The notes beneath the pieces were generated by a model. It saw only the letters and a program-made list of their open reading frames with translations, made no database searches and was not told the origin of the DNA. Positions 1 to 33,453 of a stretch of DNA of 33,453 nucleotides are shown here, in pieces. Origin of the DNA: Candidatus Coatesbacteria bacterium (GTDB lineage Bacteria > RBG-13-66-14); assembly GCA_014728225.1 (NCBI GenBank), contig WJLX01000093.1, forward strand, positions 1 to 33,453, read 5' to 3'. Position 1 is the first letter of the stretch, and every line of letters starts with the position of its first letter. The position numbers were made by a program, and so were the translations under genes.

Positions 1-70
1 GTTTTTGCGGAGGCGGACCGTTGCCGCCGCTCCAACGGTCGCCGAGATGCAAAAACCGTGCCGGTTCCGG
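1..70. repeat. Dispersed inverted-repeat element, copy R1 (cut by window edge)
   Basis: Arms GTTTTTGC (1-8) and GCAAAAACCGTGCC (49-62) enclose a 40-nt interior that itself contains a GACCGTT/AACGGTC inverted repeat. The reverse complement matches copy R4 near 16.75 kb at both arms and at interior flanks ATCTCGGCGAC and CGCCTCC, so these two are homologous, not just similar hairpins. The left outer arm is lost at the window edge. Confidence 0.7.
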
Positions 71-127
71 CGGCTGAGGTGGGTCGAGGTTGCCGGGCTC
101 CGGGGTCGTTTTTCAACGGTTCCGGGG

Positions 128-169
128 AAAACACAGACGGCGGGGCGCCGCTGATCGGGCGTCCCACCG
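128..169 (-). terminator. Probable intrinsic terminator of the beta-barrel gene
   Basis: On the minus strand an imperfect 12-bp stem (158-169 with 138-149, one mismatch and one G-T pair) is followed by TCTGTGTTTT. It lies just past the stop of the gene ending at 193. Confidence 0.55.
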
Positions 170-192
170 TTGTTTTGCCAGGATGGTTGGGG

Positions 193-624
193 CTAGAAGT
201 AGTAGGTCATGCCGCCGAGGGCGCCGAAGGAGAAGTTAGTTCCCTCACCGACGAAGAGGACGGGACGGATCTCGAGGTCGAGGTAGAAGCCGGCGCCCAG
301 GGGGATGGCGACGCCGCCGACCATGGGGATGGTGAAGGCGCCGTAGTTGTCGGCGAAGGCGAAGCCGATGCCGGCTCCGACGTAGGGGACGACGCTGGAG
401 AGGCGGAAGTTGTATTTAGCGGTGGCGGTGATCATGCCGGCGCCGGTGAAAAAGTCGAAGGCGGGCTCGATTTCCAGGCTGCGGGTGAGGTAGAGGGAGG
501 CGTGGAAATTGAGATCGAAGGCGGAGCCGAGGACGCCGAGCTTGAGTCCGGCGCCGAAGCTGCCTGCGGCGGCGGGGACGACGATGAGCGCGAGTAGGAT
601 GATGATGAGAGCAGTCTTTTTCAC
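193..624 (-). CDS. Small outer-membrane beta-barrel protein
   Basis: The 143-residue product starts with a signal peptide (KKTALIIILLALIVVPAAAG, cleavage probably after the AAA). Alternating hydrophobic/polar strands rich in Gly and aromatics follow, and it ends in TYYF, a C-terminal aromatic typical of beta-barrel outer-membrane proteins handled by BamA. I chose the GTG start at 624 because AGGAGG lies 6 nt upstream and the signal peptide begins there; an upstream ATG at 663 would add a polar, unlikely N-terminus. The size suggests an 8-stranded barrel of the OmpX/OmpW type, but no family signature is clear. It is a single gene with its own promoter and terminator. Substrate or role unknown. 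Confidence 0.75.
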   Translation of the reverse strand: MKKTALIIILLALIVVPAAAGSFGAGLKLGVLGSAFDLNFHASLYLTRSLEIEPAFDFFTGAGMITATAKYNFRLSSVVPYVGAGIGFAFADNYGAFTIPMVGGVAIPLGAGFYLDLEIRPVLFVGEGTNFSFGALGGMTYYF

Positions 625-684
625 TTCGGGCCTCCTGTTCGGGTGGTTTTTATTGAGTGGCAAGCGTCAATCGTGCTTAGTGAG

Positions 685-713
685 ATTATAAACCGCGGGG
701 TCGTTGAAGGCAA
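685..713 (-). promoter_or_regulatory. Sigma-70 type promoter for the beta-barrel gene
   Basis: On the minus strand, TTGCCT (713-708) and TATAAT (690-685) are separated by 17 nt, about 60 nt upstream of the GTG start at 624. The -10 is perfect and the -35 is weak. Confidence 0.55.
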
Positions 714-803
714 GACTCGCAGAAAAAAATATAAGAAAATGCTAATATGTTATTGATAACAGGGCTGTTGGGGTTTTCCGAGCAATGATCGGTAACACTG
801 GGA

Positions 804-832
804 TTGTCTTAGCGCTTTCCTTTTGCTAAACT
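804..832 (+). promoter_or_regulatory. Sigma-70 type promoter for the lipoprotein/OmpA operon
   Basis: TTGTCT (804-809), a 17-nt spacer and TAAACT (827-832) lie about 65 nt upstream of the GTG start at 899. An AT-rich stretch at roughly 718-760 lies further upstream. Confidence 0.5.
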
Positions 833-898
833 TGGTCCATTGATGGACTTGCGTTTTTCCACATTCTCTGTCCCACGAAACAACAAGAGGAGGTAACG

Positions 899-1618
899 GT
901 GAAAAGAGCATTGTTGTTTGCCACGGCCGTCCTGCTGGTGTTGGGGCTGGTGGGTTGCACGGACCCGATCGCCAACACTCCGCTGCAGGATCAGGAGCCG
1001 CCCAATTCGCCCACCCGGGTCAAGGTCTTCCCGCCTTATAACCCGGCCGATCCGGACGCCGTCGACGGCACCTTCCTGGTTTACCGGGAGTGGTCGGTCG
1101 ATCCCTACGGTTTCGGTGACGGTTTGGAGCGTCCCGAGGCTCTCGAATATCCCTACGTGGTGATGTACGAGCCGGGCGGCGAGCTGGTTTATTCCGGCTT
1201 CAACGTTTACCGGGCCCAGTCCGACGGTGAGGGCGGCTACCAGGTCTTCGAGCTGCTCAATACCGACGGCTATCTCATGCCCGAGACTCTGCGTCCCAAA
1301 CCGACCTGGGAGAACGGCGATCCGGTTCCCAAGGATCCCCCGACGGCGGACTTCAGCGAGAACGAACTCGATTTCCCCGCCTATCAGGCCGACCTGGACG
1401 GCTTCAAGTACGACCAGAACCCGCTGGATCCCGAATGGGACCCGCGTGACGCGAGCGGTTACTTCCCGCTCAACTACTACGCCTACGCCCGTCGCGCCTA
1501 TGGTTACGTTGACAACGGCTTTGCCGTGGGTGCCGATTACACCCAGTATGCCTGGGCCGTCGTCTTTGTCGATTCCGCCGGCAACATGTCCGACGCCGTC
1601 ATCGCTACGGTCGAATAA
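899..1618 (+). CDS. Lipoprotein with fibronectin-III-like ending
   Basis: The 239-residue product has a signal peptide ending in a lipobox (LGLVGC, Cys at about residue 20), so it should be lipidated and membrane-anchored. The mature part contains a YSGFNVYRA stretch and ends YAWAVVFVDSAGNMSD, both typical of fibronectin type III strands, separated by a long Pro/Asp-rich segment. The GTG start is supported by AGAGGAGGT 6-8 nt upstream. It is followed after 35 nt by the OmpA-family gene, so the two are probably one operon and may act together at the outer membrane. No specific family was recognised. Confidence 0.75.
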   Translation: MKRALLFATAVLLVLGLVGCTDPIANTPLQDQEPPNSPTRVKVFPPYNPADPDAVDGTFLVYREWSVDPYGFGDGLERPEALEYPYVVMYEPGGELVYSGFNVYRAQSDGEGGYQVFELLNTDGYLMPETLRPKPTWENGDPVPKDPPTADFSENELDFPAYQADLDGFKYDQNPLDPEWDPRDASGYFPLNYYAYARRAYGYVDNGFAVGADYTQYAWAVVFVDSAGNMSDAVIATVE

Positions 1619-1653
1619 CACGACCAAAACCGGCAGCCTAGAAGGAGGCTTTG

Positions 1654-3282
1654 ATGAAGAAGTTCTTAGTTCTAGCAACGCTGCTCGTCGTTTTGGTCGG
1701 CATGGCCGCAGCCGAGGGTACGCATCCCTACGGCATGGCGGGTATGTTCAAGACCTGGCGAGCCAACACCATCCAGCAGTGGGGCCTGTCCCTGGGCCTG
1801 CACTTCGATGTCTGGAGTTATCGTCGTGAACTGGCCGGCTCCAGCTATGAATACGCTGAGGTCGATATCAGCGATCCCATCGACGAGATTTGGAGCCGCA
1901 ACCCCTTCCAGTTGACCCTGTGCTTCCTGGACGCCTGGGAGCTCTCCGTGGCCCCCAGCTTCGGCGCCCACAAGGTCTTCGACACCGAGATCGAGGTTCT
2001 CGATATGTCGGAGCTCTTCATCGGCACCAAGGTCAACTTCATCTTCGAGGAAGAAAACGGCTACCTGCCGGCGATGGCGATCATGATCAACGCCGACATC
2101 GGCGACATGGGCATCAACACCCACTACGACTTCCGTCCCAAGGACGTCGAAAACGACTACACCCTGGATTTCATCTACGCGCTGAGCAAACACGTCGGCC
2201 GTGACGACATCTTCAGCTACGCCCTCAACCTTGGCTACCGCCTGACCCTGGCCGATCTGGGCGTCTACGAGTACGCCTTCGACGAGGCCGAGGGTGAGAC
2301 GACCGAAACCAAGGTCGGCACCGTCGCCGCGCCCGACTACTTCATCTACGGCGTCGGCTTCGAGGTCAAACCCACCGACAACTTCGCCTTCATCACCGAC
2401 TTCAACGGCCGGATCTCCTTCGGCGACGAGGTCGAGCGTTACGGTGAGAGCGAGGAGATCTCCGACACCTGGTTCCAGATCATCCCGGGTATCCGCCTCT
2501 CCGGCGACGATTTCCTCTACTGGGACTTCGCCGTGCCGATCGGCGTGGGCCCCGACAACCCCTGGATCGAGGTCATCACCGGTTTCAGCGCCGACATCGA
2601 CCTGGTGCCGCGCGATTCCGACGGTGACGGCATCCCCGATGAGGACGACGTTTGTCCCAAGCAGCCCGAGGATTACGACGGCTTCGAAGACGCCGACGGC
2701 TGCCCCGACCTGGATAACGACGAGGACGGCATCCCCGACACCGAGGACCGTTGCCCCGACGAACCCGAGGACAAGGACGGCTTCGAGGACGCCGACGGCT
2801 GTCCGGATCCGGACAACGACGGTGACGGCATCCCCGACGAGGACGATGACTGCCCCAACGAGCCTGAGACCGTCAACGGTTACCAGGACGAGGACGGCTG
2901 CCCCGACGAGAAGCCCGTCGAGCCCGTCTACGAGGGTCCCAAGACCATCCGTCTGGACGAGATCAACTTCGAGCCCAACACCGCCGTCATGCGGCCGGGC
3001 TACCGGAGCTCCCTCGACCAGGCCGCCGAGATCCTCAAGGAGTACCCGTCCCTGACCGTCACCATCTCCGGCCACACCACCGACCGCGGTGAGCGGGGCT
3101 TCCTAATGGAGCTCTCCCGCGACCGCGCCCAGGCCGTCGTCGACGCCCTGGTCAACGACTACGGTATCGACCGCGGCCGTCTGACCGCCGTCGGTCACGG
3201 TCCGGACAAGCCGGTGGCCAGCAACTCCACCTCCAGCGGCCGGGCCCAGAACCGCCGCATCGAGTTCGAGGTCAACGACTAG
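1654..3282 (+). CDS. OmpA-family outer-membrane porin with TSP3 calcium-binding repeats
   Basis: The 542-residue protein has three parts. A signal peptide (MKKFLVLATLLVVLVGMAAA) precedes a beta-strand-rich barrel domain of about 300 residues. At about 321-420 are thrombospondin type-3 repeats of the form DxDxDGIPDxxDxCP, which bind calcium. At about 429-542 is an OmpA C-terminal peptidoglycan-binding domain with the signature from GHTTDRG through LSRDRA to NRRIEFE. The domain anchors the outer membrane to peptidoglycan; the TSP3 segment is a rigid acidic spacer across the periplasm. I chose ATG at 1654 rather than the TTG at 1651 because GGAGG sits 5 nt before it. It is second in an operon with the lipoprotein at 899 and is followed by a strong terminator. 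Confidence 0.93.
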   Translation: MKKFLVLATLLVVLVGMAAAEGTHPYGMAGMFKTWRANTIQQWGLSLGLHFDVWSYRRELAGSSYEYAEVDISDPIDEIWSRNPFQLTLCFLDAWELSVAPSFGAHKVFDTEIEVLDMSELFIGTKVNFIFEEENGYLPAMAIMINADIGDMGINTHYDFRPKDVENDYTLDFIYALSKHVGRDDIFSYALNLGYRLTLADLGVYEYAFDEAEGETTETKVGTVAAPDYFIYGVGFEVKPTDNFAFITDFNGRISFGDEVERYGESEEISDTWFQIIPGIRLSGDDFLYWDFAVPIGVGPDNPWIEVITGFSADIDLVPRDSDGDGIPDEDDVCPKQPEDYDGFEDADGCPDLDNDEDGIPDTEDRCPDEPEDKDGFEDADGCPDPDNDGDGIPDEDDDCPNEPETVNGYQDEDGCPDEKPVEPVYEGPKTIRLDEINFEPNTAVMRPGYRSSLDQAAEILKEYPSLTVTISGHTTDRGERGFLMELSRDRAQAVVDALVNDYGIDRGRLTAVGHGPDKPVASNSTSSGRAQNRRIEFEVND

Positions 3283-3312
3283 ACCGAGAACGACAGTGGT
3301 TGCAGTAACTCT

Positions 3313-3341
3313 CCGGGGGGCCTTCCAGGCCCCCCGGTTTT
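3313..3341 (+). terminator. Intrinsic terminator after the OmpA gene
   Basis: A perfect 10-bp GC stem (3313-3322 with 3328-3337) with loop TTCCA is followed by TTTT. Confidence 0.88.
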
Positions 3342-3400
3342 CGAGTTCCGCCAGTCTGATGGTGATTACTGGTTGACGCAAAAGATACGATCTGTCCCGG

Positions 3401-3859
3401 ATGAGCAGTGGGCAACGAAATCATTGCTCTGTAACGGACGATCCAGCACCCCTGGACGGCGCGGGCCTGCGCGGCGGAGGAGACAGCCGCCGACGGGCGG
3501 AGCTGGAGAAGCTCTACCCGGCCGAGATCGAGGAGCGCATCCGGGGTATCCAGAGCGGGGCGGGCTGGGCCGAGGGACAGCTCGAAGCTCATTATGAAAA
3601 CCATTCCAATGGATACGCATCCTTCGACGATTACAAGGCGTCCGTCGAAAAAACACTTCAAAGCCCGGACAGGGTGATAACAAGGTATTACAGGGACAGA
3701 CGCGGGACAGAACACTGCCAGTGGGCGTTTTATAATGCGGAAGAAGACACTCTTGTGCATGTCTACCAGGCGAGCGGTCGGATAGGGACGGCATATAGGT
3801 CGCGGGCCTGGCGCAGCGAAGATTACATGCGGACAGATACGGTGGAGGTGCTGAGATGA
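3401..3859 (+). CDS. Orphan toxin-tip-like protein, copy 1 (N-terminally truncated)
   Basis: The 152-residue product shares the block GAGLRGG...IQSGAGW (residues 20-56) with the protein at 4163, then diverges. The C-terminal part keeps the same outline: HYExH (64-68), a DxY helix, DRVxxxY, WxFY, then SGxIxT. This outline resembles the BECR-fold RNase tips of polymorphic toxins (Barnase/EndoU/ColE5-RelE class), where a His and a late Ser/Thr are catalytic; that is an inference from the pattern. Compared with copy 2 it lacks the roughly 80-residue Cys4 leader; sequence before residue 20 is unrelated, and the start is uncertain. Its stop overlaps the next gene by 4 nt (ATGA), indicating coupled translation with a putative immunity partner. 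Confidence 0.6.
   Translation: MSSGQRNHCSVTDDPAPLDGAGLRGGGDSRRRAELEKLYPAEIEERIRGIQSGAGWAEGQLEAHYENHSNGYASFDDYKASVEKTLQSPDRVITRYYRDRRGTEHCQWAFYNAEEDTLVHVYQASGRIGTAYRSRAWRSEDYMRTDTVEVLR
3458..3568 (+). repeat. Repeat block X, copy 1
   Basis: This 111-bp block encodes GAGLRGG...SGAGW and is nearly identical to 4403-4513. Similarity stops abruptly on both sides, marking it as the joint between variable tip and upstream module. Confidence 0.85.
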
Positions 3860-4170
3860 AGGCGACGGAACTTTACAAGCGATTAGTCGCGGCGCTGGCC
3901 GATGGAGACACCGATGAGGCGGACGCCGTCGTCGAGGCCCGCGACTACGTTGCCGCTGAACAGCGGGACGGTGATAGCCTAGTGATCGAAGCCGACAAGG
4001 CCCTCGTCCGCGCGGCGGATGTGCTGAGTGGCGTGGTCGATACGTTCGCCGATCGGCGGGGCGAGCCGGAGTGGTGGCACAACCTCTGGACGATCATCGA
4101 GGGCGAGTATCCCCTCGATCAGCTCCCCGAGCACGTCCGCGACCTCGCGGAAAAACTCTACTATGACTGA
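3856..4170 (+). CDS. Putative immunity-like partner protein, copy 1
   Basis: This 104-residue acidic, mostly helical protein has no signal peptide. It starts inside the stop of the toxin-like gene (ATGA overlap). The middle motif LVIEADKALVRAA is loosely matched in the 101-residue protein at 4810, and the last 25 residues (GEYPLDQLPEHVRDLAEKLY...) are almost identical between them. Divergent body plus conserved ends, directly behind an equally divergent toxin-like tip, is the classic pattern of cognate immunity genes; I infer that role and have not recognised a family. Its last 8 nt overlap the start of the leader gene at 4163. Confidence 0.6.
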   Translation: MKATELYKRLVAALADGDTDEADAVVEARDYVAAEQRDGDSLVIEADKALVRAADVLSGVVDTFADRRGEPEWWHNLWTIIEGEYPLDQLPEHVRDLAEKLYYD

Positions 4171-4361
4171 GGTCAACCAGGCGGACCTCTTCACCGGCCG
4201 GGCGCCGGTCGACGAGGACCTGACGCCCGCGCAGCGGATGAAACTGATCCGGCGGCGCTTCGGCCGCTGCCGGACCCAAACCGAGGACGGACGATGCACT
4301 GCCTGGACGACGAGCGACGGACAGCCGATGGAGATCACGCCCGAGCGCTGCCTGCGCTGCC
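4101..4361 (+). repeat. Repeat block Y, copy 1
   Basis: This 261-bp block matches 5046-5306 at constant offset 945 with few differences. It spans the conserved tail of the immunity-like gene, the overlapping start ATGACTGA and the Cys4 leader. Confidence 0.88.
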
Positions 4362-4807
4362 GGGGAATGACCAACGCCTACTTCGGTGACCCGGGCAAAC
4401 CCGGCGCGGGCCTGCGCGGCGGTGAGGGCAGCCACCGACGGGCGGAGCTGGACAAACTCTACCCGGCCGAGATCGAGGAGCGCATCAAGGGTATCCAGAG
4501 TGGGGCGGGCTGGCCGGAAGCGTCACGCCGAGGGCTGGACTGGCATTACGAGAAACACCGTGAGGACCTGGAGCTCTCCACGAGCGATGAGTGGTCACTC
4601 GACCAGTATCAGGCCGAGTCTTTGCGAGTGATCCGGGAGGCCGATCGGGTGATGACTTATCACAAGCCGGGGACCACGGACACCGTGCGCTGGGGCTTCT
4701 ATGAAAGCGCGAGCGGGTTGTATGCGGCTGTGGACGGACAGTCTGGGGCTATAGCTACAATGTTCGGGTCTGAGTACCTGGATACAAGTGCATATGTGGA
4801 GGTATAA
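4163..4807 (+). CDS. Cys4-leader plus toxin-tip-like protein, copy 2
   Basis: The 214-residue protein has three segments. Residues 1-68 form a leader with four cysteines (C36, C45, C63, C66; the last pair CLRC), which could bind one zinc. Residues 81-117 are the shared joint GAGLRGG...SGAGW. Residues 125-214 are the variable tip with HYEKH (128-132), DRVMTYH, WGFY and SGAIATMF, again in the His...Ser/Thr order seen in BECR-type RNase toxin tips. There is no signal peptide or export domain, so it is either an orphan module or intracellular. The start at 4163 is set by homology with the leader at 5108. The immunity-like gene at 4810 begins 2 nt after the stop. Toxin function is inferred from pattern and context only. 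Confidence 0.65.
   Translation: MTEVNQADLFTGRAPVDEDLTPAQRMKLIRRRFGRCRTQTEDGRCTAWTTSDGQPMEITPERCLRCRGMTNAYFGDPGKPGAGLRGGEGSHRRAELDKLYPAEIEERIKGIQSGAGWPEASRRGLDWHYEKHREDLELSTSDEWSLDQYQAESLRVIREADRVMTYHKPGTTDTVRWGFYESASGLYAAVDGQSGAIATMFGSEYLDTSAYVEV
4403..4513 (+). repeat. Repeat block X, copy 2
   Basis: Second copy of the 111-bp joint encoding GAGLRGG...SGAGW; here it is fused downstream of the Cys4 leader. Confidence 0.85.
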
Positions 4808-4809
4808 GG

Positions 4810-5115
4810 ATGACCTGGGAAGCTGTTTATCTTAAGCAGGTGGCGTTGATAAACGATCCGCCAGAGGAATTCGACGTCGCAGATGCTCTCCGTGCCAGGG
4901 GAAGGATGCAGGGCAAGGTTGTGGAAGCTGAGACGGTAAACGAGGCTGATAGGAAACTTGTCAGGGTAGCACTTTATACCGAGGGCGATCCGCACATCCC
5001 AGCCTCTGGAGAACAATGGTTTGAGAACATCAAGGCCATCGCCCGGGGCGAGTATCCCCTCGACAAGCTCCCCGAGCACGTCCGCGACCTCGCGGAAAAA
5101 CTCTACTATGACTGA
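4810..5115 (+). CDS. Putative immunity-like partner protein, copy 2
   Basis: This 101-residue protein starts 2 nt after the toxin-like gene with AGGTATAAGG upstream as a weak ribosome binding site. The body (from MTWEAVYLKQV) differs from copy 1 except for an EADxxLVRxA core, while the last roughly 22 residues are near identical and overlap the next leader gene in the same way. Its lower GC and rarer codons (TTT, ATA, TAT) in the first 70 codons contrast with its GC-rich tail, suggesting the variable part was acquired separately. Function as immunity protein is inferred. Confidence 0.6.
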   Translation: MTWEAVYLKQVALINDPPEEFDVADALRARGRMQGKVVEAETVNEADRKLVRVALYTEGDPHIPASGEQWFENIKAIARGEYPLDKLPEHVRDLAEKLYYD

Positions 5116-5306
5116 GGTCAACCAGGCGGACCTCTTCACCGGCCGGGCGCCGGTCGACGAGGACCTGACACCCGAACAGCGGATGAAGATGATCCGGCGG
5201 CGCTTCGGCCGCTGTAAAACTCAGACCGAGGACGGACGATGCACCGCCTGGACGACGAGCGACGGCCGGCCGATGGAGATCACGCCCGAGCGCTGCCTGC
5301 GCTGCC
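5046..5306 (+). repeat. Repeat block Y, copy 2
   Basis: Second copy of the immunity-tail plus leader block. After 5306 the sequence departs from copy 1 and the leader ends without a tip. Confidence 0.88.
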
Positions 5307-5335
5307 TGCGCCTGGTGGCGAGGAAGCGCCGCTGA
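5108..5335 (+). CDS. Cys4-leader protein lacking a toxin tip (copy 3)
   Basis: This 75-residue protein is almost the same as residues 1-67 of the protein at 4163, including all four cysteines and the CLRC pair, then ends with LRLVARKRR instead of the joint and tip. It could be the ancestral stand-alone form, with tips added elsewhere, or a remnant after loss of a tip. It overlaps the preceding immunity-like gene by 8 nt (ATG ACT GA) and its stop overlaps the probable start region of the coiled-coil ORF that follows. Confidence 0.55.
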   Translation: MTEVNQADLFTGRAPVDEDLTPEQRMKMIRRRFGRCKTQTEDGRCTAWTTSDGRPMEITPERCLRCLRLVARKRR

Positions 5336-5364
5336 CCAACGAGGAGCGGACGCGGGCGCGGCTG

Positions 5365-5622
5365 ATGAAGATCGCCTACCTGTCCGACGCGGGCCGCGCC
5401 CGCTGGCGCGCGGACGCCCGCCGGCGGTACGAAGAACAGCTCCGACTCGTCCGCCTCCTCGGCGAGGAACTGAGGCGGGCCGAGCGGGAGCTGCAAGAGC
5501 TTGCGCGGGAGATGGAGGCTAGCTTGACGCCCGAGGAGAAGCGACAACTGGCCGAGAAAAGGCGGCGGCGCGGACTACTGCGCAGCGCCGCCCGGGACGA
5601 CGAGATCAGGAACGGGTATTGA
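5365..5622 (+). CDS. Small basic coiled-coil protein
   Basis: From ATG 5365 the product has 85 residues (MKIAYLSDAGRARWRADARR...), a long charged helix with heptad-like Leu spacing (LLGEELRRAERELQELAREM) and a basic tail. The frame is open upstream: a CTG at 5332 with GAGGAA 6 nt before it would couple it to the stop of the leader gene, and an ATG at 5239 would overlap that gene in another frame, so the start is uncertain. No family recognised; similar small coiled coils occur in prophage and mobile regions. Confidence 0.5.
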   Translation: MKIAYLSDAGRARWRADARRRYEEQLRLVRLLGEELRRAERELQELAREMEASLTPEEKRQLAEKRRRRGLLRSAARDDEIRNGY

Positions 5623-5638
5623 CGCGTGAGGCCGGAGG

Positions 5639-5956
5639 TCAGGGAGTGGAACCAGGCTCCTCGCGGGGCACATGTAGGGAGCTAATGGCGGTTGCGACCC
5701 GCTCCAGTGCGCGATTTAGCCTAGACATTGCTTCTTTATTGTCATGGGCCTCTCCGCCTAATGAGGTCCACCCCCTGTACTCCTCCGGACCGTACTGCTT
5801 GAGCAGGGCCTCCTCGGCGGCCTTGGCCGCCCTTCTTGACGCTTCGGCCGTTGCTTCCGCTGCTCTCCTCGACTTACACGAGTTTACCGCGGCGATCACA
5901 GCCACGACGAGTGCGCCGAGGGTTACACCTAAACTGACCCAGTCAACGGTTGACAC
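5639..5956 (-). CDS. Small membrane-anchored helical protein
   Basis: The product of about 105 residues has one N-terminal membrane segment (VDWVSLGVTLGALVVAVIAA) followed by an Ala/Arg/Glu-rich helix (SRRAAEATAEASRRAAKAAEE), probably a coiled coil on the inner face. I chose GTG at 5956 because GGAGG is 5 nt upstream on that strand; ATG 5968 would include that ribosome binding site in the coding part. It is transcribed against the cassette genes and its stop nearly meets the coiled-coil gene. Architecture fits a holin-like or spanin-like accessory protein, but nothing identifies it. Confidence 0.5.
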   Translation of the reverse strand: MSTVDWVSLGVTLGALVVAVIAAVNSCKSRRAAEATAEASRRAAKAAEEALLKQYGPEEYRGWTSLGGEAHDNKEAMSRLNRALERVATAISSLHVPREEPGSTP

Positions 5957-5987
5957 GCCTGCCTCCATGTAAATGGTGGTGATTGCA

Positions 5988-6179
5988 ATGAGTGCATCAC
6001 TACAGATGGTTACAGAATTCACCGACACCAACGCCCACTTAATCGAAGCCGAGGACGGGCGCTGGGATCTGTACGACTTCCTGACGGCGTACGGCCACCG
6101 GCCGGGCGCCGGTCGACGAGGACCTGACGCCCGTGCAGCGGATGAAACTGATCCGGCGGCCGACATAACTCACGACTGA
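5988..6179 (+). pseudogene. Chimeric gene scrap: unknown N-terminus joined to leader fragment
   Basis: Codons 5988-6092 read like a real start (MSASLQMVTEFTDTNAHLIE... to WDLYDFLTAYGH) and then run into a 65-bp piece of the Cys4-leader gene in the wrong frame, giving a nonsense tail to 6179. The join is at 6096. This is best read as a truncated gene fused by recombination at the leader block. Confidence 0.45.
6096..6160 (+). repeat. Leader fragment (block Y piece), copy 3
   Basis: Matches 4192-4256 at offset 1904 with a single visible difference (CCGTG for CCGCG). In the leader frame it reads TGRAPVDEDLTPVQRMKLIR and then stops. Both edges are sharp. Confidence 0.85.
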
Positions 6180-6321
6180 AAACGCACCCGCAGCCACTAC
6201 TCTTCACGGTTAATAACAACCTTGCGTTGGCGAGAGGGCGGGTCGAGCCGCGGTGGTTCCTGACCTCCAGCGGTAAGCACAACAGCTTAGCGATCAGGGT
6301 AACCGTTGCGCGGTCCGGCGC

Positions 6322-6441
6322 GGAGCCGCCGGCGCGGTTTTTGCCCACCGGCGCGCCGCTCCGGGACCGACATCGGCCAAGCGGGGGTCGGGCTCGCGGG
6401 AACGCCGCGAGGGCTCCCGCAAAAACCGTGACGGCGGCGGC
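6322..6441. repeat. Dispersed inverted-repeat element, copy R2
   Basis: Arms GCGGTTTTTGC (6334-6344) and GCAAAAACCGTGAC (6419-6432), extended by GCCGCCGG and GGCGGCGG, enclose a 74-nt GC-rich interior with further pairing potential. Confidence 0.75.
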
Positions 6442-6463
6442 GGGGCGGCTCAGGCCGCCTACC

Positions 6464-6533
6464 GGCCCCGTCACGCTTCTTGCACCCGCGGCCTTCCGCG
6501 GGGAAGGCCGCGGGCAACAAGCGCGCCGGAGCC
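6464..6533. repeat. Dispersed inverted-repeat element, copy R3
   Basis: Arms GTCACGCTTCTTGC (6470-6483) and GCAACAAGCGCGCCGG (6514-6529) enclose a 13-bp hairpin CCCGCGGCCTTCC/GGAAGGCCGCGGG. The arms show the variant bases also seen in R5. Confidence 0.75.
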
Positions 6534-6654
6534 TCGAACCCCGGCCTTTCGGCGACCGCAGCAACAACCGGCTCCGTCTGGCCGTCGGGGCGGTGTTGAG
6601 TTATCATAGTGGTCGGTGAACTAGTCGATTACCGGGCTGGAGGTGAGGCGTCGG

Positions 6655-7524
6655 ATGCGTGTCTTCGTATCGGTGGATCTGGAGGGGGTGGCCGGGCTGG
6701 TCAACTGGCCCCAGTTCAGCGGCCCGGACAGCCTGGAGCTGGAGTTCTCCCGCCGCCAGGCCACCCGCGAGGTGGCGGCGGTGGTCGACGGCCTGCGCCG
6801 GGGCTGCAACGCGGCCGGTGAGGAGCTGGAGGAGGTCGTCGTCGCCGATTCCCACGCTGAGAGCCTCTACCTGCTGCCCGAGGAGCTGCCCCGAGTGGTC
6901 TCCCTGATCCGGGGCTACCCCCGGCCGAGTTACATGATGGAGGGGCTGGAGGAGGGCCAGGCCCTGGCCTGCCTGATCGGCTACCACAGCCGGGTGGGCG
7001 AGGCGGCGGCGCCGATGGACCATTCCTACTCCGGGTCGGCGGTCTACCGGCTGTGGCTCGACGGGACCGAGATCGGCGAGCTGGAGATCAACGCGGCCTA
7101 CGCCGCCGCCCGGGGGGTGCCCGTCGGGCTGGTGTCGGGGGACGACAAGCTGGGCGGCCAGGTGACCGCCTCCCTGGGGCAAGCGGTGGAGTTCGTTGAG
7201 ACCAAACGCGGTCTGGGTCATTTTTCCGCCCGCGCCACGCATCCCGAACTGGTGCTGGAGCGTCTGGAAACGGCGGCGGCGGCGGTGGTGGGCAGACTGG
7301 CAAGCCTGCCGCTCTACGAGCCCGCCCCGCCCGACGGCCGGACCCATGAGCTGCGCGTCGAGTTGGTCCACACCCTGGCGGCGGACCTGGCCGCCTACTA
7401 CCCCTGCTTCGAGCGCCGTGACGGCCGGACCGTGGTCATCCGCGACAGCGACCTCGTCCGGCTCTACCGGGCCTACCTGGGTCTGCTGGTGACCTGCGGC
7501 GCGGCGACCAGGATGAGGTCCTGA
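6655..7524 (+). CDS. dppA: M55-family D-aminopeptidase (DppA-like)
   Basis: The 289-residue protein matches the DppA zinc peptidase family along its length. It begins MRVFVSVDLEG (metal ligands D and E of DxEG), continues with VVADSHAES (His of the DSH motif), GYHSR (His) and GELEINA (Glu), which together give the family's expected zinc ligands. DppA enzymes cleave peptides with N-terminal D-amino acids such as D-Ala-D-Ala, salvaging cell-wall fragments. ATG at 6655 fits the MRVF start and has GTGAGG 6 nt upstream; a GTG at 6643 is less likely. It is first in a tight three-gene run with the propeller protein and cytidine deaminase. Confidence 0.88.
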   Translation: MRVFVSVDLEGVAGLVNWPQFSGPDSLELEFSRRQATREVAAVVDGLRRGCNAAGEELEEVVVADSHAESLYLLPEELPRVVSLIRGYPRPSYMMEGLEEGQALACLIGYHSRVGEAAAPMDHSYSGSAVYRLWLDGTEIGELEINAAYAAARGVPVGLVSGDDKLGGQVTASLGQAVEFVETKRGLGHFSARATHPELVLERLETAAAAVVGRLASLPLYEPAPPDGRTHELRVELVHTLAADLAAYYPCFERRDGRTVVIRDSDLVRLYRAYLGLLVTCGAATRMRS

Positions 7525-7525
7525 G

Positions 7526-8713
7526 ATGAGCACACGCTGGCGCGCCGTGATTCTTCCCCTGCTGCTGGCGGCGGCCATCGCCGCGGTGATCGTGGCGGGA
7601 ATCCACTGGGGCGGCACGGCCACAGCGCCGACGACGCCGGACGCCCTCCACCGTCCCGAGCCGACGCTCGAAGAGATGGCGGCCTGGCGCTGCGCCGGTC
7701 GCGACGCCGGCCACCGCGGTTGGTGGGCGGGTGAGCTGGAGTCGCTGCCGGAGGAGCGCTGGCGCTATGAGCTGGGCCGGCGCAGCCTGGCGGCGCCGAT
7801 CGTCGCCGACGGCGTCGTCTACTTCGGCGGAGAGGAGGGCACCGTCGTCGCCCTGAACCTCGCCGACGGCGCGGAGTTCTGGCGCGTCGAGCTCGGCGGC
7901 CCAGTGCGCGGCGCTCCGGCCTGGGACGGCGAGCGCCTCTACCTGGCCCTGGGTCGGGGCACCCTGGCCGCCCTGGACCCCCAAACCGGCGCGGAGCTCT
8001 GGCGCGCCGAGCTGAGCGGTCCCGTCGACACCGGTCCCACGCCCTACGGCAACCTGCTGTACCTCGGCGACGAGGCCGGCGTGCTCCACGCCGTCGACCG
8101 GCTGACCGGCGAAACTCTCTGGATCCACGCCGGCCAAGCGCCGATCCTCTCCCATCCCGCCGTCGACGCCGCGACAGTCTACTACGCCGACCAGGCCGGG
8201 GTGGTCCACGCCCTGGACCGTCTGAGCGGCGTCGAGCGCTGGCGGGTGCGCCTGGAGAGCCGGGTCTACGGCGGTGTCGTTCTCGACGAAGAACGCCTGT
8301 TCGCCGTCTCCCGCACGGGCCAGGTCGCCGCCCTCAACGCCGTCGACGGGACTCTTTTAGCCCAGACCGACGTCGGCCATCCGCCGGTTGGCCCGCCCGT
8401 CGTCGGTGACGAGCACCTGCTGCTGGCCACGGACCGGGCCCGCCTCTATCGCCTGGACAGCAACGAGCTGGTCGGGCGCTGGGAGGTCAAGCTGGGCGAC
8501 TACCCGGGCGGCGGCCCCCTCGCCGTCGGCGGCGTCGTCGTCTGCCCGACATGGTTCGGCAGGCTGCGGGCCTACGGCCTGGGCGAGGGCGAGCTGCTGT
8601 GGGAGCTGGACTCGCCGGGCGCCTTCTGCGACGCTCCCCCGGCCTTCGATGAAACCACGGGCACCCTGGTCGTGCTCTATCAGGACGGGACCCTGATCGC
8701 CTATGGACGCTGA
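7526..8713 (+). CDS. Membrane-anchored PQQ-type beta-propeller protein
   Basis: The 395-residue product has an N-terminal signal anchor (VILPLLLAAAIAAVIVAGI) and then repeated propeller blades of the PQQ/BamB type, e.g. VVYFGGEEGTVVALNLADG followed by a xxWRVEL strand, and LYLGDEAGVLHAVDRLTGE. About seven blades can be counted. It should sit on the periplasmic face. Such propellers act as scaffolds (BamB in the BAM complex) or as dehydrogenases; nothing here supports an active PQQ enzyme, so a scaffold role is likelier. It begins 1 nt after the stop of dppA and overlaps cdd by 11 nt. Confidence 0.82.
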   Translation: MSTRWRAVILPLLLAAAIAAVIVAGIHWGGTATAPTTPDALHRPEPTLEEMAAWRCAGRDAGHRGWWAGELESLPEERWRYELGRRSLAAPIVADGVVYFGGEEGTVVALNLADGAEFWRVELGGPVRGAPAWDGERLYLALGRGTLAALDPQTGAELWRAELSGPVDTGPTPYGNLLYLGDEAGVLHAVDRLTGETLWIHAGQAPILSHPAVDAATVYYADQAGVVHALDRLSGVERWRVRLESRVYGGVVLDEERLFAVSRTGQVAALNAVDGTLLAQTDVGHPPVGPPVVGDEHLLLATDRARLYRLDSNELVGRWEVKLGDYPGGGPLAVGGVVVCPTWFGRLRAYGLGEGELLWELDSPGAFCDAPPAFDETTGTLVVLYQDGTLIAYGR

Positions 8714-9104
8714 GCGGATAGAGCAGTTACTGACCGCCGCCCTGGAGGCCCGCCGCCGGGCCTACTGCCCCTACTCGGGCTTCGCCGTCGGCGCCTGCGT
8801 CGAGGCCGCCGACGGTCAACGCTTCAGCGGCGTCAACGTCGAGAACGCCGCCCTGGGGGAGACCATCTGCGCCGAGCGCGCCGCGGCCGCCGCCGCCGTG
8901 ACCGCCGGGGCCCGACGGCTGAAGGCCTGCGCCGTGGTCGGCGGCCCCGTCGACGGAAAACCCCGCGCCGTCCAACCCTGCGGCTCCTGCCGCCAGGTGC
9001 TCCACGAGCTCGGCGGCTCCGGGCTCCTCGTCATCACCCTCGGCCCGCGGATTGCCCGACTGGGCGAGCTGCTACCGCAACCCTTCGGCGAACCGCACCC
9101 GTAG
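8703..9104 (+). CDS. cdd: Cytidine deaminase
   Basis: The 133-residue enzyme is the usual length of the homotetrameric form. It has YCPYSGFAVGA near the N-terminus, NVENAALGETICAERA with zinc ligand C56 and catalytic proton shuttle E58, and PCGSCRQVL with zinc ligands C93 and C96. It deaminates cytidine and deoxycytidine to uridine in pyrimidine salvage. It overlaps the preceding gene by 11 nt, indicating coupled translation. Confidence 0.95.
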   Translation: MDAERIEQLLTAALEARRRAYCPYSGFAVGACVEAADGQRFSGVNVENAALGETICAERAAAAAAVTAGARRLKACAVVGGPVDGKPRAVQPCGSCRQVLHELGGSGLLVITLGPRIARLGELLPQPFGEPHP

Positions 9105-9763
9105 CATTACCCGACCCCACGTTAGTTAACAGCGCAACCCACCCTGCCGGAGCGAGTCCAACACGACCGCTCCGTTGCCACGACCGGCGGGACGGCAAGG
9201 GCTGAACCTGACCACCTGTCCGGCCTCCAACCAGCGCACTTTACCCTGCGGCCGATCACCAGCCGGACCGCTGTATACCGTCCAGCGCCGCTGAAAACCG
9301 TACTAAATCACTGAACACCGTCATCACACATTCGCCGCTTACCGACTCCAACCGAGGAAGAAACCGCCGGGCAGAAACCCGCTTCCGTCTGGCGACCCCC
9401 CACCCGTTGAGATCACCACCAACGGAACCCGCTCCACTGCTCCGGTCGGCCGTTGATTTGCGACGGGCTCTTATCGCCCCCTCCCGAACGGCCTTTACAA
9501 AATATGACATTGAGCGGCCTTCAGCTTCTGCCGCAAGTACGGTTCCCGACCCGTCAACCGCCACCTGGCTGTTGTTGCTTACTCTTTCGTTGGCGTTAAG
9601 CCGCTTGACAGCCCGCCGCCGCCGACAACCCCCAACCCCCCAAAACCCTCGACAGCGGAAAAACTTGCAACCATCCATCTTTACCTACATACTAACTACA
9701 CCAATCAACCACCCCGACAGCGACATCACCCGGCGGGAACCCGCCGAGCACCCGAGACGTATC
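9105..9763 (+). other. Gene-free, C-rich and G-poor leader region
   Basis: No convincing ORF. The stretch at about 9600-9740 is unusually C/A-rich on the plus strand with few G, unlike coding DNA here. A CGGCGGG/CCCGCCG hairpin lies at 9731-9746, just before the sigma factor gene. Confidence 0.5.
9665..9693 (+). promoter_or_regulatory. Possible promoter of the ECF sigma gene
   Basis: TTGCAA (9665-9670), 17-nt spacer, CATACT (9688-9693), about 70 nt before the ATG at 9764. Confidence 0.4.
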
Positions 9764-10426
9764 ATGGACAAGAGCGACACCCAGCCCAAACTCGAAGCCG
9801 AGAACCCGCTGGGGGACGACAAGCACCGGAAGACCAAGGGGGACGCTTTGCAGCGGACCGTCACACTTTCGCAGAGCGAGCGCGAGGCCTACGAGAAGTT
9901 CGTCGACGAGCACAGCAAAGAGGTCTTCAGCATCGCCATGGTGCTCACCGGCGACTACCACAAGGCCAGCGAGCTGGCCCAGGAAGCCTTCCTCAAGCTC
10001 TACCGCTCGCTGAGACACTTCGATCCCGGCCGCTCGCTGCGCAACTGGCTGTTCACCGTGCTGAAGAACCTCTACATCGATTCCTGGCGCCGTGAAAACC
10101 GGATGAAAACCACCTCGATCGACGAACCCATCCACCTCGGCGGCGGCTCCAGCGTGCCCTTCCAACTCGAAAGCGAGACCGCCGATCCCGAACAACGCAC
10201 CGGCTCCCGCGAAGTGGCCCGCATCGTCCGCTCCGCCATCAGCAAGCTGCCCAGCAAGTACGCCATGGCCGTCGCCCTCTGTGACCTCGAAGGCCTGACC
10301 TACGAGGAGATCAGCGAGGTGATGGACTGCTCGATCGGCACAGTCCGCTCACGCATCCACCGCGGCCGCAAACTGCTCAAGCAACGCCTGGAACACCTGG
10401 CGCCCCAACTCCTGGGTACCACCTAA
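9764..10426 (+). CDS. ECF-subfamily RNA polymerase sigma factor (RpoE-like)
   Basis: The 220-residue protein has sigma region 2 at about residues 50-112 (VFSIAMVLTGDYHKASELAQ, then FLKLYRSL, WLFTVLKNLYIDSWRR) and sigma region 4 at about 150-210 with the helix-turn-helix LTYEEISEVMDCSIGTVRSR followed by IHRGRKLLKQRL. The first 40 residues are a charged extension. ATG 9764 is chosen because upstream codons in the open frame do not look coding; no clear Shine-Dalgarno is visible. The zinc-finger anti-sigma gene and an RseB-like gene downstream suggest it controls an envelope-stress response. Confidence 0.9.
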   Translation: MDKSDTQPKLEAENPLGDDKHRKTKGDALQRTVTLSQSEREAYEKFVDEHSKEVFSIAMVLTGDYHKASELAQEAFLKLYRSLRHFDPGRSLRNWLFTVLKNLYIDSWRRENRMKTTSIDEPIHLGGGSSVPFQLESETADPEQRTGSREVARIVRSAISKLPSKYAMAVALCDLEGLTYEEISEVMDCSIGTVRSRIHRGRKLLKQRLEHLAPQLLGTT

Positions 10427-10927
10427 ACCACTGTGAGACCTAAACCGGGGCCTGGATTAGGGGCCTGGATAAACCGGCTGGGTTATAGACCGGGTTTACA
10501 AGGGGCTGACGCTCAGGAAAACCGACTCCCACGGGGCCTGGACTCACAGCGACTGAACGGACACGTCACCGGGCCGGCGCCGTAATACCAACCAAGCTTG
10601 ACCTGACCCCCGCTAGGATGCCCCCGGATCGACGCCGCGCCGGACCAAAGCTACCGAACGACCCCCAACGGCCGGACGTGTTGCCACCCGCTGAAAACCA
10701 CTCAAAAGCGATCCCTCTTCAAGCAGCGCCTTGATGAAACAGCGATCTGAACGAGCCGCAGACCCCGACCGCTTGCCCGGTACTCCGGCTATCTTGCCCG
10801 CCGAAAAAGTGGAAACTACCGCCCCCGCCCCGGCGTAAACCAACCCGAAGAACCCCGGCGAACAGCCGCCTTGACAACCACTCCTTGACAACCACCCCAA
10901 GACCCGCTTCCGGTAACAGGAGTTGCC
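10427..10927 (+). other. 500-nt gap between sigma and anti-sigma genes
   Basis: No gene seen. It contains three copies of GGGGCCTGGA (near 10446, 10460 and 10538) and an AAACCGG/CCGGGTTT hairpin at about 10469-10496. Like the region before the sigma gene, it is C-rich on the plus strand. Confidence 0.5.
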
Positions 10928-11677
10928 TTGAACTGCTGGCGAGTCAAGAACCTGCTCTCGGCCTTTCTGGATAACGAACTCGACGGCTCGACCACCAAAG
11001 CCATCCGCGAGCACCTGGCCGATTGCCCCGCCTGCGCTCAAGAGGCCGAGCACCTGAGCTTCCTCAAGAGCGCCCTGGCCGACCTGCAACATCAGCCCCC
11101 GCCCGATCTGGCCCGACGGGTGATGAACCGGGCCTTCAACCCCGTTTCCGAGCGCGTTCAAACCTTCGGCCTGCGCCGCAGTTGGGCCTACGCCCTGGCG
11201 GCGGTGGCCTTCGCCGTCGTCGTCGTCGGCGCCCTGGTCTGGGGCTTCGCTCCCTCGGGCGCGGGCGACTCCGCCCAGCTCGACGAAATACCCCTCCTCG
11301 GCGCCCTCGGCGGTGAAAGCTCCAGCGCGCTTGCCCTGGACGAGAAGAAAACCGTCAAGACGCCCCTCGAGCACCTCGAGGCCGAGCTGACCCCCCAGCC
11401 CAACGAGTACCTGGCCAACCACCTGGCCAACTCCGAGCCCTCCACCCCGACCAGCCAGGACCTCTCCCGCCACGTCATCGCCGACGAGGCCCTCAACCGC
11501 GAGGCCACCCAGGTCGTCTCCAGCGAGGCCGGGGTGACCTTCTCGATGGTTTCCGCCTCGGCCGCGGGTCGCCCGGGTTCCGAGACCGCCACCCTGCCCG
11601 CCCTGCCCACGGAGTCCGAGAGCGCCGAAACCGCCGGCGCCTTGCCCGAAGCCGCGGCCGACGAATCCGGCAACTAG
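10928..11677 (+). CDS. Zinc-finger transmembrane anti-sigma factor (RseA-like role)
   Basis: The 249-residue protein starts NCWRVKNLLSAFLDNELDG and carries the ZAS zinc motif HLADCPAC (H29, C33, C36) with C3 as the likely fourth ligand. A transmembrane helix at about 83-105 (YALAAVAFAVVVVGALVWGF) separates this cytoplasmic sigma-binding domain from a Ser/Glu/Thr-rich periplasmic part of about 140 residues. It should hold the upstream ECF sigma factor at the membrane until released, probably by regulated proteolysis. TTG at 10928 is the start: AGGAG lies 6 nt upstream. A terminator follows at 11701. Confidence 0.88.
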   Translation: MNCWRVKNLLSAFLDNELDGSTTKAIREHLADCPACAQEAEHLSFLKSALADLQHQPPPDLARRVMNRAFNPVSERVQTFGLRRSWAYALAAVAFAVVVVGALVWGFAPSGAGDSAQLDEIPLLGALGGESSSALALDEKKTVKTPLEHLEAELTPQPNEYLANHLANSEPSTPTSQDLSRHVIADEALNREATQVVSSEAGVTFSMVSASAAGRPGSETATLPALPTESESAETAGALPEAAADESGN

Positions 11678-11700
11678 AGTCAGCATCGTTCCAGTCAGAC

Positions 11701-11728
11701 AACAACGCCCTCCGGGGCGTTGTTGTTT
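11701..11728 (+). terminator. Intrinsic terminator after the anti-sigma gene
   Basis: Perfect 10-bp stem AACAACGCCC/GGGCGTTGTT with TCCG tetraloop, then GTTTAT. Confidence 0.82.
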
Positions 11729-11729
11729 A

Positions 11730-12085
11730 TGGCGCCGCCTCCGCAGGCGAACCGAGTGAAACCCGGCAAGACAGAAGCAGTCCCGGATTACCCGAGACCG
11801 TGCCGACGGCGACGCATCGTGTCGCTGATTACATGACAGCCCGCGAAGGCGTTCGGCCTGGAACGAGCTGTTTTTCCGCTACACGTTTGTCCGCTATCCG
11901 GACCCCGACACACAAGGGGGCCCCTCGAAGCTGTTAAACGGCACCATACCGCCGGGCCGGCGCTCGGTAACCGGACCCTTGGCCGCCGTGGTCGCCTTGA
12001 GGTACACTGCAAGCACCATCGGTCGGTGAAACTACCCCCGCTTCCCCTGCGTAAAGCTAATACGCCCACCCGTCCCCAAAAACCG
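11730..12085 (+). other. Intergenic region before the RseB-like gene
   Basis: No gene seen. TACACT at about 12003-12008 could be a -10, without a clear -35. An in-frame GTG at 12026 would extend the next gene by 20 residues. Confidence 0.4.
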
Positions 12086-13084
12086 ATGCCCCGACGCTGG
12101 TCAACTCTGCTGCTGTTGCTGCTCGCCGCCCCGGCCCTGCGGGCCGACGAGGCCATGGACGTCCTGCTCAAAGCCCTCTTCGGCAACCCCAACGCCGATT
12201 TCGTCGGTGTCAAGCAGATCGTTCTCTATAGCGGCTCCGTCGCCGAGGCCCTCGAGATGGAGGTCAGTTGCCAGGCCGAGGGCGCCACGCGCACCGACTA
12301 TCTCTCGCCGCCGACGATGCGCTCCCGGGTGGTCATCGACGACGGCGATTACCTCTACTCCTTCGACCCCCACCTCGAGATCACCGTACGCTCCCTCTCA
12401 CCGGCCCGGGTGGAGCGTAAGCTCTCCGACGCCCAGCGTCGCGAGCTGATCGGCGACAACTACGTTCTCTCGCTCAATAACGGCGACACCATCGCCGGGC
12501 GACCCACCTACAGAATCGAGGTCGTCAGCCGCGAGGGCTTCACCCCCAACCGCTCGCTCTGGGTCGACCGGGACAAGTTCATCGTGTTGCAATCCAAGGA
12601 GGAGTGCGGCGACTCCGCCGCCAACTCCAGCTTCACCTGGATCCGGTACCCCGACGAACTCGACGACGAGCTGTTCGCCGAGGAGCAGTTCTCCGGCGAG
12701 ATCATCGAGGAGCAACCCCTCTCGGCCAAAGCCTCGACCGAGGAGCTACAGCGCCGCGTGGGCATCGAGCCCGTCGTCCCCCCGGAGCTGCCCGGCGGCT
12801 TCATCCTCGTCGAGCAGATGCTCACCCGCCGCGACGGCGCCACCTACGCCGTCCACCTCTCCTACACCGACGGCCTCGAGGGCCTGTCCGTCTTCGAAGA
12901 GAAGGCCGGCAACCGCAACCTCGTCGGCCAGTCCATCACCCTCGGCGGCACCGATCTGCACCTCAACCGCAGCGCCAACTACTCCGTCCTGCAGTGGAGC
13001 CACGGCGGCGTCACCTTCACCCTGGTCGGGCAGTTGACCCGCTACGGTCTGCTGCAGATCGCCGGCGCGCTGATCAACTACTGA
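12086..13084 (+). CDS. RseB/MucB-like periplasmic sigma-factor regulator
   Basis: The 332-residue product begins with a signal peptide (MPRRWSTLLLLLLAAPALRA, cleavage before DE). The N-terminal half (about 25-200) is LolA-like beta sheet with VVIDDGDYLYSFDP and the return strand RSLWVDRDKFIVLQSK. The C-terminal part (about 225-330) matches the MucB/RseB C-domain: LPGGFILVEQML, YTDGLEGLSVFEE, ending THGG-like VTFTLVGQLTRYGLLQIAG. RseB proteins bind the anti-sigma factor in the periplasm and sense lipid/LPS off-pathway intermediates, protecting the anti-sigma factor from proteolysis. Its position downstream of sigma and anti-sigma genes fits. ATG 12086 gives a clean signal peptide; GTG 12026 is the alternative. 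Confidence 0.8.
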   Translation: MPRRWSTLLLLLLAAPALRADEAMDVLLKALFGNPNADFVGVKQIVLYSGSVAEALEMEVSCQAEGATRTDYLSPPTMRSRVVIDDGDYLYSFDPHLEITVRSLSPARVERKLSDAQRRELIGDNYVLSLNNGDTIAGRPTYRIEVVSREGFTPNRSLWVDRDKFIVLQSKEECGDSAANSSFTWIRYPDELDDELFAEEQFSGEIIEEQPLSAKASTEELQRRVGIEPVVPPELPGGFILVEQMLTRRDGATYAVHLSYTDGLEGLSVFEEKAGNRNLVGQSITLGGTDLHLNRSANYSVLQWSHGGVTFTLVGQLTRYGLLQIAGALINY

Positions 13085-13113
13085 GCCGTTGTCGGCAAGC
13101 TCCGGGCATCTGT

Positions 13114-13135
13114 CGGCGGGGTCCTGTCCCCGCCG
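13114..13135 (+). terminator. Hairpin after the RseB-like gene
   Basis: Perfect 8-bp stem CGGCGGGG/CCCCGCCG with loop TCCTGT, 30 nt past the stop. No T-run follows, so termination is not certain. A similar hairpin sits at 15574. Confidence 0.4.
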
Positions 13136-14080
13136 TAACTGGATGGGTGGCGGAACAGCAGCTCGGACCAAGCCGGATTGATAGGGTTGGTGGATTGAGA
13201 GGGACCAGTTGACGTCGACGGGGCTATCTCGCAGGGTTCCCTGACATATCGAGAACATAATCAGAGAAAGTCAATTACAAGCGAGTAAGTCATTCTAAGT
13301 ATGTTAGGCATCCCACACGCCAGCGGAGCAGTCCGCCACAAGTGGATAGCGTTGTTCCCAAGCGCTCAGAAGGCGGCTCGAGGACTTCACCGGCAGCGGC
13401 TTTAGCGACTGTTTTCAAGGGCTCATCACACGAGCCGAACATCAGCTATTGCAGTTGGGTTCTTCCCGTGGCGTGAACGGGTCTGTCATCCCGCCACCGA
13501 CGCGGCGGGCAATGTGGCGGGGAAGAGCAGCTCGGGGTACCGGCACGCCAACCGTCCTAGCTGCGACAACCGTCACCACTACTGCTGCGCCGACGGGCGG
13601 CATCAGTGCGAGCCTCGCGGCAAGCCGTTCTAGCAGCGTCGCCGGGGCGCCGCAACGCGCCACCTAAAAACCACCTGGAGGATTCAAGCGTAGCTTCAGA
13701 CGTGGCATTAAGGAGTTGGAGTTCAGCTTCAACAAAAGAAACGATCCCGGCCTGCCAGACTACCTAAGAAGCATCCTGATCGGTCCGTGATCGGGTGTGA
13801 TCCCTAAGTGATTACCCCGAGCCGCTGGATCATTCTTGCAAAACTACCTGGCAGGCCCCTGGTAGGGCATGGCGCACAACCGGACGGCTGAAGGTGACGA
13901 ACCCGCCGTACAAGCTATTCCCGGCGCGGCGGTCGGGCATCCGCTCTACCGCCGCTTGAACCCCTGCTCGTCTGCGACAGGGTCGAGCCGCCCAGCCCAG
14001 CGTTTTTCTGGTAGTTGGGGAACCCGACAAGCCGCGCAGGGAGGACCTGCTGGTCTTCCCGTCTTTACTATTCCGGCAGC
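13136..14080. other. Gene-poor stretch with a transposase remnant
   Basis: About 950 bp without an intact gene. Composition drops in GC around 13250-13320. The only recognisable coding remnant is the IS1595-type transposase tail at 13668-13790; the open frames overlapping 13442-13667 on both strands look like chance. Confidence 0.55.
13668..13790 (+). pseudogene. C-terminal remnant of an IS1595/ISXO2-type transposase
   Basis: The frame reads GFKRSFRRGIKELEFSFNKR and continues ND...YLRSIL to a TGA at 13788, with a TAA just before (13665-13667). The LEFSFN(K/H)R core aligns with the transposase tail at the right end of the window (12 identities in 19 residues) and with the ECEFRFNHR region near the end of IS1595-family DDE transposases. 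No start, catalytic core or terminal repeats are visible. Confidence 0.55.
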
Positions 14081-14108
14081 AAAAGGGCCGACCAGGCGGG
14101 TCGGCCCT
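14081..14108 (-). terminator. Intrinsic terminator of the bamA-lpxA operon
   Basis: On the minus strand a perfect 10-bp stem AGGGCCGACC/GGTCGGCCCT with a 5-nt loop is followed by TTTT, about 27 nt past the lpxA stop. Confidence 0.88.
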
Positions 14109-14135
14109 CCAGTTTATCCAGTCTGTCCGTCGGGC

Positions 14136-14927
14136 TCAGTTTTTGGCCGTGTCGTAGAGCAGGCCGCGATCCGACTTCTCGATAAAATCCAGAATGTGCT
14201 CGATCTCCGGCGTGGGCTCGAGCTCCTCGCGGATGCGCTTGACGGCGTTGGAGGTCGACAGGCCGCTGCGGAAGATGAAGCGGTAGGCCCGCTTGACCAG
14301 CTTGATGGCCTCGGGATCGAACCCCCGCCGCTGCATGCCGATAACGTTGACCGCCCCGACGCGCACGCTGGGGTAGCTGAAGACGACGACGAAGGGCAGC
14401 ACGTCCTTGGTGATCATCGAACCGCCGCCGATGTAGCAGTGGCCGCCGATGGTGGTGAACTGATGCACGCCGACCAGACCGCCGATGGTCGCGTGGTCCT
14501 CGACGGTGACGTGACCGGCCAGGGTAGCCGCGTTGGCCATGATCACGTGGTCGCCGACGACGCAATCGTGGGCCACGTGGCAGTAGGCCATCAGCAGGTT
14601 CTGGTCGCCGACGACGGTCTGGTTGCTGGCCGCGGTGCCGCGGTGGATGGTGACGGATTCACGGATAATGTTGTTATCACCGATGATCGTCTGGGCCGGC
14701 TCACCGGAGAATTTCAGGTCCTGGGGCACCACGCCGATGACGGCGAAGGGAAAGATGGTGTTGCCCTCGCCGATAATCGTTCGGCCCTCGACGACGACGT
14801 GGCTCTTGAGCCTGGTGCCCGAGCCGATACGCACCGGGCCGTCGATGACACAGAAGGGACCGACGTGGACGTCGTCGGCCAGTTCGGCCCGGCTGTCTAC
14901 GATTGCGCTGGGATGGATTTCCGCCAA
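14136..14927 (-). CDS. lpxA: UDP-N-acetylglucosamine acyltransferase LpxA
   Basis: The 263-residue protein (E. coli LpxA has 262) is a left-handed parallel beta helix built of hexapeptide repeats (e.g. IIGEGNTIFPFAVIG). The catalytic His lies in YCHVAHDC (H120, equivalent to E. coli H125), followed by the typical GGLVGVHQFTTIGGHCYIGG stretch and a C-terminal helical domain. It transfers an R-3-hydroxyacyl chain to UDP-GlcNAc, the first step of lipid A synthesis. The TTG start lies 3 nt after the fabZ stop and the ribosome binding site AAGGGG is inside the fabZ end, so translation is coupled. It is the last gene of the operon; lpxB is not next to it. Confidence 0.96.
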   Translation of the reverse strand: MAEIHPSAIVDSRAELADDVHVGPFCVIDGPVRIGSGTRLKSHVVVEGRTIIGEGNTIFPFAVIGVVPQDLKFSGEPAQTIIGDNNIIRESVTIHRGTAASNQTVVGDQNLLMAYCHVAHDCVVGDHVIMANAATLAGHVTVEDHATIGGLVGVHQFTTIGGHCYIGGGSMITKDVLPFVVVFSYPSVRVGAVNVIGMQRRGFDPEAIKLVKRAYRFIFRSGLSTSNAVKRIREELEPTPEIEHILDFIEKSDRGLLYDTAKN

Positions 14928-14930
14928 CGG

Positions 14931-15413
14931 TTACCCCTTTTTCTTGCGGTTCTTGATTTCCGGCGCCCCGGCGGGCACCTCGAAAAAACAGGTCAGCTTG
15001 GCCAACGTGGTCGGCTTGCCGTCGACACTGGCGACGGTCTTCATCCGGCACAGACCACGGTGGATGCTCAGGATCTCCGCCTCCAGGATCAGCTGGTCCC
15101 CCGGGACCACGGGCCGCTTGAACTTGGCCTCCTCGACGCCCCGGAAGAGGATGATCTGGCCGTCCTCGAGGTCGTAGGAGAAGTGAAGGAGGATGCCCCC
15201 GGCCTGAGCCAGGGCTTCGATCTGCAGGACGCCGGGCATCAGCGGCTCGTCGGGGAAGTGGCCGACGAAGTAGGGCTCGTTGTTGGTGACGTTCTTGAGC
15301 GCCTTGATCCGCTTGAGCGGCTCGACCTCGAGGATGCGATCCACCAACTGGAAAGGATAGCGGTGGGGCAGTTTGCGTTGAATGCCCTTGACGTCCATCA
15401 CGGGCTTGGTCAT
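14931..15413 (-). CDS. fabZ: 3-hydroxyacyl-ACP dehydratase FabZ
   Basis: The 160-residue hot-dog-fold protein has the catalytic His in PHRYPFQLVDR and the catalytic Glu in GHFPDEPLMPGVLQIEALAQ. It dehydrates 3-hydroxyacyl-ACP in fatty acid elongation and competes with LpxA/LpxD for the same substrates, which explains its place between lpx genes. ATG 15413 is preceded by GGGAGG at 9 nt. A basic Lys-rich tail (KNRKKKG) ends the protein. FabZ is a separate gene here, not fused to LpxC as in Bacteroidetes. Confidence 0.96.
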   Translation of the reverse strand: MTKPVMDVKGIQRKLPHRYPFQLVDRILEVEPLKRIKALKNVTNNEPYFVGHFPDEPLMPGVLQIEALAQAGGILLHFSYDLEDGQIILFRGVEEAKFKRPVVPGDQLILEAEILSIHRGLCRMKTVASVDGKPTTLAKLTCFFEVPAGAPEIKNRKKKG

Positions 15414-15763
15414 CGGTGGAACCTCCCTCGGTGAACGGGGTTATTATGATGATGAGCGCAACCGTACTCATTCTACCACAGCGGGCCGCACCGCGGCAGG
15501 ATTGGGCGGGAGGTTCATTCACCTGGTACCCCGGAGGGCGCCGTCATTGCGACCCAGTATCGAAGATAGCGCAGGGCGGGGGTTCTGTACCCCGCCCACT
15601 GGCTGAGAACCACTCCGCCGGATTCCGTCCGCCAAACCCGAGCACTGCTACGGGCGACTGCGGACAGTCGCCCCGACGCGTCCAAGGCTAACGCAAAAAA
15701 AACGGACCGCGCTGAAGGTTGGCCGTATTCCTAAAGCGATCGCAGAGGCGGGGCGCCGTTCAC
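15414..15763 (-). other. 350-nt gap inside the lpx operon with hairpin and possible promoter
   Basis: No gene seen. A perfect 8-bp hairpin GGGCGGGG/CCCCGCCC lies at 15574-15597. On the minus strand TAGAAT (15475-15470) preceded by a TGTGG could serve as a -10 for fabZ-lpxA, with no good -35. Confidence 0.45.
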
Positions 15764-16633
15764 TCACGAGCCGCCGTTGCCGTCCAGCAACCCCAGGCGT
15801 TGGCGCAGCTCCAGGGCCAGGGCCACGTTGGCCGTATGTCCGCCCTTGATGCTGATCACCCGGGCCCGCAGCGGCGAGCCGACCAGGGTCAGGTCGCCGA
15901 TCAGATCCAGCAGCTTGTGCCTGACGAACTCGTCGGCGAAGCGCAGGTTGTCGTTGAGGACCTCCTCTTCGCCGATGACCACGGCGCAGTTGAGCGAGCC
16001 GCCCTTGATCAAACCCGCCCGGCGCAGTAGGGAAACCTCGTGCAAAAAGCAGAAGGTCCGCGCCGGGGCGATCTCCTCGGCGTAACGCTCCGGCTCCAGC
16101 ACGAACTCCCGGTACTGGCTGCGCAGCACCGGGTGGTCGAAGTGCAGCGAGAAGGAAAGCTGAAGCGGCCCCCGGTGGGGCAGCAGGATCATCTCGGCCT
16201 CGCCGACGCGGCACTCGACGATCTCCTTCGGCGCCAGGTAGCGCCGACGGGCGTCCTGCTCGACCCGCCCGGCCCGGCGCAGCGCCCGCACGAAGGGCCA
16301 GGAGCTGCCGTCGATCACCGGCGGCTCATGGTTGTCGAGTTCGATGACGGCGTTGTCGATCCCACAGCCCCGCAGCGCCGAGAGGATGTGCTCGACGGTG
16401 TGGACCTCGACGCCGTCCATCGCCAGGGTGGTGCCCCGGCTGGTGTCGGTGACGTTCTCGGCCAGGGCCCCGATCTCCGGAGCGCCGTCGACGTCGACGC
16501 GACGAAAACGGTAGCCCGCTTCGGCCTCCGCCGGCAGGAACCGCAGGCTGCACTCGTCTCCGGTGTGCAGCCCGATGCCCGCCACGCTGACGGGCTGGGA
16601 GATGGTCGCCTGGTTTTCTCCGGCCATGGCCAT
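15764..16633 (-). CDS. lpxC: UDP-3-O-acyl-N-acetylglucosamine deacetylase LpxC
   Basis: The 289-residue zinc amidase has VHTVEHILSAL (H82, equivalent to E. coli H79), DEFVRHKLLDLIGD (zinc ligands His and Asp) and the catalytic-base region KGGHTANVAL. It catalyses the committed deacetylation step of lipid A synthesis. The start is not well marked by a ribosome binding site; ATG 16633 or 16627 are both possible. It sits between lpxD and fabZ, separated from lpxD by a 185-bp palindromic element. Confidence 0.95.
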   Translation of the reverse strand: MAMAGENQATISQPVSVAGIGLHTGDECSLRFLPAEAEAGYRFRRVDVDGAPEIGALAENVTDTSRGTTLAMDGVEVHTVEHILSALRGCGIDNAVIELDNHEPPVIDGSSWPFVRALRRAGRVEQDARRRYLAPKEIVECRVGEAEMILLPHRGPLQLSFSLHFDHPVLRSQYREFVLEPERYAEEIAPARTFCFLHEVSLLRRAGLIKGGSLNCAVVIGEEEVLNDNLRFADEFVRHKLLDLIGDLTLVGSPLRARVISIKGGHTANVALALELRQRLGLLDGNGGS

Positions 16634-16672
16634 TGTGCTCGCAGATAGCTCGTTTCAACTCCAGGTAAAACC

Positions 16673-16857
16673 CGCCGAGCCCGTTGACGGGCAGCAACTT
16701 TCCCGTGGGCCACGGCCCCGGGCGCCCCGGAGTTGGCACGGTTTTTGCATCTCGGCGACTGGGCGACCGGCGGGTACGGTTGCGCCTCCGCAAAAACCGT
16801 GCCAACTCCGGGGCCGGGGAATCGTTGACGTCGCGCTGCCCGTCAACGGGCTCGGCG
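16673..16857. repeat. 185-bp nested palindromic element between lpxD and lpxC (copy R4)
   Basis: Outer arms 16673-16695 and 16835-16857 are a perfect 23-bp inverted repeat. Inner arms 16725-16748 and 16790-16813 are a perfect 24-bp inverted repeat containing CACGGTTTTTGC/GCAAAAACCGTG, enclosing 41 nt. The inner part is homologous to R1 in the opposite orientation. No ORF. The element fills nearly the whole gap between two operon genes. Confidence 0.92.
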
Positions 16858-16865
16858 CAGGTCGC

Positions 16866-17921
16866 TCAGTCGTGTTCCTCGAGTTCGGCCAGGCGGGTAT
16901 CGAGTTCGGCGACGCGCTTGGCCAGGCGGCGCAGTTCCCTGGTTTTCTCGGGCAGCTTGTGGAGGACGGCTTCGAGGCGTTTGGTGGTCATCGCCGGGCG
17001 GGCGGGGTAGCCCAGCCAGGTTTCACCGGCGGGGATGTTCTTGGAGAGGCCGCTCTTGGCGCCGACGATGGCGTTGTCGCCCAGTTCGAGGTGCCCGGCC
17101 AGTCCGACCTGGCCCATCAGGATCACGTGGTCGCCGAGTTTGCAGGAGCCGGAGACGCCGACCTGGCCGGCCATGATCGAGTCCGCACCGATGATGACGT
17201 TGTGGGCGATCTGGACCAGGTTGTCGATCTTGGTGCCGCGGCCGATGCGGGTCGAGCCCAGGGCGCCGCGGTCGACGGCGGCGTTGGCGCCGATCTCGAC
17301 GTCGTCTTCGATGACGACGTTGCCGATCTGGGGGATCTTGCGCCAGGCGGCGCCGTCGGGGGCGTAGCCGAAGCCGTCGGAGCCGATGACGGCGCCGGGG
17401 TAGACAATGACGCGCTCGCCGAGGACGCAGTCCTCGCGGACTACGACGTTCTGGTAGAGCAGGGAATCGGCGCCGATGCGGCTGCCGCGACCGACGTAGC
17501 AACCGGGGCAGAGGCGGACGTGATCGCCGATGACGGCGTCGGCGCCGATGCAGACCTGGGCGCCGACGGCGACGCCCTCGCCCAGTTCGGCGCCGGGAGC
17601 GATGACGGCGCTGGGATGGACACCGGGTTCGGGCAGGTCCACGGGGGGGGCGAAACGGGCGATAAGGCGGCTGAAGGCCAGGTAGGCGTTATCACAGCGG
17701 ATGAACGGCACCGGGCCGTCGACCTCGGCGTCACGATCGACGACGACGGCGGCGGCCCGGCACTTATCCAGCCAGCGGGCGTAGCGCATGTTGGTCAGGA
17801 AGGTGACCTGGCGCGGTCCGGCCTCAGTGATGGTGGCCACCCCGTCGACGGGGGCGGCGGCGTCACCGTCGGTCAGTTCGCCCTCGAGCAGTACGGCGAC
17901 CTCGCCCAGGGTCAACTCCAC
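16866..17921 (-). CDS. lpxD: UDP-3-O-(3-hydroxyacyl)glucosamine N-acyltransferase LpxD
   Basis: The 351-residue protein has an N-terminal uridine-binding domain ([13 protein letters not shown]), a hexapeptide-repeat beta helix from about residue 100, and the catalytic His in [16 protein letters not shown]-terminal helix ([23 protein letters not shown]) completes the trimer fold. It adds the second acyl chain in lipid A synthesis, after LpxC. GTG 17921 is supported by GGGAG 6 nt upstream; the ompH stop lies 27 nt before. Confidence 0.95.
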
Positions 17922-17948
17922 GTGATGCTCCCGCGCCTCGCCGGAGCT

Positions 17949-18482
17949 CTAAGTTCCGGCGGTTTCGTTGAGGGTTTCGATGACCTTGTCGGTCAGGTCG
18001 TAGGCTTCCTTGATGTAGAGGATGGCGGAGTGGTCGAGGATGATGTCGAATTCGCCGTCCTTGCCGATCTGTTCGATGACCTCGTAGATACGCCCGTAGA
18101 GCTTTTCCAGGCCTTGTTTCTCCTGGGCCTCCAGGACACTGATGGCGTTGTCGCGCTCGCGCATGGCCTCTTCGACCAGGCGTTGGCGTTCGCTTTCGAG
18201 TTCGGCGCGTTTTTCGTCGGAGATGGGCTGATTGAGCTTCTCGTCGATAGTCATGATCTGAGCGGAGTACTCGTCGAGTTTGGGCTGGACCTCGGCTTCC
18301 TTCTCCTGGATCCGGGTCTGCATCTCGAGCATGAACTCCTGGACCTCGATCCACTCCTCCTGGACGAGCTGCAGGTTGACGAAGGCCACGAGGAGTGGTT
18401 CTTCGTCCTCACCATCGTCCTGGGCCAGGACGGGCGGGCAGAGCGCCGTTATCAGCAACAGGATCAGGGCGGTCTTCTTCAT
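17949..18482 (-). CDS. skp: OmpH/Skp periplasmic chaperone
   Basis: The 177-residue product has a signal peptide (MKKTALILLLITALCPPVLA, cleavage before QDD), a short strand VAFVNLQLV and a long charged coiled-coil (about 45-130) typical of the Skp tentacles, then a C-terminal strand/helix part with DIILDHSAILYI. Skp binds unfolded outer-membrane proteins and hands them to BamA, whose gene lies directly upstream. ATG 18482 has AAGGAG 8 nt before it. Confidence 0.9.
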   Translation of the reverse strand: MKKTALILLLITALCPPVLAQDDGEDEEPLLVAFVNLQLVQEEWIEVQEFMLEMQTRIQEKEAEVQPKLDEYSAQIMTIDEKLNQPISDEKRAELESERQRLVEEAMRERDNAISVLEAQEKQGLEKLYGRIYEVIEQIGKDGEFDIILDHSAILYIKEAYDLTDKVIETLNETAGT

Positions 18483-18581
18483 TGGTGACTCCTTGGAAAG
18501 CGAGTTTAACCTCCGGCCCCGGCGGGGCGGATTAGTTGGTTACGTGGTCGAGGGCGGCGCCGTTCCGAAAAAACGCGCGGC

Positions 18582-20885
18582 CTAGAAGGTATTCTCGATG
18601 GAGAAATGCAGCCGGCCCTCGGGCAGCTCGGGGCTCCAGCCGTAGTCGAAGCCCATCAAACCGACCATCGGCACGTCGATGCGTACGCCCAGGCCGAAGC
18701 CGTAGCCCAGGTCGGCCAGGTCAATGTCGGTGATCTTCTCCCAGCAGTAGCCGGAATCGAAGAACAGAAAACCGAAGACGAAGCGCTCGGAGATGGGGAA
18801 GCGGTACTCGAGGTTGTAGTAGAACTCGAAGGTGCCGCCGAGGAGCTTGTCGTTCTCGTCGCGGGGCGAGAGGTCGTAGTCCTGGTGGCCGCGGACGTCG
18901 TTGCCGCCGACGTAGAAGCGCTCGTAGACGGGGACACTGTCCGTATCACCGTAGGGGGCGACGTAGCTGGCCCGCACCCGGGCGGCCAGGGCGAACTTCC
19001 AGAAGCTGGGGAAGTAGGCCGTGGTGTAGCCGGTGATCTTGTAGTAGTCGACATCGCCGCCGAGGTAGCCGCCGCCGACCTCGAAGCTGAGGAACTGGCG
19101 CGAGCCCGAGCTGGGGAAGAAGTAGTTGTTGCGGGTGTCGTGGTTCAACGACAGCTGGATCGCGCTGGTGACATAGCTGCCGCCGGCGCTCTGGACGGCC
19201 TCGCTGGCGTCGTCGAAGGGGTCGAGGTTGGTCTCCGAGTAGTCGTAGCGCAGACGCCAGTTGGCGTCGTCCCCCAGGGGTCGGCCGACCAGGCCGTAGA
19301 AGCCGAAGGTTCTCTTCTCGTAGCGGAAGACGCTGCGCAAGCTGCTGGTGTAGACTCCGGCACCGACGGCGGTCTCGGTGTCCAAAAACCAGGGCTCGAG
19401 GAAGCTGAAGCGGTAGTTATCGCTGGAGCCGCCGATCTCGGCCTCCAGGGTCACCGACTGACCGCCGCCCTTGGCCTTCCAGAAGGCGGGCAGGGCCGCG
19501 GCGTCGAAATTGATCCAGGAGACGCTGAAGGTGCCCATCAGGCCCTCCTGGGTCGAGTAGGCGGCGCCGACGGAGATCTTCGTCGTTCCCTCGCGCTCGA
19601 CGACGCGGACGGTCAGGTCGATCTCCCGGGTTTCCGGATCGACGTCCCATTCCGGGATGACGTTCTCGAAGTACTGCAGGTTGAAGACCCGCTCCAGGGA
19701 ACGGCGGAAGGCCTTGCCGTTGAAGATCTCGCCGGGGTAGACGGTGAACTCGCGCCGGATGACCTTGTCCTTGGTGTAGGTGTTGCCGACGATGGTCAGC
19801 TCGCCGACGGTGGCCGGTTCACCCTCGTCGAAGACCCAGTGGTAGACGACGCGGTTGGAGTCATCGTCGATCTCGGTCTGCTCGTCGATCTCCATGAAGA
19901 CGTAACCGTACTCCCAGTAGTCGTCCTTGATGTCGGCGACGGACTGATCGTAAGCGCTCAGATCGAGGACGTCGCCGGGCATCAGGCGCATCCGCCGGCG
20001 GATCTGGTTCTCGGAGAGAATGGTGTGCCCCTCGAAGGTGACACCGCCGAAGTAGTAACGCTCGCCTTCGTGGACGGTGACCAGGATGTCGACCTCGTCG
20101 CCCTCTTCGCTGAAGCTCAGCTCGTAGTCCTCGACCCGGGCGTTGATGAAGCCGCCGGCGTTGTAGCCGTCGACGATGCCGGCCATGTCGTCTTCGAGGG
20201 TCTGCAGGTCCAGGGTCGAGGCGTTCCAGAACTCGTCCTCGGACAGTTCCATGAACAGGTTGCGGATCTCCCAGTCGGTATAGGCGGTGTTGCCTTCGAT
20301 TTCGATGCTGCGGATCCAGATTTCCGAGCCCTCTTCGACGACGAACTTGACCTCGACGCGGCCGTTGTCCAGCTCGGTGTACTCCGGGGTCACCTCGCAG
20401 CGGATCAGCCCGGCCTCCTCGCCCTGGGCCTCGACGGCGTTGACGATCTCGTTGATCGCCGCCGGGTCCAGGGGCTCGCCGGCCTTGAGGTAGGCGGCGA
20501 TGGTCTCGCTGACGGTGTCGGCGTCCAACTCCTCGACACCGACGAAGGAGATGCGGTCGACGGTGGGGCGCTCCTCGACAATGAACACCAGCTTGACGCC
20601 CTCGGCGTAGGGCTCGGTGAGGACCTCGATATTCTCGAAGCCAGCCTCGGAAAACAGGCGTTCGATGTCGGCGGCGACGGTGGCCGGGGAGAGGGGCTGA
20701 CCGACCCGGCTGGAGAGGCGCTCAAAGATGTAGGCGTCGTCGTAGATCTCGTTGCCGCGCACCTCGAGGGCCCGGATCACCGGCGCCCCCTGGGCCGCGA
20801 CGACGTTCGCCGCGCCGAGGAGGGCGAGGCAGCTCAGTACGAGGACACCGGGTCGACTGCATTTCCAGGGGGGGGTTCGTCTCAC
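18582..20885 (-). CDS. bamA: Outer-membrane protein assembly factor BamA
   Basis: The 767-residue protein has a signal peptide (to about residue 31, VVAAQG), five POTRA domains (about 36-437; e.g. PVIRALEVRGNEIYDDAYIF starts POTRA1) and a 16-stranded Omp85 barrel (about 440-767) ending IENTF with the C-terminal aromatic. It folds and inserts outer-membrane barrels. The loop-6 signature usually VRG(F/Y) reads VRGH here. GTG 20885 is preceded by GGAG at 5 nt. It is first in the operon bamA-ompH-lpxD-lpxC-fabZ-lpxA. Confidence 0.96.
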   Translation of the reverse strand: MRRTPPWKCSRPGVLVLSCLALLGAANVVAAQGAPVIRALEVRGNEIYDDAYIFERLSSRVGQPLSPATVAADIERLFSEAGFENIEVLTEPYAEGVKLVFIVEERPTVDRISFVGVEELDADTVSETIAAYLKAGEPLDPAAINEIVNAVEAQGEEAGLIRCEVTPEYTELDNGRVEVKFVVEEGSEIWIRSIEIEGNTAYTDWEIRNLFMELSEDEFWNASTLDLQTLEDDMAGIVDGYNAGGFINARVEDYELSFSEEGDEVDILVTVHEGERYYFGGVTFEGHTILSENQIRRRMRLMPGDVLDLSAYDQSVADIKDDYWEYGYVFMEIDEQTEIDDDSNRVVYHWVFDEGEPATVGELTIVGNTYTKDKVIRREFTVYPGEIFNGKAFRRSLERVFNLQYFENVIPEWDVDPETREIDLTVRVVEREGTTKISVGAAYSTQEGLMGTFSVSWINFDAAALPAFWKAKGGGQSVTLEAEIGGSSDNYRFSFLEPWFLDTETAVGAGVYTSSLRSVFRYEKRTFGFYGLVGRPLGDDANWRLRYDYSETNLDPFDDASEAVQSAGGSYVTSAIQLSLNHDTRNNYFFPSSGSRQFLSFEVGGGYLGGDVDYYKITGYTTAYFPSFWKFALAARVRASYVAPYGDTDSVPVYERFYVGGNDVRGHQDYDLSPRDENDKLLGGTFEFYYNLEYRFPISERFVFGFLFFDSGYCWEKITDIDLADLGYGFGLGVRIDVPMVGLMGFDYGWSPELPEGRLHFSIENTF

Positions 20886-20966
20886 GCGGACTCCGGGGTT
20901 GGTTTAACGGTTCTGGGGGCGCGCACGTCCCGACCCTGCGGCGCGGCGAAGCGCGGAGGGGTAAGC

Positions 20967-20996
20967 ATTGTCGCATAGTAAAAAACGGCCTGTCAA
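20967..20996 (-). promoter_or_regulatory. Promoter of the bamA-lpxA operon
   Basis: On the minus strand TTGACA (20996-20991), 18-nt spacer, GACAAT (20972-20967), about 80 nt before the bamA start. Confidence 0.65.
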
Positions 20997-21204
20997 TCGC
21001 AGCCGTGGCAACCGGCAGGCCCGGCGGATGTCTCCGGGGGGCGTCTGCTTGATATACGCTGCGACGGGATAAAAGTTGCCCCCCGACGGCGGCCAACCAC
21101 AGCGGCGGCAAAGACCCCCAGACCATCGGTGTGGTAAACTAATCGCCGTCGCCCCTTCTTGCGTCAATCAACCGCAACAGCAACCTCCAGCGAGGTGACC
21201 GTAG

Positions 21205-21768
21205 ATGATGCCCGAGCGTTCCGCCATGCAGCCCATCGGCCCCCTGATGATCGAACATCGCCTGATCGAGCGTTTCATCACGGTGATCGAGGATGAGCTG
21301 CAAGCCCTCCGGGGAGGGCAGGCCCCCGACGTCGCCCTGCTGCGCGAGGCCGTCGATTTCTTCCGCACCTACGCCGACCGGACCCATCACGGCAAGGAGG
21401 AGGACATCCTCTTCCGGGCCCTGGAGAAGAAGGAGTTGACGGAAGAGCAGCGGCGGATGATGGCCGAGCTCACTGCGGAGCACGCCCGGGGCCGGGAGCT
21501 GGTCGACCGGCTGGAGGCGGCCGCCGGGGAGGGGGACGTCGATGGAATCACCGCCGTCCTCGACGAACTCATCGACTTCTACCCCCTGCACATCTTCAAG
21601 GAAGACCGCAAGTTCTTCCGTCCGGTGATGGAGCACTTCACCGACGATGAGATGCGGACCCTGCTCATGCGGATGAAAACCTTCGACCAGGGGATGATCC
21701 ACGAGAAGTACACCCGGCTGGTCGAGGTGCATGAGGAACATGAGGAAGAAGAGGATGAGCGGGGCTGA
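21205..21768 (+). CDS. Hemerythrin (HHE domain) protein
   Basis: The 187-residue four-helix protein carries the His/Glu pattern of a diiron hemerythrin domain: IEHRLIERF (His near residue 18), THHGKEED (His and Glu), TAEHARGRE (His), and FYPLHIFKEDRKFF (His...Glu/Asp). It probably binds O2 or NO, or senses or buffers iron in the cytoplasm. A charged tail (EEHEEEEDERG) ends the protein. ATG 21205 has GAGGTGA 6 nt upstream. It is a single gene divergent from bamA. Confidence 0.88.
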   Translation: MMPERSAMQPIGPLMIEHRLIERFITVIEDELQALRGGQAPDVALLREAVDFFRTYADRTHHGKEEDILFRALEKKELTEEQRRMMAELTAEHARGRELVDRLEAAAGEGDVDGITAVLDELIDFYPLHIFKEDRKFFRPVMEHFTDDEMRTLLMRMKTFDQGMIHEKYTRLVEVHEEHEEEEDERG

Positions 21769-21924
21769 GTTGTGTCGAGGGCGAGGTTAACCGGGGCGCG
21801 ACTCGCCGCCCCGACACCCCGGGCGCTGTCTCCCGGACGCGTCGCCGCCGGCCGCCCCGCAGTATGGTGTAGTGTGGATTGCTAATCCAGCCAGGCCCCG
21901 GCGGGGCGGTGACGGTCTAGACGA

Positions 21925-21953
21925 CCGAGGCGGCCCGGGGGCCGCCTCGGTGT
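21925..21953 (+). terminator. Intrinsic terminator between convergent hemerythrin and stomatin genes
   Basis: Perfect 11-bp stem CCGAGGCGGCC/GGCCGCCTCGG, loop CGGG, then TGTTTGG. It may serve both convergent genes. Confidence 0.7.
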
Positions 21954-21990
21954 TTGGTGCCCGGCTGATAGGTATGGGCTGGTTGGTGGC

Positions 21991-23094
21991 TTAGCCGGCG
22001 CCGCCGCCGCGGAACATCTCGGTCAGGGTACCGACGCTGCCCAGCACGTTGGTGAGTTCGAAGGGGAAGAAGATCTTGTTGGCCTCGCCCTGGCTGACGG
22101 CGTTGAGGGTGGTGAGGTACTTGACGGCGATGAGGTAGTTGGGCGCCACCTGCGGTCCGACGGCGTCCTTGACCTTGGTGATGGCGTCGTACTCACCCTC
22201 GGCGCGCAGGCGCAGCGCGTCGGCGTCGCCCTGGGCCTCCAGGCGCTGGCGCTGACGGTAGCCCTCGGCCTCGAGGATGGCCTCCTGCTTCATACCCTCG
22301 GCACGGGCGATGCGGCTTTCACGGTCACCCTCGGCGCGCAGGATGGCCGATTTCTTTTCACCCTCGGCCTCGAGGATCGTGGCGCGACGCTCACGCTCGG
22401 CGGTGGACTGCTTCTGCATGGCGGCTTCGATCTCGGGCGGCGGGGTGATGTCCTGCAGCTCGACGCGGTTGACCTTGACGCCCCACTTGTCGGTGGCCTC
22501 GTCGAGGACGATGCGCAGCTTGTTGTTGATCAGATCGCGGCTGATCAGGGTCTCGTCGAGGTCCAGCTCACCCATCACGTTACGCATCGTGGTCTGGGTC
22601 AGCTTTTCGATGGCCTGGGGCAGGTCCTGGATCTCGTAGAGCGCCTTGATCGGATCGGTGATCTGGAAGTACAGCAGGGCGTTGACCTGCATGCGGACGT
22701 TGTCCTTGGTGATCACGGCCTGGGCGGGGAAGTCGTAGACCTGCTCGCGCAGGTCGATCCGCTCGGTGGTGATCCGCTGGACGTAGGTGCGGCCGCGGAC
22801 GCTCTTGTGCATGCGCCAGACGACCTTGCGCGGCTTGTCGACGATCGGCACGATCAGGTGCAGGCCGCTCTTGAGCGTGCGCTTGTACTCACCGAAGCGC
22901 TCGATGATCATCACTTCGGCCTGCTTGATGACCTTGAAGCCGGCGATGGCGAAGATCAGGATGAACAGCCCGGCGGCGCCGATGGCGATATAGGCGCCGA
23001 GCCCCCAGCCATCAACGTCGCCGTTGTAGGCCAGGGCCGTCGACGGCAGGACCAGCAGCAGCAGCGGGATCAGGAACGCGAGTTTATTCTTCAA
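21991..23094 (-). CDS. Stomatin/prohibitin (SPFH, band 7) protein, QmcA-like
   Basis: The 367-residue product has an N-terminal signal-like segment (FLIPLLLLVLPSTALA) and a second membrane helix (YIAIGAAGLFILIFAIAGF), then the SPFH domain at about 57-230 (AEVMIIERFGEYKRTLKSGL; VYDFPAQAVITKDNV; WGVKVNRVELQDITPP). A long Ala/Glu/Arg coiled-coil (EAEGEKKSAILRAEGDRE) and a C-terminal helix follow. SPFH proteins form large membrane-domain assemblies that often protect or scaffold proteases. TTG 23094 follows GGGGGTG at about 6 nt. Its usual partner NfeD is encoded upstream at 23974. Confidence 0.9.
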   Translation of the reverse strand: MKNKLAFLIPLLLLVLPSTALAYNGDVDGWGLGAYIAIGAAGLFILIFAIAGFKVIKQAEVMIIERFGEYKRTLKSGLHLIVPIVDKPRKVVWRMHKSVRGRTYVQRITTERIDLREQVYDFPAQAVITKDNVRMQVNALLYFQITDPIKALYEIQDLPQAIEKLTQTTMRNVMGELDLDETLISRDLINNKLRIVLDEATDKWGVKVNRVELQDITPPPEIEAAMQKQSTAERERRATILEAEGEKKSAILRAEGDRESRIARAEGMKQEAILEAEGYRQRQRLEAQGDADALRLRAEGEYDAITKVKDAVGPQVAPNYLIAVKYLTTLNAVSQGEANKIFFPFELTNVLGSVGTLTEMFRGGGAG

Positions 23095-23521
23095 AGGTTC
23101 ACCCCCATTGAGGTTGACGGTTGGAATAGGCGACCAGGTTGTAGTTGAAGCTTGTCGAGACCAGCGGCGGCCGGCTTCGGATCCCGGGGTGGCTCTGCGC
23201 GGCGAGGCCGCGTGGAAGACTGGTTCCGGGCGTTGATGTTTGAAGCGTGAAGACCAAAAAACGCTGGCGAACCGTCGCCCCTCGTTATAATTGCACAGTC
23301 AAGGGACCCAAGACTCCGCGCTCGAGGTACAGCCTGCTGCGGCGGGGTTAGCGACGATCCGCTCCGTCTTTTTTACTGACGGCGCCGCCGGTTGGACTGC
23401 GCTGTTTGCCTGGTTCTTTGCCGGGTTGTTTGGCTGACTGTTTGCCCGGTTGAAAACAACGGAGAAACAACTTGGGCCGCGTATCCGGCCGGACTCCGCG
23501 CCGACGGCGGCCCCGGAACGG
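23095..23521 (-). other. 427-nt gap between nfeD and the stomatin gene
   Basis: Contains a possible promoter and, on the minus strand at about 23349-23465, an open frame with a repeated PGK(Q/E) pattern (QPGKQSAKQPGKEPGKQ) ending in TAA. This could be a tiny basic peptide but has no clear start or ribosome binding site. Nothing else seen. Confidence 0.35.
23284..23311 (-). promoter_or_regulatory. Possible promoter for the stomatin gene
   Basis: On the minus strand TTGGGT (23311-23306), 16-nt spacer, TATAAC (23289-23284). Confidence 0.35.
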
Positions 23522-23974
23522 CTAGCCGGCCTCCTCGAGGGGCTCGACGAGGAGCTTGATGCCGTCGACGCCGGTGACCTTGAGCCGGGTGCCGATCTCG
23601 AAACTGATATCGCCGGGGTGGGGGTAGTAGGCCCGCCACTCCTCGGCGCCGATCTTGACGTAACCGTGCTGTTCGTCGGTGATGGGTCGGGTGACCACGG
23701 CGGTGCGGCCGATCAGGGCCTCGACGTTGGTCTTGGCCTCACCCTCCTCGTACCTCTTCTCGTCCTTGAAGAACAGGCGCCGGCTGAGGAAGACCAGTAG
23801 CGCGCCGCCGACGACGAAGATGACGAGCTGCCAGATGACGGCCATCCCGGTCAGCGAGACCAACGCCGTGATGCCCCCGGCGACGCCGAAGGGCAGCAGG
23901 AAGAAACCGGGAACCAGGATCTCGGCCATGGCCAGCACGAAACCTACGATCAGCCAGATGTGCCAGGGGAGCAT
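23522..23974 (-). CDS. NfeD-family membrane protein (short form)
   Basis: The 150-residue protein has membrane helices at about 4-26 and 28-62 (LIVGFVLAMAEILVPGFFLL; VIWQLVIFVVGGALLVFLS) and a C-terminal OB-fold of about 65 residues (LIGRTAVVTRPI; GYVKIGAEEWRAYY; IGTRLKVTGVDGIKLLVEPL). This is the protease-less NfeD type that pairs with stomatin/SPFH proteins. The start has AAAGGA 6 nt upstream. Confidence 0.92.
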   Translation of the reverse strand: MLPWHIWLIVGFVLAMAEILVPGFFLLPFGVAGGITALVSLTGMAVIWQLVIFVVGGALLVFLSRRLFFKDEKRYEEGEAKTNVEALIGRTAVVTRPITDEQHGYVKIGAEEWRAYYPHPGDISFEIGTRLKVTGVDGIKLLVEPLEEAG

Positions 23975-24049
23975 CGTCGTCCTTTCTCGTCCGTCTCGGC
24001 CAGTGCAGATTTTCTATGGGGAGCGGTGTGGCGGATGAAGCGTTAGTTC

Positions 24050-24058
24050 ATTATAGCA
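24050..24058 (-). promoter_or_regulatory. Extended -10 promoter for nfeD
   Basis: On the minus strand TGCTATAAT (24058-24050), a perfect extended -10, about 75 nt before the nfeD start; the -35 region would lie in the end of the upstream gene. Confidence 0.5.
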
Positions 24059-24060
24059 CG

Positions 24061-26004
24061 TTAAGGGCGGCGTCGCACAACCAGCCGACGCACCATGCGG
24101 GTCTCGGTCGTCTTCAGCTCCACCAGGTAGCAACCCGTCAACAGCTCGCCGATTTCTAATCGACAGACACCGCTGCCCACCAGATCGCGGGCGATGACCC
24201 GTCTACCAGCGGTGTCGTAGACGCTTAGCGTCCCCTGACGCCCCGGGGGCAGGTAGAAATTGAGCTTGACGACCTCCGTCGCCGGGCAGGGCCAGGGCGG
24301 GGAGAGCTCGACGGCGCGGTCCGCCTCCCGGGGTCGGGTCAGCTCCAGGGGACCGCGGCACAGCTCCCGGCCGTCGACGGTCCGACCGACCAGCTCGTAG
24401 CCGTAGGTGATCCCCGGCGCCGCGTCGCGGTCGAGGAAGCGGTGGACGCCACCGGGCAGCTCGACCAACTCGACGCCGTCGCGCCTCACGCTCCAGCTTG
24501 ACAATCCCTCGTCGGACTCCGGCGTCCATTCCAGCAGCAGGCCGTCGTCGACGGCCCGGCCGTCCAGGACGACCTCGTCGGCGGCGTACTCGAGCCCCTC
24601 ACCTTCGGTGACCGTCAGCCGGCTGTCGGCGGGGACGGCTGAGTAATCCTCGACCAGGCCCGAGGGCCACCAAATGCGCAGGTCGACGGCGTCGTCGTCG
24701 CCCAGGCCGAACTCCAGGGTGGGATCCTCGTCGCCGTGAAGCCCGCCCCCCGCCGTGCGCTGGTCCCAGCACTCACCGTCGTCGAGGGTCACCCGCACCC
24801 GGGCGCCCACGGCGGCGCTGTTGGATTCCACGCCGACGAGGTTCAGGCAGAGGTAGCCACCCGGCGCCTCGTCGTTACGCAGCAAACGGTTGTCGAAGTG
24901 ACCGGCCAGGTAGACGTCGAGGTCGCCGTCGAGATCGAAGTCGGACCAGGCCACGCCGAAGGAATCCCAGGGCTTGTCGATGTTCAGCGCGGCGGCGGTA
25001 TCGGTGAAGGTGCCGTCGCCGTCGTTGCGATACATGGCGTTGTCGCTGACGTGGCTGGCGGCGAAGATGTCCCGTCGGCCGTCGCGGTCGTAGTCGATGA
25101 ACCAGGCCCCGCGGCCGTCGCCATAGCAGGCCACGCCGGCGCCGCCGGTCACGTCGGTGAAGGTGCCGTCGCCGTCGTTGCGGTACAGCCGGTGGTAGTC
25201 GGGCGAGAAGGGCAGCTCGCCGATATTGCAGACGTAGATATCCAGCCAGCCGTCGCCGTTGTAATCGCCGACGTCGAGCCCCGAGGGATCGCTGCCGGGA
25301 TTGGACACCCCGGCCTGGGCGGTGGCGTCGCTGAAGGTACCGTCGCCCTCGTTGCGCCAGAGGGCGCTTTGCGGATCGTGGGGCAGGTAGATGTCCAGCC
25401 AACCGTCGTTGTCGTAGTCGAAAGCCGCGGCGGACCAGTCTGCGGTCGCCGAAGCCAGCCCGGCCGCGGCGGTGACCTCGCTGAAGGCGCTTGCGCTGTT
25501 GCGGAACAGGCGACAGTCGTAACCGGCGGCGAAGAGGTCCAGCTCGCCGTCGTTGTCATAATCGAAGAACAGCACCTTGGAGGCCGGAACGCCGCCGAGG
25601 CCCAGGGCGGCGGTGACGTTGGCGAAGGTCCCGGCGCCGTCGTTGCGATAAACCACGACGTCGCCGTTCTCGCCGGCCAGGTCGAGATCGCCGTCGCCGT
25701 CGAAATCGACCAGGGTCAGCGAGCTCAGGTAACCGTTGACGCCGCAGGAACCGCTGACATCGGTGAAGGTGCCGTCGCCGTCGTTGGTATAGACGAAGAC
25801 GGAGTAATCCGGATAGTTGCGGCTGATTACCAGGTCGGGCAGGCCGTCGCCGCTGAAATCGCCGAAAGCGGCGGCGGCGCCCAGGCCGCTCATCCCCACC
25901 CCGGCGGGGCCGGTGACCTCGGTGAAGTGCTGGGCGGCGAACAGCGGCGGGGCGGCGGCCAGCAGGATGATAACGCTCAAGGGGGCCAAGGGAAGTCGTG
26001 ACAT
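24061..26004 (-). CDS. Secreted FG-GAP/VCBS repeat protein with ASPIC/UnbV domain and C-terminal sorting-like tail
   Basis: The 647-residue product has a signal peptide (LSVIILLAAAPPLFAAQ), then about seven FG-GAP/VCBS-type repeats of the form FxDxDGDGxxDLxxxxxxxxxxLYRNDGDGTFTDV, which bind calcium and fold as a propeller. An ASPIC/UnbV domain follows at about 375-460 (LCLNLVGVESNSAAVGARVR, then WWPSGLVEDY), a fibronectin-like segment (GLSSWSVRRDGVE, ITYGYELVGRTVDGRE), and a tail SVYDTAGRRVIARDLVGSG...LLTGCYLVELKTTE with MVRRLVVRR at the end. The tail resembles FlgD-like/type-A T9SS sorting domains. It probably sits on or outside the cell surface. ATG 26004 has GAGGA 5-6 nt upstream. Confidence 0.85.
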   Translation of the reverse strand: MSRLPLAPLSVIILLAAAPPLFAAQHFTEVTGPAGVGMSGLGAAAAFGDFSGDGLPDLVISRNYPDYSVFVYTNDGDGTFTDVSGSCGVNGYLSSLTLVDFDGDGDLDLAGENGDVVVYRNDGAGTFANVTAALGLGGVPASKVLFFDYDNDGELDLFAAGYDCRLFRNSASAFSEVTAAAGLASATADWSAAAFDYDNDGWLDIYLPHDPQSALWRNEGDGTFSDATAQAGVSNPGSDPSGLDVGDYNGDGWLDIYVCNIGELPFSPDYHRLYRNDGDGTFTDVTGGAGVACYGDGRGAWFIDYDRDGRRDIFAASHVSDNAMYRNDGDGTFTDTAAALNIDKPWDSFGVAWSDFDLDGDLDVYLAGHFDNRLLRNDEAPGGYLCLNLVGVESNSAAVGARVRVTLDDGECWDQRTAGGGLHGDEDPTLEFGLGDDDAVDLRIWWPSGLVEDYSAVPADSRLTVTEGEGLEYAADEVVLDGRAVDDGLLLEWTPESDEGLSSWSVRRDGVELVELPGGVHRFLDRDAAPGITYGYELVGRTVDGRELCRGPLELTRPREADRAVELSPPWPCPATEVVKLNFYLPPGRQGTLSVYDTAGRRVIARDLVGSGVCRLEIGELLTGCYLVELKTTETRMVRRLVVRRRP

Positions 26005-26075
26005 CGCTGTCCTCGTCGTTGGCGGCGGCTGTAGTAGCCGTTGAAGTCGAGCAGGTCGCTGCGGCCTCCGGGACA

Positions 26076-26104
26076 GGATAACCCGGTGTGGCGCATAAAA
26101 TCAA
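26076..26104 (-). promoter_or_regulatory. Possible promoter for the FG-GAP gene
   Basis: On the minus strand TTGATT (26104-26099), 17-nt spacer, TTATCC (26081-26076), about 70 nt before the start at 26004. Confidence 0.35.
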
Positions 26105-26122
26105 CTTGGATAACAGCGGGCC

Positions 26123-27364
26123 TCAGAGACCGGCGGCCTGGGCCCGGGCGCGCAGCCGGGTCTGGGCGCCGAAGAAGCGCTGCATCATCGCATTGACCAG
26201 CCGCCGGCCGCGGGGTCCGACGTCCCAGGGACGGCCGTCGTTGAGCCCCAGCAGGCGCCAAAGCGCCCCGGCGAGGTGGACCCGCCGAGAGGGCGCAGCG
26301 CCCATACGGCGACGCAGAGCGGTCGTCGAGCCGCCGCCGCCGAAGAGGAAACCCAACAGCAGGTAGGCCTCGCGTTCCCAGGGCGCCGCCGCGCGGCGGC
26401 GAACTACGGCGCTGCGGTCCGCGGCCAGGAGTTCGCCGTAGCGGCGCAGATTGAAGGTGTTGTGGTGGAAGACGCCGTCGTAGTAACCGACGGCGCCGCA
26501 ACCCGCGGCCAGGTACTCCGGACTCTCGATCAGGTATTCGGCCCGGGTACCGGCGCCGGCGGCGAAGCACCAGCTCGTCACCGATCGCCAGCCCCGCCCG
26601 TTCAGCTCTTCGTCGATGACGCGATAGAGGTCATCGGCGCGGCCGAGGTCGGGATCGAGGGCCGGACCCCGCTCACCGCCGCGCACCAGGGGCGGCATCA
26701 GCGGATTGAAGGTGATCTGGTCGACGCCGGTGGCCACGGCGGCGGCGATGTCGCGGCGCAGCACGGCGGCGGTCTGGGCGGGATGATTGTAGAGCAGATC
26801 GAGCTGCAAAGTGGAGAAGCGTCCCCGGGCCTGAGCCAGGCGGCGGCGGAGCTCGTCGGGCGGCAGACCGTCGCGCCCGAGGAGGCGCAGCAGACGGGCA
26901 TCGAAGCTCTGGACGCCGACGGAGAGACGCTCGACGCGGCCGCGGACCAGCAGCTCCAACAGCTCCGCGGTAACGTCGGCCGGGTAGGTCTCGACGGAGA
27001 CGGGCAGGTCGGGCTGTCGGCGCTGGAGCAGCTCCAGCAGGCGCTCCAGCTCGTCGGGCAGGATCGTCGGGGTGCCGCCGCCGATGTAGACCTCGCTGAA
27101 GCTGAAACCGGCTTCGAAGAGCTGCTCCAGCTCGCGGCGCAGGGCGGCGTGGTAAGCCCGGGCCGGGGCCTCGCGAAAGGCGAAACGGTGGAAGGCGCAG
27201 AAGTCGCAGGGGGCGGCGCAGAAGGGGATATGGACGTAAAGGGCCGGCGGGCGTCCGCAGCCGGGCCGGGGAATCCAGTCCCCGGCGGGGTCCATCCGCA
27301 TCAGGCGTCGTCCGGCCAGGCCCACCAGGGCGGCGGCGGCGCGGATCAGGAGCTGCATCGACAT
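26123..27364 (-). CDS. Radical SAM protein of the HemN/HemW family
   Basis: The 413-residue protein has the radical SAM 4Fe-4S motif CAAPCDFCAFHR (CxxxCxxC with an extra aromatic residue), the SAM-binding VYIGGGTPTIL and the family motifs VERLSVGVQSFD and LQLDLLYNHPAQT. This order is that of HemN/HemW coproporphyrinogen dehydrogenase-like proteins. The ADR...LGRDG and long Arg/Ala-rich C-terminal part differ from standard HemW (about 380 residues), so the substrate may be haem trafficking or another radical reaction. A 38-residue basic extension precedes the core. ATG 27364 was kept, though 27358 is possible. Confidence 0.85.
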   Translation of the reverse strand: MSMQLLIRAAAALVGLAGRRLMRMDPAGDWIPRPGCGRPPALYVHIPFCAAPCDFCAFHRFAFREAPARAYHAALRRELEQLFEAGFSFSEVYIGGGTPTILPDELERLLELLQRRQPDLPVSVETYPADVTAELLELLVRGRVERLSVGVQSFDARLLRLLGRDGLPPDELRRRLAQARGRFSTLQLDLLYNHPAQTAAVLRRDIAAAVATGVDQITFNPLMPPLVRGGERGPALDPDLGRADDLYRVIDEELNGRGWRSVTSWCFAAGAGTRAEYLIESPEYLAAGCGAVGYYDGVFHHNTFNLRRYGELLAADRSAVVRRRAAAPWEREAYLLLGFLFGGGGSTTALRRRMGAAPSRRVHLAGALWRLLGLNDGRPWDVGPRGRRLVNAMMQRFFGAQTRLRARAQAAGL

Positions 27365-27485
27365 CGTCTACCCCGGCAACGGGCTGCAGGGTAACTGTAC
27401 TCCAAAGCGGCGCCGAGGTCCAATCAGCTTCACGCGTCGGGTTGAACGAACCGGAGCAGACTCTGAATGCGGCAACTGAAAAGTA

Positions 27486-27514
27486 TTGACAGTCGAGTTA
27501 AGCTCTGTTATATA
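27486..27514 (+). promoter_or_regulatory. Strong promoter for the PadR-family gene
   Basis: TTGACA (27486-27491), 17-nt spacer, TATATA (27509-27514), 33 nt before ATG 27547. Confidence 0.75.
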
Positions 27515-27526
27515 TCGTCTTGACAC

Positions 27527-27539
27527 TATCTGCGAGATA
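27527..27539 (+). promoter_or_regulatory. Candidate autoregulatory operator
   Basis: Perfect palindrome TATCT-GCG-AGATA just downstream of the expected transcription start and ahead of the PadR gene. PadR regulators commonly repress their own gene; site identity is inferred. Confidence 0.4.
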
Positions 27540-27546
27540 TACGACC

Positions 27547-28122
27547 ATGGCCCAGCGCAACAAGACCCGTTACGCCATTATGTCCCTGCTCTCTGAGCGG
27601 CCCCGCACCGGCTACGACATCAAGAAGGCCCTCGAGGAGAAGGAGATCTACTTCTGGAGCGAATCCTACGGCCAGATCTATCCGATCCTGCACAAGCTGG
27701 CCGAGGAGGGCCTGGCCGACAAGAAGAAGGCGCCGACGGAACGTCACCCCAATCGGACGGTCTATCAACTCAGCCAACGGGGCCGCGAGGAGCTGGTGGA
27801 GTGGCTCAAACGCCCCGCGGACACCATCCCGCTGCGCATCGAGCTGCTGCTCAAGCTGCGCTACGGGGCGCTGTCGACGCCGGAGGACAACCTGGCCCTG
27901 ATCGAGGAGTACCGGGAGGGCCAGCTGGGAGACATCGACCGGCTGGAGGAGCAGTTGAGCAAGCACACCGGTGCAGAGGCCGGAGAGTTCTACGCCCGGC
28001 TGACACTGCAGTACGGTATCGAATTGAAGCGGGCCCTGGTGCGCTGGTGCGCGGAAGCGCTCGCGGCGATCGAGCAGAGGACGGAACAGCCGGGCGGGTA
28101 TCGACGACCGCCGGTGCGGTAG
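27547..28122 (+). CDS. PadR-family transcriptional regulator
   Basis: The 191-residue protein has the PadR winged helix at about residues 8-80 (RYAIMSLLSERPRTGYDIKK; SYGQIYPILHKLAEEGLAD; RTVYQLSQRGREELVEWL) and a C-terminal helical dimerisation domain (VirR/PadR-C type, about 95-180). It probably represses its own promoter in response to a small molecule. ATG 27547 starts the MAQRNKTRYAI reading, giving a leader of about 26 nt without a clear Shine-Dalgarno. No obvious target gene is adjacent. Confidence 0.92.
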   Translation: MAQRNKTRYAIMSLLSERPRTGYDIKKALEEKEIYFWSESYGQIYPILHKLAEEGLADKKKAPTERHPNRTVYQLSQRGREELVEWLKRPADTIPLRIELLLKLRYGALSTPEDNLALIEEYREGQLGDIDRLEEQLSKHTGAEAGEFYARLTLQYGIELKRALVRWCAEALAAIEQRTEQPGGYRRPPVR

Positions 28123-28214
28123 TACAGTCATCGCTTGCGAAACGGGACGGCCTTGCGCGCGTCCCGCCGTCCTTATCAGCCGTCTGGATGATGACCCCTT
28201 CCCGGCGCTCCCGC

Positions 28215-28288
28215 GGGCCGTCACGGTTGTTGCATTCCGCCGAGCTCCCGCGGGCGGGAGCTCGGCGGGCAACAACGCGCGCCGGCCC
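28215..28288. repeat. Dispersed inverted-repeat element, copy R5
   Basis: Arms GTCACGGTTGTTGC (28220-28233) and GCAACAACGCGCGCCGGC (28269-28286) enclose a perfect 15-bp hairpin (28237-28251 with 28254-28268). Both arms carry the paired change T to G / A to C relative to other copies. Confidence 0.85.
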
Positions 28289-28478
28289 TTATCCGGCAAG
28301 CTGAGCAGTAATCGCCGGACCACGGGGGCTTAATCCCCCCGGAACCGACCTGCGGGGGTGGCTGACTGGACGGCGTGGATCTGTTTCCCTCCGACCTCGG
28401 GGAAGCAGCGCCTATGGACTTGAGAAGTGAGGGTTGAACCCTCGAAAAGCTGAAACGGTCCAAACCAACCATAACGCA

Positions 28479-28549
28479 GGGCCGGCGCACGTTTTTGCGA
28501 CGACGGACCGCCCAGGTCCGTCGTCAATGCAAAAACTGTGACGGCCCGG
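28479..28549. repeat. Dispersed inverted-repeat element, copy R6
   Basis: Arms GCCGGCGCACGTTTTTGC (28481-28498) and GCAAAAACTGTGACGGC (28529-28545) enclose a perfect 11-bp hairpin GACGACGGACC/GGTCCGTCGTC. Confidence 0.85.
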
Positions 28550-28770
28550 AAAAATGCGGGTGGCCAGGCGGTCGGTTCAGACGATCGGTTCGTTTACTAC
28601 CCGTAGCGGTCGGGGGCCGGTAGACCCGGGTTTGAAACCTGTGCTCGATAGCGCTTGAGCTCTCGAAACACTAACGCGATCAGCCACTCCACGTAGAAGG
28701 GGGCTCCGACCCCCGCCGTTAATACGTCAATGCCGAAACGTGTCTAACCCCCTCCCCGGCGGCCCGCCGA

Positions 28771-29019
28771 AAGGCGAGGCCGTATTTGAGCTCTGGAAAC
28801 CGGAGCGACGAGCGTGAGACGCGCAATCGGCCAACAAAAAGGGCCCGCCTGAGAAGGCGAGGCCGTATTTGAGCTCTGGAAACCGGAGCGACGAGCGTGA
28901 GACGCGCAATCGGTCAACAAAAAGGGCCCGCCTGAGAAGGCGAGGCCGTATTTGAGCTCTGGAAACCGGAGCGACGAGCGTGAGACGCGCAATCGGTCAA
29001 CAAAAAGGGCCCGCCTGAG
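28771..29019 (-). repeat. Three tandem 83-bp units, each carrying a terminator-like hairpin
   Basis: Units start at 28771, 28854 and 28937, with a fourth partial start at 29020; the copies differ at one visible base (CGGCC or CGGTC in the AATCGG(C/T)CAAC stretch). On the minus strand, downstream of the 16S gene, each carries GCCTCGCC-TTCTCA-GGCGGGCC followed by TTTTTG (the leftmost hairpin partner is altered), plus a CTCTGG-type hairpin (CTCCGG-TTT-CCAGAG). No coding sense, since the period is not a multiple of three. Confidence 0.9.
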
Positions 29020-29032
29020 AAGGCGAGCCCTT
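29002..29032 (-). terminator. Intrinsic terminator downstream of 16S rRNA
   Basis: On the minus strand a 10-bp stem AGGGCTCGCC/GGCGGGCCCT (one G-T pair), loop TTCTCA, then TTTTTG; it lies about 200 nt past the 16S 3' end. It is the first of a series; the others are inside the 83-bp repeats. Confidence 0.85.
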
Positions 29033-29042
29033 ATTCAGCCCG

Positions 29043-29070
29043 GGTGCTAGGGTCTTTGAAAGCTGGAAGG
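29043..29070 (-). other. Pre-16S processing stem, 3' side
   Basis: This 28-nt trailer segment is complementary to 30971-30998 in the 5' leader at 26 of 28 positions, including an unbroken 18-bp run. It should form the RNase III-type stem that loops out 16S rRNA. Confidence 0.75.
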
Positions 29071-29229
29071 TAGTGCTGTTCGTTTGCGGGAGTTGCTGGA
29101 ATGCGATCGACCTAGGAGTAGGGTTTTCGTGGGGGCTCCCCACGGGCTTGATTGCGGGTTTTTTCCGTGTCCTGCAGTCGTCGTTGGGACGTCATTGGGA
29201 TCCGGACCCTTAATCTCGCCCCCTTCTCT

Positions 29230-30787
<1,558 letters not shown>

Positions 30788-30970
30788 GAAAAAGAAAAGG
30801 CTCGAGAGCCTTTGTTGAAACGGAGTGTTGGACGAGTTCGACGTGGAACGTCTCGCTCATCCTGGCACATTCCAGGCTGATTCTCTCGCGTTTTGAACGG
30901 GTTGGCTTTCGGAAGCGGCTTGGACGTACGATCTCGAAGCGAGTCGCCCGTCAAGCGCCTCTTACTTGCC

Positions 30971-30998
30971 CCTTCCAGCTTTCAAAGAACCTGGCACC
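30971..30998 (-). other. Pre-16S processing stem, 5' side, with boxA-like element
   Basis: Pairs with 29043-29070. Read on the minus strand it contains GGTTCTTTGAAAGCTGG, which resembles the boxA antitermination element found in rRNA leaders. Confidence 0.7.
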
Positions 30999-31364
30999 GT
31001 CTACGGGGATGTCGGGAGTTGGCGGCCGTGTCGGTCAGCGGAGGGTCTGGTTCAGCGTTTCCCTCGTGCCGCGGCGAATATAGAGGGGCCCGAACAGCAG
31101 GCCCTTCGAGTCTCCGTGGCGAGACTGTCGGCCGTTCTCCCGAGGCGCCACTTTCGCCCCGTGTCCACCGGTTGCTTACTGTGGTGGTTCTCTTTGAGCC
31201 CGTTACCGGAGGCGGTCGTGCGGGAAGGTTCTTGCGGTCCCGCGCCCGTCTTCCGAACTGTGGCTCCCCGGTGGGGTTGGGTTGGGGTGCTGCGATCCGT
31301 TCAAGTGCTACCAGACCGTTTTACCCGGCCCCCTGTTTCGCCCCTTGCTGCTGGGGCGGGAAGT

Positions 31365-31393
31365 AATGTACTACAAGTACGGTGGGCTGTCAA
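31365..31393 (-). promoter_or_regulatory. 16S rRNA promoter
   Basis: On the minus strand TTGACA (31393-31388), 17-nt spacer, TACATT (31370-31365), preceded by an A-rich tract like an UP element. Confidence 0.75.
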
Positions 31394-31437
31394 GGGTCAA
31401 GTGGTTTTTCTTGGCTGTTTTTTCCGGGGGAGAAATC

Positions 31438-31464
31438 GTCCGTATGGTCCGTATGGTCCGTATG
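31438..31464. repeat. Three tandem copies of a 9-bp unit upstream of the 16S promoter
   Basis: GTCCGTATG occurs three times head to tail (31438-31464), about 45-70 bp upstream of the -35. The spacing suits a protein-binding site array or may be simple slippage. Confidence 0.8.
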
Positions 31465-31734
31465 GTCTGGCCCGTTTGTGACCCTAATGTGACCCGGATG
31501 TAATGCATCTGGTACATCCGGATCGATCAGGCGATTGCCCCTCGGCGGCCTTGACGCCCAGCCGAGCTTCCCGGCCGGCGGAGTGCTTTCCCGCGCGACG
31601 GGAGTGGTAAGGTATCACAGTCGGGCGGGGGCTGTCAACATTAAAACGCGTTTTTCTTTCGGGTACCGTTGAGGCATACTGGATGGGTTGGTTAACCGTG
31701 CTTGTGCGACGCTACCCAACCCCCAAGGAGGACC

Positions 31735-32259
31735 ATGAAGAAGCTCTTGACGGCGCTGCTGCTGTTACTCGTCCTGCTGCTGCCGACGGCTTGCGAAGAC
31801 GAGGAAACGGCCGGAGAGGCCGCGGATACCGAAGAGGCCGAAGAGGACGTCGAGAATGGCGGCGAGGAAAACGCCGTCGCGGAGGACGAGGCGCCCTTCG
31901 CCGTCGGCGACACGGTCTGGGCGACCTACTACAATCCGGAGCAGGTCAGTGCCCTGACCTGGGAGAAGACGGAGGTGCTCGAGGTCGGCGAGGAGACGGT
32001 GACCGTCGAGTTCGGCGGCTTCCTCAACGAGGGCGAGACCGATGAGCGGGCCTTCGAGTGGGTCTACCCCTACGTCGAGGCCTGGTCGCCCGACGAGGTC
32101 GAGGTCGGCACGACGGTGGTCGTCAACCCCGAGGGCTTCAGCGACGATGTCAACTACCCGGGCGAGGTGACCGCCATCGAGGACGGGATGTACACCGTGG
32201 CCTGGGAGACCGACGGTGCGCCGCGGGATGCCGAGTTCACCCTGGAGGAGCTGCACTAG
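31735..32259 (+). CDS. Lipoprotein with two SH3/Tudor-like repeats
   Basis: The 174-residue product has a signal peptide with lipobox LLPTAC, then a roughly 35-residue very acidic linker (EDEETAGEAADTEEAEEDVE). Two small beta units follow: FAVGDTVWATYYNPEQVSAL...EVLEVGEETVTVEF and VEVGTTVVVNPEGFSDDVNY...TAIEDGMYTVAW. These look like paired SH3/Tudor (agenet)-like barrels; binding partner unknown. ATG 31735 is preceded by AAGGAGG. It is monocistronic. Confidence 0.72.
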   Translation: MKKLLTALLLLLVLLLPTACEDEETAGEAADTEEAEEDVENGGEENAVAEDEAPFAVGDTVWATYYNPEQVSALTWEKTEVLEVGEETVTVEFGGFLNEGETDERAFEWVYPYVEAWSPDEVEVGTTVVVNPEGFSDDVNYPGEVTAIEDGMYTVAWETDGAPRDAEFTLEELH

Positions 32260-32295
32260 GGCGACCGTGAGCGTTTCATCGTCAATGCGTGAAGC

Positions 32296-32324
32296 GACGA
32301 CGGATCCCGCCGGGGTCCGTCGTC
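32296..32324. terminator. Hairpin between convergent genes
   Basis: A 12-bp stem with one bulged base (GACGACGGA-t-CCC with GGGTCCGTCGTC) between the convergent genes at 31735 and 32971. No T-run on either side. Its core matches the interior hairpin of R6, so it may be a decayed relative of that repeat. Confidence 0.45.
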
Positions 32325-32350
32325 ACTGTGTCCCGGCCGTTCGGCCGCCG

Positions 32351-32971
32351 CTAGGGCGCCGGTATCACGGCCTTGATCCGGCCCCAACTGGCGGGGAGGA
32401 CGGCCTGGGGGGAGAACTCGATCGTCAGCCGGGGCTGGTTTTCGGTTCGTTGAGAGGAGTAGGCATAGATGAGCCCGGCGCTTCCCGTCGGCTCGAGGTA
32501 GACGGCGAAGCCGTAGTTGGGCTGGTCGCCCTCGTACCAGGCGGCGACGAAGTCGGTGACCTCGACGGGGTCCCACCAACTGTCGGCCTGGGGATCGGCC
32601 GCGGCCTGGAAGGTGTCGTCGTAGGCGGGTCGGGTGTTCCAGGTCACCGTCTCCTCGTCCCAGGGCTCACTTACCAGCTCCAGCAGCACCGGCGCGGGCT
32701 CGTTGACCGTGGTCAGGTAGAGCTCCAACCAGGCGGAGCGGACGGCGCCGCCGGCGGGCAGTGCGGAGAGGTCGAAGGCCAGCAGGGTGACGTCCTCGCA
32801 CTGCGTCGTCGAGGAGACGTACATCCCGGCCTCGTTGCCGTAGTTGTCGTCGGGGGTGGCGCGATAGACGTAGGTGTCGAGTCCGTCCTCGCCGTCGGGC
32901 TGCAGGACGATGGTTTCGACGGCCCACAGGGGCAGGGCGAGCAACAACAGCGGGATTACCATTCTACTCAT
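32351..32971 (-). CDS. Secreted DNRLRE-domain protein
   Basis: The 206-residue product has a signal peptide (MVIPLLLLALPLWAVET) and one DNRLRE-type beta-sandwich domain: DTYVYRATPDDNYGNEAGMY, LLAFDLSALPAGGAVRSAWL, VSEPWDEETVTWNTRP, VEVTDFVAAWYEG, and FAVYLEP...YSSQRTENQPRL. These conserved points match the family along its whole length. Such domains occur in secreted or surface proteins and may bind carbohydrate. A short tail (LPASWGRIKAVIPAP) ends it. ATG 32971 is chosen for AGGAGG 7 nt upstream; an upstream ATG at 33034 is unlikely. Confidence 0.83.
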   Translation of the reverse strand: MSRMVIPLLLLALPLWAVETIVLQPDGEDGLDTYVYRATPDDNYGNEAGMYVSSTTQCEDVTLLAFDLSALPAGGAVRSAWLELYLTTVNEPAPVLLELVSEPWDEETVTWNTRPAYDDTFQAAADPQADSWWDPVEVTDFVAAWYEGDQPNYGFAVYLEPTGSAGLIYAYSSQRTENQPRLTIEFSPQAVLPASWGRIKAVIPAP

Positions 32972-33269
32972 GCTATTGCCTCCTGGTCGGTTGTTCATCT
33001 CGGGGTCGGACGCGGAGCGGTTCAACCCATTCAACGCCGGCTGAACCGCGCTGAGCGCCGGGGGCTCATCGAAGCCGGTCGCCCCCGGTTGCCATGGACC
33101 CGGGCCGCTCAGTAAAGAACATGAGGCAGCATGTAACGTGTTCGGAGCAAATCAGACTAACCATGAACGGTTAACCCGGTCTTCTCCGCCCAGCGGTGAT
33201 GCTCCGTTGAAAAACCAGATACTCGCTTGATAGGCCCTTAATGCTAATTATGGGATTATCACCTGATTA
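32972..33269. other. Intergenic stretch before the transposase remnant
   Basis: No gene seen. GC content falls from about 33110 on, fitting an insertion-sequence border, but I could not identify terminal inverted repeats. Confidence 0.4.
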
Positions 33270-33453
33270 TCAACAAGCGCGAAGTCTGCTCCCGAGGTAG
33301 TTTAGCGCGTTTTCGGCGTCTCGATGGTTGAAGCTGAATTCCATTTCAAGGATAAAGAGTCTGGAGTTGCGCTTGAAACATCAGTGGTCGGCTTTTAGCC
33401 GTCGTTTGGCGTAGCCCCGGAAGTTCTCGAGGCCGTTGATATGTGTCCGTCCA
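33270..33453 (-). pseudogene. IS1595/ISXO2-type transposase, 3' part with in-frame stop (runs off window)
   Basis: The minus frame reads THINGLENFRGYAKRRLKAD, then a TGA (33383-33381), then FKRNSRLFILEMEFSFNHR...NYLGSRLRAC and a TGA stop at 33270. The HINGxExFxGYxKRRL and xEFxFNHR blocks are the end of IS1595-family DDE transposases. The frame is continuous through the internal TGA, so the gene carries a nonsense mutation; TGA is a normal stop in other genes here. The 5' part lies outside the window. Confidence 0.72.

Follow-up and report, generated by a model that had tools for sequence, protein, structure and literature searches.

Directly behind the 16S rRNA gene of this Coatesbacteria genome lies a tandem array of 3.3 copies of an 83-bp unit (28761..29035, minus strand; Tandem Repeats Finder, TRF). 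We consider it rather probable that transcription of a stand-alone 16S unit ends in this array, where a first terminator (T1) is followed by serial back-ups (T2 and T3), and that the array expanded recently from an ending composed of T1, a spacer and a further hairpin (T4). All positions refer to the window, i.e., the stretch of DNA analysed here, which is a complete contig of 33,453 bp from a 2.96-Mb metagenome assembly of 181 contigs. The phylum was deduced from a relative, the Candidatus Coatesbacteria MAG Bin_537, in which one locus has 82% protein identity to a protein of the window.

The 16S rRNA gene (29234..30787, minus strand) is full length (Rfam RF00177, 1578 bits) and the sole 16S match in the genome. 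Since it is located on the minus strand, the array lies downstream of it. No 23S rRNA gene was found within the 29 kb downstream of it in the window; a partial 23S gene is located on another contig (C150), where the 3.5 kb upstream contain a tRNA-Ala but no 16S. Thus the 16S gene forms a stand-alone unit and, being unlinked from 23S, needs an ending of its own. A leader-trailer (processing) helix is expected around 16S (PMC10250234), and the arm pairing found here fits: the 28 nt of the leader arm (30971..30998, minus strand) are complementary to the 28 nt of the trailer arm (29043..29070, minus strand) with 2 mismatches. The next gene downstream of the array encodes a PadR-family regulator (padR, 27547..28122, plus strand; Pfam PF03551 2.8e-18, PF10400 4e-14). 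It is convergent with the 16S gene and would receive antisense read-through from the 16S unit.

With a period of 83 the array reaches a match level of 97% and a score of 515 (TRF, window). A repeat search delivered ungapped copies starting at 28771, 28854, and 28937, spaced by exactly 83 bp, which correspond to a distal (28771..28853), a middle (28854..28936) and a 16S-proximal unit (28937..29019), all on the minus strand. The distal unit differs from the other two by a single substitution at 28831. If the sequence is compared with itself at a shift of 83 bp, exact runs of 60 and 113 bp are obtained, separated by this one substitution, and chance is therefore excluded for the array. A protein repeat was ruled out as well, since 83 is not a multiple of 3, and no known RNA family reached the Rfam gathering score in array or trailer. 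The genome search revealed no copies of the unit elsewhere in its own genome (G000), and neither unit nor array was found in the 13 other genomes of the phylum that were searched.

The copy number was taken from one metagenome assembly, and the longest exact internal repeat comprises 113 bp. Given such a repeat and the fragmentation into 181 contigs, the true genome might hold only one or two units, the array being an assembly artefact. However, the array is located inside a 33-kb contig, a substitution and different end hairpins tell its units apart, and assemblers collapse repeats more often than they expand them. We thus regard an artefact as highly improbable.

Four hairpins follow each other on the rRNA strand. 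T1 (29002..29032, minus strand; stem-loop 29032-29005) starts 10 nt past the leader-trailer helix and was found in a terminator scan as a proximal intrinsic terminator with a perfect 12-bp stem, a 4-nt loop and a U-tract. Its energy amounts to -21.8 kcal/mol (z -5.6 against shuffles) and, judged from the sequence, termination by T1 would be the natural reading. T2 (28919..28949, minus strand) is a chimeric intrinsic terminator with a left arm as in T4 and a right arm and U-tract as in T1, while T3 (28836..28866, minus strand) possesses an identical hairpin; in the direction of 16S transcription both correspond to T4 through CTCGCCTT and to T1 from CTCGCCTT onward. T2 and T3 have -16.3 kcal/mol each and an imperfect stem with one unpaired base, and their U-tract is shifted back by one base; both are predicted to be weaker than T1. 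The distal hairpin T4 (about 28761..28783, minus strand; -17.9 kcal/mol) is followed by GGGGAGGGG in place of a U-tract and is the probable older partner of T1. Tandem intrinsic rRNA terminators comprise at least two GC-rich hairpins with a U-tract on the rRNA strand, and T1, T2, and T3 are of this kind. An earlier note on this DNA had counted at least three terminator-bearing units plus the proximal terminator. TRF, the repeat search and the strand of the 16S gene agree that the units do follow 16S in the direction of transcription. The count was slightly high, as T1 is the proximal terminator itself and T4 lacks a U-tract, which leaves three U-tract terminators in total.

How such an array could have arisen is suggested by the chimeric hairpins. 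T2 and T3 are what one would expect if slippage or unequal exchange had joined parts of T1 and T4, and the ancestral ending was therefore probably T1-spacer-T4, which would be an ordinary two-hairpin end. The related hairpins T1 and T4 would then have undergone replication slippage or unequal recombination at their common CTCGCCTT, with T2 and T3 as the result; this exchange mechanism is the one we infer. One substitution among three units implies either a recent expansion or homogenisation of the copies. The recent tandem duplication of a terminator-bearing unit, which the same note had proposed, gains support from this single substitution and from the chimeric hairpin arms. In the preferred reading, RNA polymerase having passed the 16S trailer would first encounter the strong intrinsic terminator T1, which would do most of the work. 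Polymerases that read through would reach T2 and then T3, weaker serial back-ups that would catch them before they enter padR in antisense. Termination by the hairpins in vivo and the role of T2 and T3 as back-ups are what we infer from this arrangement.

The earlier suggestion that stacked terminators may insulate neighboring DNA from rRNA transcription is plausible. It is weakened by the strength of T1 alone, the predicted weakness of T2 and T3, and the restriction of the array to one of the phylum genomes searched; relatives, however, possess their own, independently duplicated terminators at the corresponding place. T1 alone may suffice for termination and, with the unit absent from relatives, this redundancy is not conserved. 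At the rrnB operon of E. coli, ~87% of transcripts end at T1 and the remainder at T2 (measurement quoted in PMC8144298), and a back-up is thus not idle in principle. A serious rival, compatible with the same anatomy, is that a pair of similar hairpins, located where transcription is heavy, undergoes slippage or recombination and thereby leaves extra copies without a selected role, T1 alone doing the work. The copies are near-identical and hence young, the chimeric hairpins are the weaker ones, and relatives lack the unit, all of which fits such a neutral by-product. We hold it to be possible, yet less probable than serial back-up termination.

The spacers between the terminators were considered as well. 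In E. coli rrnA, rrnB, and rrnD an sRNA is located between T1 and T2 (RrA/B/F; PMC8144298), and by analogy each inter-terminator spacer could be a small RNA gene expressed by read-through. The layout is the same, and the best sub-threshold Rfam match is to an sRNA family, ncS025 (E 0.29). However, this match is below the gathering score and was judged to be chance, the spacer does not fold better than its shuffles (z +1.07), and the unit has no relatives in its own genome or in the searched genomes of the phylum, such that a conserved structured RNA between the terminators was not found; small RNA genes are thus a very unlikely explanation. A degenerate copy of the trailer helix was likewise rejected as the identity of the spacer, as 435 of 500 shuffles were as good. 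A possible spacer relic further downstream, GTTTCGAGAGCTCA near 28653, is marginal (5 of 500 shuffles as good) and was left unused.

Beyond the array and outside its unit, two dispersed palindromic intergenic repeats are present (28472..28556 and 28201..28288, no strand assigned), the former with many similar places in its own genome. If 28140-28760 was used as query, at least 55 matches were obtained in the own genome, where 40 of 144 candidates were scored, and another 9 in G001, while none were found in the other 12 phylum genomes. The region was not retained as one conserved ncRNA, its recurring parts being the two palindromic repeats. The palindrome of ~75-85 bp is REP/REPIN-like and has conserved flanks such as GGCCGGCGCRCGTTKTTGC ... 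GCAAMAACYGTGACGGCC around a variable inner hairpin; a further member is located at 32296-32324. In the interval between tRNA-Ala and 23S on C150 (L042, G000), a long inverted repeat with arms of ~26 nt (GCCGTCGGAACTGGCACGGTTTTTGC) can be read from the sequence that resembles these palindromes. Another type of repeat is found at about 3351-5250 of the window, where a direct DNA repeat of ~200 bp (93% identity, copies 945 bp apart) extends over ORFs with common sequence; this is a tandem gene or domain duplication.

To place the array in its phylum, 16S trailers were compared by their direct repeats, counted if they were at least 30 bp long and the first copy began no more than 500 nt from the 16S end. 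Duplicated trailer or terminator DNA was found in 4 of 6 Coatesbacteria trailers versus 0 of 36 from other phyla, which is indicative only, since the test (p ~0.001 for three events in five lineages versus 0/36, with G008 and G010 as one event) was devised post hoc, corrects only roughly for the shared genus and includes mainly linked operons among the 36. Seven of these 36 have a usable length and lack a visible 23S within 1.5 kb, and against such apparently unlinked trailers the comparison is 4/6 versus 0/7 (p ~0.02, again by a test devised after the pattern had been seen). Taken as an indication, these trailers suggest that the 16S end is unusually prone to terminator or trailer duplication in Coatesbacteria. 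G004, G005, G007, G011, and G012 were left out because contig breaks or an undetected 3' half left no usable 16S trailer; G013, a gapped record with one terminator copy behind 16S, stands outside the comparison set. G001 and G006 have no such direct repeat. G001, which belongs to the same family as the window genome, possesses a second, non-homologous terminator ~80 nt behind the first, as read from its sequence.

The duplications themselves differ in content. In G003 (L038), ~90 bp of trailer helix and terminator and a copy of 85% identity flank a gene for 205 aa on both sides. This gene has 30.7% GC in a GC-rich genome and no Pfam or PADLOC match; it is AT-rich and is read as foreign. In G010 (L040), copies of a 99-bp terminator element with 100% identity lie on either side of an outer-membrane-protein-like gene, and another copy follows downstream, while G008 (L041) has several copies of the element with genes between them. 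Both genomes thus possess a series of genes, each followed by the 16S terminator element, a long-loop hairpin with CCCTCCCTCCTT that was found only behind 16S in both. The first two copies of G010 are identical, whereas those of G008 have diverged (alignment), which suggests homogenisation in G010. In G006 (L039, about 825-2692), two genes of 32-36% GC are located directly behind the 16S terminator and match DUF4365 (Pfam) and the PADLOC candidate defence pair PDC-M02A (with DUF4365) and PDC-M02B.

These relatives bear on the neutral by-product discussed above in both directions. The seemingly homogenised copies of G010 fit it, and a mutational hotspot would yield recurrent duplication at the same place. 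However, at least three lineages of the phylum have duplicated terminator or trailer DNA at this site, a recurrence that would not necessarily follow from a purely neutral local accident. A wider idea is that the 16S trailer and terminator of Coatesbacteria are a recombination hotspot and a landing pad. Gene gain would copy the terminator, and the duplicated terminators would flank or precede the gained genes, some of them AT-rich and defence-like, and insulate them from rRNA transcription; the 83-bp array would be one state of this process, the gene-free one. The enclosed gene of G003, the gene-terminator series of G010 and G008 with an element confined to the 16S end, and the candidate defence genes of G006 directly after the terminator speak for it. 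On the other hand, no recombinase or transposase was identified, G006 lacks a clear second copy, the genomes are few, and the unit spacer of G000 shows no sign of a cargo remnant. We therefore consider the landing pad only tentatively, as a rather unlikely explanation of the array.

Repeated duplication and possible gene gain behind 16S across the phylum are a more interesting lead than the array itself. Why rRNA genes have doubled terminators behind them has been called unclear even in E. coli (PMC8144298). In Coatesbacteria terminators were repeatedly and recently multiplied behind single, unlinked 16S genes, which offers natural material for deciding between selected redundancy and a mutational by-product. 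The same phylum provides material for asking whether foreign genes have a tolerated insertion site at the end of the 16S unit.

Among known cases, the dual rrn terminators and the tRNA-linked repeats (TLRs) of E. coli come closest. In rrnA, rrnB, and rrnD, T1 and T2 are serial terminators behind an rRNA unit as well, and the downstream one catches read-through (PMC8144298). However, E. coli has its two terminators behind 5S, on either side of an sRNA gene, whereas here a stand-alone 16S gene is followed by three near-identical tandem terminators and a U-less hairpin, and the spacer was duplicated along with the unit. TLRs, including the tyrT repeats (PMC8144298), directly follow a tRNA or rRNA gene in one to five copies, inside its transcription unit, and the three copies behind 16S share this position. 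The end of a TLR, however, repeats the final 18-19 bp of the mature RNA gene, while the unit, aligned locally with the last 97 nt of 16S, matches over 5 nt at best (equalled by 500 of 500 shuffles), i.e., no copy of the mature 3' end was found in the unit. G003 differs from TLRs too, as the trailer helix and not the mature end is duplicated. Stand-alone 16S genes occur in Thermus, Buchnera, and Wolbachia (see the reference list of PMC7761764). There, 16S is likewise transcribed apart from 23S and needs its own promoter and terminator; the seven other trailers without 23S within 1.5 kb in our comparison set, in contrast, show no terminator duplication. Several terminator copies in a row are also found behind the rRNA genes of eukaryotic rDNA, where Pol I terminators (Sal boxes) are repeated; these are protein-bound and unrelated in mechanism, which makes the likeness an analogy only. 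Taken together, the array is real and a modest variation on an arrangement already known.
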